This document shows positions 1 to 64,000 of a stretch of DNA of 64,000 nt, one piece after another (position 1 is the first letter of the stretch; the number at the start of each line of letters is the position of its first letter). The translations under genes and the position numbers were made by a program. The DNA lies in assembly GCA_015067975.1 (NCBI GenBank), contig SVLK01000002.1, positions 62,001 to 126,000 on the forward strand, written 5' to 3'. A model generated the notes under the pieces. It did not search any database and was not told the origin of the DNA. It saw only the letters and a program-made list of their open reading frames with translations. This stretch comes from Oscillospiraceae bacterium (lineage in GTDB: Bacteria > Bacillota > Clostridia > Oscillospirales > Oscillospiraceae).

Positions 1-3000
1 ATCCGCAAGGATGCCGTGGTGAAGGACAACCATGCTGCCCGTAATGCCGGTGGTATCTACTGCCGCAACAAGGGTGCTGTTCTGACCATCGAAGGTGCTA
101 CCATTTCCGGCAACACCACTGACGGCCGCGGCGGTGCGATCTTCACCGAGGGTGACAAGAATGTAGTGACCATCACCGGCGCTACCATCGAGAACAACAA
201 GGCTGTCGGCGCAGGCGGTATCCTGTTCGGCGGCGGCAAGCACACGGTGACCGACACGGTGTTCAAGGGCAATGTGGCTGAGCGCGTGGCTGATACCTAC
301 GGCAATGCCGGCGCCATCATGAACCAGAGCGAGACCGAACTGACGCTGACCAACGTTACCTTCGAAGGCAACAAGGCCATCGCCAAGGATGGCGGCGGCG
401 GATGCGGCGGCGCAGTTTATAACTCCAAGGCTACGCTGATCACCAACGGCATCGTTGCCAAGAACAACGAGGCCCGCGTGGCAGACGATATCTTCTTCAG
501 TGCCGATACACTGGATACTGTTATCAACGGTGCATTTGACGTCACCGAGATCTATCTGGAGGGCGCTGTGGAACTGGGCATCGGCGAGAACTTCTCCGGC
601 CGTACCGGCGGCGAGAAGATCCTGGTGGATCTGCCTACCGGCAGCAGCACCAACCGCTATGTCTCAGGCAACCGTATTCTGGCCGGCAAGGTGGATGCGG
701 CCTCCGCGGCAGCCTTTACGCTGGGCAGCAACTATGCCCAGTGGCTCATCAGCGACAAGGGTGTCATCTATGCTCAGGGCGAGAATCCCGACGACTTCCA
801 GCCTGTGGAGCCTACGGAGACCGTTGTGGCCAAGATCGGCGATGTGGAATACACCTCGCTGAAGGATGCTGTTGCAGCAGCCAAGGACGGCGATACCGTC
901 GTCATCGTGGCTGACATCCAGCAGAAGACCAAACTGACCATCAACAAGGCCATCACCATTACCACCGACGGCAACGCTGACCGCACCATTACCAGCGGTG
1001 TGACCAGCGGCTTCATGATCGCACTCGAGGCAGATGTGACCATCAGCGGTACGGAAGCTTCCAAGCTGATCCTGGACGGCGCACAGAAGGGCAGTTCCCT
1101 GCTGCAGGTGGCAAGCGGTGCCAACGCGTCTGTCAGCTATGTGACGCTCCAGAACGCCAAGAGCGGCGAGCAGGGCGGCGCGGTCCAGCTCAAGAGCGGC
1201 AGCGGCAAGGTGACCTTCACCAACTGCGTGCTGCAGAACAATGAGACGACCAAGAGCGGCAAGACTACCCATGCAGGCGGCGCCATGTTCGTGGGCGGCG
1301 GCCGCGAGGCGGAAATGATCGACTGCCAGATCCTGAACAACAAGGCAGCCGGTTGCGGCGGTGCATTTACCCTGTCTACCAGCAGCGGCAAGACCGGTAA
1401 GCTGACGCTGACCAACTGTACCGTCAGCGGCAACGAGACCACCGGTGGTCTGGGCGCAGTCGTGTATGGTACGCAGACCAGTGGTGTTCCCACGGAGTTC
1501 CATGCCACCAATACGACCTTTGCTGGCAACAAGTGCAGCCTGACCATCCCCGATGGCGATACGTACTATGTCAACGGCGTCGTTCGCATGACCGGTGCTT
1601 ACTATCTGGATAAGTGCCTGTTCCAGAACAACGATGGTTACGCTGTGGCCGATAACTCTGAGAAGGATTTCGGTGAGAAGAACAGCAAGGTGACCAATAC
1701 CGAGTTCGATAAGTCCAAGGCAGAGGCTATTTATCAGAACGTTGCCAGCAAGGCTGACATCGACAAGGACGGCAATGAAAATGGCAACATCTACGGCGTA
1801 GCCAAGGTTGCGCAGGTGGGTGAGACCAAGTATGAGACGTTGCAGGCCGCAATGAGCGATGCTCTGGCCAACGCTAGCGAGGCTACCGTCATTCTGTTGA
1901 CCAATGTCACCGAGAATGTGGATGTGGCAGCAGGCAAGACGGTTACCATCACCGGCAGCAAGATCATCACCGGTAATGCTACCGTTTCCGGCACGCTGAA
2001 TTTGGCCGATACTCAGCTCAGAGGCAATGCTGCTGTCAGCGGCACCCTGGGCCTGTCCGGCAGCGCACTGGTCACGGACGGTAAAGTGACGCTGGATACC
2101 AACGGTGTGATCGCTGTATCCGGCACGCTGAGTGCCGAGACTGCCGCCACCGTGGCACCCGCCACCGAGGGCAAGACCATCCTCACCGGCGATGTGGCGG
2201 CCAACGTGGGCAAGTTCAAGCTGGATACCACCGATGCCACGCTGTACCTTGCCGACACCGGTAAGGTGGCGAAGCTGGCCTATGCCGCCATGGTCAACGG
2301 CCAGCCCTATGACTCCCTGACAGCGGCGCTGGCTGCTGCCAATGCAAACGACACCGTTACGCTGGCAACCGGTGATCTGACCGGTGTTACCTTCGATCAG
2401 AATGTGACGCTGACGGCTGCCGAAGCACTGGAACTGAGCGGTGCTGCCAATGTGAATGCCGGTGTCACGGTGACCATCGGCGCCAACATCACCGGCGGCG
2501 AGTTCAAGGCAGAGGACGATACTGCCTCCGTCACCGGCGGTGCTTACGGTAAGTTTACCGAGAGTGACGGCGATATCTGCTACATCGAGCTGGTGGCAGG
2601 CGCTACCGTGGTCAACGAGACCACCCGCGTTTCCTACAACAATCTGCCCTCTGCTGTGAGCGCGGTGCAGAACGGTGAAACGCTGGTTCTGACCGGCAGC
2701 ACCTATGACCTGACCGGTACGCTGACCGTGGATAAAAATATCACCATCGCCACCGACGGCAACGGCACCAAGACACTGCAGCTCAACCACACGGAAAACT
2801 ACGGTGTCCGTTTTGACGGTACATCTTCTGCCTACGGCACCATGCTGGTCAAGGGTACGGCAGACAGCCCCATCGTGATCGATGGTATGAACAAGTCCCG
2901 CGGCAGAAGCGTTGTCCTGCACAACTATGCCAATGTTACCATGGAATATGTCACGATCACCGGTGGTAACTCCACGGCGGCCTATGGCGGCGGTCTGCAT

Positions 3001-6000
3001 GTGACCCAGAGCGGTACCGGCAGATCCGTGCTGAATTACTGCGTGCTGGATGGCAACCAGGCAGCCAGCAACGATGTTGGTGCGGCCGTTCATGTTACCG
3101 GCACCGCCGCGCTGGAAATGAACCATTGCACGGTGCAGAACAATACGCACAAGGGCAACTTGAGCATCATTCAGGTGGCAGGCAGCAACGGCAAGCTGTA
3201 TGCTGCGGACTGCACCTTCACCGGCAACCGTATTACGACTGCTGCGGCCAAGAACAGCGTCATCCGCACCAATAACATTGTGGAGCTGGACGGCTGCGTG
3301 TTCTCCGATAACAAGACGGTGGGCGGCGATGTGGTCTTTGCCCTGACCGAAGGCAATGCCACCAAGACCCGCAGCATCACCAACTGCGTGTTTGATACGG
3401 CAGAGAACGTGGCCATCGGCGGTCAGAGCGATACGCTGTACTGCGAGCGTGTCACGCTGCGCGGCAACATCTACAATGCCGGCCGTACCGGCAGCAAGGC
3501 CATCCTTGACACGCTGCCTGCCATGGTAAGCAGTGCCACGCTGATGGGCTATACCGACGGCAGCAACGGGGCCGAGGAAGTGACCTACCGCTTCGCAACT
3601 TCCGCTGCGGTAAGCGAGGGCTACACCGCTTACACCGCTGCGCTGGAAAGTGCCGGTTACACCAAGTATACCGACAACACCATCGGCGAGAATCTGTTCG
3701 CCACTTATACCAAGGGCAATGTGTCCGTCACTGTGATGGCCACGCCCGGCAGCCGGACGCTGCGTCTGATCGCCGAAGAGGACACTGTCAAGTTCTCCAC
3801 AGCCACGGTGGCAGCCGGCAGTGTGGAACCCAGCATCACCATGCTGGGTGTGGGCGATGCCCAGCACAAGAACGCAAGCGACGAGTTCGACCAGCGCAAC
3901 GGCATGAGCTTCGTCTACCAGCTCAGCGATGGCAGCTTCGTCATCGTGGACGGCGGTTATGATGCCGCTGATGCCCAGCGCATCTATGATCTGCTGCAGG
4001 CGAAAAAGACCGGCACCAAGCCTGTCATCTCCGCCTGGATCCTGACCCACAGCCATGTGGACCATGCTGCGGCCTTCTGCACCTTCGTGGACGACAGTGC
4101 CAAGATGAGCGCTGTGGAGCTGCAGAGCGTGGTGGTGAATCGGGCCGGTGATGTCTCCTACACCGAGGCTGGCGGCGGCATCCAATCCACCGTGGCAACG
4201 GCTTTGGCCGGTCTGCCCGCTGGAACCACAGTTTACAAGCCCCATCCCGGCGATGTGATGCAGTTGGCTGGTACCACCATCGAGTTCCTCTACACCTACG
4301 AGATGGCTGCTCCCAGCGCCCTGTGGAACCTGAATGACAGCTCTTTGGTGTTCACCGTGGAGATCGCGGGTCAGAAGATCCTCATGACTGGTGACGCAGC
4401 TGCTGCCACCGCCGAAGTGATGCTGGCCAACTACGGTGCCGCCGTGCTTGGCAGCGACGTGCTGCAGGTGGCACACCACGGCTTCCACAACCACATCGTT
4501 CCCAAGGCCTTCTATCAGGCTGTCGTGGGCGATGCCACTACCGAGGCTCCCAAGCTGGCCCTGTGGCCCAGCTGCGATGAGCGCTCCATGGCCAACCATG
4601 CCAACAACGCAGCCGCTGCCGCCAACCAGTATCTGGCTGAGCTGCAGACTGCCGGTAAGCTGTCCATCGTTGTGGCCGGCGACCGCACGGCAGATGCCAT
4701 TACCTATGCCATCAAGGCCAACGGTTTGGAAGAAGTCCTGCCTCCCAGTGTGGCAGAAGTTAATGGTACACCCTACTCCACCGTCGCAGCAGCCATCGCG
4801 GCTGCTGCCGACGGCGGCGAAGTGAAGCTGCTGGCAAATGCTGCCGATGTGGCAGTGGATAAGAACCTGACCCTGAGCGCTGATACCGATGTTGCGGTGA
4901 CCAACATTACCGTGGCTGACGGTAAGGCGCTGGATCTGGACGGTCAGGTGACCGCCGCCAACATCACGCTGGGGGCCGGTGCCACCATCGTTCTGGACGA
5001 TGATGCCGCTCCTGAGAGCAATGTGACCGTGACCGGCGGCGCAGTGGGCACTACCATTGCCACCGGCGCCAAGGCAGTTGCCAATTATGAGAAGCTGAAG
5101 GTCACCAATGACGGCCTGATGGGCTATCCCGTGGAAGTGGCCGGCGAAACGGTGATCCAGCTGGTCACCAAGGGTGTGGCCAAGATCGGTGATGTGACGT
5201 ATGCCACGCTGGAAGAAGCTGTGGCCGTTGCACAGACGAATGGCGGCACGGTGAAATTGATCTCCGATGCGGCGCTGACGGCAGAGCTTCTGATCTCCGA
5301 TTCCATGAACATTGAAACCGACGGTGTGAAGGACCGCACCATCACTTCCAATGTGACCGGCGCAAAGTTTGGTATTAAGATCTCCTGTGTCAAGAATGAG
5401 GATACGGTAATGCTCACGGGCACGGAAAAGTCTATGCTGGTGATCCGGTACATCGGTTCCGGTAATACCAAGAGCCTGGTTTGTTCTGAAAAGGTGGACA
5501 CTGTACTGACGTATGTGAAAATCGAAGGCGCCAACAGAACCGAAGGCGAAGGCGGCGGCCTGTATGTGACAAATGGCCACAGCAGCCTGAACAACTGCAT
5601 TCTGCAGAACAACAAATCCGGCGGTGGCGGTGCGATGTACTGCACCGGAACGGGCAGTGCCACGCTTACCAACTGCCAGATCCTGAACAACAGTTCCACC
5701 AAGTATGGTGGTGCGTTCCAGGGTGCAAGCGGCAGCACCACGACGCTGATCGGCTGCCGTGTGGAAGGCAACGTGGCTTCGAATGTGGGCGGCGCAGCTT
5801 ATATGGCTCAGAGCGGCGGCAACAATCCTGCGACGATCATTGCCACAAATACCGTGTTCAAGAACAACTCTACCACGAAAAATGGCGGCGTCATTCGTGC
5901 AACCGGTGCGTTTGAACTGACCGGCTGCGAATTCATCGGCAATAGCGGTGCAGATGCCGACATCAGCGAGGGCAACAGCAACCAATATACCCGCACGATC

Positions 6001-6093
6001 ACCAACTGCACCTTTGACAAGACGCAAGCGGCCGCTATTGCGGAGTATGACCCCACCAAGATCGTTCTTAGCGGCAACACCTTCGCCTCTTGA
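1..6093 (+). CDS. Giant beta-helix surface protein with embedded MBL-fold domain (5' partial)
   Basis: The frame is open to base 1, so the true start and any signal peptide lie outside the window; about 2030 residues are visible. Most of it is right-handed beta-helix repeats resembling the polymorphic-membrane-protein style, with recurrent GGA-hydrophobic and FxxN/FxGN motifs (clusters near nt 1-500, 1150-1720, 2950-3420 and 5540-6080). A short module V-G-x3-Y-x-[ST]-L-x2-A recurs near nt 826, 1801, 2287, 2620, 4750 and 5176. Between about nt 3830 and 4730 sits a complete ComEC-like MBL domain: HSHVDH at nt 4048-4065, a GD motif near 4390 and an AHHG motif near 4470. It is preceded (nt about 3590-3780) by a Y-T-D-N-T-I-G module shared with the next two lipoproteins. 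There is no LPXTG anchor at the C-terminus. Inferred role: an extracellular, surface-associated hydrolase or adhesin. The substrate is unknown. Confidence 0.88.
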   Translation: MRKDAVVKDNHAARNAGGIYCRNKGAVLTIEGATISGNTTDGRGGAIFTEGDKNVVTITGATIENNKAVGAGGILFGGGKHTVTDTVFKGNVAERVADTYGNAGAIMNQSETELTLTNVTFEGNKAIAKDGGGGCGGAVYNSKATLITNGIVAKNNEARVADDIFFSADTLDTVINGAFDVTEIYLEGAVELGIGENFSGRTGGEKILVDLPTGSSTNRYVSGNRILAGKVDAASAAAFTLGSNYAQWLISDKGVIYAQGENPDDFQPVEPTETVVAKIGDVEYTSLKDAVAAAKDGDTVVIVADIQQKTKLTINKAITITTDGNADRTITSGVTSGFMIALEADVTISGTEASKLILDGAQKGSSLLQVASGANASVSYVTLQNAKSGEQGGAVQLKSGSGKVTFTNCVLQNNETTKSGKTTHAGGAMFVGGGREAEMIDCQILNNKAAGCGGAFTLSTSSGKTGKLTLTNCTVSGNETTGGLGAVVYGTQTSGVPTEFHATNTTFAGNKCSLTIPDGDTYYVNGVVRMTGAYYLDKCLFQNNDGYAVADNSEKDFGEKNSKVTNTEFDKSKAEAIYQNVASKADIDKDGNENGNIYGVAKVAQVGETKYETLQAAMSDALANASEATVILLTNVTENVDVAAGKTVTITGSKIITGNATVSGTLNLADTQLRGNAAVSGTLGLSGSALVTDGKVTLDTNGVIAVSGTLSAETAATVAPATEGKTILTGDVAANVGKFKLDTTDATLYLADTGKVAKLAYAAMVNGQPYDSLTAALAAANANDTVTLATGDLTGVTFDQNVTLTAAEALELSGAANVNAGVTVTIGANITGGEFKAEDDTASVTGGAYGKFTESDGDICYIELVAGATVVNETTRVSYNNLPSAVSAVQNGETLVLTGSTYDLTGTLTVDKNITIATDGNGTKTLQLNHTENYGVRFDGTSSAYGTMLVKGTADSPIVIDGMNKSRGRSVVLHNYANVTMEYVTITGGNSTAAYGGGLHVTQSGTGRSVLNYCVLDGNQAASNDVGAAVHVTGTAALEMNHCTVQNNTHKGNLSIIQVAGSNGKLYAADCTFTGNRITTAAAKNSVIRTNNIVELDGCVFSDNKTVGGDVVFALTEGNATKTRSITNCVFDTAENVAIGGQSDTLYCERVTLRGNIYNAGRTGSKAILDTLPAMVSSATLMGYTDGSNGAEEVTYRFATSAAVSEGYTAYTAALESAGYTKYTDNTIGENLFATYTKGNVSVTVMATPGSRTLRLIAEEDTVKFSTATVAAGSVEPSITMLGVGDAQHKNASDEFDQRNGMSFVYQLSDGSFVIVDGGYDAADAQRIYDLLQAKKTGTKPVISAWILTHSHVDHAAAFCTFVDDSAKMSAVELQSVVVNRAGDVSYTEAGGGIQSTVATALAGLPAGTTVYKPHPGDVMQLAGTTIEFLYTYEMAAPSALWNLNDSSLVFTVEIAGQKILMTGDAAAATAEVMLANYGAAVLGSDVLQVAHHGFHNHIVPKAFYQAVVGDATTEAPKLALWPSCDERSMANHANNAAAAANQYLAELQTAGKLSIVVAGDRTADAITYAIKANGLEEVLPPSVAEVNGTPYSTVAAAIAAAADGGEVKLLANAADVAVDKNLTLSADTDVAVTNITVADGKALDLDGQVTAANITLGAGATIVLDDDAAPESNVTVTGGAVGTTIATGAKAVANYEKLKVTNDGLMGYPVEVAGETVIQLVTKGVAKIGDVTYATLEEAVAVAQTNGGTVKLISDAALTAELLISDSMNIETDGVKDRTITSNVTGAKFGIKISCVKNEDTVMLTGTEKSMLVIRYIGSGNTKSLVCSEKVDTVLTYVKIEGANRTEGEGGGLYVTNGHSSLNNCILQNNKSGGGGAMYCTGTGSATLTNCQILNNSSTKYGGAFQGASGSTTTLIGCRVEGNVASNVGGAAYMAQSGGNNPATIIATNTVFKNNSTTKNGGVIRATGAFELTGCEFIGNSGADADISEGNSNQYTRTITNCTFDKTQAAAIAEYDPTKIVLSGNTFAS

Positions 6094-6129
6094 CCTTAAA
6101 AAATCCTCATTCCTAACCAACCACATGCC

Positions 6130-6161
6130 CACATGGGGCGGGCGAACGCCCGCCCCATGTG
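6130..6161. repeat. Extragenic palindrome, 15-bp stem
   Basis: Perfect inverted repeat CACATGGGGCGGGCG, 2-nt loop, then its complement. No T-run follows on either strand, so it is not a classical terminator. It shares the core ATGGG[GA]CGGGCG with the palindrome at 57657-57687. It lies between the beta-helix gene and the first MBL lipoprotein and may act as an mRNA-stabilising or processing element. Confidence 0.7.
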
Positions 6162-6219
6162 AAGTCAGCAGTGAAAACTGGTGAGATTTCGTTCACTTCT
6201 TCAATAAGGAGGAAATTTG

Positions 6220-7851
6220 ATGAAAAAGAGACTTTCTGCGCTGCTGCTGGCGCTGATCATGCTGCTGAGCCTGGTGGGCTGCGGCGGTGACAGTGGCGGC
6301 AGCAAAGGCAGCCCCGTCACGGTGGCGGATGCCGGCAGCACTGAATTTACCATCATTTATCCGGCGGGTGCTTCGTTGGAAGTGATGAACACCGTGAATT
6401 ATCTGCAGCAGGCCCTGAAAGACCTGACCGGTGTTGATTTTGAAACTGCAGAAGATATGGCCATCACTCCCAAGGCGGAGAGCAAGGAGATTCTGGTGGC
6501 CGTGACTGACCGTGACGAGTCTGCCGCTGCCATGAACAGCATGAGCAGCTCCGGCGACTATACGGTCAAAGTATCCGGCAGTAAAATCGTGCTGGCCGGT
6601 ATGCTGGATATGGGTGTGCAGGAGGCAGCGGAACGGCTGATCGACGACCTGACCGCTTCCGGATCTTTGACGCTGGAGGGCGGCTATACTGTCAACGGCA
6701 CCAGCGATTCCCCGGTGCAGTATCTGCCCGTGTTCGGCTACGGCACGCTGGAGAGCAGCTACGACTGCGGCGACGGCGCGGATATGCTGATTTACAGCGC
6801 AGATGAAGCAGGCTTCACCGCCTATCAGGCAGATCTGGAGAAGGCAGGCTTTACCAAATATACGGACAACACCATCGGCACCAACAAGTTTGCCACTTAC
6901 ACCAAGGACAATGTAATGGTCCACGCCATGAGCCTGCCGGCCATGGAGAACGTGCGCATCATTGCCCAGACCGATGCGCTGCTGCCTGCTGCGGAGGCAC
7001 CGCAGACTGCTGCAAAGGTGCAGCCCAGCATCACCATGCTGGGTCTGGAGGGTTACGATACCAGCGGCAGCGCCAACCAGATCGGCATGAGCCTGCTCTA
7101 TCAGCTCAGTGACGGCAGCTTCGTCATTGTGGACGGCGGCCACAATGTGGACCTGGCGGCAGAACAGCTCTACAACAAGATGAAGGAGCTGGCGCCCGAT
7201 CCCAACAATATCCACGTGCAGGCCTGGATGATCACCCATGCCCACGTGGACCACATGGGTGCTGTGCGTAAGTTCAGCGAGAAATATGCCGGACAGGTGC
7301 AGGTGGACTATCTGCTGTGGAACCTGCCCAACGACGTGGAAATGAACGGCGGCTCGGAATCTGAGGCTGCGAACCGTACCCGTATCCGCACCGCTGCGGA
7401 AAAGCTGGGTGCTGAGACGGCCAAGGTGTTCAGCGGCCAGGTGTGGTATTTTGCCGACGCTGAGATCGAGATCCTGTGCGGTGTGGAGCTGGTAGCTCCC
7501 CAGAGCTTTGAGTATTTCAACAACTCCTCTATCGTCTGCTCCGTCACGCTGGGCGGTCAGAAGATGATGCAGCTGGCTGACTGCGGTCCGCTGGAAAGCC
7601 CCATCCTGACCAGTCTGTACGGCACGGAACTTAAGAGCGACATTGTGCAGACCGGCCATCACGGCTATATGGGAGCGACTTCCGAACTGTACCGCGCCAT
7701 TAACCCCGATTATATGTTCTGGCCCGGCGGCAGCCGCGCATACGAGAACTATAAGGATATGGACTATAACACCTGGGTAGTCAACCATGTAAAGCAGAAC
7801 TGGGTGGCTATGGATCAGATCATCACCAAGATACTGCCCATCACTGATTGA
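6220..7851 (+). CDS. MBL-fold lipoprotein, large form
   Basis: 543 residues. ATG 6220 was chosen because AAGGAGG at 6206-6212 stands 7 nt before it; the TTG three bases earlier is not needed. A type II signal peptide ends in the lipobox LVGC, so the protein should be tethered outside the membrane. Domain order: an N-terminal region (about 45-165) resembling the N-terminal domain of GH67/DUF4838-like proteins, with an E-I-L-V-A-V-T-D-R strand; a middle module (about 180-255, Y-T-D-N-T-I-G) shared with the upstream giant protein; and a ComEC/Rec2-like MBL domain (about 270-540) with H340-x-H342-x-D344-H345 and a later GHHG motif. Known MBL relatives of this type include phosphodiesterases such as pneumococcal phosphorylcholine esterase. 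The exact substrate is unknown. First gene of a tightly packed run to 17630. Confidence 0.88.
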   Translation: MKKRLSALLLALIMLLSLVGCGGDSGGSKGSPVTVADAGSTEFTIIYPAGASLEVMNTVNYLQQALKDLTGVDFETAEDMAITPKAESKEILVAVTDRDESAAAMNSMSSSGDYTVKVSGSKIVLAGMLDMGVQEAAERLIDDLTASGSLTLEGGYTVNGTSDSPVQYLPVFGYGTLESSYDCGDGADMLIYSADEAGFTAYQADLEKAGFTKYTDNTIGTNKFATYTKDNVMVHAMSLPAMENVRIIAQTDALLPAAEAPQTAAKVQPSITMLGLEGYDTSGSANQIGMSLLYQLSDGSFVIVDGGHNVDLAAEQLYNKMKELAPDPNNIHVQAWMITHAHVDHMGAVRKFSEKYAGQVQVDYLLWNLPNDVEMNGGSESEAANRTRIRTAAEKLGAETAKVFSGQVWYFADAEIEILCGVELVAPQSFEYFNNSSIVCSVTLGGQKMMQLADCGPLESPILTSLYGTELKSDIVQTGHHGYMGATSELYRAINPDYMFWPGGSRAYENYKDMDYNTWVVNHVKQNWVAMDQIITKILPITD

Positions 7852-7866
7852 ACAATATGAAACGAT

Positions 7867-9528
7867 ATGAAGTCGATACATAAACGATTGGCGGCGCTGC
7901 TTTGCGCCGTGCTGTTGCTGTTGCCGGTGCTGTCCGGCTGCGGCGGAAAAACGGGGCAGACCCACGCGGCAGAGCTGACCATCGCCGCCGGCGGGCAGAC
8001 GCAGTGCCGCATCATATACGGCAGCGGCTGCGCGGAGGATGTGGTGGAGGCAGCCGGTTACCTTCAGCGTGAGATCCGGCGGCTTACCGGCGCGGAGATG
8101 GACGTCTGTGAGGATATGGCTGTTGCTGTCAATGCCGACAGCTGCGAGATCCTGCTGTGCGCCACAGACCGTCCAGAGGATGATCTGAGCTATGGCGCCA
8201 TGGAACGCATCGGCGACTGGACGGTCCGCGTGCAGGGCAACAAGCTGACGGTGGCCGTGTCCCTGTCCGATTGCCTGATGCAGGCAGTTCAGGATCTGTG
8301 CGACGCACTCAGCGAGCATACCGAGAACGGTACGCTGACGCTGCCCGGTGGGTTTGAGATCTCCGGCAGTGCTCCGTCCGGACCGGTGGCAGATCTGCCG
8401 GTGCTGGATGGCGGCAGTTTTCTGGCGGCGACGGATGGCGGCAACGGCACGGAACTGGCGGTCTATCGGGCCGGCAGTGCTGCCTGCGATGCCTACCTGA
8501 CAAAGCTGGAGCGTGCAGGCTACGCTCGCTATACCGATTGTGAGATCGACGGCAACCGCTATTTCACCTATCTGGGCAACGGTCAGACGCTGACGGTGAT
8601 GGATAATCCCGCCATGGGCACGGTGCGTATCAGCGTGGATCCGGAAGAATACCGTCTGGATCTGGCGGTGCAGCCGCTCACCGCAAAGGTGCAGCCCAGC
8701 GTTACCTTGCTGGGGTTGGAGGGTTATGAGACCAACGGCAGTGCCACCCAGACCGGCCTGAGTATGCTCTATCAGCTCAGCGACGGCAGCTTCATCGTGG
8801 TGGATGGCGGTCACAACCAGGAACTGGCTGCCCGGCAGCTATACGAAATGATGGTGCACCTTGCGCCCGATCCGGGCGATATCACCATTGCCGCATGGCT
8901 CATTACCCATTCCCACAATGACCATGCCGGTGCCTTTCTCAGCTTTCGGCGCAACTATGCGCGTCATGTGAAGCTGGAAAAGCTGCTGGTGAATTTCCCC
9001 AGTGAAGCGCAGTACAATGCCGCGGAAACCAGCACCTACTATCGCGACAATGTTTTGGCGGATGCGATGTATTACCCCGATGCACAGATCATCAAGGTGC
9101 ATCCCGGACAGGTCTTTTATCTCCGCGATGCGGTGATCGAAGTGCTCTATACGCTGGATCTTTACGAACCGGAAGCACTGTCGTATTTCAACACAAGCTC
9201 CATCGTTTGCACCGTTGCGCTGGCTGGGCAGAAAGTGCTGCAAACCGGCGACTGCAGTGAGGAGGCTAGTGGTATTCTGGTGCAGAATTACACCGGTGCA
9301 CTGCGCTGCGACATCCTGCAAGTGGCTCACCACGGAGCCAAGGGCGGAACGGAAGCACTGTACCGCGCGGCAGATCCGCTGTATGTACTGTGGCCGTCCG
9401 GTTCGAGCGCATTCAATACTTATAAAACGGCAAGCAACAATACATGGCTGCTGAATGAATCACGCATGAAGCGGCTCTGGACGGCACGCAGTGATATGAT
9501 CACACTGCCGCTGCCGTTGGACGACTAA
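7867..9528 (+). CDS. MBL-fold lipoprotein, large form (paralogue)
   Basis: 553 residues, 15 nt after the previous gene and clearly its paralogue. A lipobox LSGC follows a hydrophobic signal peptide. It has the same three-part architecture: GH67-N-like region, middle module (Y-T-D-C-E-I-D here) and MBL domain with H348-S-H350-N-D352-H353 and an AHHG motif near the end. The ATG at 7867 starts a canonical signal peptide (MKSIHKRLAALL) but lacks a strong ribosome site, so translational coupling is likely. The two copies have diverged well beyond recent duplication, which suggests different substrates or different positions on one polymer. Confidence 0.87.
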   Translation: MKSIHKRLAALLCAVLLLLPVLSGCGGKTGQTHAAELTIAAGGQTQCRIIYGSGCAEDVVEAAGYLQREIRRLTGAEMDVCEDMAVAVNADSCEILLCATDRPEDDLSYGAMERIGDWTVRVQGNKLTVAVSLSDCLMQAVQDLCDALSEHTENGTLTLPGGFEISGSAPSGPVADLPVLDGGSFLAATDGGNGTELAVYRAGSAACDAYLTKLERAGYARYTDCEIDGNRYFTYLGNGQTLTVMDNPAMGTVRISVDPEEYRLDLAVQPLTAKVQPSVTLLGLEGYETNGSATQTGLSMLYQLSDGSFIVVDGGHNQELAARQLYEMMVHLAPDPGDITIAAWLITHSHNDHAGAFLSFRRNYARHVKLEKLLVNFPSEAQYNAAETSTYYRDNVLADAMYYPDAQIIKVHPGQVFYLRDAVIEVLYTLDLYEPEALSYFNTSSIVCTVALAGQKVLQTGDCSEEASGILVQNYTGALRCDILQVAHHGAKGGTEALYRAADPLYVLWPSGSSAFNTYKTASNNTWLLNESRMKRLWTARSDMITLPLPLDD

Positions 9529-9548
9529 ACGGTAAGGGAGGTCATCTG

Positions 9549-10469
9549 TTGAACGTAAAAGAAAAAGACGGCAGCGCTGCGCTGGAGGAGTCAATGGCTG
9601 TCCGTCAGAAAAAACGGCGAAAAATAAAGAAGATCGTCTATTTGCTGATCCTTCCGGCGATGGTCTTTCTGTTCTGCTTCACTTTTTACCCCTTCCTAAA
9701 AGCAATTTACCTGTCCTTTTTTGTGACAGACACACTGGGTAACCCCGGTACCTTCGTGGGATTGAAGAACTATATTCGAATTTTCACGTCGGATGGATTC
9801 CTGGCCTCTGTGGTTGCAACGTTCAAGTTCGCAGGCATCGTAGGCGTGGGAACGTTCTTCCTGTCGATGTTCTTCGCCTACTTCAGTCTGGAAAACCGCA
9901 AGGGCAGTAAGGTCTATCAGACCATGTTTGCACTGCCCATTGCCCTTTCCTCTGTTCCCATCTCCGCCATTGCCATCTACATTCTGGGCCGCAACGGCCT
10001 GCTCAACGAGCTGCTGGGCACGGACATCGCGTGGCTGAGTACCGAGTCCACCGCATTGTTTGCCTGCGCCGCTGTGACCATCTGGGCCAGCGTCGGCAGC
10101 AGTTACATCTTCTTGCTGGTGGGTTTCCGCAATGTGGATGAGAGCCTTTTGGAGAGCGCGATCATTGATGGCGCCGGTTATTTCAAGCGTTTCATCAAGG
10201 TCTACGTGCCTATCGCATCTCCCCAGATCTATTTCGTGGTGTTTTTGAACATCATCCATTCCTTCAAATCCTTCGCCATCGTGAAGCTGCTGGTGGGCGC
10301 CGGTCCCAACGACTCCACCAACGTGCTGATCTACGCGATCTATTCCAACGCATTCCTTCGCGGCCGTTTTGAGACGGCCTGCGTGTATGCCATGGTGCTG
10401 TGCGCGGTGATCTTTCTGTTCAGCCGCCTGCAGAAAATCTTTGAGAAAAGGGCGGTGCATTATCAATGA
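9549..10469 (+). CDS. Sugar-type ABC importer permease (MalF/UgpA family)
   Basis: 306 residues. The start is TTG 9549, placed by AAGGGAGG at 9534-9541 with 7-nt spacing; no ATG fits. A basic cytoplasmic N-terminus (KKRRKIKK) precedes six predicted membrane helices. The EAA-type coupling loop is visible (ESAIIDGAGYFKRF, then VPIASPQ), where the ATPase docks. It is the first of a permease pair with the gene at 10466, followed by a binding lipoprotein. The MBL lipoproteins on both sides suggest that it imports something they release. No ATP-binding subunit is present in this operon. Confidence 0.92.
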   Translation: MNVKEKDGSAALEESMAVRQKKRRKIKKIVYLLILPAMVFLFCFTFYPFLKAIYLSFFVTDTLGNPGTFVGLKNYIRIFTSDGFLASVVATFKFAGIVGVGTFFLSMFFAYFSLENRKGSKVYQTMFALPIALSSVPISAIAIYILGRNGLLNELLGTDIAWLSTESTALFACAAVTIWASVGSSYIFLLVGFRNVDESLLESAIIDGAGYFKRFIKVYVPIASPQIYFVVFLNIIHSFKSFAIVKLLVGAGPNDSTNVLIYAIYSNAFLRGRFETACVYAMVLCAVIFLFSRLQKIFEKRAVHYQ

Positions 10470-11341
10470 AAAAGGCGAAACACAACAGCTCCGTCCAGAT
10501 CTTGACCGCTGCAGGCAGAAGAAAGAAGAACAAAGAGCGCTTGGGCTATGCATTGCGTGTGCTGATGGGCATTTGTTTTATCAGTCCCCTGGCCATCGGC
10601 GTTTTGTTCAGCTTCGTTCCCAACGAGTTTTTGAACAGCCTGCCTACATTTGACACGATTTTGCAGAATTTTACGTTGGAGAACTACCAGCATCTGTTTT
10701 CCAGCATCCCGGTGCTGCGCTATGTCAGCAACTCGCTGACGCTGTGCCTGATCATCATCAGCGTACAGATCATCGTGTCGTGTCTGGCAGCATATGCCTT
10801 TTCCTGCTTCAACTTCCCCGGCAAGGATTTCTTCTTCAACCTGATCCTCATCGCGATGATGATCCCCGGCCAGGTAACGACCATCACCAACTACCTGACG
10901 GTGCAGGGCATGGGTCTGATCAACACCTACATCGGTCTTTGCCTGCCCTATTTTGTAGGCGGTACGGCCATCTTCATGATGCGTCAGTTCTTCCTGACCC
11001 TGCCCAAAGAACTGAAAGAGGCCTCGCTGCTGGATGGATGCGGCGATATGCGGTTCTTGTTCAGGATCGCCATGCCGCTGGCTGTACCCACCATTGCATC
11101 GCTGGGTATCTACATCTTTATCGACATCTATAACCTGTATTTCTGGCCCATGCTGGTGGCGCAGGACCCCAATATGTTTACCGTGCAGATCGGTATGTCC
11201 ATGCTGGTTTCCTCCGGCGCCGTGGAGTATGGCCGCGTGCTGGCCGGCGCTGTGATCAGTATTCTGATCCCGCTGGTGGCATTCATCATTGGCGAAGGCT
11301 ATCTGATCAAGGGTATGACGGCCGGTGCCGTCAAGGGCTGA
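10466..11341 (+). CDS. Sugar-type ABC importer permease (MalG/UgpE family)
   Basis: 291 residues, overlapping the upstream permease by 4 nt (ATGA), so the two are translationally coupled. It has six predicted membrane segments and a typical CUT1 EAA loop (KEASLLDGCGDMRFLFRIAMPLA). The C-terminus ends ITKG-like (LIKGMTAGAVKG), as in the MalG group. It forms the transmembrane channel with the 9549 permease. The cargo is inferred to be a carbohydrate or polyol phosphate from family membership only. Confidence 0.92.
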   Translation: MKKAKHNSSVQILTAAGRRKKNKERLGYALRVLMGICFISPLAIGVLFSFVPNEFLNSLPTFDTILQNFTLENYQHLFSSIPVLRYVSNSLTLCLIIISVQIIVSCLAAYAFSCFNFPGKDFFFNLILIAMMIPGQVTTITNYLTVQGMGLINTYIGLCLPYFVGGTAIFMMRQFFLTLPKELKEASLLDGCGDMRFLFRIAMPLAVPTIASLGIYIFIDIYNLYFWPMLVAQDPNMFTVQIGMSMLVSSGAVEYGRVLAGAVISILIPLVAFIIGEGYLIKGMTAGAVKG

Positions 11342-11389
11342 GCTGCCCGCAACAACACTGTGATTCCAACCAATCAGGAGGTACGATTT

Positions 11390-12763
11390 ATGTTTAAGAG
11401 AAAAAGACTGTTTGCGCTGCTGATGGCGCTGGCCATGATGCTGACGCTGCTGAGCGGCTGCGGCGGCAAGGATTCCGGCAAAAAGAACGACGAAGAGTTT
11501 GACGATTGGCCCGTCACCATCAAAGTCTGGGTCTGCAACACCGGTAACGGCTATGAGTATCTGCAGAGCACGGCCAGTGCATTCAATGCCCAGCAGGACA
11601 AGTATATCATCGACCTGAGCTATGCCGGCTCCTATCAGGACGTGCTGCTGAAGATGAGGACATCCACCGAGGGCAGCCGTCCCGACATCTTCCATGCCGA
11701 TACGGAGAGCATGTATGCCATTTTGGAACAGAGCGATATCTATGTGCCTATCCAGCAGTATGTGGATGCCGACAACTATGATATGTCCACCATGATGGAC
11801 AATCTGGAAGTGACCTACACCCAGAACGGCGAATGGCAGTGCATGCCTCTGGGCAATACGGTGACCGGTTTCTTCTACAATGCCGACGCACTGGCCAAGT
11901 GCGGCATTGATCCCCGCACCGACCTGAATAGTTATGAGGACATTCTGGCAGCTTGCCGCAAGCTGAAGGCCAACGGCTATTCCACCCCCTTCTATCTGCA
12001 TACCAGCTCTGCGTTCTATACCTTCCCCATGACGGCACAGGGCATCCAGTACGTGGATAACAACAACGGCAAGGACGGCACTCCCACCCGTACGCTGATC
12101 GGCGATGTGGGCAGCGCTGCCAATCAGGCCACCGTTTCTTTCTTCAATACCATTATGACCATGGCGGATGAAGGCCTGATGATGCCCTTCGGCACCACTG
12201 TGTCCGATGCACGCGCTGCCTTCACCAACGGCGAGATGGTGTTCTTCACCGAGTTTATCTCCTCGTTCAATACCATTAACACTGCGGTAGGCGGCGCTTT
12301 TGAGATGGGCTTCCACGAGAGTCCCACCATTGAGGCTGGCACCACCAACCACGGTCAGTGCACCGGCGGCGGCAGCCTGTTCCTGGCCAACAACGGCGAC
12401 AAGATCAAGGAGCAGGGCGCATGGGAGTTTATGAAGTTCCTGATGCAGGATGAGCATACTGCCGGCTTCGCCGAAGCTTCCGGCTATCTGCCCACCACGA
12501 CCACCGGTTATGAAACCGCACAATACCAGAACTTTGTGTCCACCACCTTCCCCACGGCCAAGTACTCTCTGGAAGCCCAGCAGGCTACCGATGAGACCTG
12601 CTATAACGCCTGGCTGCCCATGTTCAGTGACTTCCATGCCCTGTGCCGCGAGTTCTACACCAAGGCATACAACCGCAGTGCCTCCGCGGAAGATCTGACG
12701 CAGAGCTTTGCCAAAGCGTTCAACGAGGTAATTGAACTGTACCTGATGAGCACCGGTAAGTAA
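11390..12763 (+). CDS. ABC importer substrate-binding lipoprotein (family 1)
   Basis: 457 residues from ATG 11390, preceded by AGGAGG at 11376-11381; an upstream in-frame GTG at 11360 has no ribosome site. A signal peptide with lipobox LLSGC anchors it to the outer face of the membrane. The mature part has the family-1 (sugar) solute-binding fold: an N-terminal lobe with VTIKVWVCNTG, a linker, and C-terminal helices with the usual WEFMKFLMQDE segment. It captures the substrate for the two permeases encoded just upstream. Its placement between MBL lipoprotein genes supports a link between extracellular hydrolysis and uptake. Confidence 0.92.
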   Translation: MFKRKRLFALLMALAMMLTLLSGCGGKDSGKKNDEEFDDWPVTIKVWVCNTGNGYEYLQSTASAFNAQQDKYIIDLSYAGSYQDVLLKMRTSTEGSRPDIFHADTESMYAILEQSDIYVPIQQYVDADNYDMSTMMDNLEVTYTQNGEWQCMPLGNTVTGFFYNADALAKCGIDPRTDLNSYEDILAACRKLKANGYSTPFYLHTSSAFYTFPMTAQGIQYVDNNNGKDGTPTRTLIGDVGSAANQATVSFFNTIMTMADEGLMMPFGTTVSDARAAFTNGEMVFFTEFISSFNTINTAVGGAFEMGFHESPTIEAGTTNHGQCTGGGSLFLANNGDKIKEQGAWEFMKFLMQDEHTAGFAEASGYLPTTTTGYETAQYQNFVSTTFPTAKYSLEAQQATDETCYNAWLPMFSDFHALCREFYTKAYNRSASAEDLTQSFAKAFNEVIELYLMSTGK

Positions 12764-12776
12764 TGGGAGAATCGCC

Positions 12777-13742
12777 ATGAAAATGAAACAATGGCTCGCG
12801 CTGTTTCTGGCGCTGCTTCTGTCGCTGGCGGTTCTGGTGGGCTGCGGCGACACCTCCAAAGATGACGGACCGGATGACGGATCGCAGACGGACACCGATG
12901 ATACCGGACGCAACCATACGCCACCGGAGAATACGAAGGGCAACCTGATCTTTACCTTCTTCGGCAATCTGGAACTGCCCTCTGCCAGCAATCCCCAGTG
13001 GGGCGATTGCACGCTGGTCACGCTGCCCGATGGCGGCCGCGTGCTGGTGGATGCCTGTGAGGGCGGCTATGAGACGTATATCGTGCAGCAGCTGAGGGAT
13101 GAGGGCATTACCTCCATCGACGCGGCCATCATCTCTCACTACCATACGGATCATTACGGCGGACTGATGACCTTCATAGATACATTCGGGATCAAGACCG
13201 TGTATATCAACGGCATTGAGCTGGATGCCGGTCTGGCATGGAATACCAATGCCGGTGATCTGGACGGCTATATTAAGCGTCTGGAAAATAAGGGTGTCAC
13301 GGTGATTCCCGTGCTGGCCGGCGATCAGGCGGTCTTCGGCGATGTAACGGTGGACTTCCTGTATCCGGCGGCCAATACGGCAGCAGATACCACCAACGAC
13401 TCCTCTCTGGTGTTCACCTTCCACTGGAAGGGCCAGAAGGCACTGTTTACCAGCGACCTGTATTACGCAGGTGAGGATGTCTGCCTGAAGGAAGTGGATC
13501 ACAGTTTGCTCAAGTGCGATTTGATGAAGATCATGCACCACGGCGGCAACACCTCCGGCGGCGCAGAATTCATTGAAGCGGCCAGCCCCAAGGTGGCTGT
13601 GGCCATGGGCAACCATGTGATGACCGATATCGGTAAGTACCGCTATACCAAGCTTGGCTGCGAAGTCTACCAGACCTGGGAGACCGGCGATGTGCACGTC
13701 ATGATGGACGGCAGCGGCCTGACTGTCTGGACGCAGCAGTAA
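12777..13742 (+). CDS. MBL-fold lipoprotein, short form
   Basis: 321 residues with a lipobox LVGC. After a short Asp-rich linker it is a stand-alone ComEC/Rec2-like MBL domain, without the N-terminal and middle modules of the two larger paralogues. Motifs: H121-Y-H123-T-D125-H126, a Ser/Asn-rich NDSSLVF segment, a TSDL segment in place of the usual TGD, and HHGG near residue 259. Such stand-alone domains occur in secreted phosphodiesterases and in DNA-uptake proteins, but no ComEC membrane segments are present here. It follows the binding-protein gene by 13 nt, so it is the fourth MBL domain in 13 kb of the same locus. Confidence 0.9.
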   Translation: MKMKQWLALFLALLLSLAVLVGCGDTSKDDGPDDGSQTDTDDTGRNHTPPENTKGNLIFTFFGNLELPSASNPQWGDCTLVTLPDGGRVLVDACEGGYETYIVQQLRDEGITSIDAAIISHYHTDHYGGLMTFIDTFGIKTVYINGIELDAGLAWNTNAGDLDGYIKRLENKGVTVIPVLAGDQAVFGDVTVDFLYPAANTAADTTNDSSLVFTFHWKGQKALFTSDLYYAGEDVCLKEVDHSLLKCDLMKIMHHGGNTSGGAEFIEAASPKVAVAMGNHVMTDIGKYRYTKLGCEVYQTWETGDVHVMMDGSGLTVWTQQ

Positions 13743-13760
13743 CAGAACCGGAGAAAAACA

Positions 13761-15263
13761 ATGCAGCAATATGTTTTAGGACTGGATGTAGGAACCACGG
13801 CCATCAAAGGTGTGTTGCTGGATGAAAGGCGCCGCGTGCTGGCCAGTGTCAGCCGTGAGCACCGGCAGTATTTTCCGCAGCCCGGCTGGGTGGAGCAGGA
13901 TCCGGAAGAACTGTTGGAATCCTGTCTGCATCTAACCTCTGCACTGATGGAGCAATGCGGCCTGCGCAGCGGCGAGATACGCGCTTTAGGCCTGGATCAT
14001 CAGGGAGAAACCTGTCTTATTTGGGATAAGAAAACGGGTGTGCCGGTGTATCCTGCCATTACATGGCAGGATCGCCGCATGGCCGCCCGATCCGATGCCT
14101 ATGCCCTTGCACACGGTGAGGAGATCCGGAACATCACCGGCCTGCGGCCCGACTCCTACTACAGCGCGTGGAAGATCCGCTGGATCCTTGACCATGTGAA
14201 AGACGGCCAGCGGCGTGCGGAGAACGGAGAGCTGCTGGCAGGAACGCTGAACACATGGCTGATCTGGAAACTGACCGGCGGTGCATCTTTCGTCACCGAT
14301 GAGGGAAGTGCCGGCTGCACGATGCTGACTGACCCGCGTGTGGTGGGGTGGAATCCGTGGCTTTTGCAGCAGATGGAGATCCCTGCCTGCCTGCTGCCTG
14401 TCATTTGTCCTGCCGATGCTTCGCTGGGCTGGACGGATGAGAAGATTTATCCGGCGGGCCGCGTGGAGATCCGCGGATCGTTGACGGACTGCGCTGCCGG
14501 CATCATCGCCACCGGCGTGCCGGTGCAGGGCGGTTTTGTAACCACCTACGGTACCGGAAACTTCATGCACCTGACCACCGGTGAGCGCTATGTGCCGCCG
14601 CAGCAGGGGTTGACAGCGTCGTGCTGCTACGCCACCTCTTTTGGCCGTGTCTGTCAGCTGAACGGTATCAACTATACAGCCGGCTCTGCGCTGCAGTGGC
14701 TGCGCGACGGATTGGGATTGTTCTCCCATGTGTCGGAAATTGAGCCGCTGGCCACCTCGGTGAAAGACTGCGCCGGTGTGTCCTTTGTGCCGGCGCTCAA
14801 CGGATTGGCCACACCGTTCTGGGATCAAAGTGCCCGGGGTGCCTTTCTGGGCATGACGGCAGGCACGACCCGAGCGCATCTCGTGCGCGCTGTGCTGGAA
14901 AGCTCGGCGCTGCAGGTGGGCAATTGCGCCGCCATGATGGAACAGGTCAGTGGGGTAAAAGCATCCCATATGATCGCCATGGGCGGCATGACAAAAAATG
15001 CGTTTTTGATGCAGCTGCAGGCAGATTTGCTGGGGATGCCGGTGCATCTGCCGCGGGAGACGGAACCGGCATACGGCGCAGCGTGTTTTGCGCTGGCGGG
15101 GTGCATGGGAACAGATCCTGCCCTTGCCGGAAACGCAAACGAAACGGTGCGCGTGTATGAGCCGCACATGAGCCAACAGGAAAGAGACGAAAAAATCGGG
15201 TACTGGCGCTATGCAACGGAACGCTGTCTGCACTGGCATCCGGATAAGAATGATGGAGAATAA
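13761..15263 (+). CDS. FGGY-family carbohydrate kinase, glycerol-kinase-like
   Basis: 500 residues, the full length of the family. It contains the N-terminal phosphate-binding motif GLDVGTTAIKG and the FGGY signature region near the C-terminus (GGMTKNAFLMQLQADLLGMP). Whole stretches read like GlpK: KIRWILDHV, LNTWLIWKLTGG, TYGTGNFMHLTTG, ALQWLRDGLG. Compared with GlpK, the glycerol-contact Glu, Tyr and Asp appear retained (HQGETC, SYYSAWK, LTDCAAG), but the Arg of the QRE motif is replaced by Gly. It probably phosphorylates a polyol or ketose brought in by the upstream importer; glycerol itself is possible but not proven. Xylulokinase is the main alternative. Confidence 0.88.
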   Translation: MQQYVLGLDVGTTAIKGVLLDERRRVLASVSREHRQYFPQPGWVEQDPEELLESCLHLTSALMEQCGLRSGEIRALGLDHQGETCLIWDKKTGVPVYPAITWQDRRMAARSDAYALAHGEEIRNITGLRPDSYYSAWKIRWILDHVKDGQRRAENGELLAGTLNTWLIWKLTGGASFVTDEGSAGCTMLTDPRVVGWNPWLLQQMEIPACLLPVICPADASLGWTDEKIYPAGRVEIRGSLTDCAAGIIATGVPVQGGFVTTYGTGNFMHLTTGERYVPPQQGLTASCCYATSFGRVCQLNGINYTAGSALQWLRDGLGLFSHVSEIEPLATSVKDCAGVSFVPALNGLATPFWDQSARGAFLGMTAGTTRAHLVRAVLESSALQVGNCAAMMEQVSGVKASHMIAMGGMTKNAFLMQLQADLLGMPVHLPRETEPAYGAACFALAGCMGTDPALAGNANETVRVYEPHMSQQERDEKIGYWRYATERCLHWHPDKNDGE

Positions 15264-15277
15264 GGAGTAGAACAGAT

Positions 15278-16297
15278 ATGAGCGGATATAAGTTCAGATA
15301 TCTTTCTCAGGAGGATATCCTTTCTTTGAACATTCCCTATGAGGATGTGATCGATGCCGTAGAGCAGGTCATGAGCGAGTTTGGCAAGGGCAACTGCCAG
15401 CTGCCCGTCAAGGTCCATGTCAATTCCCGACCCGGCACCTATATCAATGCCATGCCTGCCTATGTGGGCGGCGAAAATGAAGCACAAGGCATGAAGTGGG
15501 TGGCCGGTTATCCCGAGAACCGCGCCAAGGGCCTGCCTGTGACCTGGGGTTTGATGGTGATGAATGACTGTGAGACCGGCGCTGTCACCGCGGTGATGGA
15601 TGCCCGCTGGATCACGGCGATCCGTACCGCAGCGGTGGCAGCCGTTACTGCCAAGTACTGCAAGGTGAAAAACACCCGCGCCATGACCATCATCGGTGCC
15701 GGAGAGCAGGGCAAATGGAATGCCCGGCTGATGAAGCTGGTGGTGCCCGAACTGGAGAAGATCTATGTTGGTGACCTGTATCCCGCCGCAGTGGAGGCTT
15801 ATCTGAAGAAGATGCAGCCCCTGATGCCTGATGTGGAGTTCGTGCCCATCTATACGGAGGAAGAGCGTCAGGCTGCCATTGACGATTCCCAGATCCTGCT
15901 GACGGCCACCCAGCGCGGTGATAAGCCCATCATTTACAGCGAGATGCTGCACAAGGGTATGCTGGGTATTCCGCTGGAGTCCACCGCATGGGAAGGCCGG
16001 ACCTACACCCGTTTTGCCGACCGCTTTGTATGCGATGACCGCAATCTGGTGGCCAACTATCTGGCAGACGGCAAGTATACCGACGGTCTGCCCCCTGTGG
16101 AAGACCAACTGATTCTGGGCGACATCATCAACGGGGCTGCCATTGGCCGCGCCAATGAGGAAGAGTTTGTCATCACCTCCAGCCACGGCATTGCCCTGAG
16201 CGATGTGGCTGTGGGCAAGATGATTCTGGACAAGGCGGAGGCACAGGGCGTAGGCACCATGCTGACGCTGATGGAAGAAAACGACATTCTGCGCTGA
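15278..16297 (+). CDS. Ornithine cyclodeaminase / mu-crystallin family enzyme
   Basis: 339 residues, the usual family size. A Rossmann motif GAGEQGKWNARLM lies near residue 145, preceded by the family hallmark DARWITAIRTAAVAAV. The family uses NAD(P) to form or reduce cyclic or open imines (ornithine to proline, ketimine reductases, alanine dehydrogenase, SbnB-type opine enzymes), so the precise substrate cannot be read from sequence. It sits 14 nt after the kinase gene and 16 nt before the phosphatase gene, clearly in the same operon. A second imine-chemistry enzyme, of the opine dehydrogenase family, lies at 19316. Confidence 0.9.
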   Translation: MSGYKFRYLSQEDILSLNIPYEDVIDAVEQVMSEFGKGNCQLPVKVHVNSRPGTYINAMPAYVGGENEAQGMKWVAGYPENRAKGLPVTWGLMVMNDCETGAVTAVMDARWITAIRTAAVAAVTAKYCKVKNTRAMTIIGAGEQGKWNARLMKLVVPELEKIYVGDLYPAAVEAYLKKMQPLMPDVEFVPIYTEEERQAAIDDSQILLTATQRGDKPIIYSEMLHKGMLGIPLESTAWEGRTYTRFADRFVCDDRNLVANYLADGKYTDGLPPVEDQLILGDIINGAAIGRANEEEFVITSSHGIALSDVAVGKMILDKAEAQGVGTMLTLMEENDILR

Positions 16298-16313
16298 ACG
16301 GGGAGGGATATCC

Positions 16314-17630
16314 GTGCAAGAAAAAACAGTCGTTCTGTCCATGGACGCGCTGGTGGGCGAGGACATCGACTATTTGCGGAATAAACCCCATTTTTCGCGT
16401 TTGTTTGAGCGCTGTGCCGCGGTGCAGCGTGTGTGCACCATCTACCCCAGCATCACCTATCCGGCCCATGTGAGCATTCTCACCGGCTGCCGTCCCGGCC
16501 GCCACGGGGTGATCACCAACGGCGAGCTGAAGACCACCGGCGGTGCCACACGCTGGCATCTGTGCAGTGAGCTGGTGCAAGTGGAGGACCTGTTTGCTGC
16601 CGCCAAGCGCAGCGGCTGCACCACCGCATCGGTGTATTGGCCGGTAACGGGCAATCACCCCCATGTGGATTACCTGCTCAACGAATACTTTTTCCCCGAT
16701 CCGGCGGAAGGTGTGGAGGAGGGGTTTGCCCGACAGGGCGCCAATGCCGCCACGCTGGAAGTGGTGCGGGAGAATATGCACCGCTATCCCACAGAGTACC
16801 GCAACCGCGTGGGAAAACTGCAGTGCAAGCATACCTTTGATGATTTCATCAATGGCTGCACCTGCAGCCTGATCCGCCGTTATCAGCCGGATCTGCTGCT
16901 GGTCCACAACTGCTTTGTGGATACACTGCGCCACCGTCACGGCACCTTCTGTCCGGAGGTCTGTGAGGGATTGGACCAGATGGATCTGTGGTTGGGCGAA
17001 TTGCTGCAGGCGATGGAAGAGGCTGGCACGTTGGAGCAGACCAATTTCATCCTGCTGTCCGACCACGGACAGATGGATTTTGCCCGTCGGGTGAAAATGA
17101 ATCTCATTTTGCGTCAGGGTGGCTTTGTGGATGTAGACAAAAACGGCACTGTTACGGATTGGCGCGCCTTCTCCCAATCCAACGGTATGTCGGCCACTAT
17201 TTTCCTGAAAGATCCTGATGACCGGCAGACGTATGACCGACTGCAGGCATATTTGCAGCACTTGGCATCCCAGGGTGTGTGGGGCTTTGACCGGGTCTAT
17301 ACCGAGCCGGAAGCAAAGGCGCGCTATGGCATGAGCGGTGATTTCGCCTTCATGGTGGAGACGGACGGTTATACTGCGTTCGGTGACGGATGGGCGGAGC
17401 CCATCGTTGTGCCGATGGATCTGTCCAATTACCGCCGTGCTCAGGCGACCCACGGTTATGAGCCGGAAAAAGGCCCCCAGCCTGTCTTTGTCGCAACAGG
17501 TCCGGCCTTTAAAGAGGGTGCTGTGCTGCCGCAGGCCAGTGTGCTGGATGAGGCACCGACTGTTGCGCATATCTTGGGCGCGCAGATGCCCTTGGCGGAA
17601 GGCCGGATACTGCACGAATTGCTGCGCTAA
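16314..17630 (+). CDS. Alkaline-phosphatase-superfamily phosphodiesterase (NPP type)
   Basis: 438 residues from GTG 16314 (GGGAGG just upstream). No signal peptide is seen, so it is probably cytoplasmic. Metal and nucleophile motifs of the nucleotide pyrophosphatase/phosphodiesterase branch are visible: an Asp in VLSMDALVG, the Thr nucleophile context YPSITYPAHVSILTG, a D-x3-H pair (VDTLRHRHG), the SDHGQMD metal site and a final THG. Such enzymes cleave phosphodiester or phosphonate bonds, and some act on sugar or polyol phosphates. Last gene of the plus-strand run. The hairpin just downstream carries its U-run on the opposite strand. Confidence 0.88.
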   Translation: MQEKTVVLSMDALVGEDIDYLRNKPHFSRLFERCAAVQRVCTIYPSITYPAHVSILTGCRPGRHGVITNGELKTTGGATRWHLCSELVQVEDLFAAAKRSGCTTASVYWPVTGNHPHVDYLLNEYFFPDPAEGVEEGFARQGANAATLEVVRENMHRYPTEYRNRVGKLQCKHTFDDFINGCTCSLIRRYQPDLLLVHNCFVDTLRHRHGTFCPEVCEGLDQMDLWLGELLQAMEEAGTLEQTNFILLSDHGQMDFARRVKMNLILRQGGFVDVDKNGTVTDWRAFSQSNGMSATIFLKDPDDRQTYDRLQAYLQHLASQGVWGFDRVYTEPEAKARYGMSGDFAFMVETDGYTAFGDGWAEPIVVPMDLSNYRRAQATHGYEPEKGPQPVFVATGPAFKEGAVLPQASVLDEAPTVAHILGAQMPLAEGRILHELLR

Positions 17631-17670
17631 AAAAGAAAAAAGCAGCTGCAGACCTTTGTCTGCAGCTGCT
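17630..17670 (-). terminator. Rho-independent terminator for the DeoR-type gene
   Basis: A 13-bp stem (AGCAGCTGCAGAC / GTCTGCAGCTGCT, loop CTTT) at 17641-17670. The A-rich run 17630-17640 becomes a U-run in the minus-strand transcript. It lies 11 nt past the regulator's stop codon. Confidence 0.85.
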
Positions 17671-17681
17671 AAAGCGAATGT

Positions 17682-18485
17682 TTATTGCGGAGAGAGCGAT
17701 GAAGCAGCCTCCAACGGAGAGACAATGACGCGAATCCCTGCTGCACGCATGGCTTCAATGGCCTGCGGCGGAGTGAGAGAATCGGTTACCAGTGTGTGGA
17801 TCCGGGACACGCTGCAAGCAAGGCAGTTGCCGGATACCCCGATTTTTGAATGATCCACGGGAACGATGACAGCATCTGCTTTTTCCAGAATGCTCTTTTT
17901 CAACACAGATAATTCCAAAGACAGTTCCATGCTTCCTTTGTCGGGGATGAAGCCGTCGCAGGAAATCACAGCACAATCTATATGGTAGAAATAAGAGAGG
18001 AACTCTGTAGCGAAGAACCCGGAAGAAGCCAGAATGTCGGTTTTGATGAGTCCGCCAATGAAATAGACCAACAGATCGCTGCACATACCCAATTCTTGCG
18101 CAATGCGCACGGAATTGGTAAGAATTGTCAGGTTTTTGCGTTCTTTCAGGAATGAGGCCACCTCGAAGGTGGATGTGCCGGAATCAAGAAAAACGGTGCA
18201 GCCGTCGCGGATCAGTTTGGCCGTTTCCGCGGCAATGCATTTTTTCGCCAGCTCGTTTTTGTCAATGCGAATATCCCATTTCTCGATAGAATCGGGAAGG
18301 TGAGAGCTTTCGACCACCCGTGCACCGCCGTAAATCTTGCGGATGAACCCCTCTTTTTCCAGGATATTCAAATCGCGACGCACGGTTTCGATCGAAACAT
18401 TGAATATTTCGCATAGCTCGGTATTCAAGATCTGCTTTCTGCTCAAAAACAGTTTTTTCACTTCCAGAATCCGCTGCCCCTTCAA
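17682..18485 (-). CDS. DeoR/GlpR-family transcriptional regulator
   Basis: An N-terminal DeoR-type helix-turn-helix (RILEVKKLF...TELCEIFNVSIETVRRDLNILEKEGF) is followed by IYGGARVV and a DeoRC sensor domain with D-S-G-T-S-T, which binds phosphorylated sugars in this family. The frame is open to an ATG at 18542, but that codon overlaps the -10 box (18541-18546), so it cannot be on the transcript. I place the start at TTG 18485, with GAGG 9 nt upstream, giving 267 residues; GTG 18500 is the alternative. Convergent with the operon ending at 17630 and divergent from the phosphatase/opine dehydrogenase pair. A GlpR-like local regulator responding to the kinase product is the likely role. Confidence 0.85.
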   Translation of the reverse strand: MKGQRILEVKKLFLSRKQILNTELCEIFNVSIETVRRDLNILEKEGFIRKIYGGARVVESSHLPDSIEKWDIRIDKNELAKKCIAAETAKLIRDGCTVFLDSGTSTFEVASFLKERKNLTILTNSVRIAQELGMCSDLLVYFIGGLIKTDILASSGFFATEFLSYFYHIDCAVISCDGFIPDKGSMELSLELSVLKKSILEKADAVIVPVDHSKIGVSGNCLACSVSRIHTLVTDSLTPPQAIEAMRAAGIRVIVSPLEAASSLSPQ

Positions 18486-18523
18486 TGTAAGTCGCCTCAC
18501 TTTACCAGCATTATGCCAAAGTT

Positions 18524-18538
18524 TGTCAATAATTGACA
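18524..18538. promoter_or_regulatory. Probable operator of the DeoR-type regulator
   Basis: Perfect palindrome TGTCAAT-A-ATTGACA placed over the expected transcription start of the minus-strand promoter. This is a typical autorepression position. A related half-site (TTGTCAA) lies at 18558-18564. Confidence 0.6.
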
Positions 18539-18540
18539 TC

Positions 18541-18569
18541 ATTATAGCAAGAACGATTTGTCAAGTCAA
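18541..18569 (-). promoter_or_regulatory. Sigma-A promoter of the DeoR-type gene
   Basis: -35 TTGACT (18564-18569), 17-bp spacer, -10 TATAAT (18541-18546), read on the minus strand. It fixes the start of the regulator downstream of 18540. Confidence 0.75.
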
Positions 18570-18595
18570 CAATATATAGTCAAGAAGTGCAAACC

Positions 18596-18622
18596 TTGAA
18601 AAACTTTTCTTATAAATATAAA
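18596..18622 (+). promoter_or_regulatory. Possible promoter for the phosphatase/opine dehydrogenase pair
   Basis: TTGAAA (18596-18601), 15-bp spacer, TATAAA (18617-18622) in an AT-rich tract. The short spacer makes this tentative, but some promoter is needed here because the pair is divergent from the regulator. Confidence 0.35.
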
Positions 18623-18680
18623 AAATTACACAGGTTATCGGATCGGAATTTGAACCGAAACGATCAGGAAGGAGAGACTT

Positions 18681-19268
18681 GTGAAAGTATATGTGATTCG
18701 CCATGGTCAAAGCGAGGGAAACCGTCTGCAGCTGCATTGTGGATGGTCAGACACACCGCTGTCTGAACTGGGACACCACCAGGCCCGAAGTGCCAATCAT
18801 TATTTGAAGGCTGTCCTTTTTGATCGCGTCTATTGCAGCGATTTACCTCGTGCCAGACAAACGGCACAGGACGCATTGCCCGGATGCCGGCCGGTTTACA
18901 GCGAAAAGATTCGAGAAATCGGTGTAGGAACCCTGGCGGGCCGTCCTATGTGCGAATGTGCAGCGGAATACGGTGCCGTGTATGAAGAAAGTGTTCGCAA
19001 TCAGGATTTTTCTGTATTCGGCGGCGAAACGCAAGAGCAGATGCGGCAGCGTGTGCGTGAGTTCATCAAGGAACTGGAGCAGCTGCAAGGAGTGGATTGC
19101 GTGGCGGTTTTTGGCCATGAAGGCACGGTGCACCAGATGCTCAGCTATGCGCTCAACTACGATGTTCTTCTGGAAAATGTGCAGATCGACAACGCTTCGG
19201 CTACCGTGTTTTCCTATGAAAACGGCTGCTGGAAACTGTTGAAGTGGAACTATACCGGACAGCTTTGA
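18681..19268 (+). CDS. Histidine phosphatase family protein
   Basis: 195 residues from GTG 18681, preceded by AAGGAG. RHGQ at residues 7-10 holds the catalytic His; the second catalytic His is in VFGHEGTVHQM. Length and layout match the phosphoglycerate-mutase-like/CobC branch, which removes phosphate from small metabolites. It starts the short operon with the opine-dehydrogenase-family gene, divergent from the DeoR-type regulator, and so probably belongs to the same regulon. The substrate is unknown. Confidence 0.9.
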   Translation: MKVYVIRHGQSEGNRLQLHCGWSDTPLSELGHHQARSANHYLKAVLFDRVYCSDLPRARQTAQDALPGCRPVYSEKIREIGVGTLAGRPMCECAAEYGAVYEESVRNQDFSVFGGETQEQMRQRVREFIKELEQLQGVDCVAVFGHEGTVHQMLSYALNYDVLLENVQIDNASATVFSYENGCWKLLKWNYTGQL

Positions 19269-19315
19269 GGGCTGACCGGCAATAAAAACAACCGTAAATA
19301 ATGGGAGGAAAAAAG

Positions 19316-20398
19316 ATGAAAAGCAGTATTGCAATTCTTGGCGGCGGCAATGGCGCCCATACCATGGCCGGAGATCTGGCGCTGCGTGGCTACAGTGTGC
19401 GTATGTATGAAGACCCTGCGTTTATTGGAAAGCTGAATGTGCTGCAGCAAACACGGACCATCCGCTGCAGCGGACAGATCAGCGGCAGCGCGAAGATCGA
19501 AATGTTGACTGATGATATGGCAAAGGCCATCGACGGTGTCAAGTTCATCGCTGTGGTCACGCCTTCTACGGCCCATGTGTCTGTGGCACAGAAGCTGAAG
19601 GGCTTAGTAAAAAAGGATCAAGTGATCCTGATCTATCCCGGCGGCTTCGGCGCACTGGAGTTCAAGAAGGTGCTGGGCGACGAGTGTCCGGTGATCGTGC
19701 AGACCAACAATCTGCCTTATGATACCCGCCTGAATGGCCCGGCATCCATCTATTGTTCCGGTATGAGTCCGGTCAGCGTAGCGCTGTTTCCTGCCGGTGC
19801 GGATCGCGCTGTGCTCGATGAGGTGATGGACATCTCGCCCTTCGATAAGATCTACGAGGATGTACTGGAGAGTGACCTGTCGCTGGTGAATCCCTCGGTA
19901 CACTCCGGCCCGTGCCTGATCAACATCGGTGCCATTGAGCAGCAGGCATTGCGCGGTCAGTTCTGTATGTATGAACATTTTACGTTCGGGGCGGCCAAAA
20001 TTGACTGGGCGATTGATGCTGAGCGTAAAGCTGTGGGTGCCGCATTTGGCTATCAGCTGACGCCGCTGGAGGACTTCTGCGAGCCGAGAGACGGTGTGCT
20101 GAAATGGCAGGATATCTACCAGAAAATGCACGGCGCGCCGGAGCTGACACCGATCACCGGCCCTGACAGCATCTGGAACCGCTATTTGACGGAGGACTGT
20201 CCCAACGGTTTGGTACCCTGGAGCGAGCTGGGTAAGCTGTGCGGTGTGCCTACTCCCACCATGGATGCCATCATCAGCATCTACTCGTTGGTGCATGAGC
20301 GTGATTGGCGCGGCATCGGTGTGAAGCTGGATACGCTGGGGCTGGACGGTATGAGTGTGGAGCAGATCAAGACGTTCCTTAAAACCGGCAAAAAGTAA
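19316..20398 (+). CDS. NAD(P)-dependent octopine/nopaline (opine) dehydrogenase family protein
   Basis: 360 residues from ATG 19316 (GGGAGG at 19303-19308; the ATG at 19301 contains the ribosome site and is not the start). The Rossmann motif AILGGGNGAHTMAGDLALRG opens the protein. The helical octopine/nopaline domain follows, including the conserved N-P-S-V-H-S-G-P segment with its catalytic His. The family condenses an amino acid with a keto acid, or oxidises the product. Together with the cyclodeaminase-family gene at 15278, it implies imine/opine chemistry in this locus. A bidirectional terminator follows immediately. Confidence 0.88.
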   Translation: MKSSIAILGGGNGAHTMAGDLALRGYSVRMYEDPAFIGKLNVLQQTRTIRCSGQISGSAKIEMLTDDMAKAIDGVKFIAVVTPSTAHVSVAQKLKGLVKKDQVILIYPGGFGALEFKKVLGDECPVIVQTNNLPYDTRLNGPASIYCSGMSPVSVALFPAGADRAVLDEVMDISPFDKIYEDVLESDLSLVNPSVHSGPCLINIGAIEQQALRGQFCMYEHFTFGAAKIDWAIDAERKAVGAAFGYQLTPLEDFCEPRDGVLKWQDIYQKMHGAPELTPITGPDSIWNRYLTEDCPNGLVPWSELGKLCGVPTPTMDAIISIYSLVHERDWRGIGVKLDTLGLDGMSVEQIKTFLKTGKK

Positions 20399-20400
20399 GC

Positions 20401-20428
20401 AAAAGGACACCCGAGAGGGTGTCCTTTT
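20401..20428. terminator. Bidirectional terminator
   Basis: AAAAGGACACCC, loop GAGA, GGGTGTCCTTTT. The A-run and T-run serve both the opine dehydrogenase gene (+) and the ABC transporter gene (-), which converge here. Confidence 0.9.
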
Positions 20429-20444
20429 CATTTGAGAGAATGTT

Positions 20445-23387
20445 TTACAGCGCGCGGATGGATTCTACGGGTTTCTTCTTGGCGGCATTTTGTACCGGCA
20501 GGAAGGTGGCAACCACTACGGTGACTACGGCAATGGCCACCAGTATCAGGAACGAACCCAGACCGAAAACAAACAGCGACGCACCAATGCCGGAGGCCAG
20601 TTCGTCGTTAAGATAGTTGCAGACGAGAACGCTGGCCGCGGTGGACAGCGCCACGCAGATCACGGCGATGACAACGGACTCGGAGAAGAAGATCTTAAAT
20701 ACGTCGGAACTTCTGGCACCCACAGCACGCAGAATGCCAATCTCGCGCGTCTTCTGGGAGATGGAGGCGGAGATAAAGTTGGACAGCAGCAGTGCTGCGA
20801 ACACTGCCAGGATCAGGCCCACATACAGGAACACGCGGGAGAGCTCTTTTACCGTATTGTCCACCATGCGCAGGTTGTCAATGAAAGAACCGGTGAGCAC
20901 CAGATGGCTGTCGTCCGGACGATACTCCTCGTTATCGTAGAGCGTCCAGTAAGACTCCACGGTGGCTTCGGAGAAGGTGAAGGGTAGAAAAATGCGGGAA
21001 TAGTATGCATCCGAAGCGTCGGTGTACAGGGTCTCCACTTCGTTGTAGTAATCCACAGTCAGCTTCTGCTCGTCCCAAATGGAGTAGAAGTCCGTTTCGG
21101 AGAGAACCAGTTCACCCATATGATTGCCGGAGGAGGCCACATAGACGGAGATGGCCTGGAATTCCCGTATGTCACCGATGGCGGCATTATTGCGCGTGTC
21201 AAAGGGCTTCATGCCCAGACGCAGGTCAATGCCATCGCGCTTCACGGCGGCGACCAGATCATTGACCTTCTGCTCCAGCTGTGTCTTGGTGAACTGTGTG
21301 AAGGCGCTCTTGCCAGTAGTTTCATCATAGGTATAGAAGCCGTTCTGCATCACTTCATATGCCACATCCATCATCCGATAGTAGGACTCGACCACAGTGT
21401 AATCGTAGCTGCTTTCGGCATAGAACCGATATGCATCTGCTGCCAGCGATCCGAACGCGATGCTGCTGAGCATCACTTCGCCGTTAGAAGGGACGGTTTT
21501 GCTGCCGGACAGGGGGATGATCTTAGCATTGCCAGTCATCATAGAAGGCGTGATGTACCGGGTGTTGCCCCAATCGGGGAACTCATAGCCCCCGTCGGTG
21601 CGGAACGCCGCAGTGGCGTCGGTGTAATTATGGATGCCTTCCACATACATGCCGGAACTACTGTAGATGGCAGAGAGTCGTTCGTCGGAAACAAAGGCTA
21701 GCAGATGCAGATTGTCGTGTAGGTAAGTGCTGAACTGACGGGCAAGCGAGTCGTTGGGATCTGTGATCTCTTTGAGCGACTCAAATTCCATGGGGATCTC
21801 TCCGCTGTCGAAGACACCGGAGATGGTATAGGTGAAGGCGTTGATAATGATCTTCTTGCCGATGATCTCCTCGGGAGCGGTCGGCTCCAGCACGTTGCCG
21901 TCGCTGTCATACGTTTTGCAGTTGTAGAACATATTTGCTGCGTAAGAGGAAATCAGCAGCTCGTCCGCCTTTTGCGGATAGGCACCGATGATGGTGTTGC
22001 GTAGCGGGTGTCTGGCGGGCAAAACGCCAAAACCGGCAATGGTCGCATCCCAGTACTGGGAGCCGCCCTGACGCAGGTTGTAGCTACCGGAGAAGGAGAG
22101 TACACCGAATCCGTCGGCACCCAGTGTGGTAGAGATTTCCTTCAGCTCGGCATCGTTGAACATACCCTGTGCGGAACCTTCGTAGCTGTGCTCCAGCGTG
22201 CCTTGGTTATACCAGTTGTTTAGGACTTTGTAGTCTTTGCGCATCTGCAGCATCGGCGTGGAGGAGTTGGCCATGGTTTGGACGAAAGTGTCGTGGCTGT
22301 TGTAAAAGTTCAGCGTGGACAGCAGACCAAACAGAACAAAGGCCACCGTGCACAGAAGAATGGTGAAGGTCAGGCGGAACGGCTTGCTGCCCAGACTGGA
22401 AACACCGATCTTCGCTGCGTGCCGGACAGGCAGCTTGGAGCGAATGAAACGGCTGTCTGCCTCGGTATACTGTCTGACTGCCGGTTCGGTGGTGCTGCGG
22501 AAGACTTCCTTGGAGCCGTCGTCGCCGATGCGGCTGACTTTCTTGAAGGTCTGTACATCCTTTTCGCCGGCGGCAATGATCACATCATCGCCGGATTGCT
22601 TCAAAAAGGATTTGATCTGCTCAAAATCGCTGTCGGTCAATTCTTTGCCCCGCTTGACGCACAGCACATCGCCAACCGCGTTGACATTGGCGCTGAGTTG
22701 CTGCTGTTGCTGCTGGGTCTTGCTGACATCGGAGATCACCTTGCCGTCCTTCAATTCGATGATCCGATCGCCGTACTGCTCGGCAAAGTCGCGGTCGTGG
22801 GACACAACGATGACCAGCTTGTCACGGGATAGCTTTTTCAGCGTTTCCAGTACCTGCTTGCCGGTGCTGGAGTCCAGCGCGCCGGTGGGTTCGTCGGCCA
22901 TGATGATCTCGGGGGACTTGACCAGTGCGCGGGCAATGGCAATACGCTGCTTCTGGCCGCCGGAAAGAGTGTTAGGCTTGCGCTTGGAAAAACCCTCCAG
23001 ATCCACTTCTTTCAGCAGAGCTTGAATAGCTGCTTTGTCCTTGGGCTTCCCCTGCAGTTCCAATGCAAGGGCGATGTTGTCTTCTACGGAGAATTCCTCA
23101 AGGATATTGTACTCCTGGAAGATAAAACCCACAAAGGTATTGCGGTAGCTGTCGAAATCGCTTTGGGAAAAATCCTTGCTGCTGCGGCCTTTGACGATGA
23201 TCTCACCGTCGCTGGGAGCGTCCAGACCGCCGCAGACGTTCAGCAACGTGGATTTACCGCTGCCCGACTTACCCAGCAAGAATACCATGCCGGTCTGAGG
23301 GAAGCGCAGGGAAATGCCGTCCAGCGCGTGGACTGCTGCGCCTTTCTTGGGCTGATATATTTTGGTTAAGTTTCTTACCTCTAACAT
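20445..23387 (-). CDS. Fused ABC transporter ATPase-permease (MacB/FtsX type)
   Basis: 980 residues. The N-terminal ATPase has Walker A GKSGSGKST (39-47), the Q-loop FQEYN, signature LSGGQ (141-145) and Walker B IIMADE (161-166). A Gln-rich linker near 230 joins it to an FtsX-type permease: one membrane helix near 345, a large extracytoplasmic domain of about 470 residues, then three C-terminal helices with the usual FISASISQKTREIGILRAVGA motif. The start has AAGGAG upstream. Proteins of this shape export lipids or peptides, or act as mechanotransmission ABC systems, rather than importing sugars. A single-chain ATPase-permease fusion is less common than separate genes. Monocistronic, ending at the shared terminator. 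Confidence 0.92.
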   Translation of the reverse strand: MLEVRNLTKIYQPKKGAAVHALDGISLRFPQTGMVFLLGKSGSGKSTLLNVCGGLDAPSDGEIIVKGRSSKDFSQSDFDSYRNTFVGFIFQEYNILEEFSVEDNIALALELQGKPKDKAAIQALLKEVDLEGFSKRKPNTLSGGQKQRIAIARALVKSPEIIMADEPTGALDSSTGKQVLETLKKLSRDKLVIVVSHDRDFAEQYGDRIIELKDGKVISDVSKTQQQQQQLSANVNAVGDVLCVKRGKELTDSDFEQIKSFLKQSGDDVIIAAGEKDVQTFKKVSRIGDDGSKEVFRSTTEPAVRQYTEADSRFIRSKLPVRHAAKIGVSSLGSKPFRLTFTILLCTVAFVLFGLLSTLNFYNSHDTFVQTMANSSTPMLQMRKDYKVLNNWYNQGTLEHSYEGSAQGMFNDAELKEISTTLGADGFGVLSFSGSYNLRQGGSQYWDATIAGFGVLPARHPLRNTIIGAYPQKADELLISSYAANMFYNCKTYDSDGNVLEPTAPEEIIGKKIIINAFTYTISGVFDSGEIPMEFESLKEITDPNDSLARQFSTYLHDNLHLLAFVSDERLSAIYSSSGMYVEGIHNYTDATAAFRTDGGYEFPDWGNTRYITPSMMTGNAKIIPLSGSKTVPSNGEVMLSSIAFGSLAADAYRFYAESSYDYTVVESYYRMMDVAYEVMQNGFYTYDETTGKSAFTQFTKTQLEQKVNDLVAAVKRDGIDLRLGMKPFDTRNNAAIGDIREFQAISVYVASSGNHMGELVLSETDFYSIWDEQKLTVDYYNEVETLYTDASDAYYSRIFLPFTFSEATVESYWTLYDNEEYRPDDSHLVLTGSFIDNLRMVDNTVKELSRVFLYVGLILAVFAALLLSNFISASISQKTREIGILRAVGARSSDVFKIFFSESVVIAVICVALSTAASVLVCNYLNDELASGIGASLFVFGLGSFLILVAIAVVTVVVATFLPVQNAAKKKPVESIRAL

Positions 23388-23513
23388 AGAGTCTCTCCTT
23401 TACGCGGTGGAGTGGAAGATTTGGATATCTTCCTGTTAGGGAGAATATACCATATCATACGAAAAAAGAAAAGTATTTTATTTAGGGAGAAAGAAAAAAA
23501 GTTTGGTGGAGGT

Positions 23514-23544
23514 AAAAGCAAAGGACGCCCTTTCAGGCGTCCTT
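23514..23544 (-). terminator. Terminator after tRNA-Ser
   Basis: Stem AAGGACGCC / GGCGTCCTT at 23521-23544 with a 6-nt loop. On the minus strand it is followed by TGCTTTT. It lies directly 3' of the tRNA. Confidence 0.75.
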
Positions 23545-23549
23545 ACTTT

Positions 23550-23641
23550 TGGCGGAGTAGGAGAGATTCGAACTCTCGAGCCGCTTTTGGCGACTACACG
23601 ATTTCCAGTCGTGCTCGTTATGACCACTTCGATACTACTCC
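23550..23641 (-). tRNA. tRNA-Ser (anticodon GGA)
   Basis: Read on the minus strand, the acceptor arms GGAGTAG / CTACTCC pair, the anticodon stem is CACGA / TCGTG with loop CTGGAAA (anticodon GGA), and a long class II variable arm is present. The T-arm carries GTTCGAATC. The discriminator G is followed by an encoded CCA. It reads UCC and UCU serine codons. Confidence 0.95.
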
Positions 23642-23674
23642 GTATTTACTTTCGCTGAATCAGCAGCATTGACT

Positions 23675-23702
23675 ATTATATCAACTTTTTCCTTCTTGTC
23701 AA
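23675..23702 (-). promoter_or_regulatory. Promoter of tRNA-Ser
   Basis: Consensus TTGACA (23697-23702) and TATAAT (23675-23680) with a 16-bp spacer, 34 nt before the tRNA 5' end. Confidence 0.8.
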
Positions 23703-23733
23703 GAAGAAAATTACAATTTCGACGCTAAATTTT

Positions 23734-23776
23734 CGGAGCGGAACACAGCAACGTTTGTTCACCGTGTTCCGCTCCG
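23734..23776 (-). terminator. Terminator-like hairpin after the 58-residue gene
   Basis: A perfect 13-bp stem CGGAGCGGAACAC / GTGTTCCGCTCCG. Only a weak AAAATTT follows on the minus strand, so termination may be partial. Confidence 0.55.
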
Positions 23777-23798
23777 CCGCGATACCTGTTTTGCCTTG

Positions 23799-23975
23799 TT
23801 ACATCATGTCGGATACAGACTCTACCGCCGAATCCACTGCGTTACCCACACGCTGCATGGCTTTGCCAACAGTCGTCTTTCTGGCTTCGGGTCGGGAGAG
23901 CATGGCTGCACCAACAATGGCACCGGCCACCAGGCCGAGCCCCATACCGCACAAATACGAACCGGTATGACACAT
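23799..23975 (-). CDS. Small single-helix membrane protein, YtxH-like
   Basis: 58 residues, beginning MCHTGSYLCGMGLGLVAGAI, with AAAGGAG properly spaced before the ATG. One glycine/alanine-rich membrane helix (about residues 7-25) is followed by a charged stretch (RPEARKTTVGK) and an amphipathic tail. This resembles the YtxH-type envelope-stress proteins of Firmicutes in layout; the similarity is in shape rather than a diagnostic motif. It lies between tRNA-Ser and the OMPDC-like gene, on the opposite strand from the latter, and is followed by a strong hairpin. Confidence 0.7.
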   Translation of the reverse strand: MCHTGSYLCGMGLGLVAGAIVGAAMLSRPEARKTTVGKAMQRVGNAVDSAVESVSDMM

Positions 23976-24046
23976 CTTTGATCACTCCTTTATCGGTACG
24001 CACATAGTTTGTCCAACACAAGGTAAAAAATCCATCGATCAGACGA

Positions 24047-24075
24047 TTGCCAAAAAGTGTGTGTGCGTTTATAAT
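24047..24075 (+). promoter_or_regulatory. Promoter of the 24108-27932 operon
   Basis: TTGCCA (24047-24052), 17-bp spacer, TATAAT (24070-24075). The first start codon of the operon is 32 nt further on. Confidence 0.75.
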
Positions 24076-24107
24076 AAAATAGATAAAATATGACAAGGAG
24101 ACAGTTT

Positions 24108-24872
24108 ATGTCCATTCAAATATTGCAAGAACGCGTGCGCCGGTGCAAAACACCGGTGATTCTGGGTATCGGCGCAGAGAAAGAGCGGCTGCCTCAAGCG
24201 CTGCTGCGCCAGTTCACCGAGATGTACGGTGAGGGGACTGTGGCGGTGGCCGAAGCGTTGCGCTATCACGGCACCCGTGCGCTGGCGGCGGTGGAACAGC
24301 TGCCGGCCGTATATCTGCGCGCCGACCGATATTTGCCCTACGGTGCAGTTGGCATGGATGTGCTGGCCAATCTGGTCAGCGCTGCCAAGAGCCGCGGCGC
24401 GTATGTGATCGTGGATTGCCGTACCGGTGAGCCAAATGTATGGCTGCAGGCGCTGCCGGGAGCAGATGCGGTGACGGTAACGCCTTATGTGGGCGGGGAG
24501 TGCTGCGCCGTGACAGAGGACAAAGCGGTATTTGCGCTGGTGCGTACTGCCGGAACCCTCAGCGGAGAGATCCAGAACCTGATGTCCGGCGACCGCAAAC
24601 TCTATCAGGCGGCTGCCGGTCAGATGGCCCGCCACGGTGCGGGATTGGTGGTGGAAACCGGCTATTCGCTGGATATCCGCGAACTGCGTCGCCGCTGCGA
24701 CAAGGCCATGCTGCTGCTGACGAACTGCACCGGGGAAGATGCGTCCTACGCCTTTGATGACTACGGCCACGGTGCGGTGGTGGTGGATGATACGATCCAG
24801 TATGCTGCCGATGTACAGGACGCTGCGGTGCAGGCCGTGAAAGAGATGAAGCGCTGGACCACGGTGCTGTAA
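24108..24872 (+). CDS. OMP-decarboxylase-like protein with altered active site
   Basis: 254 residues from ATG 24108 (AAGGAG at 24095-24100). The second half resembles type 2 orotidine 5'-phosphate decarboxylase: a strand ending in Asp, then GADAVTVTPYVGG, and later VFALVRTAGT. The catalytic D-x-K-x-x-D-I motif reads D103-C-R105-T-G-E108-P, so Lys is replaced by Arg and the second Asp by Glu. The protein is therefore either a divergent enzyme or a non-catalytic relative. It heads an operon with the phosphatase-GNAT fusion (10-nt gap) and the YgiQ gene. I would not name it pyrF. Confidence 0.65.
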   Translation: MSIQILQERVRRCKTPVILGIGAEKERLPQALLRQFTEMYGEGTVAVAEALRYHGTRALAAVEQLPAVYLRADRYLPYGAVGMDVLANLVSAAKSRGAYVIVDCRTGEPNVWLQALPGADAVTVTPYVGGECCAVTEDKAVFALVRTAGTLSGEIQNLMSGDRKLYQAAAGQMARHGAGLVVETGYSLDIRELRRRCDKAMLLLTNCTGEDASYAFDDYGHGAVVVDDTIQYAADVQDAAVQAVKEMKRWTTVL

Positions 24873-24882
24873 GGAGAACAAC

Positions 24883-25923
24883 ATGACGAGAATCTATCTG
24901 GTGCGCCACGCCGAGGCGGAGGGAAACCTCTACCGATTGGTACAGGGGCACTTTGACGGTGTGATCACCAAGCGCGGTTACGAACAGATCCGGGCATTGC
25001 GCCGCCGTTTTGAGGGCGTGGAGATCGACGCAGTTTACAGCAGTGACCTGTTCCGCGCCCGCACCACTGCTCGCGCCATCAGCGAGCCGCGTGGTCTGGA
25101 GATCCGGCTGCGCCGAGAACTGCGGGAGATACATCTGGGATGGTGGGAAGGTCACGCATGGCAGGAAGTGGGCGCGAAGGATCCGCGGCAGCTGCACAAC
25201 TTCCACTTGGATTTATCTCAACTGCAGATAGAGGGCGGCGAAACTGCCGCTGCTGTACGCGATCGCATCATGGCAGAATTGCTGCGCATTGCCGCTGAAA
25301 ACGAAGGAAAAACGGTGGCGGTGGTCAGCCACGGTGCCGCAGTGCGTATTCTGCTGGGCACGCTGCGAGGCATGCAACTACAGGAGATCGACCAAAGCGT
25401 ACTGGGGGACAATGCCTCTGTGTCGCTGTTGGAGTGTGAAAGCGGCGTGCTGCACGAGGTGTACGGCAATGACAATCGCCATCTCACCGAGGCGGGCCTG
25501 ACTCGCTTCGTGCCCCGCACGGGGAAAACGATCAAGCGCTTTGAGGACGGGATTGCCTATCGCCCCATGGATGAAGCGGCTGAGGAGAGCCTGCGGGCAC
25601 AACATTTGCCTGTGCCCCACGGCGGAGAGTGTATCGCGCTGTGGTACGAGGGCAGCGCTGCCGGTATAGTGCAGCTGTTGGGAATACATAACGGCGTGGG
25701 ACAGGTGGGCTGCTACTATCTGGCGCCGCAGCTGCAGGGGAAAAATCACGGCATCAAGCCCATGGGACAGGCGGTGCAGCATTACCGCAGTCTGGGCTGC
25801 GACCGTCTGCGCCTACTGGCGGCAGAAGAGAAATACCGCCCGTTTTTTGCCCAGTACGGCTTTGAAGACGGGCCTGATGGCAGCATGGAACTATATTTCG
25901 GTTATGAGGATCAAGTGATATGA
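24883..25923 (+). CDS. Histidine phosphatase fused to a GNAT acetyltransferase domain
   Basis: 346 residues. Residues 1-205 are a phosphoglycerate-mutase-like phosphatase with LVRHAEAEGN, VYSSDLFRARTTA and VVSHGAAVR holding the catalytic Arg/His residues. Residues about 215-346 look like a GNAT domain: the acetyl-CoA loop is recognisable as YYLAPQLQGKNHGIKPMGQA, with the terminal YGF strand near 325. The fused partner suggests that one small molecule is both dephosphorylated and acetylated, or that one domain is regulatory. It overlaps the downstream YgiQ gene by 4 nt (ATGA). Confidence 0.85.
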   Translation: MTRIYLVRHAEAEGNLYRLVQGHFDGVITKRGYEQIRALRRRFEGVEIDAVYSSDLFRARTTARAISEPRGLEIRLRRELREIHLGWWEGHAWQEVGAKDPRQLHNFHLDLSQLQIEGGETAAAVRDRIMAELLRIAAENEGKTVAVVSHGAAVRILLGTLRGMQLQEIDQSVLGDNASVSLLECESGVLHEVYGNDNRHLTEAGLTRFVPRTGKTIKRFEDGIAYRPMDEAAEESLRAQHLPVPHGGECIALWYEGSAAGIVQLLGIHNGVGQVGCYYLAPQLQGKNHGIKPMGQAVQHYRSLGCDRLRLLAAEEKYRPFFAQYGFEDGPDGSMELYFGYEDQVI

Positions 25924-27932
25924 GAGGTACAGAGTTTCTTCCTGTCAGTCGTGATGAGATGATCGAGCGCGGCTGGTACTATTACGATTTTTTGGTGGTT
26001 ACCGCTGATGCGTATATCGACCATCCCAGCTTTGGCACGACGCTGATCGCCCGCGCACTGGAGGCGGACGGCTTCCGCGTGGCCATCCTTGCCCAGCCGG
26101 AGTGGCGGGATTGCGAGGCGTTTCGCGCCATGGGCAAGCCCCGTTACGGCGTGATGATCGGCGGCGGAAATCTGGACTCCATGGTGGCGCACTACACTGT
26201 GGCCAAGAAGCGCCGCACGAAGGATCTCTATTCTCCTGGCGGAAAACTGGGTTATCGCCCTGACCGTCCCACCATTGTGTATGCCAACCGTGCCCGTGAG
26301 GCCTTTGGCGATGTTCCTATCGTCATCGGCGGACTGGAGGCGTCGCTGCGCCGCTTTGCCCACTATGACTACTGGGATGACAAGGTGCGCCGCAGTATTC
26401 TCTTTGATGCACCCGCCGATTTGCTGGTGTACGGCATGGGTGAGTCTGCTACCCGCGAGATCGCCAAGCGCTTGAGCCGGAAGGTGAAGCCTTGTGAGAT
26501 CACCGATGTACCCGGTACGGCCTATATCGCTGCGGATGACAGCAACTGCCACTATCATCCCATTCCCTGTCCCTCCTACGAGGAGGTGTGTGCCGACAAG
26601 GTGGCTTACGCCAAGGCCACCAAGATCCAGTATGACGAGCACGATCCGGTCCGTGGCAAGACCATTTTGCAGCCGTGCGAAGGCAAGCTGCTGGTGGTGA
26701 ATCCCCCGGCACGCCCGCTGCAGCGTGAGGCACTGGATAAGCTGTATGATCTGCCCTATGTGCGCGAGGTGCACCCTATGTATGAAGAGGATGTGCCTGC
26801 CATTGAAGAGGTGCGCTTTTCTATCACCCACAACCGCGGTTGCTTCGGTGGATGTAATTTCTGTGCACTGGCCTTCCACCAAGGACGCATGGTCACCTCC
26901 CGCAGCATCGAATCGGTGGTGCGCGAGGCGGAGATCTTGGCGGCAGATCCCCAGTTCAAAGGCTATATCCACGATGTTGGCGGTCCCAGCGCAAACTTCC
27001 GCCACACTTCCTGCGCTGAGCAGAAGCGCCGCGGCATGTGCAAGGGCAAAAGCTGTCTTGCCCCCGAGCCCTGCAAGAATCTGGACGCCGACCACAGCGA
27101 GTACACCAAACTGCTGCGTGAGGTAGCCAAGATCCCCGGTATCAAGAAGGTGTTCGTCCGCAGCGGTATCCGCTACGATTACATGCTGCAGGATAAGAAC
27201 AAGGAGTTCTTCTCCCAACTGGTCAACCACCACGTCTCAGGTCAGCTGAAGGTGGCGCCGGAGCACTGTGTATCCAGCGTGCTGGACTACATGGGAAAGC
27301 CCCATTTCGACGTGTTTGAAAAGTTCTGGGCACAGTATAAGAAGCTGAATGAGCGGGGCGGCAAGGAGCAGTATCTGGTGCCTTACCTCATGTCCTCCCA
27401 TCCCGGCTGCACCCTCAATGATGCGGTGAAGCTGGCGGAATTTTTGAAGAATAATGCCCGTCAGCCAGAGCAGGTACAGGATTTCTATCCTACCCCCGGT
27501 ACCATTTCCACTTGCATGTACTACACCGGTATCGATCCGCGGGATATGTCGGAGGTATATGTGGCACGGGATCCTCACGACAAGGCTTTGCAGCGTGCGC
27601 TGCTGCAATGGGGCAAGCCGGAAAAGCGCGGTCTGGTGCTGGAGGCGCTGCAGAAGGCCGGCCGCACCGACCTGATCGGCTACGGCAAGCATTGCCTGAT
27701 CCGTCCGCCAGCCGGCTGGAAGCCGCCGGAGGAGAAGAAAGAGAACAAGCGCGCAGAGCGCCGCGGCGAACCGGAAGGCCGCCGTGATGACCGCCGCAGC
27801 AAGCCGACCGGGCATCGCGAAGAGCGCGCGGGTTCCGGAAGAGGCGGAAAGAAGACTGCATCTGGCCATAAACCGCCGATGTCGGATAAGAAAAAAGCGG
27901 CATTTGCAAAAAAACGTGCAGAGAAAAAATGA
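25920..27932 (+). CDS. YgiQ family radical SAM protein
   Basis: 670 residues. N-terminal YgiQ region (FLPVSRDEMIERGWYYYDF), then the radical SAM cluster motif C-x3-C-x2-C in RGCFGGCNFCAL near residue 315, and a further Cys-rich segment (CAEQKRRGMCKGKSC) with the family. The last 80 residues are a low-complexity Lys/Arg/Glu/Gly tail that suggests nucleic-acid contact. The reaction catalysed by YgiQ is not established. Translationally coupled to the phosphatase-GNAT gene. Confidence 0.93.
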   Translation: MRGTEFLPVSRDEMIERGWYYYDFLVVTADAYIDHPSFGTTLIARALEADGFRVAILAQPEWRDCEAFRAMGKPRYGVMIGGGNLDSMVAHYTVAKKRRTKDLYSPGGKLGYRPDRPTIVYANRAREAFGDVPIVIGGLEASLRRFAHYDYWDDKVRRSILFDAPADLLVYGMGESATREIAKRLSRKVKPCEITDVPGTAYIAADDSNCHYHPIPCPSYEEVCADKVAYAKATKIQYDEHDPVRGKTILQPCEGKLLVVNPPARPLQREALDKLYDLPYVREVHPMYEEDVPAIEEVRFSITHNRGCFGGCNFCALAFHQGRMVTSRSIESVVREAEILAADPQFKGYIHDVGGPSANFRHTSCAEQKRRGMCKGKSCLAPEPCKNLDADHSEYTKLLREVAKIPGIKKVFVRSGIRYDYMLQDKNKEFFSQLVNHHVSGQLKVAPEHCVSSVLDYMGKPHFDVFEKFWAQYKKLNERGGKEQYLVPYLMSSHPGCTLNDAVKLAEFLKNNARQPEQVQDFYPTPGTISTCMYYTGIDPRDMSEVYVARDPHDKALQRALLQWGKPEKRGLVLEALQKAGRTDLIGYGKHCLIRPPAGWKPPEEKKENKRAERRGEPEGRRDDRRSKPTGHREERAGSGRGGKKTASGHKPPMSDKKKAAFAKKRAEKK

Positions 27933-27999
27933 ATATGCCGACAGGAAATATCCGACAATACAGCTAAAAGGTGGAATTGGGAATAATTGAAAATATACA

Positions 28000-28028
28000 T
28001 TGAATTAAGGAATTACTTGCTGTATAAT
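28000..28028 (+). promoter_or_regulatory. Promoter of the polysaccharide locus
   Basis: TTGAAT (28000-28005), 17-bp spacer, TATAAT (28023-28028). It lies upstream of a roughly 108-nt leader before the first gene of the locus. Confidence 0.75.
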
Positions 28029-28034
28029 TAATTA

Positions 28035-28142
28035 GTTAAAATGGTTGGATTGTGCCCGGAAGAAAAACGGGTAAAATCCGACTGCATTTTGCTGCATGCA
28101 AACGCATGCCAATTCCGCGGCAGACAGCCGAAAGGAGCCTGT
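28035..28142 (+). other. Structured 5' leader of the polysaccharide operon
   Basis: Two potential stem-loops: GGAT(28047)/CCCG(28055) with CGGG(28068)/ATCC(28076), and GCATGC at 28094-28099 and 28104-28109 around an AAAC loop. No known riboswitch core was recognised and no T-run follows. Its regulatory role is unproven. Confidence 0.35.
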
Positions 28143-29819
28143 ATGTTTTCCAAGCTGAAGAAGAAATTTTCCGTCTCCCGTTCTGCGGTGCTGGCTGTGG
28201 CCATCACGGCGGTGTTCCTGCTGGGGCTGGAGCTGTTCTGGGGACTTTCCTTTGCTGAGAACGATGATACAGGTATGGGAAAAACGGCCCAGGCCGGCGG
28301 TATCTGGATGTATGCCAGCAATGTGATCGCCAGGGGATTGTATCTGCTCTACCGCGTGTTTCCTGCCGTTCCCTGGTTCACCGTCTACAATGTGGCGGTT
28401 GTGTTTATCTCCGTCTGTGTGATCCTATGGTTCTTTCTAGATAAAAAAGACGGATTGCATCTGGCGGATCTGCCGGTAGTGGGTGTGATTCTTGTAATGG
28501 TGGCGCCCATGGTGCTCTCCATTACCTTTACTACCAACAGTCTGCTGTGCGGAGCTGCGGCCACCATGATGCTGCTGCGCGGCAAGGACGGCAAGCGACG
28601 CTATTTGGTGCTCTCGTTGCTGTTGCTGTTGGTCAGCGCCATGGTGCGCCCGTCCACCTTTGTGGCGGTGCTGCCCTTCTACGGTCTGACGGCGCTGTAT
28701 CTCTACTACCGCAAGGCGGATTGGAAGAAGCTGGCCGCTGTGGTGCTGGTGGTGGCGGCGATTTTCCTGCTCAACGGTGTCATCGAGCCTGCCTACCGGA
28801 AATCTGCCACCGTGGTAGAGGGTAAATCCACAGAAATCGGCCGCTATCTGAGCAACTACATGGACTATCCCTCTTGCACCTACAAAGAAAATCCAGATCT
28901 ATATCAGAGTGTGGGTTGGGACGAGGCGCTGTACACCATGGTACATAGCTGGTTCTTTATGGACGAGCGCGTGACCGTTGATGCACTGCAGACTTTGATC
29001 AACACACCTCTTGCGGCAGGACCGAGTACCGTATCCGGCGGTAGCGATGCCCGGGGATTTGGGGATTTCCTTATTTCGGCGATTGAATCTCTGCTGGAAA
29101 ACCGCACCATCTTCTCTGCGCTGCTTCTTGATGCGCTGTTGGCACTGCTGGCTTTGCTGACGCTGCGCAAGCGTAAGGCCGGTGTGATGGACTATCTCTT
29201 CTGGCTGGCGGTGATCGGTCTGATGGGTGCAGAGCTCTTCTACCTGCTGCTCAAGGGCCGTCTGGTGGAGCGCGCGCTGCTGTGTGCTGCCCTCCCGGCG
29301 CTGTTTTTACTGCTGGCCATGACGGATGGCGAGGAAAAGCACTCCGTCCGTCTGGCGGTGGGGGCTGTTGTCTGCGTGGGTCTGGTGGTCTTTATGTGGA
29401 ACACCATGTTCAATGCCGCTGTGCGCCACGACAGAGTGCTGTCCAACCGCAGCGCTGAGGCGGTGGAGGTGTACTGCACCGAGCATGCCGATGCCCTGTT
29501 TATCTATGATAATGCCTTGGTCGATGACTACCGTCTGAAGCCGGCGGAGGTGCTGCCGCCCGTGACCAATCAGCTGTTCTGGGGCGGTACCGGCTACCAG
29601 AGTGTTGGATTCTACAAAATCATCTCGCAGTTCGGCTACGATGAGTTCTATGCGCAGAACTTCTTCGATGACAATGTGTATCTGCTCAGCCGTGAAAATG
29701 ATCTGGCCAACAGTAATTTCTGGAAGTATATGCTCACCCTTGACAGTTCTGCCACTTTTGAAGTGGAGGCACAGCTGTCCGGTGTGTATGTCTATGCGTT
29801 CCATCGCTCGGCACAATAA
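28143..29819 (+). CDS. Polytopic membrane protein of the polysaccharide locus
   Basis: 558 residues from ATG 28143 (AAAGGAG upstream; earlier in-frame codons lack a ribosome site). About ten membrane helices lie between residues 15 and 420, followed by a soluble domain of about 140 residues outside the membrane. An acidic pair in the first loop (SFAENDDTGMG) is placed as in GT-C fold glycosyltransferases, which take lipid-linked sugar donors. It is related in layout, not closely in sequence, to the next gene. I do not recognise a named family. A glycosyltransferase, polymerase or modification enzyme of the surface polymer is the best inference. Confidence 0.75.
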   Translation: MFSKLKKKFSVSRSAVLAVAITAVFLLGLELFWGLSFAENDDTGMGKTAQAGGIWMYASNVIARGLYLLYRVFPAVPWFTVYNVAVVFISVCVILWFFLDKKDGLHLADLPVVGVILVMVAPMVLSITFTTNSLLCGAAATMMLLRGKDGKRRYLVLSLLLLLVSAMVRPSTFVAVLPFYGLTALYLYYRKADWKKLAAVVLVVAAIFLLNGVIEPAYRKSATVVEGKSTEIGRYLSNYMDYPSCTYKENPDLYQSVGWDEALYTMVHSWFFMDERVTVDALQTLINTPLAAGPSTVSGGSDARGFGDFLISAIESLLENRTIFSALLLDALLALLALLTLRKRKAGVMDYLFWLAVIGLMGAELFYLLLKGRLVERALLCAALPALFLLLAMTDGEEKHSVRLAVGAVVCVGLVVFMWNTMFNAAVRHDRVLSNRSAEAVEVYCTEHADALFIYDNALVDDYRLKPAEVLPPVTNQLFWGGTGYQSVGFYKIISQFGYDEFYAQNFFDDNVYLLSRENDLANSNFWKYMLTLDSSATFEVEAQLSGVYVYAFHRSAQ

Positions 29820-29837
29820 GCAACAAAGGAGGCCGCT

Positions 29838-31661
29838 ATGCAGCGTGATCGCTCAATGCGCGAAAAAATGAAGATGCGCGGTGCGTCCCGTCAGGAGCGG
29901 CTTGTGCTGTGTCTTTGCGGTCTGTTGGTGATGCTGACCTATGCGCGTGCCTTTTTTGGCACGGAGATCACCGATGAGGCTTATTACATTTCCGATGCGC
30001 TGGCCATGGTGCAGGGAAACATCCCCTTTGCTTACAACAATTTTTCCTACGGCACCGGATCTGCCTTTTTGCTGATTCCGCAGGTGTTTCTCTATGACCT
30101 GTTGGTGCCCGATCACCACGGATTGGTGCTCTTTACGCGGCTGAGCTTTGTCACCTTCCGCATGGTGGTTTTGTTCCTTGTTTACCGCACGCTGCAAAAG
30201 CATACCAAGCGCTCCTCTGCGCTGCTGGCAGTGTGTATGATGATTCCCTATTATACCGGCGAGATCGACAACTATAGCTACAACACGATTCCTATGGTGC
30301 TGTGCCTGCTGGTGGGTGTGTGGCTTTGCGACACCGTGGAGCACGGCGGCCGGTATGGCGCGGTAAAACTGGTTCTGTGCGGCTTTTTAAGCGGTATTGC
30401 CGTGTTTGCCCATCCGGGCTACGCTCTGGCGGTACTTCTGTTTCTTGCGCTCCTCATTTGCCGCAGTGTGGGGAAAAACCGCATCTCCCACACGGCTCTT
30501 TATGCACTGGGCGGTATTCTGGAGGTTCTTGTGGTGATGACCGGTGTGGTCATCCAAAGCGACTGGCAAACGCTGCTGCGCGGACTGGATCTGATGTTCT
30601 TCCACCCGTATCCCACCGGTTCTCTGTCTTCCATATCCGATTCCAACAAGCTGCTGGTGCTGGCCCTGTTGGCGGTGGGGATCGTGTGCTGCTGTACAGT
30701 AGCATATTTCATCGGCAAAAAGTGGTATGCTGCGCGCCTGCGTAAAGCAGGGAAAAATCCGGAGCCACGGCATACCGAAAGCTTTGGTGCAGCTTTTTCC
30801 ATCGGCGCGGCGGTGTTGTTTCTTTTGCTTTTACTGCTGCTTACCCGAGGCATGACTTCTTTGTACCTTTTGGGTCTGTTGGCTTCGTTGGCTGCAGTTA
30901 TGCTGCTGTTTTGCAGACGGCTGCGCCGGCCGCTGCTGTACTATGTGGGGCTCTATCCGGTTCTCTTTTCCCTTGGCTGCGTCTTTTTGGTGGACAGCAG
31001 CGACTCTCTGGCCCGATTCGTTGCAGCTGTTCCTGCGCTGCTGCCGGTGCTTCTTCTCCTGCTGGAGCAGGACGACCGATGGACAAAGCGCTGCACTGCG
31101 CTGGGAATGCTGGCTTGCACGTTGCTGATGGTCTGCACAAACTATGTCTATGTGTATCGAGATGAACCGATCACGCAGCTGAACACCCGGGTGGAAAGCG
31201 GTGTCTATCAGGGTCTCTATACCACGGCCCTGCGCGCGGAGGCGCTGCCCCAGCTGGAAGGGTATCTGAACCAATCGGTAAACAGCGGAGAGTATGTGGC
31301 TTTCCGCGACAACGTACCCTGCGGTTATCTGATGCTGCACGATGCCCGGCCTCTGGACATGGCCACGTGGGACTGCCTGCAGTATTCCTATGGCCGCAAC
31401 CAGCCTGCCGCACTTTACGACTATTATATGCGGCGGCAGGCGATCCCGCAGAAAATTATTTATGTGGACTACGGACGGGATGAGCACCTGTCTGCAGATG
31501 ACCCCGATTTCCTTTACAACAATTTTGTCAATACCTACTACGAACAAACGGAGGATGTCGCACTAAACGATTTGTTCCGACGCGTGGTGGTTTATGAATA
31601 TAGCGGAGGGTTCGATGGAGATTTTCAGTATTGGATCGATGCGAGCCGGATGCTTTCGTAA
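29838..31661 (+). CDS. GT-C-like polytopic membrane glycosyltransferase
   Basis: 607 residues, 18 nt after the previous gene with AAAGGAGG before the ATG. It has roughly eleven to twelve membrane helices. The first extracytoplasmic loop carries TEITDEAYY with adjacent acidic residues, the usual catalytic position of GT-C enzymes, followed by SYGTGSAFLLIPQ. The C-terminal 160 residues are soluble and probably face outside. Probable role: transfer of a sugar from a polyprenyl-linked donor during surface-polymer assembly. The acceptor is unknown. Confidence 0.75.
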   Translation: MQRDRSMREKMKMRGASRQERLVLCLCGLLVMLTYARAFFGTEITDEAYYISDALAMVQGNIPFAYNNFSYGTGSAFLLIPQVFLYDLLVPDHHGLVLFTRLSFVTFRMVVLFLVYRTLQKHTKRSSALLAVCMMIPYYTGEIDNYSYNTIPMVLCLLVGVWLCDTVEHGGRYGAVKLVLCGFLSGIAVFAHPGYALAVLLFLALLICRSVGKNRISHTALYALGGILEVLVVMTGVVIQSDWQTLLRGLDLMFFHPYPTGSLSSISDSNKLLVLALLAVGIVCCCTVAYFIGKKWYAARLRKAGKNPEPRHTESFGAAFSIGAAVLFLLLLLLLTRGMTSLYLLGLLASLAAVMLLFCRRLRRPLLYYVGLYPVLFSLGCVFLVDSSDSLARFVAAVPALLPVLLLLLEQDDRWTKRCTALGMLACTLLMVCTNYVYVYRDEPITQLNTRVESGVYQGLYTTALRAEALPQLEGYLNQSVNSGEYVAFRDNVPCGYLMLHDARPLDMATWDCLQYSYGRNQPAALYDYYMRRQAIPQKIIYVDYGRDEHLSADDPDFLYNNFVNTYYEQTEDVALNDLFRRVVVYEYSGGFDGDFQYWIDASRMLS

Positions 31662-31711
31662 AACTTGGAAATAGCGTATAAAAATATAATAAAAAGATAG
31701 AGGAGAGCATG

Positions 31712-32911
31712 ATGTCCAAAATACTTGTGATTGCCGGCGGCGACTGGCAGATCGAACTGATCAAAAAGGCTAAGGCCATGGGCCACTATGTTATTTGCTC
31801 CAACCTGTATGAGAATTCCCCGGCTTTTCCCTATGCCGATGCGTGCGAAGTGGCCAATGTGCTGGATAAGGAAACCAACCTTGCCATTGCAAAAAAACAT
31901 AGGCCCGATGCCGTTATCTCCGACCAGAGCGACATCGCGGTGCCCACGGTGGCTTACCTGAACGAGCAGCTGGGCCTGCGCGGAATCGGCACCAAGCTGG
32001 CTGCGCTCTTCACCGATAAATCCGCCCAGCGCGAATTTTGCAAGGAGCATGGAATCACCTCCCCCGACTTCAAAGTTTGCCGCACGGCGGAAGATGCGAT
32101 TCCCCTGCTGGAGAAGTACGGCAAAATCATTATCAAGCCGTTGGACAGCCAGTCCAGCCGCGGCGTGTATCCCATCGAAACGCTGGAGCAGCTGTATGAG
32201 AAGGTGGAGGATACTCTTTCTTACTGCAATACCCGCAAGGAGTATCTGGCAGAGGAGTTCATCGAGGGTGATGAGTTCACCATCGACGGTCTGGTGATCA
32301 ACGGTCATCACTATCCGTTGTGCATTTCCGTCAAGGAGATGTATCCCCAGAATCCCAGCATCTCCCGGACCCAGTCCTATGCTTACCATTCTGCTGTACA
32401 TGATTATGATCTGCTGCGTGCAGAGAATAAGGCCCTCATCGAGGCGACCGGCTTGCCCATGGGTCTGACACATACGGAGTATCGCTATCATAACGGCAAG
32501 TTCTATCTGCAGGAGATGGGCGCCCGCGGCGGCGGCAGCAACCTGTCCGGAAAAATTGTGCCGTACATGTCCGATGTGGACAACTATGAGTATCTGATCA
32601 AGGAAGCTTTGGGAGAGAGCGTGGATGAAGACGCGGTAAAGAACCATGTGTTCTCTGAAGAAAAGTACGTGGTCATGCGCTTTTTCGACTTCGGCGAAGG
32701 GGTTGTTGAGCGCGTGGAGGGTCTGGACTTCCTGCGCAACCACCCCATGATGCTGGACTATCAGCTGCAGGTGAAGCCCGGCGATGTGCTGGAAAAGCCC
32801 AAGTACGGTCGTCTGCGCCCCGGCCATTTCATTATCGGAGGTCTGGGTGCTGACGCGGTGAAGGCAGAAGCTGAAAAGATTCTGGATGCTGTCAAAGTAT
32901 TTTTTAAGTAA
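31712..32911 (+). CDS. ATP-grasp domain protein
   Basis: 399 residues. Tandem ATGs occur at 31709 and 31712; GAGGAG at 31700-31705 favours 31712. An N-terminal pre-ATP-grasp domain (KILVIAGGDWQ) is followed by ATP-grasp elements: IIKPLDSQSSRGVYP, EEFIEGDEFTIDG, and the metal-binding E-M-G-A-R-G-G-G-S-N segment. These enzymes form amide or similar bonds through an acyl-phosphate. In a polysaccharide cluster this suggests ligating an amino acid or carboxylate to a sugar precursor, although the substrate pair is unknown. Confidence 0.88.
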   Translation: MSKILVIAGGDWQIELIKKAKAMGHYVICSNLYENSPAFPYADACEVANVLDKETNLAIAKKHRPDAVISDQSDIAVPTVAYLNEQLGLRGIGTKLAALFTDKSAQREFCKEHGITSPDFKVCRTAEDAIPLLEKYGKIIIKPLDSQSSRGVYPIETLEQLYEKVEDTLSYCNTRKEYLAEEFIEGDEFTIDGLVINGHHYPLCISVKEMYPQNPSISRTQSYAYHSAVHDYDLLRAENKALIEATGLPMGLTHTEYRYHNGKFYLQEMGARGGGSNLSGKIVPYMSDVDNYEYLIKEALGESVDEDAVKNHVFSEEKYVVMRFFDFGEGVVERVEGLDFLRNHPMMLDYQLQVKPGDVLEKPKYGRLRPGHFIIGGLGADAVKAEAEKILDAVKVFFK

Positions 32912-32939
32912 TGTTTGTATGTCAATAAGGGGCACGACT

Positions 32940-33965
32940 ATGAGTAAGAGAGAAAAGATCAGCTTTGTTATTCCTTGCTATAACTCCACCAAAACCATCG
33001 GTGCCGTGGTGGAAGAAATCAAGACCGTGATGAGCACCGATATGGCCCGGTTTGACTATGAGATCATTCTGGTCAACGACGGATCTCCCGACGGCACCAC
33101 CTTTGATGCCATTACCGAGATCGTCAAGCGTGAGAGCTGCGTCAAAGGTGTTAACCTCTCGCGCAACTTTGGTCAACCCTCGGCAGTGATGGCTGCACTG
33201 AACAAGTCTACCGGTGACTATGTGGTTTGCGGTGACGACGACGGTCAGACTCCGTTTGTTGAGCTGCCCAAGCTGTTTGCCAAGATCGAAGAGGGCTACG
33301 ACCTGGTGGAGGCTAAGTATGCCGTCCGCGAAAAGCGCTCGCTGTTCCGCCGTTTCGGAACGCTGCTCAACGAGGGTATGGCCACGTGGCTGATCGCAAA
33401 GCCCAAGGGGCTGGAGCTGACAACTTACTGGGTGGTCAGACGCTATGTGGTCAACGAAATGATCGCCTATCCCAACCCCTATCCCTATCTGGGCGGACTA
33501 ATGCTGCGTACGACCCAGAAGGCATGCAATGTGGATGTGAGCCACCGCGAGCGTTTGTCCGGCAAGTCCGGCTATAGCCTGAAGAAGATGATCGAACTCT
33601 GGCTCAATGGATTCACCTCGTTCTCCGTCAAGCCGCTGCGCGTGATGTCGGTGCTCGGCATCATCATCGCTGCCCTCGGTTTTCTGTTCGGTATGTTTGT
33701 GATCGTGCAGAAGCTGCTCGATCCCACCATTGATGCCGGCTACAGCTCCATCATGGCCGTGATGCTGTTTATGTTTGGCGCGGTCTTCTTCTTTATGGGA
33801 CTCATCGGCGAATATGTGGGACGCATTTACATCTCTTTGAACAAAGCGCCGCAGTTTGTCATTAAGGAATTCATTGAACACGATACGATGAGAGGGGAAG
33901 CACAGGATGACGAGAACGAAGAAGGAGTACGGCGGATTTCTTCCGTTGGAGCTGAATCCCGGTAA
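32940..33965 (+). CDS. Family 2 glycosyltransferase with C-terminal membrane helices (DPM1/ArnC-like)
   Basis: 341 residues from ATG 32940 (AAGGGG 8 nt upstream). The GT-A domain has SFVIPCYNSTKTI, the EIILVNDGSPDGT motif and a D-D-D metal site (VCGDDDGQTP). Two C-terminal membrane helices (about 235-300) are typical of enzymes that make polyprenyl-phosphate sugars for the GT-C enzymes encoded upstream. Its 3' end overlaps the next gene by 59 nt, an unusually long overlap that implies translational coupling. Confidence 0.92.
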   Translation: MSKREKISFVIPCYNSTKTIGAVVEEIKTVMSTDMARFDYEIILVNDGSPDGTTFDAITEIVKRESCVKGVNLSRNFGQPSAVMAALNKSTGDYVVCGDDDGQTPFVELPKLFAKIEEGYDLVEAKYAVREKRSLFRRFGTLLNEGMATWLIAKPKGLELTTYWVVRRYVVNEMIAYPNPYPYLGGLMLRTTQKACNVDVSHRERLSGKSGYSLKKMIELWLNGFTSFSVKPLRVMSVLGIIIAALGFLFGMFVIVQKLLDPTIDAGYSSIMAVMLFMFGAVFFFMGLIGEYVGRIYISLNKAPQFVIKEFIEHDTMRGEAQDDENEEGVRRISSVGAESR

Positions 33966-34899
33966 AGAGTGGTTTGCAACCTATGAGCCGTCTTTGATGC
34001 GCTTCAATTCTGTGAAGGCATCGCTGATCTGCCTTTTGGAGCAGTTCCGGCCCAAACGGATTTGCCTGCCGTACTATTACTGCCCCACCACCATTGCTGC
34101 CATCAAACATACCGGCACCGAGGTGACGTGGTATCACATCGGCGAGGATCTGCTGGGACGGGATATTCCCGATGAGCCGGACACGATGGTGCTGCTGGTG
34201 AACTATTTCGGCGTGCTGGACGAGGCATTGACCTCCATGGCACAAACCTTCTGCCGTGCCCGCGTGATCCTTGACCATGCCCATTCCTTCTTCTGCCCTC
34301 CGCTGCAGAAAGAGAATGTGTACAGCACCTATTCGGCCAAGAAGTTTTTCGGTATTCCCGACGGTGCTTATCTGGTGGGTGAGGTGAACCGTGCAGCGGA
34401 ACAGGCGCCTTCCTTTATGGCGGCCCATGCCCAGTATCTGCTGACCGCCTATGAAGAGGGTACCAATGCCGCCTACGGCCTGAAGAAGCAGGTGGACGGC
34501 GCCATTGCCGGAAACTATGCGCCGATGTCTGTTCTGGCGGCAGGACTTTTACAAAATGTGGACTATGATCGCGTCTGCCGCCGCCGCAAAGAGAATTTCT
34601 CCTTGTTCCATCGGGCTTTTGCCGATGTAAATGCACTGCAGCTGCCCGACAGCTGTGCCGCATATCACTATCCGCTGCTGCTCAATGATATGGGTGAATA
34701 TGTGAAGAAGCGGCTGGTGCAGGATAAGATTTACGTTCCCACTTTGTGGAACGGACAGGAACTGCACCTCTACGGAACAGAATTTGAAAAAGGATTGACC
34801 CGAAATACCGCATTTCTGCCTGTTGACCAGCGATATGATGAGGCGGATGTGCAATACATGATAGAAAAAATAAAGGAGTATATGAATGAATATTCTTGA
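33907..34899 (+). CDS. DegT/DnrJ-like PLP-dependent aminotransferase fold protein
   Basis: 330 residues. ATG 33907 lies inside the end of the GT2 gene (59-nt overlap), with GAGGGGA before it. The large-domain pattern of DegT enzymes is present: PYYYCPTTIAAIKHTG, then VLLVNYFGVLDEA, ILDHAHSF with the PLP-contact Asp, and TYSAKKFFGIPDGAYLVG containing the candidate Schiff-base Lys. It is short for the family (usually 360-400). Probable role: amination of a nucleotide-linked keto sugar. It overlaps the aldolase gene by 14 nt. Confidence 0.75.
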   Translation: MTRTKKEYGGFLPLELNPGKEWFATYEPSLMRFNSVKASLICLLEQFRPKRICLPYYYCPTTIAAIKHTGTEVTWYHIGEDLLGRDIPDEPDTMVLLVNYFGVLDEALTSMAQTFCRARVILDHAHSFFCPPLQKENVYSTYSAKKFFGIPDGAYLVGEVNRAAEQAPSFMAAHAQYLLTAYEEGTNAAYGLKKQVDGAIAGNYAPMSVLAAGLLQNVDYDRVCRRRKENFSLFHRAFADVNALQLPDSCAAYHYPLLLNDMGEYVKKRLVQDKIYVPTLWNGQELHLYGTEFEKGLTRNTAFLPVDQRYDEADVQYMIEKIKEYMNEYS

Positions 34900-35929
34900 C
34901 GCAACTGTCAGAGATGGCAGCTACGCAATTGATTTTAAGTTCAGCTGCAAAGACGTGCGCGATCTGGTTTCCCGTGCGGAGCGCATTGGACTGAAATATA
35001 TCGAAGTCGGCCACGGTCAGGGCCTGAACGCCAGCTCCCACGAGCACGGCATTGCACTGCAGACCGATGTAGAGTACATGCGCGCAGCCAAAGAAGTGGT
35101 GAAGGAGGCAAAACTGGGCTTTTTCTGCATCCCCGGTATCGCCCGTCTGGAAGACATCACCACCGCCAAGGAGAATGGTATCGATTTCCTGCGCATGGGT
35201 GTCAATGCCCAGGAGTATCCCAAGGTAAAGCCCTATGTGGAGAAGGCCAAGGCCGAGGGACTGCAGGTGTTTGTAAACTTTATGAAGAGCTACACCGTCA
35301 CCCCCGAGGAGCTGGCCGAGGCTGCTGTCACGGTGCAGGGGTGGGGCGCTGAGTGCGTGTATATCGTGGACTCCGCCGGTTGTATGACCTCTCAGGAGAT
35401 CGGTCAGTACATCGATGCCATTCGCAGCAAGTGTGATGTGGCCATCGGCTTCCACGGCCACAATAATCTGGGTCTGGCAGTGGAAAACACGGTGTACTGC
35501 TATGAGCGCGGCATCGAGTTTATCGACTGCTCCTTCCAGGGGCTGGGCCGCAGCGCCGGTAATGCCTCCCTGGAGCAAGTCATCATGGTGCTGGACAAGA
35601 AGGGCTATGATCTGGGCTTCGATATCCCCAAGGTGCTGGAATACGGCTATGCCGGTCTGCGCCACATCGCCGGTGATCGCCTGCTCAATCCGCTGGACTA
35701 CATCTGCGGCTATGCCGGTTTCCACAGCGGATTCCTGAAGTCCATCTACCGCTGCTCTATGGAAAAGAATGTGGATCCCCTGCGTCTGATCCTGGCCTAC
35801 AGCAAGCGCAACCGCACCAGCATGAACTACGAGGAGCTGTGCGCCGTGGCCGATACGCTGCCGGTTGACCCCGATGACAATCCCTATCCCTTCCGCGCCT
35901 ATTTCTCGGAGATTTATAATGAGTCGTAA
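34886..35929 (+). CDS. DRE-TIM aldolase (4-hydroxy-2-oxovalerate aldolase / HMGL-like)
   Basis: 347 residues. Metal-site signatures of the DRE-TIM family are intact: LDATVRDGSY at the start and GFHGHNNLGLA, with the HxH ligands, near residue 190. The family makes or breaks carbon-carbon bonds using pyruvate- or acyl-CoA-type enolates. The usual N-terminal HTLR-D is D-A-T-V-R-D here. Found inside a polysaccharide operon between an aminotransferase and a flippase, it may build the carbon skeleton of a 2-keto acid sugar instead of serving aromatic catabolism. It overlaps the flippase gene by 11 nt. Confidence 0.87.
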   Translation: MNILDATVRDGSYAIDFKFSCKDVRDLVSRAERIGLKYIEVGHGQGLNASSHEHGIALQTDVEYMRAAKEVVKEAKLGFFCIPGIARLEDITTAKENGIDFLRMGVNAQEYPKVKPYVEKAKAEGLQVFVNFMKSYTVTPEELAEAAVTVQGWGAECVYIVDSAGCMTSQEIGQYIDAIRSKCDVAIGFHGHNNLGLAVENTVYCYERGIEFIDCSFQGLGRSAGNASLEQVIMVLDKKGYDLGFDIPKVLEYGYAGLRHIAGDRLLNPLDYICGYAGFHSGFLKSIYRCSMEKNVDPLRLILAYSKRNRTSMNYEELCAVADTLPVDPDDNPYPFRAYFSEIYNES

Positions 35930-37334
35930 GTTAAATCCGCTGGCTAAGGCTTCGGCGCTGTACCTGATCTCGACAATTATTGGTCAGGGTATTACCTTCC
36001 TGGGCATGATGGTATTCACGCGCTTGATGAGCCAGACTGATTACGGTATTTACAGTACCTACTATGCCTATGTGTCCATTCTGGTAGTATTTGTGGGCGC
36101 CAACCTGTATGTGCCTCTGAATAATGCTTATATTGACCATGCAGACCGTGTGCATGCTTACCGTAAGTCGGTGCTGATGCTCTCTACACTGATCATGGGC
36201 GGCATTGCGTTGGTGGCGCTGGTGATCCGGGGCTGGTTGTTCCCGGAACTGACCCCCTATCTGATCATTGTGGGCATTCTCCATGCCTACGGTTTCTTCA
36301 TTGTCAACTACCGCATGTATTCGGCCAACATGGAGACCGACTATAAGAAGAAGTCGGCACTGCTGATTTGGCCTTATGTGCTGCAGTTTGGCTTCGGCCT
36401 TGTCTTTGTGCTGCTGTTCCCGGAAATGAGCTTCCCTGCCAGAGCAACGGGCAGCTCGTTGGGCTTGATTTCCTGCGGCGCCATCGCCTACATCGAGATG
36501 ATGCGCAGCGAAGGTAAGCTGTTTGTCGCGACCGACTGGAAGTATGCGCTGAAGATCTCTGTTCCATCCATGGCTATGTCCGTGTCCTATATGCTGATGC
36601 AGCAGTGCGACAAGGCTATGATTACCGAAATGTGCAGCGCTGATGACACGGCGGTGTATTCGGTGCTGTACTATTTGGGCTATGCGCTGATTGTTGTCAA
36701 CCAGGCGGTGGGTGCTGTGCGCGAAGCATGGGTGTACCGCCAACTGGGCAAAGGAAAGCTGGAGGGTGTTAAGCCTCTGCAGAAGTGGTATCTGTTTTTG
36801 ATGGCTGTGCTGGCTACCGGCGTGCTGATGCTGGCTCCGGAAGTGATTCGACTGTTGGTGCCGGAGAACTACTGGGAGTACGGCTATGTTGCACCTTTTG
36901 TGACAGCAGCATGCATGATGGTGCTGTACGGATTCTATATGGAAATCGCAGGTTTCTATAAGCGCAATACGCAAATCTCCATCTGCGTGATGACCGCCGC
37001 GGCCATCAATATCGGTTTGAATGTGGTGCTGATCCCCATCCTCGGTGCTGTTGTGGCGGCCTATACCACGGTGGTGGCTTACGCAGTGCTGATGGTGTTG
37101 TCCTACCTGATCGTGCGAAAGGAAGCCAAGGGCGCCTATTCTCTGTGGGTTTTCCTGGCCTTCGGCGTGTACATCTGCTGCGCCGGCGGCATCTATGTCA
37201 CTTTCTGTGAGCGTATCTTGGTACGCTACGCAATTTTTGGCGTGATCCTGCTGGGTGCTATGACTTTTGCGTTTATAAAGAGAAATGTCTGGATCCCCAT
37301 GCTGATCAAACGCGGCAGCAGCGCGGAAGCGTGA
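35919..37334 (+). CDS. Oligosaccharide flippase (Wzx-like, MOP superfamily)
   Basis: 471 residues from ATG 35919 (GGAG at 35908-35911; it overlaps the aldolase stop by 11 nt). About fourteen membrane helices cover the whole chain. The N-terminus has KASALYLISTIIGQGITFLG and FTRLMSQTDYGIYSTYY, typical of polysaccharide exporters. It should move lipid-linked repeat units from the cytoplasmic to the outer face of the membrane. Its presence marks the region as a Wzx-type surface-polymer locus. Confidence 0.9.
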   Translation: MSRKLNPLAKASALYLISTIIGQGITFLGMMVFTRLMSQTDYGIYSTYYAYVSILVVFVGANLYVPLNNAYIDHADRVHAYRKSVLMLSTLIMGGIALVALVIRGWLFPELTPYLIIVGILHAYGFFIVNYRMYSANMETDYKKKSALLIWPYVLQFGFGLVFVLLFPEMSFPARATGSSLGLISCGAIAYIEMMRSEGKLFVATDWKYALKISVPSMAMSVSYMLMQQCDKAMITEMCSADDTAVYSVLYYLGYALIVVNQAVGAVREAWVYRQLGKGKLEGVKPLQKWYLFLMAVLATGVLMLAPEVIRLLVPENYWEYGYVAPFVTAACMMVLYGFYMEIAGFYKRNTQISICVMTAAAINIGLNVVLIPILGAVVAAYTTVVAYAVLMVLSYLIVRKEAKGAYSLWVFLAFGVYICCAGGIYVTFCERILVRYAIFGVILLGAMTFAFIKRNVWIPMLIKRGSSAEA

Positions 37335-37379
37335 GATTCACGACAGACGAAATGATAAATGGTTGGGAGGTTTCGTTTT

Positions 37380-38540
37380 ATGATGTCTAACGAAACATAT
37401 AACAAAGAAAGCGGAACGAAAAAACGGGGTCTGGCCGTTTTCTACGATCCGCACAATGTCTACCAGTTTCTTTGGTATTATGCCACCAGCGGACAGGATA
37501 TCGAGTGGGACGCGCTGTGTCTGCCCAATTCCTTCCAGGGTGAGTACATCTCTGAATGGTCCGAAAAACTGGGGATTTTCAAGAATATCTATCGCCATGT
37601 GGAATTGTATGAGGGCTGGGGCCTGAAACAGCAGCTGGCACGTTTCCTGAAAATGTCTGCCTATGCGTTGGTGGGACAGCAGACGCGCTATGCCAAGAAA
37701 ACCATTACCGAAATGGTGGGGCATACGGATTATGATACGATGGTCGTATTGACGGATATGGGCTTTATCTCCGGCATGTTTTTGCTGCTGGGCAAGGAAA
37801 AGGAAGTCATCGTGTTGGAAGATGGTACGGCTGACTATGTGGCGCGCTCCTACAAGACCATTTTCTCCAAGCTGAATAATGCACATGCCTGGAAAGGCCT
37901 GCTGCTCACCGCTATGGGCTATAACTGCTTTGGCGGAACTTACCCGCTGCGCACGACAAAAGACTGCATCAAGTATTGCTCCCACCCCGACAAGATGCTC
38001 TATCGCGACTATCGGGAAATGCGTACGCTGTATGATTTCAGCAATACCGATACGGAGCTGTTCAACAGCCTGATGGAGCGTCTGTTCCCCACATTGGCCG
38101 AGTACTTCCGGGAAGAACGGGAGGCGGTGCTGTTTACCACTCCTGTAGATGACTATTTGCCTGAGGGCTATGAAAAGTATTGTCACCGCGTGGAGGACTA
38201 CATCAATAGCAAATACAAGACCGTTATCCTCAAAAAACACCCTCGCGACAACTTTATTTACAAGTTTGCTGAGGATGTAGATGTGGTGGAAATTGATAAG
38301 AGCATTCCTGCTGAAGCCATGCTGCGCTTCGTGCATCCGATGGATCTGGTATTTATGGGGCCCAGCTCTGTGAACCTCTACCTCAACCACACGGATTATA
38401 AGCCGGTTGTTATCAAATTCAACGGCCTGGAAGAGGAAAGCACCAAGTGCACCTCCGTTCGTGCCCAGTACATGGACAGTGTGGTGGATCACCATCTGGA
38501 GCTGCAGGAATACACACAGGACAACATAATTTATCTGTAA
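37380..38540 (+). CDS. Glycosyltransferase with bacterial sialyltransferase motifs (GT52/GT38-like)
   Basis: 386 residues from ATG 37380, GGGAGG at 37365-37370. Three motifs of the GT-B bacterial sialyl/polysialyltransferases occur in order and spacing: E147-D148-G149 (VLEDGTADY), H287-P288 (LKKHPRDN), and a Ser-Ser pair in GPSSVNLY about 40 residues further. In those families the Asp is the base and the His-Pro site binds the CMP donor. No signal peptide or membrane helix is seen, so it is cytoplasmic. With the cytidylyltransferase at 39489 it suggests a CMP-sugar donor. It could instead use a related nucleotide sugar. Confidence 0.72.
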   Translation: MMSNETYNKESGTKKRGLAVFYDPHNVYQFLWYYATSGQDIEWDALCLPNSFQGEYISEWSEKLGIFKNIYRHVELYEGWGLKQQLARFLKMSAYALVGQQTRYAKKTITEMVGHTDYDTMVVLTDMGFISGMFLLLGKEKEVIVLEDGTADYVARSYKTIFSKLNNAHAWKGLLLTAMGYNCFGGTYPLRTTKDCIKYCSHPDKMLYRDYREMRTLYDFSNTDTELFNSLMERLFPTLAEYFREEREAVLFTTPVDDYLPEGYEKYCHRVEDYINSKYKTVILKKHPRDNFIYKFAEDVDVVEIDKSIPAEAMLRFVHPMDLVFMGPSSVNLYLNHTDYKPVVIKFNGLEEESTKCTSVRAQYMDSVVDHHLELQEYTQDNIIYL

Positions 38541-38579
38541 GGATAATCTGTTTTCAACGCGGAAAAGGAGTGATATACT

Positions 38580-39476
38580 GTGAAACTCTGCCTTGGCACA
38601 GTCCAGTTCGGCATGGACTACGGTGTGCGCGGACAAAAAAAACCTTCCCTGGCGGATGCCATGGAAATGCTGGATTATGCATTGCACAACGGTGCGGATG
38701 CCATTGATACAGCCAATGCATACGGTGAAGCCGAAGCGGTGGTAGGTGCTTACTTCGAGAAGAACCCTGCCATGCGTCAGGCCACCCATGTGATTTCCAA
38801 ATTCAGCCCCGATCTGTTGGCAAATGCTGCACCGGAGCAGTACTATTCCATCATGAAGGCCCGGCTGGAAGAAACGCTGCAGCGCCTGCATACAGACTAT
38901 CTGGACGGCTGTTTGCTGCACAATTCCCGCTCTGTATACGATGATGCAATCATTGCTGCACTGGCTCGCCTGCGCAGCGAAGGTGCAGTGAAAAACATTG
39001 GTGTCTCTATCTATGAGTGCGAAGAGGCCACCACCGGTATTGAGCGCGGTGATCTGGATTTCTTGCAGCTGCCTTACAGTATTTTGGACCAGCGCATGCT
39101 GCATGGGGGTGTGTTCCGCCTGGCACAGGAAAGGAAAGTAACACTGCACTCGCGCAGTGTGTTCATTCAGGGTCTGGTACTGATGGATGAAGAAGAACTT
39201 CCCCCCTTCCTGCAGGAGGCAGGCCGCCCCGTTTTGCGCCAGCTGGACGAGCTGTGCCGCAAGACCGGCCTGAGTCGGATGGAACTGGCTATGGGGTTTG
39301 TGAAGAGTCAGGAGGCAATCTCCCACCTGGTGTTCGGTGTGGATAATCTGCCCCAGCTCAAAGAATTTATCGACATCTTTGACCGGGATCTCCCCGGCGA
39401 AGTTGTGGAAGAGGCCACACGGCTGTTTGCCGATGTTGACCCCTATCTTGTTATGCCAAACCGTTGGAAAAGATAA
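38580..39476 (+). CDS. Aldo/keto reductase
   Basis: 298 residues from GTG 38580 (AAAAGGAG at 38563-38570). The AKR pattern LGTVQFGMDYG is followed by the catalytic Asp/Tyr segment AIDTANAYGEAE, Lys in VISKFS and His in CLLHNS. No signal peptide. It lies between the sialyltransferase-like gene and the cytidylyltransferase gene. This AKR + SpsF + GSA-type aminotransferase trio suggests sequential reduction, amination and nucleotide activation of a sugar precursor. Confidence 0.9.
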   Translation: MKLCLGTVQFGMDYGVRGQKKPSLADAMEMLDYALHNGADAIDTANAYGEAEAVVGAYFEKNPAMRQATHVISKFSPDLLANAAPEQYYSIMKARLEETLQRLHTDYLDGCLLHNSRSVYDDAIIAALARLRSEGAVKNIGVSIYECEEATTGIERGDLDFLQLPYSILDQRMLHGGVFRLAQERKVTLHSRSVFIQGLVLMDEEELPPFLQEAGRPVLRQLDELCRKTGLSRMELAMGFVKSQEAISHLVFGVDNLPQLKEFIDIFDRDLPGEVVEEATRLFADVDPYLVMPNRWKR

Positions 39477-39488
39477 GGAAGTGAAGTT

Positions 39489-40259
39489 ATGCATTATGTA
39501 GCTATGATTCAGGCTCGATGCGGCTCCTCCCGGCTTCCCGGCAAGATTCTGAAGGATCTTTGCGGCAAGCCGGTGCTGCAGCACGTGATCGAGCGCGTAC
39601 AAAAGAGTAAACACATGACCGAAGTGGTGGTGGTAACCTCTATCGATCCCCAGAACCTGCCTGTAATGAAGCTTTGCGCTGACATGGGGGTGCGTGTCTT
39701 TGCCGGTGCAGAGAACGATGTGCTGGACCGCTTTTACCAGATGGCCAAGCTGATCCGCCCTGACTATGTGGTACGCATTACCGCTGACTGCCCCTGCTTT
39801 GACTGGACGCTGCTGGACCGCGCCGTAGAGGCCATGGAGCCCGGTGTGGACTATCTGTCCGATTTCGGCGAGACAATGCCTGATGGCCTGGATCTGGAGA
39901 TCATGACCTTCCAGGCGCTGGAAAAGGCATGGAAAGAGGCCGATATGGCTTCCGAGCGTGAACATGTGACCCAGTACATTCGCAAGCACCCTGAGTACTT
40001 TAATCTCAAGGATCTGCCCGGACCCGTAGAGGGAATCGGCCATCTGCGCTGGACGTTGGACGAGGCGGAGGACTATGAGCTGATTCAGAAGATCTATGAG
40101 CATTTTACTGCGGTCGGCAAAGCAGATTTCCTGCTGGGCGACATTCTGGACTTCCTGCGTGAAAACCCGGAGCTGTGTGAGATCAATGCGAAGTTTGCTC
40201 GTAACGAAGGGCTGGCAAAATCCCTTCGCGAAGATAAAATTGTAGAACATAATAACTGA
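39489..40259 (+). CDS. SpsF-type cytidylyltransferase (CMP-sugar synthase family)
   Basis: 256 residues. The N-terminal nucleotide-binding motif MIQARCGSSRLPGKILKDL is the SpsF variant of the CMP-sialate/KDO synthase family, followed by GVRVFAGAENDVLDRFY and VRITADCPCFD with the metal-binding Asp. It should couple CTP to an acidic or amino sugar, although SpsF substrate specificity is poorly known. The stop codon is 15 nt before the aminotransferase gene's ATG. Confidence 0.88.
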   Translation: MHYVAMIQARCGSSRLPGKILKDLCGKPVLQHVIERVQKSKHMTEVVVVTSIDPQNLPVMKLCADMGVRVFAGAENDVLDRFYQMAKLIRPDYVVRITADCPCFDWTLLDRAVEAMEPGVDYLSDFGETMPDGLDLEIMTFQALEKAWKEADMASEREHVTQYIRKHPEYFNLKDLPGPVEGIGHLRWTLDEAEDYELIQKIYEHFTAVGKADFLLGDILDFLRENPELCEINAKFARNEGLAKSLREDKIVEHNN

Positions 40260-40274
40260 TTGAGGTGGATAATC

Positions 40275-41588
40275 ATGGGAAAAGGACAAGAATTGTATAA
40301 CAGAGCCAAAGAAATCATTCCCGGTGGTACGCAGCTGCTGAGCAAGCGCCCCGAGATGTTCCTGCCCGAATACTGGCCCTCCTACTACAGCAAGGCCAAG
40401 GGCTGCGAAGTTTGGGACATGGATGGTAACCACTACTATGACATGACCATGATGGGCGTAGGCGCCAATGTGCTGGGTTATGCTTATGACCCCGTGGACG
40501 ATGCGGCCCGTGAGGCCATTGCCAACGGCGGTATGTGCTCTCTGAACGCTCCCGAGGAAGTGGAGTTGGCCGAACTGCTGCTGGAACTGCATCCCTGGGC
40601 CGGTAAGGTGCGCTATGCCAAGGCCGGCGGTGAAGCTATGGCTATGGCTACCCGTATTGCCCGTGCCAGCGCCAAGAAGGATATCGTTCTGGTCTGCGGC
40701 TATCACGGCTGGCATGACTGGTATCTGGCCGCCAACCTGGTTAAGGGCGATCCTCTGGCCGGCGTACACCTGCAGGGTTTGGATCCCACCGGTGTGCCCC
40801 GCGATCTGGCCGGCAGCAACCTGATTTTCCATTACAACGATCTGGACGCTTTCAAGAAGCTGGTGGACGAGAACCAGGGCAAGATCGCTGCCGTGATCAT
40901 GGAGCCCATCCGCAACGACTATCCTGAGAATGGTTTCCTGCATGAGATCCGCCGCATCACCAAGGAGAACGGCATCCTGCTGGTGTTCGACGAGGTTTCC
41001 TCCGGTTTCCGTATGTGCCCCGGCGGCAGCCACAAGGTGCTGGGTGTGGAGCCTGACATCGCTGTGTTCGCCAAGGCTATGACCAACGGCTATCCTGTCG
41101 CTGCCGTTATCGGCCGTGATGAGGTGATGTCCGCTGCGCAGGACACCTTTATCTCCAGTACCTTCTGGACGGAGCGCATCGCCTTGGCCGCCACTGTGAA
41201 GGCTGTGCGTGAGTACTGTGCCAAGAACGTGCATGAGTACCAGATGACCATTGGCAAGCGCGTGCAGGACGGTTGGGCTGCTCAGGCAGAGAAGGCTGGC
41301 ATCCATATCCATGTGGGCGGCATTTATCCGCTGAGCCACTTCTCCTTTGAAGAGGGCGATGCACTGGTTTGCAAGACCTACTTCACCCAGGAAATGCTGA
41401 AAAAAGGCTATCTGGCCTACACCGGCTTCTACTCCTCTCTGGCACACACCGAAGAAATCGTGGACGGCTATCTGGCTGCCTGCGGCGAAGTGTTCGCCAA
41501 AATCGCCGACATTCTGCACAACGGCGGCAATGTGGCTGACCATCTGGATGGCCCTGTCTGCCATGCCGGCTTCCAGCGTCTGAACTAA
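40275..41588 (+). CDS. Class III (glutamate-1-semialdehyde-type) aminotransferase
   Basis: 437 residues from ATG 40275 (GGTGG at 40264-40268). Fold-type I PLP enzyme: IIPGGTQLLSKRP at the start, G-Y-H-G-W-H-D-W, the PLP-binding FDEVSSGFR and the Schiff-base Lys in VFAKAMTNGYP. It is similar to HemL in length, but its place beside AKR and SpsF genes and away from any heme genes argues for amination of a sugar or keto-acid intermediate. Codons are strongly C/G-ending, suggesting high expression. Confidence 0.88.
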   Translation: MGKGQELYNRAKEIIPGGTQLLSKRPEMFLPEYWPSYYSKAKGCEVWDMDGNHYYDMTMMGVGANVLGYAYDPVDDAAREAIANGGMCSLNAPEEVELAELLLELHPWAGKVRYAKAGGEAMAMATRIARASAKKDIVLVCGYHGWHDWYLAANLVKGDPLAGVHLQGLDPTGVPRDLAGSNLIFHYNDLDAFKKLVDENQGKIAAVIMEPIRNDYPENGFLHEIRRITKENGILLVFDEVSSGFRMCPGGSHKVLGVEPDIAVFAKAMTNGYPVAAVIGRDEVMSAAQDTFISSTFWTERIALAATVKAVREYCAKNVHEYQMTIGKRVQDGWAAQAEKAGIHIHVGGIYPLSHFSFEEGDALVCKTYFTQEMLKKGYLAYTGFYSSLAHTEEIVDGYLAACGEVFAKIADILHNGGNVADHLDGPVCHAGFQRLN

Positions 41589-41642
41589 TAAAACAGACCC
41601 CCTGCGTGTGTATCATCGCGGAAGAGTCTTATGATGCGCTGT

Positions 41643-41677
41643 CCTCCCATTGACCGACTTGTCCGGCCAATGGGAGG
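41643..41677. terminator. Long hairpin, possible weak terminator
   Basis: Stem CCTCCCATTG / CAATGGGAGG (10 bp) with an inner CCG/CGG pairing. The following sequence is only moderately T-rich, so termination is uncertain. It separates the sugar-synthesis genes from the MBOAT group. The remaining 41589-41793 bases hold nothing else recognisable. Confidence 0.45.
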
Positions 41678-41793
41678 TAAGTGCGTCTTTCTTATCGCAG
41701 ATGAACCAAAGATAAACAAGAGCCATTCTTTCACTTTCGCTGGAAACGAATGCGTCCACAAGGAAGTGCTTTTTTGAGAAAGGATCCAATTCA

Positions 41794-43212
41794 GTGGATA
41801 TTACAAATGTTCTTTTTTTATTCTGGATTTTACCGATTTCTCTGGCGGTGTATTATCTTGCCGGAGAAAGAGTGCGGCCATATGTGCTTGTGGCGATTAA
41901 TCTGTTGTTTTATGCATGCGGTGCTTTTTCTTATTTCTGGCTGTTTGTCATATCCACCCTGGATACCGTAGGATTGGGAAGAAGCATTGCAGCGGTAAAG
42001 GGACGGGTCGGTAAAAAGGCTTTATTATTCTTTGGTGTTACATATAATTTGTGCCTGCTTGCTTTTTATAAATATGCCGGTACTTTCTTATCCCGGCTCG
42101 GGATCGCTCCCGACCTGGCAGTTTCCCTGCGTGGCATAGCACTGCCGTTAGGGATTTCGTTCTTTACCTTTAAGGCAATTTCGTATTTGGTCGACATCTA
42201 TTATCAGCGGGCGGAGCTCGCAACTCGTCCGGTGCAGGATGTACTGTATCTTTCGTTCTTTGCACAAGTGATTTCCGGTCCGCTGACGCGCTACAGTGAG
42301 ATGAGCCAATCTGCGCTGAGCGACAGTCATAAGGCAAACTGGGACTTGTTTTCCGAAGGTGTTTACCGTTTTATCATCGGTTTCAATAAAAAAATGCTGC
42401 TGGCTAATGTTCTGACCAATATCGTCAACGAAACTTTTACAGCAGACTTTTCCGATTTTTCCGTTGCTTATGCATGGCTTGGTGCCATTTGCTACTCTTT
42501 GCAGCTTTTCTTTGACTTTTCCGGATATTCCGACATGGCGATTGGCCTTTCACAGATGTTTGGCTATCGCTGTGGTGAGAACTTCCGTTATCCGTATACC
42601 ACGGACTCTGTGGCCCGTTTCTGGAGAAAGTGGCACATTTCTCTGGGCGCTTGGTTCCGGGACTATGTATATATTCCGCTGGGTGGCTCCCGGGTATCCG
42701 GCAGAGTCTATTTGAACCTGTTGGCCGTCTGGCTGTTGACCGGCGTGTGGCATGGTGCTTCTTTGAACTTCATTGCCTGGGGCCTGGGCTATTTTATCTT
42801 GATCGCATTTGAACGCAGAACCGGTCTGCCGGGATGTCTGAAGAGCTGGGTGGGAAAAACTGTCTACCGGATCTTGGTACTATTGTTCATCAATTTCCAG
42901 TGGGTACTCTTCCGCTCGCAGGGATTGAAACATGGTTTGCGCTATCTGCGCCGTATGATTTATTGCGCACCAAATCCTTTCGCCGATCAGCGGGCACTGT
43001 TTTTGCTGAAGGATAATCTGGCATTTATTGTTGTCGGACTTATTCTGTGCATGCCAGTCGTTCCCTGGATTGGTAAGAAACTGGAAGGACACAAGACTGC
43101 ACACGCAGTTTACGAGGCGGCAGTGGCTGTAATCAGCCTTGTGCTGTTCGTCTGGGCTGTTTCGTTTGTGGTTTCCGGCATGAACAATCCATTCGCTTAC
43201 GGCAACTTCTGA
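41794..43212 (+). CDS. MBOAT family O-acyltransferase (AlgI/DltB-like)
   Basis: 472 residues from GTG 41794; AAAGGA stands upstream and no ATG fits better. About ten to twelve membrane helices. MBOAT hallmarks: FFTFKAISYLVDIYYQR, the WHISLGAWFRDYVYIPLGGSR loop and the catalytic His in LTGVWHGASLNF. It moves acyl groups across the membrane for transfer to a surface polymer. It pairs with the AlgJ-like gene 23 nt downstream. Codon use here is visibly more A/T-rich than in neighbouring genes. Confidence 0.93.
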   Translation: MDITNVLFLFWILPISLAVYYLAGERVRPYVLVAINLLFYACGAFSYFWLFVISTLDTVGLGRSIAAVKGRVGKKALLFFGVTYNLCLLAFYKYAGTFLSRLGIAPDLAVSLRGIALPLGISFFTFKAISYLVDIYYQRAELATRPVQDVLYLSFFAQVISGPLTRYSEMSQSALSDSHKANWDLFSEGVYRFIIGFNKKMLLANVLTNIVNETFTADFSDFSVAYAWLGAICYSLQLFFDFSGYSDMAIGLSQMFGYRCGENFRYPYTTDSVARFWRKWHISLGAWFRDYVYIPLGGSRVSGRVYLNLLAVWLLTGVWHGASLNFIAWGLGYFILIAFERRTGLPGCLKSWVGKTVYRILVLLFINFQWVLFRSQGLKHGLRYLRRMIYCAPNPFADQRALFLLKDNLAFIVVGLILCMPVVPWIGKKLEGHKTAHAVYEAAVAVISLVLFVWAVSFVVSGMNNPFAYGNF

Positions 43213-43235
43213 TAAGCCGTAAAGGAGTATAAATT

Positions 43236-44417
43236 ATGAAACATCTTCGTATCAAACAAGCACTTGCTTGGGTATTCCTTCTCGGACTAACCGTTTTTTT
43301 TGTGCGAAGCGCCCCTCTTTCTTCGTTGGTGCAGCTTTCTGATTGGCTCCGACAGGACCGGGAAAATGCGGTTGGCATCGATGTGTTGGAGCAGAGTTAT
43401 GCTGACAAGCTATGGAAAAAAGAAGCATTTCTTAACCTCAATGGTGCAGCAGCAAAACTGCTCAAGATGCGGGGCTACTACAGCGATTTGGGTATGTATA
43501 TCACGGACAACGACTATATTGTAACAGCCACCCGGGAAACAACCACGGACTATGAGGTGGATCAAACCATTGCGCTGGAGCGATTTTGCCGTGAAAACGG
43601 CATAAACTTTTGCTATGTGAATCAACCCATCAAGTATTTGGACGATTCCTCGCTGAACCGTTTTGGCATTATGACCTATGCAAATAAAAATGCGGATCTT
43701 TTCCTGCAGCGGATCAGCAACGCCGGTGTTCCGACACTGGATCTGCGCCAATCCATTATAGATGAGGGGTTGAACATCTATGATATGTTCTACCGGACAG
43801 ATCACCACTGGACAACCCAGACAGGGCTTTGGGCCAGCGGCAAAATTGCAGAGCGGCTGAATCAATCCTGCGGCTACAATATTGATCTGACGCTGTACGA
43901 CTCTACCAACTATACTGTTACCGAGTGGGAGAACTGTTGGTTGGGAGAGCAGGGCCAAAAGGTGGGAGAAACCTATGTGGGACGGGATGATTTCGCACTG
44001 ATAAAACCAAATTTCCCCACATCCTATACATTTAAAACTTCAGAAGGTATCGAAGAAGGCACTTTTGACAATTTCCTGAACGAGAGCGTCTACGATCCAC
44101 TGCCCGATGGCCAGCCTAACCGAAATAGCTGGTATTACTCGTATTTACGGAAAAATGCCGTTAACCACAATGTGGACTACGGAAAGGTTTTACTGATAGG
44201 TGATTCCTATGCGCATCTGACAGTGCCGTTCCTTTCTCTGGGTATTGCGGAACTTGATTCTCTGATTCTGAGAGATGTCGGCAGTGACTTTCAGCTAACA
44301 GAACTCATATTGAGCGGTGGCTACGATACGGTTCTTGTGTGTTACGCGCAGAACATGATCGGCAGTCATGACAGTCCCCAGAGCGCAAACTACGCAATGT
44401 ATTCTTTTATTCAGTAA
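43236..44417 (+). CDS. AlgJ/AlgX-like SGNH-type O-acetyltransferase partner
   Basis: 393 residues with one N-terminal membrane helix (about 9-25) that anchors an extracytoplasmic domain. Catalytic-type motifs match AlgJ/AlgX: the D-H pair in YRTDHHWTTQTG and the nucleophile Ser in LLIGDSYAH. It should accept the acetyl group supplied by the MBOAT protein and place it on the polysaccharide. AAAGGAG precedes the ATG. Codon use is A/T-richer, like the MBOAT gene. Confidence 0.87.
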   Translation: MKHLRIKQALAWVFLLGLTVFFVRSAPLSSLVQLSDWLRQDRENAVGIDVLEQSYADKLWKKEAFLNLNGAAAKLLKMRGYYSDLGMYITDNDYIVTATRETTTDYEVDQTIALERFCRENGINFCYVNQPIKYLDDSSLNRFGIMTYANKNADLFLQRISNAGVPTLDLRQSIIDEGLNIYDMFYRTDHHWTTQTGLWASGKIAERLNQSCGYNIDLTLYDSTNYTVTEWENCWLGEQGQKVGETYVGRDDFALIKPNFPTSYTFKTSEGIEEGTFDNFLNESVYDPLPDGQPNRNSWYYSYLRKNAVNHNVDYGKVLLIGDSYAHLTVPFLSLGIAELDSLILRDVGSDFQLTELILSGGYDTVLVCYAQNMIGSHDSPQSANYAMYSFIQ

Positions 44418-44455
44418 TCCACTTGCTACTATACGAAAGGAGATTCCTTGCGTTT

Positions 44456-46219
44456 ATGACTTTTGCAACTGCAAGAAATAGTTTTATCTCCAGACTAAAA
44501 CAGAATTACGGACTGCTGCTGTCGGCACTCCTTTTTGCGGCGCTGGTGGCGTATGTTTTGGTAGTAGGAGAGAACATCTATCTGCCCATCAACGACAGCC
44601 TCGACTCCAATGTAACCATCTACAAAATGGCGGCGGACAACAAACTTTATTGGCAGGAGACAGGTGTACTGCCGTTTTTGGGCGGTAAGCAGGAGGGTTT
44701 TTCCTTCCGGGCGTGGCTGAATCTGGAAGCGACCATCTATATGCTGCTGCCGGCCTTTACCGCCTATATGACGGTGCTGTTTTTGAAGCTGGCGATGTCC
44801 ATTCTGGGCTTTTACTGCTTGGGTCGATTGATCCGCCGTTACGGCGATATGCCGGTAGATCTGAATGTGTGGGCCATCTGCGGCTTCATCTACGGTATTC
44901 TTGGCCAGTGGCCCCATGCGGCGTTGGGCTTTGCCTCCATTCCGTGGTGGGTCTGTGCCTTGTACTTTATCTACAAGGAGAATAAGTGGTACTATACGCC
45001 TATTCCGCTGGTATTTTTATGGACCACCTCGCTGGCGATGCTGGCCATCTTCATTTTGTTCTACCTGGTGGTCATCACGCTGGGTTTGTGCATTAAGAAT
45101 CGGCGCATCGAATGGTGTCTGGGCCTGAGCACACTGGAGCTGATGGCGGCCTACGCGCTGGTGGATATGAATCTGTTGCAGCAGGCCAGTGATCATTCCA
45201 GTGAAACGATCAAGTCGCTGGTTGCCACGTTGTACTATGACACCATTGAAACCTGTATTCGCAAGCTGCCGGACGCCTTTTTGCTGGGACAGTACCATGC
45301 CGGCGGTTCGCCACTGCGCTATCTGGTGATCCCTGTGGTCTGCCTGGCCTTCCTCTTCTTCGTGATCAAGTTTCTGGCAGACCGGAAAGACGGCAATTTT
45401 GTGCTGGTCTATGTGGTGGCATGCGTCATGATTGGCATTAATACCTGCGCCTTTGCTTTTGATCAGAGCTTTATTTTCCGCCACATCATTACCTTCGCCG
45501 GCGGATTTACCTTCTCCCGGTTCAACTGGCTGAACCCGTTTTTGTTCCTGCTCTGCTTTGCGCTGACGCTGAACTATTTCTTTGTGCGCAAAAAGAAGCT
45601 GCAGCTATTGCTGCCGCTGCTGCTGGCGGTGAACATTTTAGCGGTTGTACGCGATAATCCGCCCGGTTCGTACCATACGATGTACAACATTTTGGTGCAG
45701 AACTATGGCAGAGATGTGGAAGAGGAATCGTTCTATTTCACATGGAAAGAGTACTATTCCGAAGATCTCTTCACAAAGATCAAAGAGGAGATCGGCTATG
45801 ACGGAGAGTACTCCGCTGCCTACGGTTTCGAACCGTCCACACTGCAGTATAACCAGATCGCTACCATTGACGGCTACTATTCCAATATTGGCTTGGACTA
45901 CTACAAGAAGTTCACCAAGCTGCTCGCGCCTCTGCTGGAATTCGATACATACCATCAGGACTACTGGAGTGCGGCCAGCGGACGATGCTATCTTTACTCG
46001 CCGGCATGGGATTTCTATCTGCCCAAAGAGTCACACTCCTTTGAGCAGCCGCTGTACATCAACCCTGTTGTATTCCGCCAGATGGGGGGACGGTATGTGT
46101 TCTCCCGTGTGCTGATCCAGAACAGCGATGAGCTGGGCTTTGTTTGCCGCGGCAGATTTACCGATCCGGAGTCGCCCTATGTCATCTATGTGTATGACAA
46201 TCAGAAACCTGTGAAGTAA
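44456..46219 (+). CDS. Large polytopic membrane protein (YkoS/DUF6044-like)
   Basis: 587 residues from ATG 44456; AAAGGAG lies 13 nt upstream, a slightly long spacing, but no other in-frame start fits. About a dozen membrane helices run to residue 400, then comes an outside-facing C-terminal domain of about 180 residues. The first loop has ENIYLPINDSLDSNV, a pattern I associate with the YkoS-type proteins that accompany MBOAT/AlgJ pairs in Firmicutes. That family link is from memory and moderate in certainty. Probably a membrane glycosyltransferase or polymer-assembly factor. Last gene of the polysaccharide locus. Confidence 0.7.
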   Translation: MTFATARNSFISRLKQNYGLLLSALLFAALVAYVLVVGENIYLPINDSLDSNVTIYKMAADNKLYWQETGVLPFLGGKQEGFSFRAWLNLEATIYMLLPAFTAYMTVLFLKLAMSILGFYCLGRLIRRYGDMPVDLNVWAICGFIYGILGQWPHAALGFASIPWWVCALYFIYKENKWYYTPIPLVFLWTTSLAMLAIFILFYLVVITLGLCIKNRRIEWCLGLSTLELMAAYALVDMNLLQQASDHSSETIKSLVATLYYDTIETCIRKLPDAFLLGQYHAGGSPLRYLVIPVVCLAFLFFVIKFLADRKDGNFVLVYVVACVMIGINTCAFAFDQSFIFRHIITFAGGFTFSRFNWLNPFLFLLCFALTLNYFFVRKKKLQLLLPLLLAVNILAVVRDNPPGSYHTMYNILVQNYGRDVEEESFYFTWKEYYSEDLFTKIKEEIGYDGEYSAAYGFEPSTLQYNQIATIDGYYSNIGLDYYKKFTKLLAPLLEFDTYHQDYWSAASGRCYLYSPAWDFYLPKESHSFEQPLYINPVVFRQMGGRYVFSRVLIQNSDELGFVCRGRFTDPESPYVIYVYDNQKPVK

Positions 46220-46247
46220 AGCGTTTCCATTCGACAAATAGTGCAAT

Positions 46248-46289
46248 AAAAAGACAGGCAGTCACAGCAAAGTGACTACCTGTCTTTTT
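46248..46289. terminator. Bidirectional terminator ending the polysaccharide locus
   Basis: AAAAAGACAGG...CAGTCAC / GTGACT...CCTGTCTTTTT, a long stem with A-run and T-run at the two ends. It serves the plus-strand locus and the convergent endonuclease IV gene. Confidence 0.9.
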
Positions 46290-46297
46290 GTTTGGGT

Positions 46298-47131
46298 TCA
46301 GTTTTTTCGCAGACCGCGCAGCAGCGCAATCTCTGCGGCGTAGCCGGGCAGCTCATTAGGCGTTTCCAGTACGAAAGGTAGGTGACGCAAGGCGCTATGG
46401 TTGATGATCCGTGCAAATGCCTCCGTGCCGATGTGCCCGGCACCAATCTTGGCATGGCGGTCTTTCCGCGCACCCAACGGGTTAAGAGAATCGTTGATGT
46501 GAATGGCCTTGAGCTTCTCAAGACCGATGACGCGGTCAAATTCTTCCAAAACGCTGTCCAGATTGTTTACGATATCATAGCCACCATCGTTGACGTGGCA
46601 GGTATCCAAACATATGCCCATGTGGTCGCACAACTCCACCTGATCGAGGATGGCGCGCAATTCCTCGAATTTCCCGCCGATCTCCGTACCCTTGCCGGCC
46701 ATAGTTTCCAGCAGTACGGTGGTGGTCTGTTCGGGGCGTAGGATCGTGTTCAGCGTTTCGGCAATGAGGGCAATGCCGGTCTCTGTGCCCAGACCGGTGT
46801 GGCTGCCGGGATGAAAGTTATAGTAGTTGTGAGGGAAATGCTCCATCCGCACCAGATCGTCCGCCATGGTCTGCAGTGCGAACTCGCGGGTGCGCGCATC
46901 CTTAGAACAGGGATTGATGGTGTAGGGTGCGTGAGCCACCACCGGCCCGAAACTGTTTTCGCGCATAAAAGCAACCAACGCTGCTGCGTCCTCGGGGTCG
47001 ATGGCTTTGGCTTTGCTGCCCCGCGGATTGCGGGTGAAAAATTGGAAGGTAGAGGCATTCATGGACTTAGCCGTCTGCCCCATGGCAAGAAAACCGGCGG
47101 AAGGGGAGAGATGGCATCCGATATGAAACAT
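46298..47131 (-). CDS. nfo: Deoxyribonuclease IV (AP endonuclease, Nfo family)
   Basis: 277 residues from the ATG at 47131, with AAAGGAG 8-9 nt upstream; an ATG at 47149 falls inside that ribosome site region and is rejected. TIM-barrel metal ligands are present in order: [54 protein letters not shown] and LETPN. It cleaves the 5' side of abasic sites in DNA repair. Second gene of a two-gene operon after the phosphoesterase gene (14 nt). Confidence 0.95.
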
Positions 47132-47145
47132 GGACGGTGCTCCTT

Positions 47146-47610
47146 TCAAAGACGGTAGACGGAGCAGTCAGTGCGCCCGCTTTCGATGGTGATCACCCCG
47201 TAAGTAGGGGCGTGGTAGTCGCCGATGCTGCCGGGATTCATAGTGTAAAGCGTGCCGTCATAGTCCACCGTGGAGTAGTGGGTGTGGCCGAAGAGCAGAA
47301 TGTCAGCGCCCAGTTCCATGGCGGCATAGCGGGCGTTCATGGTAGTGTGCTTCACGGAGCGTGTGTGGCCGTGCATCATCAAAATCCGCTGTCCGCCCAG
47401 TTCCAGCAGTACCTCACCCTGCTCGGTACGTCCCCAGTCGCAGTTGCCCGGCACCATGGTCATGGACAGATCGGGAAACAGGCGCTGCAGTTCCTCGGCA
47501 TCGCGGATGCAGTCGCCCAGATGCAGCACATGCTGCGGTTGCACCATTTCGACGCAATGCACCATATTGTTTACGTTGCCGTGAGAGTCGGAAAGTACCA
47601 GAATCTTCAT
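47146..47610 (-). CDS. Metallophosphoesterase (YfcE/MJ0936 family)
   Basis: 154 residues. The five calcineurin-type metal motifs are complete: SDSHGN, GDC, GNCD, HGHT and FGHTH. The size matches the small YfcE/MJ0936 phosphodiesterases, whose natural substrates remain uncertain. First gene of the operon with nfo. Its promoter overlaps the divergent promoter of the ArsC-like gene. Confidence 0.93.
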
Positions 47611-47645
47611 AGGAAAATGCTCCTGACGAGAAAAAACTTTGCCTT

Positions 47646-47674
47646 AGTATACCACGAAGCCGTTGCAACCGCAA
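47646..47674 (-). promoter_or_regulatory. Promoter of the phosphoesterase-nfo operon
   Basis: TTGCGG (47669-47674), 17-bp spacer, TATACT (47646-47651) on the minus strand. It overlaps the plus-strand promoter at 47663-47691. Confidence 0.7.
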
Positions 47675-47691
47675 TTTCTTTCGGGTAAAAT
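47663..47691 (+). promoter_or_regulatory. Promoter of the ArsC-like/nitrilase operon
   Basis: TTGCAA (47663-47668), 17-bp spacer, TAAAAT (47686-47691). It lies 27 nt before the start codon. Confidence 0.65.
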
Positions 47692-47718
47692 AAAGAAAAA
47701 CGAGCAGGAGGGAAGAAG

Positions 47719-48066
47719 ATGACGGTTTTGTGCTATTCCAAGTGCGGCACTTGCCGCAAGGCTCTTGCGTGGCTGAATAGCCGCGGCATGGCCTATACCA
47801 ACCGCCCCATCAAGGAGGAAAATCCTACCGCCGATGAGCTGCGGCAGTGGATCGCCCTGTCGGGGCTGGACACACGGAAATTTTTCAACACCAGCGGCCT
47901 TTTATATAAGGAACTGCAGCTTAGAGACAAGCTGCCTCATATGAGCGCTGAGGAGCAGATCGCACTCCTTGCCTCTGACGGCATGCTGGTCAAGCGCCCG
48001 CTGCTCATCGGCGAAGGCTTCGTGCTGGTTGGCTTCAAAGAGAAGGAATGGGAGGAAGCCTTATGA
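47719..48066 (+). CDS. ArsC/Spx/YffB-family thioredoxin-fold protein
   Basis: 115 residues, the normal family length. A C-x-x-C redox motif is near the N-terminus (SKCGTCRKA), and later LIGEGFVLVGFKEKEWEE matches the family's C-terminal strand and helix. Either a glutathione-free arsenate-reductase-like enzyme or a Spx-like regulator is possible; the R-P-L-L-I pattern favours the ArsC/YffB group. GCAGGAGG lies upstream. Overlaps the nitrilase gene by 4 nt. Confidence 0.88.
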   Translation: MTVLCYSKCGTCRKALAWLNSRGMAYTNRPIKEENPTADELRQWIALSGLDTRKFFNTSGLLYKELQLRDKLPHMSAEEQIALLASDGMLVKRPLLIGEGFVLVGFKEKEWEEAL

Positions 48067-48875
48067 AAATTGCGCAGATCCAGATGCCCGTGGGGACCGA
48101 TAAAACCGCCAATATCCAGCGTGCCTGCAATCTGATCCGCTGGTCCGGTGCCATCGATATCGCCGTGCTGCCGGAAATGTTCTGCTGTCCCTACGATAAC
48201 GCCTGTTTCCGCGCCTACGGCGAGGAAGAGGGCGGCGAAGCGTATCAGGCTATGAGCGCCGTGGCCAAGGAGAAGAAGATCTATCTGGTAGGCGGCAGTA
48301 TTCCCGAGCTTTGTGACGGCAAGGTCTACAATACCTGCTATGTCTTTGACCCTACGGGCAAGTGCATTGCACGCCACCGCAAGACCCATCTATTTGACAT
48401 CAACGTAGAGGACGGTCAGTGCTTCCGTGAGTCCGACACGCTGTCTCCCGGCAGCGACGTGACTACTTTTGAAACGCCTTGGGGCGTGATGGGTCTTTGC
48501 ATCTGCTTTGACTTCCGCTTTCAGGAACTCAGCCGTCTGCTGGCGCTGCGCGGTGCCAAGGTGATTTTTGTGCCGGCGGCTTTCAATATGACCACCGGTC
48601 CCGCCCACTGGGAACTGCTGTTCCGCCAGCGTGCCGTGGACAACCAGTGCTTCACCGTAGGCACTTCTCCTGCCCGTGACAACGCCGCCAGCTATACTGC
48701 CTGGGGCCATTCCATCGTGTGCGATCCGTGGGGTACGGTGCTCAACCAGTGCAACGAACAGTCGCAGGTGGCTGTGGTGGAGATCGATCTTAAAAAGGTG
48801 GACAGTGTCCGTTGCCAGCTGCCGATTCTGTCGGCACGGCGGGAAGATCTGTACGAGTTGCGGCAGAAGATGTGA
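48063..48875 (+). CDS. Carbon-nitrogen hydrolase (nitrilase superfamily, omega-amidase-like)
   Basis: 270 residues from ATG 48063 (GGAGG at 48051-48055; ATGA overlap with the previous gene). The Glu-Lys-Cys triad is visible: VLPEMFCCPYDN, the Lys in HRKTHLFDI and the Cys in GLCICFDFRFQELSRLLAL. The pattern is closest to omega-amidase/Nit2-type enzymes that hydrolyse alpha-ketoglutaramate-like amides. Cytoplasmic. Followed by a very strong terminator. Confidence 0.92.
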   Translation: MKIAQIQMPVGTDKTANIQRACNLIRWSGAIDIAVLPEMFCCPYDNACFRAYGEEEGGEAYQAMSAVAKEKKIYLVGGSIPELCDGKVYNTCYVFDPTGKCIARHRKTHLFDINVEDGQCFRESDTLSPGSDVTTFETPWGVMGLCICFDFRFQELSRLLALRGAKVIFVPAAFNMTTGPAHWELLFRQRAVDNQCFTVGTSPARDNAASYTAWGHSIVCDPWGTVLNQCNEQSQVAVVEIDLKKVDSVRCQLPILSARREDLYELRQKM

Positions 48876-48883
48876 ATGGAGAA

Positions 48884-48935
48884 GAATACGAAAGAAGGAC
48901 GGCTTGTGCCGTCCTTCTTTCGTATTCTATTTTTC
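48884..48935 (+). terminator. Strong terminator after the nitrilase gene
   Basis: A perfect 20-bp stem (48884-48903 with 48908-48927, loop TTGT) followed by CTATTTTT. The convergent membrane-protein gene ends within the same hairpin's edge. Confidence 0.92.
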
Positions 48936-49346
48936 GTTATTCGGTGATTTTCTTACCAACAGGAATACCGTGGATGCTATCTGCATGCCCATCAGCGCAG
49001 GCAGCGCACGAGTAGGAGCTGCCCATTCCAAGGAAATAATCTTAGGGGGAATGTAAATCAAAAGGATCTCCAGCATCCACAGCGCCATGACCAGCAGCGA
49101 GAAGATCCGCATTGTAATTAGCACAGGTTTATTCACTTGTGTTGCCAGCCAGTGCTCTCCGACCCACAGTGCTCCCAGTATGAATAGTGCCAAATTTCCC
49201 TGGGGGAACCAGGTGTAGCCAACCGACATGTCATTCAATGTTTTAAACCATTCTGCAAGGTATATTCGATCTGCCAAAAGACAGGCGGCCAGACAAAACA
49301 GGACATATCCCGCGTATACCACCGACAGGAGTGTTTTCTTCTTCAT
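48927..49346 (-). CDS. Small four-helix membrane protein, unknown function
   Basis: 139 residues, ATG preceded by AAGGAGG. Four hydrophobic segments (about residues 5-25, 48-68, 77-97 and 108-130) and a short charged tail (KSPNNEK). No family motif was recognised. The stop codon touches the hairpin shared with the convergent nitrilase gene. It sits 30 nt downstream of the small ORF at 49377-49655 and probably shares its promoter. Confidence 0.75.
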   Translation of the reverse strand: MKKKTLLSVVYAGYVLFCLAACLLADRIYLAEWFKTLNDMSVGYTWFPQGNLALFILGALWVGEHWLATQVNKPVLITMRIFSLLVMALWMLEILLIYIPPKIISLEWAAPTRALPALMGMQIASTVFLLVRKSPNNEK

Positions 49347-49376
49347 TTTCCAGCCTCCTTCTCTTCTATAATGTTA

Positions 49377-49655
49377 TCATTGGAACGTAAAGGATTGCAC
49401 TGTCAGCTCGCCGCTCCATGTACCGCCTGTCGTGATACTGGAAACCGTGTAATTATAGGATGCAACTTGATATTGACTCGCTCCAAATGTTTGGATACCC
49501 GGGAACACAGAACTATCCACCGCCTCGTTCCAGGAAAATGCCATTCTTGGCAAAGTGTATGTTCGGGTCTGCGTAGAGGGACCACCGGATGGATAGGAAA
49601 CGCCAAATTCCCGCAGCGTATAACTGTGAGACTGCATCTCAACACCGCCGGTCAC
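49377..49655 (-). CDS. Small beta-rich ORF, possibly a gene remnant
   Basis: 92 residues if started at GTG 49655. The frame stays open a further 54 nt upstream to a TAA but offers no better start, and no ribosome site fits GTG. The composition is Ser/Thr/Tyr/Gly-rich with alternating residues (SHSYTLREFGVSYPSGG), like an extracellular beta-sandwich domain. No signal peptide is seen. A strong promoter lies 61 nt upstream, and a membrane-protein gene follows. It may be a truncated C-terminal fragment of a secreted protein or a genuine small gene. Confidence 0.4.
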   Translation of the reverse strand: MTGGVEMQSHSYTLREFGVSYPSGGPSTQTRTYTLPRMAFSWNEAVDSSVFPGIQTFGASQYQVASYNYTVSSITTGGTWSGELTVQSFTFQ

Positions 49656-49715
49656 GATCGTGTAGGAACCGGCTACACGGTCCTTTCTTTTTCTGTTTTC
49701 CGATTTCTTACTTTA

Positions 49716-49744
49716 AATATAGCACAACACAGTGGAGGTGTCAA
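49716..49744 (-). promoter_or_regulatory. Sigma-A promoter for the 49655/49346 genes
   Basis: TTGACA (49739-49744), 17-bp spacer, TATATT (49716-49721) on the minus strand. Confidence 0.75.
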
Positions 49745-50134
49745 GCGAAGTGCACAAATATAAAAGCGGAAAAGTGCTAAAATTAGTGCAAGTTGCTGCC
49801 ATTGAAAAGCTCTATAAGCTAATTGGCATAGTGCGTTTGGCGGGAGGCGAAAGGGGACGGCGTGGTGCAAACGGCACAGTTTCTTTCCTCTCTGTGAAAA
49901 TCCCCTAAAATAGTGGTTGCTTTTGAACGGTTGGTATGCTATGATTATCGTATCTTATTCCGCCCACCGTGCTGTCACTCCACTTTATGACTCACGGAGG
50001 GAAAACAAAAGGAGGAAAAAGACCCGCTACGACTGGCGGTGCGGCAGTGTGGAGACCTGTCGTAAAGCGGTATCGGCATATGGCCGGCCGTGAGAGCGGA
50101 ACTGCGGAGGCAGTCCGGTTACAGTCAAAACATT
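49745..50134. other. Intergenic region upstream of the MsmK gene
   Basis: 390 bases without a convincing gene. It holds the plus-strand promoter at 49917-49945 and then a 5' untranslated stretch of about 180 nt. An orphan Shine-Dalgarno run AAAAGGAGG at 50007-50015 has no start codon near it. A small hairpin ACTGC-GGAG-GCAGT lies about 20 nt before the MsmK start. Confidence 0.5.
49917..49945 (+). promoter_or_regulatory. Probable promoter of the MsmK gene
   Basis: TTGCTT (49917-49922), 17-bp spacer, TATGAT (49940-49945). Confidence 0.55.
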
Positions 50135-51310
50135 ATGGCAGAAGTCATCCTGAAAAACCTGAAGAAAGTTTACCCCAACTCCGAACCCAAGAAGAAAAAG
50201 GCCAAGAAGGGCGCTGCTGAGCCCGAGAAGAAGATCAATCTGCAGATCACTGATGAAGGCGTTGTCGCCGTTCAGGAGTTCAATCTGCACATTGCCGACA
50301 AGGAATTTATCGTTCTGGTCGGTCCTTCCGGCTGCGGTAAGTCCACCACTCTGCGTATGATCGCAGGTCTGGAAGACATCTCCGGCGGCGAACTGTGGAT
50401 CGGTGACAAGCTGATGAACGATGTGGAGCCCAAGGACCGCAACATCGCCATGGTGTTCCAGAACTACGCTCTGTATCCCCACATGACCGTGTATGACAAC
50501 ATGGCTTTCTCCCTGAAGCTGAAGAAGGCTCCCAAGGAAGAGATCGATAAGCGCGTGCGTGAAGCTGCCGAGATCCTGGACATCACCCAGTATCTGGAGC
50601 GTAAGCCCAAGGCTCTGTCCGGCGGTCAGCGTCAGCGTGTGGCCATCGGCCGCGCCATCGTCCGCGATCCTCAGGTCATGCTGATGGACGAACCCCTGTC
50701 CAACCTGGACGCCAAGCTGCGTAACCAGATGCGCGCTGAGATCATCAAGCTGCGCGAGCGCATCAACACCACCTTCATCTATGTTACCCACGACCAGACC
50801 GAGGCTATGACTCTGGGCGATCGTATCGTCATCATGCGTGACGGTTTCATCCAGCAGATCGGTACTCCTCAGGAAGTGTTCGATCATCCCTCCAACCTGT
50901 TCGTGGCCGGCTTCATCGGCATGCCCCGCATGAACCTGTTTGATGCCCAGCTGGTGAAGGAAAGCGGCAAGTACGTGGTTAAAGTCGGCGGCATCAGCGT
51001 GGAGCTGAGCGAAGACAAGCAGGAGCGTCTCATTGCCAACGATGTGGCTGAGCAGGAAGTGGTTCTGGGTGTCCGTCCCGAGCATATCGTTCTGTGCGCA
51101 GACGGCATCAAGGGCAAGGTGGACGTGTCCGAAATGATGGGTTCCTCCGTGCACCTGCACATCACTGCCGAGGGCAAGGATGTCATCGTGATCGTGGCTA
51201 CCAACGGCGCTGCTGCCAACTTCCCCATGGGCAGCGAGGTCAACATGACCTTCGGCGGCAACGTGGCTCACGTGTTTGGCAAGGAGTCCGGCAAAAACCT
51301 GGAGTGGTAA
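50135..51310 (+). CDS. msmK: Shared sugar-importer ATPase (MsmK/UgpC family)
   Basis: 391 residues from ATG 50135, which begins with the family-typical MAEVILKNLKKVYPN; no close Shine-Dalgarno is present, and a GGAG sits in a small hairpin loop about 20 nt upstream. Walker A GPSGCGKST, signature LSGGQRQR, Walker B VMLMDEPLSNLD, H-loop VTHDQTEA, and a C-terminal OB-type TOBE domain. After the first strand there is an insert of about 30 residues rich in Lys and Glu (KKKKAKKGAAEPEKK) not found in standard MsmK. It hydrolyses ATP for CUT1 sugar importers. Neither importer in the window (9549-12763, 56328-59543) has its own ATPase. Codons are strongly biased, implying high expression. Confidence 0.93.
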   Translation: MAEVILKNLKKVYPNSEPKKKKAKKGAAEPEKKINLQITDEGVVAVQEFNLHIADKEFIVLVGPSGCGKSTTLRMIAGLEDISGGELWIGDKLMNDVEPKDRNIAMVFQNYALYPHMTVYDNMAFSLKLKKAPKEEIDKRVREAAEILDITQYLERKPKALSGGQRQRVAIGRAIVRDPQVMLMDEPLSNLDAKLRNQMRAEIIKLRERINTTFIYVTHDQTEAMTLGDRIVIMRDGFIQQIGTPQEVFDHPSNLFVAGFIGMPRMNLFDAQLVKESGKYVVKVGGISVELSEDKQERLIANDVAEQEVVLGVRPEHIVLCADGIKGKVDVSEMMGSSVHLHITAEGKDVIVIVATNGAAANFPMGSEVNMTFGGNVAHVFGKESGKNLEW

Positions 51311-51326
51311 GTTAATTCCATACATC

Positions 51327-51356
51327 AAAAAGCACCGCCTGCGGGCGGTGCTTTTT
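51327..51356 (+). terminator. Terminator after the MsmK gene
   Basis: AAAAAGCACCGCC, short loop, GGCGGTGCTTTTT. Confidence 0.92.
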
Positions 51357-51417
51357 CTTGCACAAAAGAGAGGTACGTGGTATCATACAGCCAAGAATCA
51401 TTTGGGAGGACACAACA

Positions 51418-51963
51418 ATGAAATGGATGGTTGCCACAGACCTGCACGGCAGTGCCTACTGGTGCGAGCAGCTGCTGCAGGCATTTGAGCGTGAACAGGC
51501 CGACCGGCTGATTTTGCTGGGTGACATTCTCTACCATGGACCCCGCAATCCGCTGCCCCAGGGCCACGATCCCCAGCGCTGTGCAGCGCTGCTTAATGGC
51601 GTGAAGGAGAAAACGGTGGCGGTGCGCGGTAACTGCGATGCCTCTATCGACCAGGTGATGCTGGAGTTCCCCATTATGGCGGACTATCTGCTGCTGGATC
51701 TGGGGGGAAAACTGGTGTTTGTTACCCACGGCGATCAGTGGGGCGAGGCTACTCCGCCTGCCATGGCCAAAGGCGGCGTGCTGCTGACCGGGCATACCCA
51801 TGTGTCGGCCTGCAACGAGTATGAGGATTTCCTCTACATCAACCCGGGCTCGCCCTCCCTGCCCAAGGATGAGGGACACCGCGGCTATCTGCTGTTGGAT
51901 GAGGAAGGCGTCACGTTCTGTGAGATGGACGGCACGGTGTATCGGGAAAAACAGTGGAAATGA
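51418..51963 (+). CDS. yfcE: YfcE-type phosphodiesterase
   Basis: 181 residues from ATG 51418 (GGGAGG at 51404-51409). Metallophosphoesterase motifs in order: TDLHGS, GDILYHGPRNP, GNCDAS, VTHGDQ and TGHTHVS. The YHGPRNPLP segment after the GD motif is characteristic of YfcE. It hydrolyses model phosphodiesters; the natural substrate is unknown. Monocistronic, between two terminators, and a second, smaller phosphoesterase of the same superfamily is at 47146. Confidence 0.92.
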   Translation: MKWMVATDLHGSAYWCEQLLQAFEREQADRLILLGDILYHGPRNPLPQGHDPQRCAALLNGVKEKTVAVRGNCDASIDQVMLEFPIMADYLLLDLGGKLVFVTHGDQWGEATPPAMAKGGVLLTGHTHVSACNEYEDFLYINPGSPSLPKDEGHRGYLLLDEEGVTFCEMDGTVYREKQWK

Positions 51964-51968
51964 AAAAG

Positions 51969-51996
51969 AAAAGGACGGCGAGAGCCGTCCTTTTTT
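51969..51996. terminator. Bidirectional terminator
   Basis: AAAAGGACGGC, loop GAGA, GCCGTCCTTTTTT. Shared by the yfcE gene (+) and the convergent MFS gene (-). Confidence 0.92.
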
Positions 51997-52000
51997 GTGC

Positions 52001-53185
52001 TTATTCCTGCACCGCGGTGCGGTAGCTGTCGGTTTTGTTGGCGGTTAAGAAAATAATCACCACGCCCAGCAGCGCCATCACAATGCCGCCGCGCAGCAGT
52101 GTTTCCACACCCCAACGCAGCAGCTGCCCGCCGATGAAATTGCCGGCGGCGCAGCCCATGGCAAAGGCGGCAGAGGTAAAGGCCTGTCCTTTCACCATAT
52201 CGGCGCGGCACACTTTTGCCTCGGCGTGGCACACCTGCGTGGGTGCCAGCACAGCGTAGGACACGATTTGCAGCAGTTGGATACAGAAAATGGCGGTGAT
52301 GCTTTCCGCCTGCCAGACCAACATGGCGCGCAGCAAAAAGCCTAAGGCGGCGATTTTCAGCAGCCAACTGTCGGAGATCTTTTTGCGGATGGCATTGAAG
52401 CCCAGAATCACCGGCGCGCCGGCCACGGAGGAGATAAACAGAGCCGTGCCCACATGGCTGCTGTCACCGCCCATGGGCTGCATGATGGTGATCATGTAGT
52501 TTTCTGCCATGGCCAGATACATGCCCATGAAGACGATGGACACCAAAGATGCGCAATACCACGGATAACGGAGGAAAAACTGCCCGATGGAACAGCTTTC
52601 CGCCGTTTTTTTGATGTTGTCCGGTACTGCTTTACGGATGGCAGGGTAGCGCAGCAGATTGAGCATGTTGAGCGCGCGGAAGAAGAGGATGAACACAAAC
52701 ATCCACACCGAGCCGAAACGGGCCAGAATAATGCCGATGGCCAATGTGGAAACGGCGGAAGCCAACGTGCCCAGTCCGCGGGCAATGCCGTAGTTGACGG
52801 GATAGCCGGCCTGCTGGCACGATACGCTCAGTGCGTTGAGCAGCGGTACCATGGCATCGGCGCTCCAGATAGCTACCATGTAGAAAATACCGGCTGCCGT
52901 TAAAGGCAGCTGCGGCAGCATCTGCATGATGTAACAGACAGAACACAGCAGACTCATACCCAGCAGCATCTTCCGCAGCAGGAAACGGGGAGAGCGGTCT
53001 GTCGCAGCGGCTAATATAGGCTGGGTAAGGCACGAGAGAAGGCCGCCCAGTGCCAGCAGTGTGCCGGCGGTGCCGGCGCTGAGGCCGCGGCCCAGAAGAT
53101 AGGCGGTGGCAAGACTGGTGGCTCCGGTAGCGGAGGCCCAGTGGGTAAATTGTGTGGCGCTGTAGCGCGCCGTCAAATTGTGCAT
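52001..53185 (-). CDS. MFS transporter (MFS_1-like, nucleoside:H+ symporter-like group)
   Basis: 394 residues with twelve predicted membrane helices in two bundles of six. The N-terminus (SATQFTHWASATGATSLATAYLLGRGLSA) and the short cytoplasmic loop TDRSPRFLLRKM resemble the MFS_1-like/LacY-type sub-group of Firmicutes. The substrate is not inferable. AAAGGA precedes the ATG. It is the last of a three-gene minus-strand group with the YgjP-like and DUF1653 genes. Confidence 0.88.
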   Translation of the reverse strand: MHNLTARYSATQFTHWASATGATSLATAYLLGRGLSAGTAGTLLALGGLLSCLTQPILAAATDRSPRFLLRKMLLGMSLLCSVCYIMQMLPQLPLTAAGIFYMVAIWSADAMVPLLNALSVSCQQAGYPVNYGIARGLGTLASAVSTLAIGIILARFGSVWMFVFILFFRALNMLNLLRYPAIRKAVPDNIKKTAESCSIGQFFLRYPWYCASLVSIVFMGMYLAMAENYMITIMQPMGGDSSHVGTALFISSVAGAPVILGFNAIRKKISDSWLLKIAALGFLLRAMLVWQAESITAIFCIQLLQIVSYAVLAPTQVCHAEAKVCRADMVKGQAFTSAAFAMGCAAGNFIGGQLLRWGVETLLRGGIVMALLGVVIIFLTANKTDSYRTAVQE

Positions 53186-53212
53186 GGAAAAGATGTCCTT
53201 TCAGGAGAATAA

Positions 53213-53731
53213 TCAAACATTTTTGAGAAGCTTTGCGCGCCGGCGGTAGTCTGGCAGATAGCGTTCTACCTCGGAGTAAAAGGCAGGGGAGTGGTTTTTG
53301 TGGCGGATATGGGCCAGCTCGTGGACCACCACCGCGTCAATGGCAGCTTCCGGATAGCGCATCAGGTACAGGGAAAAGCAGAGACTGTTCTTGCCGCTGC
53401 AGCTGCCAAAACGCTTTTGGGCGGAAGTGATTTTGACTCCCGTGGGTGTCACGCCCATGATTTGTGCCCAGTAGGCGACTTTTGGAGGCAGGAGTTCCTT
53501 GGCCTTTTGACGCAATACTTCTGCTTCTGCCTGTGTCAGCGGCGGATAGGCTTCCCTTCGCGTACGCTGACGCTGTAATGCCGCGTTGATCCAGTCAGCG
53601 CGGCGGGAGAGAAATTCGTCGATGCTCTTTTGTGTTGTGCGCAGCGGTGCGCGCACCAGTACATGGCCATCACGGGTCACTTCAATGGCCAGCGTACGGC
53701 GGCGGGAGCGGAGGAGTGTGTAGTTCATCAT
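53213..53731 (-). CDS. YgjP-like metallopeptidase
   Basis: 172 residues. The zinc motif HELAH is followed by IRHKNHSPAFY, as in YgjP/DUF45 proteins, with conserved KRFGSCSGKNSL upstream of it. ATG 53731 overlaps the stop of the DUF1653 gene (TGAATGATG arrangement); the ATG at 53728 is equally possible. Soluble, with a basic N-terminal domain. A role in protein or peptide processing is presumed from the fold only. Confidence 0.9.
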   Translation of the reverse strand: MMNYTLLRSRRRTLAIEVTRDGHVLVRAPLRTTQKSIDEFLSRRADWINAALQRQRTRREAYPPLTQAEAEVLRQKAKELLPPKVAYWAQIMGVTPTGVKITSAQKRFGSCSGKNSLCFSLYLMRYPEAAIDAVVVHELAHIRHKNHSPAFYSEVERYLPDYRRRAKLLKNV

Positions 53732-53943
53732 TCACCGATATAAGCAAAACGGGGGCCGCAATAGCCGTCGCGCTGTACCTGCTCTGTCCACATAGTAGCG
53801 GGGCGCACCCAGAGCCCACCTTCACCGTACAGTGCTTGGTAGATCACCATTTCCTCCAGCGTTTCACTGTGCTTTGCCATGCCGATGACGCGGTATTCGT
53901 TGCCCTTGAAGTGGCGGTATTTACCGGGCCTGATTGCTTCCAT
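53728..53943 (-). CDS. DUF1653 domain protein
   Basis: 71 residues from the ATG at 53943, 8 nt after AGGAGG; a nearer upstream ATG abuts the ribosome site. The whole protein is the DUF1653 domain: RPGKYRHFKGNEYRVIG, HSETLEEMVIYQALYGEGGLWVRP and RFAYIGE. The domain is small and beta-rich, often encoded beside metabolic enzymes, with no known biochemical role. It overlaps the YgjP gene. Confidence 0.9.
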   Translation of the reverse strand: MEAIRPGKYRHFKGNEYRVIGMAKHSETLEEMVIYQALYGEGGLWVRPATMWTEQVQRDGYCGPRFAYIGE

Positions 53944-54034
53944 TTTCCCATCCTCCTGTTTTTTCTTCAATTCTACCATGCCACTGGCGCAGATGTAAAG
54001 GGTGTGGTATGATATGGCAAAAGGAGGGGTGACG

Positions 54035-54514
54035 ATGCTTCAGTCCACGCTTTGCTATCTGGAAAACGAAAAGCACGAGTATCTGATGCTTCACCGCATC
54101 AAAAAGGAGAATGACGCTAACCGCGACAAATGGATTGGGATCGGCGGCAAGTTTGAAGATGGGGAGAGTCCGGAGGAGTGCGTGCTGCGGGAAACACAGG
54201 AAGAAACAGGCCTGACGTTGACGGATTACCGCTACCGCGGACTTGTCACCTTTGTGTCCGACCGGTGGGAGACGGAGTATATGCACTTATTCACCGCCAG
54301 CGGCTGGACAGGGGAGCTGCGCACTTGTGACGAGGGTGCGCTGGAGTGGATCCACCGAGATGCGCTGTATGCGTTGCCCCAATGGGAGGGTGACCGTATT
54401 TTTCTGCAATTACTGCGCACAAACGAACCGTTTTTTTCGCTGAAACTGCGCTATGAGGGAGAGCATCTGGCTTACGCTGCCCTCAATGGCCGTGAGTTGG
54501 AGGTGGGGGAATGA
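54035..54514 (+). CDS. Nudix hydrolase (8-oxo-dGTP diphosphatase-like)
   Basis: 159 residues from ATG 54035 (AAAAGGAGG upstream; an ATG at 54014 is in another context and lacks spacing). A perfect Nudix box occupies residues about 37-59: G-x5-E-x7-R-E-x2-E-E-x-G-L. MutT-type enzymes clean damaged nucleotides. An extended -10 (TG-n-TATGAT, 54005-54013) may be its promoter. Overlaps the DUF523 gene by 4 nt. Confidence 0.92.
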   Translation: MLQSTLCYLENEKHEYLMLHRIKKENDANRDKWIGIGGKFEDGESPEECVLRETQEETGLTLTDYRYRGLVTFVSDRWETEYMHLFTASGWTGELRTCDEGALEWIHRDALYALPQWEGDRIFLQLLRTNEPFFSLKLRYEGEHLAYAALNGRELEVGE

Positions 54515-54954
54515 ATATTCTGCTGAGCGCCTGTCTGTTGGGTGTGGCCTGCCGCTACGATGGCCGGAGCAAAGCGTATCCGATGATGGAGGAACTGTGC
54601 CGGCAGTACCATGTGGTGCCTGTATGTCCGGAAATCATGGGTGGATTGCCCACACCCCGCACACCTGCTGAGCGGCTGGGAGATCGGGTGATCACAAAAA
54701 GCGGCGGTGACGTGACGGAGAACTATGATCGCGGCGCGCAGCAGGTGCTGCAGCTGGCCAGGACGCTGGGATGCACCGTGGCGGTGCTGAAAGAGCGCAG
54801 CCCGTCCTGCGGCAGCGGACAGATTTACGACGGCACCTTTACGGGCATGCTGACAGATGGCTGGGGTGTGGCAGCACAGCTGCTGCGCGAGAACGGCATC
54901 CGTGTGCTGGGAGAGTCGCAATTGGCGGCCTTTTTAGAAGAATCGCAGGAGTGA
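54511..54954 (+). CDS. DUF523 family protein
   Basis: 147 residues, the size of the family. It begins ILLSACLLGVACRYDGRSK and has the conserved VCPEIMGGLPTPR and LKERSPSCGSG motifs. The Cys residues in these motifs suggest metal or cluster binding; the function is unknown. Translationally coupled to the Nudix gene by an ATGA overlap. Confidence 0.92.
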   Translation: MNILLSACLLGVACRYDGRSKAYPMMEELCRQYHVVPVCPEIMGGLPTPRTPAERLGDRVITKSGGDVTENYDRGAQQVLQLARTLGCTVAVLKERSPSCGSGQIYDGTFTGMLTDGWGVAAQLLRENGIRVLGESQLAAFLEESQE

Positions 54955-54960
54955 AAGTGA

Positions 54961-54997
54961 AAAACAGCTGCCGAACTCTGTTTGGCAGCTGTTTTTT
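54961..54997 (+). terminator. Terminator after DUF523
   Basis: AAAACAGCTGCC, loop of 11 nt, GGCAGCTGTTTTTT. Confidence 0.9.
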
Positions 54998-55134
54998 CGC
55001 GCATAAAGGAGATATAAACGAAAAGATGCAAAACAATATACGGAACGTTTGGTACAACTTCGGATGACCGTAGAGAAAAAGTGCACAAAAACGGAGAATA
55101 AAACTGTGAAAAAGATAAAAAATAAGAAATTGCA

Positions 55135-55163
55135 TTGACAGAAAGCCAGAATTTTGATAGAAT
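55135..55163 (+). promoter_or_regulatory. Promoter of the LacI-family/maltodextrin operon
   Basis: TTGACA (55135-55140), 17-bp spacer, TAGAAT (55158-55163). Confidence 0.8.
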
Positions 55164-55176
55164 ACCCCGCGGAAAG

Positions 55177-55206
55177 ACCGGAAACGTTTCCGGTAAGGTT
55201 TCCGGT
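55177..55206. promoter_or_regulatory. LacI-family operator with an extra half-site
   Basis: Perfect 18-bp palindrome ACCGGAAACGTTTCCGGT at 55177-55194, with the central CG step typical of LacI/CcpA-type sites. The right half is repeated in tandem (GTTTCCGGTAAG then GTTTCCGGTAAT, about 55186-55209). It lies just downstream of the promoter, where a bound repressor would block elongation. Confidence 0.75.
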
Positions 55207-55250
55207 AATTTTGACAAAAACCGAAAAGAACCGACAGGAGGTGGCGCGTC

Positions 55251-56264
55251 GTGACGATCAAGGATATCGCACGGCTCTGCGGAGTCAGCATCAGCACCGT
55301 TTCCCGCGTGCTCAACGATCGACCCGACGTCAGCGAAGAAAACCGCCGCCGCGTCCTGGCTGTGATCGAAAGCAGCAACTACATCCCCAATAACAGCGCC
55401 CGTGATCTGGTGAAAACCAAGTCCGATGCCATCGGCCTGGTGGTGCGCGGCGTATCCAACCCGTTCTATACCCACATTATCCGCGCCATTGAACAGGCCA
55501 TCGATGAGGGCGGCTTTACCATGGTCATGCAGCAGATCGGTACCTGTGATGACGAGGTGAAGTGCGGCGCTATGATGGAGCGGGACAAGCGTCTGCGCGG
55601 CATCATTTTCCTGGGTGGCCGCAGCGACTATACGCCGGCAGAGCTGGCGGCGCTGAATGTTCCGTTCGTATGCTGTTCGTACAGCAATCACTACGGTTCG
55701 CTGCCGCAGGACAGCTACTCCTCTGTGTCTATCGCCGACGAGGAAGAGGCATACCGTGCAGTGAAGGAACTGTATGACAACGGCCACCGCCGCATTGCCG
55801 CGCTGATCTCCCGGGCAGACGACCGGGCCATCAGTCAGCTGCGCTATCAGGGCTATGTGAAGGCCCTGCGGGACTGCGGTTTGCCGCTGGACGAGGAACT
55901 GGTGATCTCGGCCGGTACGTTCGACATTAAAGATGCCTATCGCGCCACGGCGGAAACGCTGCAAAAGGGTACGGAATTTACCGCCCTGTTTTCCATCGCC
56001 GACAACATGGCCATCGGCGCCATGCGCGCGCTGCGTGAGGCCGGCAAAAATGTGCCGGAGGACTGCTCTGTGATCGCTATTGATGGTCTGGAAGTGTCCG
56101 AGTACATCGATCCTCCGCTGGCAACGCTGTGCCAGCCCATGGAGCAGATGGGACAGCGCAGCGTGGAGATCCTGCTGGACATGGTGCAGGAGAAGGGCGG
56201 CCACCGCCGCGAAACGCTGCCCACTACTTACCGCACCGGCGCATCGGTGCGCAACATCCACTGA
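55251..56264 (+). CDS. LacI-family transcriptional regulator
   Basis: 337 residues from GTG 55251, with AGGAGGTGG at 55236-55244. The N-terminal HTH and hinge are complete (IKDIARLCGVSISTVSRVLN...NYIPNNSARDL), followed by a periplasmic-binding-protein-like sensor domain (GLVVRGVSNPFY, IAIDGLEVSEYIDPPLATLCQP). It is the first gene of the operon that encodes a binding protein, two permeases and a glucanotransferase, so it most likely responds to maltodextrin-type sugars. The palindrome at 55177 makes it autoregulated. Confidence 0.92.
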   Translation: MTIKDIARLCGVSISTVSRVLNDRPDVSEENRRRVLAVIESSNYIPNNSARDLVKTKSDAIGLVVRGVSNPFYTHIIRAIEQAIDEGGFTMVMQQIGTCDDEVKCGAMMERDKRLRGIIFLGGRSDYTPAELAALNVPFVCCSYSNHYGSLPQDSYSSVSIADEEEAYRAVKELYDNGHRRIAALISRADDRAISQLRYQGYVKALRDCGLPLDEELVISAGTFDIKDAYRATAETLQKGTEFTALFSIADNMAIGAMRALREAGKNVPEDCSVIAIDGLEVSEYIDPPLATLCQPMEQMGQRSVEILLDMVQEKGGHRRETLPTTYRTGASVRNIH

Positions 56265-56327
56265 TTTTCCCTCCTTTTGCGGAGTGAAAATAAATACATC
56301 ATTTTTTTAAGAAGGAGCAATGAAATC

Positions 56328-57614
56328 ATGAAGAAGTTTCTTGCAATGATCCTGGCTCTGGTTATGGCACTGTCTCTGGTTGCCTGCGGCGCTAAGGATG
56401 ACGAGAAGGGTTCCGTGTACTGGCTGAACTTCAAGCCCGAGTCCAAGGATGCCCTGGAAGAGATCGCTGCTATGTACACCGAGGAAACCGGCGTTGAGGT
56501 GAAGATCGTCACCGCCGCTTCCGGCGAGTACAACTCCACCCTGACCGCCGAGATGGACAAGGAAGAGGCTCCCACCATCTTCGTCGTGGGTAACGCTGCC
56601 GCTGCCAAGGAGTGGTCCGACTACTGCCTGGATCTGAAGGGCACCGCCATCGCCAATGAGCTGAACACCGATGCTTACAACGTCTATGACGAGAACGGCA
56701 AGCTGTGCTCCATTGGCTACTGCTATGAGTGCTACGGCATCATCGTCAACACCAAGCTGCTGAAGGATGCCGGCTATGAGCTGAGCGACATCACCAACTT
56801 CGACAGCCTGAAGAAGGTTGCCGAGGACATCACCGCTCGCTCCGCTGACCTGGGCTTCAGCGCTTTCGGTTCTGCCGGTATGGGCGGCAGCTCCTCCTGG
56901 CGTTACACTGGTCACCTGATCAACCTGGAGTACTACTATGAGTCCGTGGACGATCCCGCTGCCTGGGCTTCTTGCCCCGCTGAGATCAAGGGTACTTACA
57001 TGGATAACTTCAAGAACCTGTATGATCTGATGGTCAACAACGCTACCGTGGACCGCGCTACCCTGAGCAACCTCGACGATAACGGCGAGGCCGAGTTCTG
57101 CGCCGGCAAGGCCGTGTTCTATGTCAACGGTAACTGGGAGTGGTCCGCCATCGAGAAGGCCGGCTTCACTGCCGATCAGGTTGCTATGATCCCCTACTAC
57201 TGCGGCGTTGCCGGCGAAGAGAAGGCCGGTCTGAACTGCGGTACCGAGAACTGCTGGGCCATCAATGCCAAGGCTTCCGAGGCTGATCAGAAGGCCACCA
57301 TGGACTTCCTGGTTTGGCTGGTGACCGACGCTGAGGCTTCTGCCAAGGCCGTTGCCACCTTCGGCGTTATGCCCTACAAGAAGGCTGTTGCTTCCTCCAA
57401 CCCCTTCCTGGCCGATGCCAACGAGTATGCCAACGCCGGCAACTACACCATGCCTTGGGTCACCAACTTCCAGCCCAACGTGGATGCTTACCGTGCTGCT
57501 GCCGTGTCCGCTATGAACGACTACAACGCTGCTCCCTCCGATGCTACCTGGGAGAAGGTTGAGGCCGCTTTCATCGCCGGCTGGGCCACCCAGTACAAGG
57601 AAGCCAACAAGTAA
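56328..57614 (+). CDS. Substrate-binding lipoprotein of a maltodextrin-type importer
   Basis: 428 residues from ATG 56328 (AAGGAG at 56312-56317). An earlier ATG at 56320 opens only a three-codon reading frame and overlaps the spacing region. The signal peptide ends in lipobox LVAC. The family-1 sugar-binding fold is seen (VYWLNFKPESKDALEEIAAMY, then GKAVFYVNGNWEW, WAINAKASEADQKATMDFLVWL). Codon use is extremely biased to C/G-ending preferred codons, implying very high expression. Its neighbours MalF-, MalG- and MalQ-like genes point to alpha-glucan oligosaccharides. Confidence 0.93.
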   Translation: MKKFLAMILALVMALSLVACGAKDDEKGSVYWLNFKPESKDALEEIAAMYTEETGVEVKIVTAASGEYNSTLTAEMDKEEAPTIFVVGNAAAAKEWSDYCLDLKGTAIANELNTDAYNVYDENGKLCSIGYCYECYGIIVNTKLLKDAGYELSDITNFDSLKKVAEDITARSADLGFSAFGSAGMGGSSSWRYTGHLINLEYYYESVDDPAAWASCPAEIKGTYMDNFKNLYDLMVNNATVDRATLSNLDDNGEAEFCAGKAVFYVNGNWEWSAIEKAGFTADQVAMIPYYCGVAGEEKAGLNCGTENCWAINAKASEADQKATMDFLVWLVTDAEASAKAVATFGVMPYKKAVASSNPFLADANEYANAGNYTMPWVTNFQPNVDAYRAAAVSAMNDYNAAPSDATWEKVEAAFIAGWATQYKEANK

Positions 57615-57656
57615 TCAAAACCGATTCTTTTGAATCGCACATGATTTACCCGGTTG

Positions 57657-57687
57657 ATGGGACGGGCGCAAAATGCGCCCGTCCCAT
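57657..57687. repeat. Extragenic palindrome, 14-bp stem
   Basis: ATGGGACGGGCGCA, AAA loop, then its perfect complement; no T-run. It shares the core ATGGG[GA]CGGGCG with 6130-6161, with a compensatory change in the stem. Located between the binding-protein and permease genes, where it may protect the upstream mRNA and allow unequal expression. Confidence 0.75.
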
Positions 57688-57786
57688 GGCCGCATTTACG
57701 ACATGGCGGGAAAATTTGGCTGCATGAGGCCTTTTCTGCCCGAAAAAGTATGTTTCCCCCAAAATGTAGAGAGAGGATGACACAGC

Positions 57787-58701
57787 ATGAAAAAGCGCAA
57801 AGACTCTTCGGCTGTCACGAGCGTCCTGATCAGCAGACCCATCCGCCGTTGGTTCCCCGCCTTTCTGGCACCTATGGTGGCTGCATTTGCTATCGGTTTC
57901 GTGTGGCCCTTCCTGCAGGGTATCTACCTGTCCTTCTGTAAGTTCCGCACCACTTCCGATGCTGAGTTTATCGGCTTTGGCAACTACTTGAACGCACTGC
58001 AGGATCCGACGTTTCTGCACTCGTTCTGGTACACGGCCCTGTATGCCATCGTTTCGCTGGTGCTGATCAATGTGCTGGCCTTTACCGTGGCCTATGCCCT
58101 GACCCAGAAAATCAAGGGCGCCAATATTTTCCGTACTGTGTTCTTCATGCCCAACCTGATCGGTGGTATCGTTCTGGGTTATATCTGGTCCATGATCTTT
58201 GACGGCATTCTGGGCAAGTACGGCACATCCATTCTGCTGAACTCCACCTGGGGTTTCTGGGGCTTGATCGTCCTGATGTGCTGGCAGCAGATCGGTTACA
58301 TGATGATCATCTATATTGCAGGTCTGCAGGCTGTGCCTGAGGACATGATGGAAGCCGCCCGCATCGACGGCGCCAACCGTTGGCAGACGCTGTTCCATGT
58401 GACCATCCCCAACGTGATGCCCTCCATCACCATCTGCATGTTCCTGTCGCTGACCAACGGCTTCAAGCTGTTCGACCAGAACCTGGCTTTGACCGGCGGT
58501 CTGCCCTATATCATCAATCCCGACGGCAGCACGGTGCACACCACCGAAATGCTGGCCCTGAACATCTACAACACGTTCTACGGCCAGGGCTCTACCTCCC
58601 GCGGTACGGCGCAGGCCAAGGCGGTACTGTTCTTCATTCTGGTGGCCGGACTGGGCCTACTGCAGCTGGGTGCAACCCGTAAAAAGGAGGTACAGCAGTA
58701 A
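57787..58701 (+). CDS. Maltodextrin-type ABC permease (MalF family)
   Basis: 304 residues, GAGAGG before the ATG. Six membrane helices; the EAA loop reads MMEAARIDGANRWQTLFHVTIPNVMPS, a close match to the CUT1 consensus. It forms the channel with the next permease, which starts inside its stop codon (TAATG). It depends on an ATPase encoded elsewhere, presumably MsmK at 50135. Confidence 0.93.
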   Translation: MKKRKDSSAVTSVLISRPIRRWFPAFLAPMVAAFAIGFVWPFLQGIYLSFCKFRTTSDAEFIGFGNYLNALQDPTFLHSFWYTALYAIVSLVLINVLAFTVAYALTQKIKGANIFRTVFFMPNLIGGIVLGYIWSMIFDGILGKYGTSILLNSTWGFWGLIVLMCWQQIGYMMIIYIAGLQAVPEDMMEAARIDGANRWQTLFHVTIPNVMPSITICMFLSLTNGFKLFDQNLALTGGLPYIINPDGSTVHTTEMLALNIYNTFYGQGSTSRGTAQAKAVLFFILVAGLGLLQLGATRKKEVQQ

Positions 58702-59543
58702 TGAAACAGAAAAGACGTATTGGCGCTACTATTTTGACCGTGGTGCTGTCCCTGATCTCCGTGATCTATGTGCTGCCTGTGGTGGCCGTGGCTGTCAACT
58801 CCTTTAAAATCAACTCTTTCGTTAAGAGCGATACTTTCGCGCTGCCTACAGCAGAGAGCTTCGCCGGCTGGGATAACTTTATCACCGGCATGACGCTGGG
58901 CGGCACGTTCTGGTCCTCCGTGTTCTACAGCGTGGTGATCACCATTCTGTCCACCGCACTGATCCTGCTGTTTACCTCTATGGCTGCGTGGTATATCTCC
59001 CGCGTGGACAGCGCCTTCTGCCGTTTGGTGTACTTCCTGTGCGTCTTCTCCATGGTGGTGCCTTTCCAGATGGTGATGTTCACCCTGTCCAAGACGGCGG
59101 ACCGTTTGGATTTCGACACCCCCTGGACCATTCCTGTCATCTATCTGGGCTTCGGCGCAGGCCTGGCTGTGTTCATGTTCGTGGGCTTCGTCAAGTCCAT
59201 CCCGCTGAACATCGAAGAAGCCGCTGTCATCGACGGCTGCGGCCCGCTGCGCACCTTCTTCAACGTGGTGGTACCCATGCTTAAGCCTACCATGATCAGC
59301 GTAGGTATTCTGGAGATCATGTGGGTGTGGAACGACTATCTGCTGCCCTATCTGGTCCTGGACCGCACCAAGTATATGACCATTCCCATTCACATTCAGT
59401 ACCTGAAGGGAAGCTACGGTACGGTGGACCTGGGCGCTACCATGGCGCTGATCCTGCTGAGTGTCATTCCCGTGATCATCTTCTATCTCTGCTGCCAGAA
59501 GCACATCATCAAGGGTGTGGCTGCCGGCGCTGTGAAGGGCTGA
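58701..59543 (+). CDS. Maltodextrin-type ABC permease (MalG family)
   Basis: 280 residues; the ATG shares one base with the stop of the upstream gene. It has six membrane helices, EAA loop IEEAAVIDGCGPLRTFFNVVVPMLKPT, and the C-terminal HIIKGVAAGAVKG typical of MalG-like proteins. Strikingly similar at both ends to the other MalG-type permease at 10466, so both probably contact the same ATPase. Confidence 0.93.
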   Translation: MKQKRRIGATILTVVLSLISVIYVLPVVAVAVNSFKINSFVKSDTFALPTAESFAGWDNFITGMTLGGTFWSSVFYSVVITILSTALILLFTSMAAWYISRVDSAFCRLVYFLCVFSMVVPFQMVMFTLSKTADRLDFDTPWTIPVIYLGFGAGLAVFMFVGFVKSIPLNIEEAAVIDGCGPLRTFFNVVVPMLKPTMISVGILEIMWVWNDYLLPYLVLDRTKYMTIPIHIQYLKGSYGTVDLGATMALILLSVIPVIIFYLCCQKHIIKGVAAGAVKG

Positions 59544-59567
59544 TTCTTCCGTATTCACCAACCATAT

Positions 59568-59588
59568 GGGGAGAGCACAGCTCTCCCC
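59568..59588. repeat. Extragenic stem-loop between permease and malQ
   Basis: GGGGAGAGC, loop ACA, GCTCTCCCC, flanked by ATAT/GTAT. No T-run. It resembles the palindromes at 6130 and 57657 in position and G-rich left arm, although the core differs. Confidence 0.6.
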
Positions 59589-59617
59589 GTATTCCCGAAA
59601 TTGAAAGAAGTTTATTT

Positions 59618-61108
59618 ATGACCATGAAAAGAAGCAGCGGCATTTTGATGCCCATTTCCGCTCTGCCGTCTCCCTACGGCATCGGTACTCTCGGCAAGGC
59701 CGCCTACGACTTTGCAGATTTTCTTCACGCAGCAGGCCAGGGCTACTGGCAGCTGCTGCCCATGGGACCCACCAGCTACGGTGACTCCCCCTACCAGAGC
59801 TTTTCCACCTACGCCGGCAACCCCTATTACATCGACCTTGACATGCTGATCAAGGACGGTCTGCTGACCCGAAAGGATCTGGCCGGCATCGACTGGGGCA
59901 GCAACGAGCGCTATGTGGATTATGCCAAGATCTACGAGAGCCGCTTTGCTGTGCTGGCCAAGGCCAAGGCCCGCGGCTGGCAGCGCGACAGCGCCGAGGT
60001 GGCGCAGTTCGTGGAAGAGAACAAGCGTTGGCTGCCCGACTACGCTCTGTTTATGGCCTGCAAGCGACACTTTGGCATGAAGGCCTGGACGGAGTGGGAG
60101 GATGAGGACATCCGCCTGCGCAAGAATCGTGCCGTACTGGAAGAGTATCGGTTGAAGCTGCGCGAGGATGTGGAGTTCTTCATCTACATCCAATACTTGT
60201 TCTACAAGCAGTGGAATCAGCTCAAAGCTTATATCCACAGCTTGGATATCCGCATCATCGGCGACTTGCCCATCTATGTGGCACTGGACAGCGCTGATGT
60301 ATGGGCAGAGCCCGAGTGGTTCCAGCTGGACAGCCGCAACGTACCTACGGAGGTATCCGGTGTCCCGCCCGACTACTTCAGCGAGGACGGTCAGCTGTGG
60401 GGCAATCCTCTGTATCGCTGGGACACCATGCAGGAGGATGGCTTCGGCTGGTGGATCCGCCGCGTGGATGGTGCCGGCAAGCTGTTTGACGTGATCCGCA
60501 TCGATCATTTCCGCGGGCTGGAGAGCTACTGGTCTGTGCCCTATGGCGAGACCACGGCCAAGAACGGCCGTTGGGTCAAGGGTCCCGGCATGCGTTTTGT
60601 CAATGCAGTGATGGGGTGGTTCCCCGAACTGGAGTTTATTGCTGAGGATTTGGGTTATCCCACACCCGAGGTGGCACAGCTGCTGCGCGACTCCAAGCTG
60701 CCCGGTATGAAGGTGCTGGTGTTTGCCTTTGACTCTCGCGATTCCAGCAGCTATCTGCCGCATGTGTACGGTGAGAACTGCATCTGTTACACCGGTACGC
60801 ACGACAACGCTCCCATTGCTCTGTGGCGCAAGGAGGCCGCCAAGGCCGACATCAAGTTTGCCACCGAGTATCTGGGTCTCAATGAAGCCGAGGGCTTCAA
60901 CTGGGGCATGATCCGCGGCGGCATGAGCTCCGTGGCAAAGCTGTTTGTGGCGCAGATGCAGGACTATCTGGAGCTGGGCGAAGGTCACCGCATGAACACG
61001 CCCGGTATCGCCAGCGGCAACTGGCAGTGGCGTATGTGCAAGGGCGAGGCGTCCAAGAAATTGGCGCGCCGCATCAAAGCTGCCGCTACGCTGTACGGCC
61101 GCGTATAA
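59618..61108 (+). CDS. malQ: 4-alpha-glucanotransferase (amylomaltase, GH77)
   Basis: 496 residues from ATG 59618; the frame is open much further upstream but inside the permease gene, so this start, at the beginning of the family's MKRSSGILMPISALPSPYGIG, is preferred. GH77 catalytic motifs: the nucleophile Asp in VIRIDHFRGLESYW, the acid/base Glu in FIAEDLGYP and the third Asp in GTHDNAP. It transfers alpha-1,4-glucan chains between maltodextrins in the cytoplasm. The ribosome site (GAAAGAAG) is weak. Last gene of the operon, before a strong terminator. Confidence 0.95.
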   Translation: MTMKRSSGILMPISALPSPYGIGTLGKAAYDFADFLHAAGQGYWQLLPMGPTSYGDSPYQSFSTYAGNPYYIDLDMLIKDGLLTRKDLAGIDWGSNERYVDYAKIYESRFAVLAKAKARGWQRDSAEVAQFVEENKRWLPDYALFMACKRHFGMKAWTEWEDEDIRLRKNRAVLEEYRLKLREDVEFFIYIQYLFYKQWNQLKAYIHSLDIRIIGDLPIYVALDSADVWAEPEWFQLDSRNVPTEVSGVPPDYFSEDGQLWGNPLYRWDTMQEDGFGWWIRRVDGAGKLFDVIRIDHFRGLESYWSVPYGETTAKNGRWVKGPGMRFVNAVMGWFPELEFIAEDLGYPTPEVAQLLRDSKLPGMKVLVFAFDSRDSSSYLPHVYGENCICYTGTHDNAPIALWRKEAAKADIKFATEYLGLNEAEGFNWGMIRGGMSSVAKLFVAQMQDYLELGEGHRMNTPGIASGNWQWRMCKGEASKKLARRIKAAATLYGRV

Positions 61109-61164
61109 CAACACTTGTAACTCCGTTTTGACTATACAAAGCGGATGTGAGATTCTCTTTACAG

Positions 61165-61206
61165 CTTCAAGAGCCGGCTCAGTTGAGCCGGCTCTTGAAG
61201 TGTTTT
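61165..61206 (+). terminator. Terminator of the maltodextrin operon
   Basis: A 17-bp near-continuous stem (61165-61181 with 61184-61200) followed by TGTTTT. Confidence 0.88.
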
Positions 61207-61210
61207 GTGT

Positions 61211-61247
61211 ACAAAGAAAAGCGGCAGCCGAGAATCGGCTGCCGCTT
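61211..61247 (-). terminator. Terminator of the uracil permease gene
   Basis: Stem AAGCGGCAGCCGA / TCGGCTGCCGCTT at 61219-61247, 3-nt loop. On the minus strand it is followed by TTTTCTTTG. Confidence 0.88.
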
Positions 61248-61266
61248 GCTGCTTAGCAGTGATATC

Positions 61267-62604
61267 TTAGTAGGAACCCAGATCGGCGGACTTGTCGCCT
61301 TCGACGGAGGTGCCGAACTCGTAGTCATTACCGGGCAGGATGGCGTTGAGCACCACACCGGCCAGAGCAGCAATGGCCAGACCGGTCAGAGTGATGGTGG
61401 CGTTGCCAACTACGAAGCTGATACCGCCGATGGAGCTGAAGCCCAGACCGCACACGAAGATAACAGCGGCGATGATCAGGTTGCGGGACTTGGTCAGGTC
61501 AACCTTGTTCTCCACGATGTTGCGCACACCGACAGCGGAGATCATACCGTAGAGGATGAAGCTGACACCGCCCACGATGGCTGCGGGGATGGAGTTGACC
61601 AGAGCATCAAACTTGGGGGAGAAGGACAGTACGATGGCGTAGATGGCAGCCAGACGCACGACGCGGGGATCGTACACCTTGCTCAGTGCCAAAACGCCGG
61701 TGTTCTCACCATAGGTGGTGTTGGCGGGGCCGCCAAACATGCCGGCCACAGCGGTAGCCAGACCGTCACCCAGCAGCGTGCGGTGCAGGCCGGGATCGGC
61801 AATGAAATTCTTGCCGGTGGTGGAAGAAATAGCGGAAACGTCGCCAATGTGCTCCATCATAGCAGCAATGGCAATGGGGGCCATGACCAGAATGGCGGTG
61901 ATGTCAAACTTGGCAATAACGATTTTCTGCAGACCCACGAACTGGGCTTCCTGCACGGCGGTGAAATCCACCTGGTTGAAGATCAGCGCGACGATGTAAG
62001 CGCCGACAACACCCAGCAGGATGGGGATGATTTTGACCATACCCTTGCCAAAGATATTGGCCACGATGATGATGGCGATGGCTACCAGAGCCAGAGGCCA
62101 GTTGGTGGAGGCGTTGGACACGGCAGAGCCGGACAGATTCAGACCGATGAGGATGATGATGGGGCCGGTGACAATGGGGGGGAAGAAGCGCATGACTTTC
62201 TTGGCACCCACCAGCTTGAACAGCAGAGCCAGCACCAGATACAGACCGCCGGCAACCACGACGCCGCCCAGTGCATAGGGCAGCTTTTCTTCGCCGGTCA
62301 TACCGGCAAACTTGCCGGCGTCCAGATTGGCAACTGCCTCGAAGCCGCCCAGGAAGGCAAAGGAGGAACCCAGGAAAGCGGGAACCTTAAACTTGGTGCA
62401 CAAGTGGAACAGCAATGTACCCAGACCTGCAAACAGCAGCGTGGTCTGGATGGACAGGGGCAGGCCGTAGCCCGTGACCAAAATGGGGACAAGAACGGTG
62501 GCGCCGAACATGGCAAACAGATGCTGCAGACCCAGCACCAGCATGCGGGGCGTGCCCAGTTCTCTGGCGTCGTAGATGGCCTCCTGGCCAAGATTCTTCT
62601 TCAT
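61267..62604 (-). CDS. uraA: Uracil permease (NCS2/NAT family, UraA-like)
   Basis: 445 residues with about fourteen membrane segments. NCS2 signatures: LVLGLQHLFAMFGATVLVP near the start, the substrate-site Glu in MMEHIGDVSAIS and the ANTTYGENTGV motif. It imports uracil (possibly xanthine) with protons for pyrimidine salvage. GAGAGG precedes the ATG. It is separated from its promoter by a leader peptide and an intrinsic terminator, suggesting attenuation control. Confidence 0.94.
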   Translation of the reverse strand: MKKNLGQEAIYDARELGTPRMLVLGLQHLFAMFGATVLVPILVTGYGLPLSIQTTLLFAGLGTLLFHLCTKFKVPAFLGSSFAFLGGFEAVANLDAGKFAGMTGEEKLPYALGGVVVAGGLYLVLALLFKLVGAKKVMRFFPPIVTGPIIILIGLNLSGSAVSNASTNWPLALVAIAIIIVANIFGKGMVKIIPILLGVVGAYIVALIFNQVDFTAVQEAQFVGLQKIVIAKFDITAILVMAPIAIAAMMEHIGDVSAISSTTGKNFIADPGLHRTLLGDGLATAVAGMFGGPANTTYGENTGVLALSKVYDPRVVRLAAIYAIVLSFSPKFDALVNSIPAAIVGGVSFILYGMISAVGVRNIVENKVDLTKSRNLIIAAVIFVCGLGFSSIGGISFVVGNATITLTGLAIAALAGVVLNAILPGNDYEFGTSVEGDKSADLGSY

Positions 62605-62651
62605 GGGGATTTCCTCTCTTTCTCATGTTTATTGTAACTTTCGTTGCAAAC

Positions 62652-62682
62652 GGACAAAAAAAGAACCGGTAACAATACCGGT
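62652..62682 (-). terminator. Leader terminator (attenuator) before the uracil permease gene
   Basis: On the minus strand a 7-bp stem ACCGGTA / TACCGGT with loop TTGT (62665-62682) is followed by TCTTTTTTTG. It stands about 50 nt before the permease start. Its 5' arm overlaps the stop codon of the leader peptide, so a ribosome finishing that peptide would keep the hairpin from forming. Confidence 0.8.
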
Positions 62683-62741
62683 CAAAAGATAATAATAGAG
62701 GGAACGACCATGCGGCTTTCAGAAACGGCAGAAAACATCAT
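62682..62741 (-). CDS. 19-residue leader peptide of the uracil permease gene
   Basis: Reading frame MMFSAVSESRMVVPSIIIF, preceded by a near-perfect Shine-Dalgarno (AAGGAGGTGA at 62747-62756). The last codons are encoded by a pyrimidine/U-rich stretch (CCCTCTATTATTATCTTTTG) that runs straight into the terminator stem. This is the arrangement of E. coli pyrBI, where RNA polymerase pausing on U-rich sequence at low UTP lets the ribosome catch up and block termination. The peptide itself is probably not functional. Confidence 0.7.
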   Translation of the reverse strand: MMFSAVSESRMVVPSIIIF

Positions 62742-62767
62742 GATTGTCACCTCCTTGCATCTTGCTC

Positions 62768-62796
62768 ATTATAAAATCGACAGCGACAAAAAGCAA
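62768..62796 (-). promoter_or_regulatory. Promoter of the uracil permease transcript
   Basis: TTGCTT (62791-62796), 17-bp spacer, TATAAT (62768-62773) on the minus strand. The transcript should start near 62761, just before the leader-peptide ribosome site. Confidence 0.78.
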
Positions 62797-62813
62797 GCTT
62801 TTATATGCCTGTT

Positions 62814-62832
62814 GGGATAAAAATTTTATCCC
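62814..62832 (-). terminator. AT-rich hairpin at the end of bioY
   Basis: GGGATAAAA / TTTTATCCC around a single-base loop, overlapping the bioY stop codon. It lacks a clear U-run, so it is only a possible terminator. Confidence 0.4.
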
Positions 62833-63377
62833 GTCAATTCGTACATATTACCTAAGCGGGCGATGATCCGTGGACAAAGCAGGCAACACAGCGCAATTTT
62901 TACTGCATCTCCGGGCAGAAACGGCAGCATACCGATCCAAAGAAGACGGGAGAAAGACAGGGACTGGCCGCTATGGATGGACAGAATCATCGCCATATAA
63001 GGCAACCCAATGCAGTAGAGGATAGCCAAAGATGCCACACAAGCCCCGGCAATGCGGAGAGAAGACCGGGACCGGCCGCTCAAACGCCCGGCAACCCATG
63101 CGGCAGCGACCAGACCGACCAGAAAACCGAAAGAGGGCTGCAGGACATAAGCAAAGCCGCCCCCGCTGCTGAAAATGGGTAAACCCAACAGTCCCAGTGC
63201 CATGTAAAGCAGCTGAGACAGCGCTCCATATGTTTCGCCCAACAGAATACCGGCCATAACAGCAAAGAAGAACTGCAGTGTGATGGCTGTGGGGGAGAAA
63301 GGAAGACGCAGCCACGCACCAATGGCGGTCAGTGCGGCAAAGAGCGCGGCGCGGATAAAAGGACGGATTTTGGCCAA
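62826..63377 (-). CDS. bioY: Biotin transporter BioY (ECF S-component)
   Basis: 183 residues from TTG 63377 (GTGAGG 8 nt upstream; no ATG is available). Six membrane helices and BioY signatures: ALTAIGAWLRLPFSPTAITLQ at the start and ETYGALSQLLYMALGLLGLPIF. It binds biotin in the membrane and works with a shared ECF energising module that is not in this window. Divergent from the biotin ligase gene, with overlapping promoters and an inverted repeat between them. Confidence 0.95.
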   Translation of the reverse strand: MAKIRPFIRAALFAALTAIGAWLRLPFSPTAITLQFFFAVMAGILLGETYGALSQLLYMALGLLGLPIFSSGGGFAYVLQPSFGFLVGLVAAAWVAGRLSGRSRSSLRIAGACVASLAILYCIGLPYMAMILSIHSGQSLSFSRLLWIGMLPFLPGDAVKIALCCLLCPRIIARLGNMYELTG

Positions 63378-63406
63378 AGAAAGTACCTCACAAAAAGATT
63401 GACTAT

Positions 63407-63435
63407 ACTTTACAAAATAGGCGGCAGCTTGTCAA
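63407..63435 (-). promoter_or_regulatory. Promoter of bioY
   Basis: TTGACA (63430-63435), 17-bp spacer, TAAAGT (63407-63412) on the minus strand. Confidence 0.7.
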
Positions 63436-63453
63436 CTGCGGCGCTGTTTACAA
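63429..63453. promoter_or_regulatory. Inverted repeat over both bio promoters, possible biotin operator
   Basis: TTGTCAAC - 9 nt - GTTTACAA. The half-sites match the BirA operator consensus (TTGTAAAC / GTTTACAA), but the spacing is about half of the usual 16-18. It overlaps the -35 boxes of both divergent genes. Confidence 0.5.
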
Positions 63454-63475
63454 GGGCGCGGATTTGTGGTAAAGT
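63447..63475 (+). promoter_or_regulatory. Promoter of the biotin ligase gene
   Basis: TTTACA (63447-63452), 17-bp spacer, TAAAGT (63470-63475). Confidence 0.65.
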
Positions 63476-63500
63476 ACAAGGCGAAAAAGGAGGTGGAGCC

Positions 63501-64000
63501 ATGGAAATACTGCAAAGAGAAATCGCGGAACATCTGCGTATGCCGCGGGAGAACTTGCAGGTGCTCCAAGAAGTGGACTCCACCAATACGTACTGTAAAA
63601 CGCTGGCGCTGCAAGACGCTGCGGACGGCACGATAGTGTTGGCGGAGCGACAGACGGCTGGGCGCGGACGGCTGGGACGCAGCTTTCAGTCTGATAATCC
63701 GATGGGGATTTATCTTTCCGCATTGTGGCGCATGGATGTGACACCGCAGCAGCTGATGGTGCTGCCGGCGCTGGCAGCGGTGGCTGCCTGCCGCGCCGTG
63801 GAAAGAGTAGGTGGTTGTGCGCTGGAGATCAAATGGCCCAACGATCTGGTGCTGCACGGACGGAAAGTGGGCGGCATCCTCACCGAATCGGTGTGGAATA
63901 GTGGAAAAAGCGCCACCGTTACAGGAATCGGCATCAATGTTTGCCATGGGACAGAAGATTTTGCGCCGGAGCTTCGTGGAATGGCCGCTTCGCTGCAGAT
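63501..64000 (+). CDS. birA: Biotin--[acetyl-CoA-carboxylase] ligase, monofunctional (3' partial)
   Basis: 166 residues are visible before the window ends. ATG 63501 follows AAAGGAGG. The catalytic biotinyl-AMP loop QTAGRGRLGR is at about residues 51-60, and KWPNDLVLHGRKVGGIL marks the biotin/ATP site. The ligase fold begins within the first 25 residues (LQEVDSTN), so the N-terminal DNA-binding domain of bifunctional BirA repressors is absent. It joins biotin to carboxylase carrier proteins. It is paired divergently with bioY. Confidence 0.93.
   Translation, partial: MEILQREIAEHLRMPRENLQVLQEVDSTNTYCKTLALQDAADGTIVLAERQTAGRGRLGRSFQSDNPMGIYLSALWRMDVTPQQLMVLPALAAVAACRAVERVGGCALEIKWPNDLVLHGRKVGGILTESVWNSGKSATVTGIGINVCHGTEDFAPELRGMAASLQ

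Follow-up and report, generated by a model that had tools for sequence, protein, structure and literature searches.

A putative translation-coupled, UTP-sensing attenuator upstream of the uracil permease gene uraA in Oscillospiraceae

PyrR is the usual regulator of pyr genes in Firmicutes, and in the pyrR-pyrP-pyrB region of Bacillus subtilis a leader terminator under PyrR control governs the uracil permease gene. In the pyrE attenuator of Escherichia coli, the end of rph doubles as the leader ORF, which stops close to the terminator. The pyrBI attenuator of E. coli, with its leader ORF pyrL, combines a promoter, a Shine-Dalgarno (SD) sequence, a short ORF, a U-rich tract and an intrinsic terminator that a ribosome can cover. 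In E. coli, a ribosome at a stop codon near a terminator represses termination, for which pyrBI needs pausing, while the stop codon of amino-acid attenuators lies more than 20 bases from the terminator (PMC4824070). Within Firmicutes, the tlrB and vmlR leaders of B. subtilis depend on NusG and the ribosome and combine a leader ORF with pausing at a TTNTTT motif (PMC9226507). Naville and Gautheret (2010) described histidine leader peptides in bacilli and noted that, apart from ermC, they knew of no demonstrated case beyond Proteobacteria and Actinobacteria (PMC2965389); the words uraA, pyrB, uracil and pyrimidine are absent from the main text of that study. Later work includes amino-acid leader peptides in Firmicutes (e.g., PMC5794164).

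Here, we examine a leader upstream of uraA in an Oscillospiraceae bacterium (GCA_015067975.1, contig SVLK01000002.1, positions 62,001 to 126,000). This whole stretch of 64,000 nt is referred to as the window, and all coordinates are relative to it. A sequence-only reading had proposed a compact pyrBI-type, UTP-sensing attenuator at this locus, and most of the parts it named are present as described (Table 1). The near-perfect SD is indeed a strong one, the 19-codon frame (MMFSAVSESRMVVPSIIIF) closes on the U-rich stretch with the residues Ile-Ile-Ile-Phe (three consecutive Ile codons), the stop codon supplies the first bases of the terminator hairpin, whose run of seven Ts agrees with the seven or more Us proposed, and uraA follows, starting 51 bases past these Ts. 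The term "consensus promoter" holds for the perfect -10 box but was overstated for the -35 box, which is weak and matches TTGACA at only 3/6 positions.

Table 1 Features of the uraA leader region, in window coordinates. Leader and promoter together occupy 62796-62655 on the minus strand, as read from the sequence.
Feature	Position	Strand	Description	Basis
Promoter	62768..62796	-	-35-like TTGCTT 62796-62791, 17-base spacer, -10 TATAAT 62773-62768	sequence
Shine-Dalgarno of the leader frame	62749..62756	-	AAGGAGGT; also within the 5' arm of hairpin P1	sequence and pairing
Leader ORF	62682..62741	-	19 codons and TGA; ATG at 62741, stop TGA 62684-62682	sequence
U-rich tract	62684..62701	-	CCTCTATTATTATCTTTT, 11/18 T; proposed UTP-dependent pause region; start of the tract is the anti-SD	sequence
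Hairpin P1	62686..62763	-	SD region with the U/C-rich tract	predicted fold
Intrinsic terminator	62655..62683	-	hairpin GACCGGTATTGTTACCGGTT 62683-62664, T7 62662-62656	sequence, fold and detector rules
uraA	61267..62604	-	NCS2-family uracil permease, 445 aa; controlled gene	profile matches

From close to the expected transcript start up to the terminator (62766-62663), the leader folds as two hairpins, P1 and the terminator, and is more stable than expected by chance (z -4.06; 0/200 dinucleotide shuffles equally stable). Within P1, the predicted fold pairs GGAGG (62754-62750) with 62701-62697 and closes an outer helix between 62763-62758 and 62691-62686. Rfam returned no match at the gathering level for the leader, and at the lax level only three sRNA matches far under their cut-offs; no second copy of the terminator occurs in the same genome with up to 3 mismatches. 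Upstream of the leader, bioY (PF02632) lies on the same strand, and the convergent downstream neighbour of uraA is a sugar-uptake gene cluster whose last gene encodes a GH77 glucanotransferase. The window also contains a malK-I RNA motif (RF03069, 133 bits) at 49958-50140 (+), together with genes for a LacI-type regulator, a binding protein, two permeases and a 4-alpha-glucanotransferase (55251-61108, +).

UraA scores 329 bits against TIGR00801 (NCS2 permeases; cut-off 292) and is also above the cut-off of PF00860, in agreement with the permease gene named by the sequence-only reading. It falls below the cut-off of the uracil permease equivalog model (318 vs 477), yet that score exceeds the 212 obtained with the xanthine model. 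Because, in addition, uracil permeases make up the three closest matches among solved sequences (8omz, 3qe7 and 5xls), relatives with 60-67% identity lie directly behind pyrR in 11/13 pyrR genomes, and upp is present in the same genome, uracil is the likely substrate.

With these parts in place, uraA is probably controlled by a pyrBI-type, translation-coupled transcription attenuator that responds to UTP and stands in for PyrR at this gene. When UTP is plentiful, RNA polymerase would cross the U-rich tract before the ribosome follows, the terminator would form, and uraA would be off. When UTP is scarce, RNA polymerase would stall in the tract; meanwhile, a ribosome recruited by the leader SD would read the frame as far as its stop codon, within the first arm of the terminator, such that the hairpin would be blocked and uraA transcribed. 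UTP-dependent pausing, the response to UTP, leader translation and readthrough are steps we infer from sequence comparisons.

The sequence-only reading had suggested aligning leaders across related genomes, and such a comparison yielded 79 distinct leaders that support nucleotide-level control coupled to translation. We searched for UraA in 200 genomes of the family, 89 of which had a match at E 1e-60, and assembled 150 uraA upstream regions, that of the window included (70 from the 89-genome set and the best 80 named-record loci); these are 150 regions rather than 150 genomes, as some genomes belong to both collections. Regions were screened for a terminator within 165 bases of uraA and an SD-led ORF of 12-65 codons reaching the hairpin. 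The full layout was found in 84 regions, a terminator without the ORF in 2, and no terminator under these rules in 64, which after removal of 5 duplicates left the 79 leaders and 81 distinct terminators. Four further leaders show the layout by eye but fail the T-run rule and are excluded from the 79; all four (L014, L019, L134 and L135) enter the tree below, and the first two also the PyrR contingency. At least five of six -10 box positions match before 67/79 leaders, at a median of 30 bases ahead of the start codon, vs 17/78 in controls further upstream. It is highly improbable that these regions merely hold a constitutive, partial terminator next to a chance short ORF. Leaky leader terminators are indeed common, but an SD-led short ORF reaches the hairpin at 79/81 near-uraA terminators, vs a mean of 15% in shuffled upstream sequence and 0/16 at the other terminators in the window, and the T-ending codon choice described below likewise argues against a chance ORF.

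The leader ORFs comprise 17-55 codons (median 25), start with ATG in 72/79 leaders and stop with TGA in 60. The last base of the stop codon falls within the hairpin or at most 3 bases ahead of it in 73/79, while three of the six others (L024, L116 and L146) read through the whole terminator, as pyrL does. Most of the leaders thus differ from pyrL, which has 44 codons and runs through its terminator, as well as from the pyrE attenuator, in which the ORF is a full gene rather than a dedicated short leader. The stop position appears to fit repression of termination by a ribosome stopped near the terminator and not the spacing of amino-acid attenuators.

Named carriers of the leader belong to Oscillibacter, Pseudoflavonifractor, Flavonifractor, Lawsonibacter, Dysosmobacter and Evtepia (L138, with a weak tract), and the layout occurs in 0/22 loci labelled Lachnospiraceae or Butyrivibrio. 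Elsewhere in the order, 6/21 loci belonging to other families (L195-L215) carry the leader, four in f7 and two in f26, although two of the four f7 loci are identical to named loci already counted. On a quick tree of 131 UraA proteins, the attenuator label requires 9 changes vs 39.6 with shuffled labels, which indicates that the trait tracks descent, apparently with several gains or losses. One contig labelled uncultured Spirochaetales bacterium (L130) has a uraA that groups with Oscillospiraceae and carries the leader, likely reflecting a mis-binned MAG or a transfer.

The leader peptide itself is not what is conserved, because all three codon positions (1, 2 and 3) vary to a similar extent in 23 sister pairs (71/354, 63/361 and 62/359, respectively). 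In the same pairs, gaps are a multiple of three in only 27/92 cases, a count taken from diverged pairs with unsure alignments, and the six closest pairs are gap-free. Since neither substitutions nor gaps in these 23 pairs carry a coding signature, the case for leader translation rests on the SD, the frame and the position of the stop codon. Nucleotide composition behaves differently from the peptide. The T fraction is 0.47 in the 30 bases before the hairpin vs 0.25 elsewhere in the ORF (79 leaders); at distances of 31 bases or more from the hairpin it is 0.13-0.29, and nearer to it 0.41-0.57, with the peak in the final 10 bases ahead of the terminator. Toward the hairpin, C remains steady at 0.16-0.30 while A and G drop. 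A few leaders have weak tracts (e.g., L017, L074 and L138).

This enrichment extends to the choice among synonymous codons. Each of the three codon positions of the tract is rich in T (0.40, 0.45 and 0.51), and the last 36 bases contain 409 T-ending synonymous codons vs 116 expected from uraA usage (66/79 leaders with a full uraA; 13 left out). The uraA gene is a biased yardstick, and the contrast within the leaders is fairer, because the early part of the ORFs already exceeds uraA usage (130 T-ending codons observed vs 76 expected); within the same ORFs, 472/844 late vs 187/708 early codons end in T. The dominance of T-ending synonymous codons suggests that nucleotides rather than amino acids are sensed, and the tract appears shaped as nucleotides, above all U, which would suit a UTP-dependent pause and not a tRNA sensor.

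We consider it very unlikely that the leader is an amino-acid attenuator, in which scarce charged tRNA (e.g., for Ile or Phe) would stall the ribosome and switch alternative hairpins. The Ile-Ile-Ile-Phe end of the window leader would suit such a device, as would Phe and Ser being the commonest tract residues (0.18 and 0.17), but no residue exceeds 18% of the tract, no single regulatory codon run is shared across relatives, and the T enrichment at every codon position and in synonymous choice goes beyond any one amino acid. The stop codon lies within the terminator instead of more than about 20 bases ahead of it, the controlled gene encodes a uracil permease, and the first arm of the terminator shows no sign of pairing with an antiterminator (mean z 0.12, standard error 0.11). 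What the leaders do share with the pyrBI attenuator is a pyrimidine gene preceded by an SD-led ORF and an intrinsic terminator, the extension of that ORF into or through the terminator, a U-rich tract just upstream (T fraction 0.43 in pyrL, read with the same script), and the lack of a competing antiterminator. They differ in occurring in another phylum, and in controlling uraA and not pyrBI; the latter difference bars the statement that this is the pyrBI attenuator but not that it works like one.

The pyrBI-type reading also gains support from the distribution of PyrR. In the genome of the window, the best PyrR match reaches 23.5 bits vs a cut-off of 138 (the genome is 84% complete), and three congeners at 96-100% completeness have no PyrR match. 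PyrR was found in 13/71 genomes searched. Among 69 genomes, 37 have the leader only, 12 PyrR only, none both and 20 neither (Fisher 2.6e-5, a value that overstates independence as the genomes are related); this contingency omits G196 and G115, for which there was no upstream region, and the second uraA-like gene of G078 (L064). Put differently, PyrR is present in 0/37 leader genomes vs 12/32 without the leader, and five of the PyrR-less leader genomes are listed as 100% complete (G066, G077, G078, G080 and G125). The simplest reading suggests that leader control replaced PyrR control at uraA, although this would not be the sole path, because 20 genomes have neither.

A conserved PyrR-binding fold, which the sequence-only reading had said would refute its proposal, was sought in the leader and in its relatives and was not found. 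In keeping with the reading's statement that no PyrR-binding loop was recognised, Rfam scans gave no PyrR match and a pattern search of the 79 leaders found none. The Rfam result taken alone is weak evidence because Rfam was equally silent at 8 control loci before pyrR. At those loci, we noticed a recurrent element, UUUUAA..CGGUACAGAGA..CCGGCAA, upstream of pyrR in L185, L186, L190 and L192, with a CAGAGA loop; by pattern, CGGUACAGAGA..CCGG lies ahead of pyrR in these 4/8 pyrR genomes and in 0/79 leaders, and in L187 the pattern match is located elsewhere but a similar element before pyrR is visible by eye. This element is possibly the PyrR-binding loop of the group, uncalled by Rfam. PyrR control is the customary Firmicutes solution, and relatives with uraA behind pyrR do exist, but PyrR stays below the cut-off in all 37 leader genomes and the leaders lack a PyrR-like loop, whereas the B. 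subtilis attenuators need both; we therefore regard a PyrR attenuator with a divergent binding loop as extremely improbable.

We also examined pyrB, for which 29 matches were obtained and 26 upstream regions from 24 genomes were inspected (partial L100-L102 left out). None of the 26 regions, about 23 of them well anchored (L076, L084 and L086 are mis-anchored), has a uraA-type leader. A weak leader match 701 bases upstream of pyrB in L078, with the tail TAATATTTT, was rejected as it resembles the end of another gene. Control of pyrimidine synthesis as a whole by such a leader would thus not follow from our data. A pyrB match is absent from 7/34 genomes searched, of which six, all with the leader, are listed as 96-100% complete (G014, G036, G080, G116, G154 and G187, with uraA loci L012, L005, L006, L029, L007 and L004, respectively). 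These six may be pyrimidine auxotrophs dependent on imported uracil; should they be unable to make pyrimidines, uraA would be the main entry, and its control by UTP would matter more.

Pairing between the SD and the tract, which the sequence-only reading overlooked, exceeds what composition explains. Folding the SD region with the last 40 bases before the terminator gives a mean of -17.4 kcal/mol vs -14.8 kcal/mol for SDs with the tracts of other leaders (0/5000 permutations; n = 78, as one of the 79 leaders has too short a tract). Relative to dinucleotide shuffles of the tract, the mean z is -1.42 (standard error 0.15), and the reversed tract pairs more weakly with the SD in 63/78; no comparable pairing is seen for the early portion of the ORF (z +0.40, n = 60). 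The result holds for 32 representatives of 65% identity clusters (0/5000, z -1.36), while pyrL pairs only at the level of its composition (z -0.13) vs a mean z of about -1.4 in the uraA leaders. In folds with the native tract, the unpaired fraction of the SD core is 0.14; shuffling the tract raises it to 0.24, and ending the transcript before the tract raises it to 0.51. Composition alone accounts for a pairing of 0.58 vs 0.77 for native sequences, and ten of the 79 leaders have SD:tract pairing of 0.5 or less. For the window leader, the gain is uneven: the SD is unpaired at 0.15 vs 0.20 with shuffled tracts, and paired with the last 45 bases at 0.85 vs 0.54.

Of three clades subjected to consensus folding with RNAalifold, two have a clear SD:tract helix. 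In the clade that includes the window, the helix is not clear; there, a gappy alignment gives only a 6-pair helix between the SD and a stretch further upstream. The pair count of one of the two clades with the helix is higher on five measures than in the bulk of shuffles (3 to 21 of 500 reach it), with the reservation that its structure derives from the sequences it tests. The same count exceeds that of slid versions on 4/5 measures, the remaining one being cells changed on both sides (10 vs 12 at slide -2).

These observations bear on whether the leader could instead sense general translation capacity or ribosome supply, with the tract serving as the anti-SD strand and UTP playing no part. 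Such a sensor would account for SD:tract pairing above composition-matched controls, and a purine-rich SD calls for a pyrimidine-rich partner. It is nonetheless unlikely, given that the enrichment concerns T and leaves out C, the better partner for G, that T peaks in the last 10 bases whereas the paired 3' arm ends at a median of 11 bases before the terminator, and that the controlled gene is a uracil permease, with the layout not found before pyrB.

For a UTP-sensing attenuator, the pairing suggests an added and less certain step, in which the finished tract would mask the SD in P1 and a fast polymerase would shut the ribosome out. A polymerase held in the T-richest last bases would still cover the anti-SD. 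At low UTP, the tract would be crossed slowly with the anti-SD still in the exit channel, leaving the SD free for a ribosome to load and allow readthrough; at high UTP, the anti-SD would emerge at once, the SD would be buried, and the terminator would form with no ribosome to stop it. The tract might thus be both a pause site and an SD-masking strand, forming a two-hairpin kinetic switch, or UTP-timed ribosome gate, in PyrR's place at uraA in Oscillospiraceae. We advance this only tentatively, at somewhat less than even odds; the want of a clear helix in the consensus fold of the clade that holds the window lowers these odds. To our knowledge, the pyrBI model contains no such gate.

In B. subtilis, the ribosome lags behind RNA polymerase (PMC9226507), and coupling of transcription and translation in Clostridia therefore cannot, by analogy, be assumed. 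If the same lag held in Oscillospiraceae, a long pause or a P1-like gate would be needed all the more; with the gate, if real, attenuation coupled to translation could operate even in cells whose polymerase tends to run ahead of the ribosome. NusG-dependent pausing at TTNTTT is a possibility in these leaders. The motif is found in 44/79 tracts vs 28.7 in shuffles, but the enrichment is weak after relatives are thinned (17/33 representatives vs 13.0 in dinucleotide shuffles, 11/300 as high), and by inspection the window's own tract lacks it. The tlrB and vmlR leaders also differ in what they sense, namely antibiotics via ribosome stalling, whereas the uraA leader is proposed to sense UTP.

The sequence-only reading regarded a translation-coupled UTP sensor in this group as new, and this stands provisionally, as the open-access literature searched yielded no description of a UTP attenuator coupled to translation in Firmicutes. 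Our results suggest that a family of gut Clostridia controls uracil uptake by a purely cis-acting race between ribosome and polymerase while relatives use PyrR. In the best-studied member of this phylum, transcription and translation are reportedly uncoupled; a leader of <150 bases makes functional coupling in Clostridia directly testable, and the many natural leader variants lend themselves to dissecting the effects of stop position, tract and SD masking on the response. Two loci retain the terminator with a degenerate leader frame or U-rich tract (L060 of G189 and L138 of Evtepia gabavorous), a possible sign of attenuator decay. In L009 (G081), an SD and the TTG start of a 9-codon frame lie, by eye, at the first arm of the terminator just upstream of uraA, an arrangement in which ribosome binding alone would block the hairpin.
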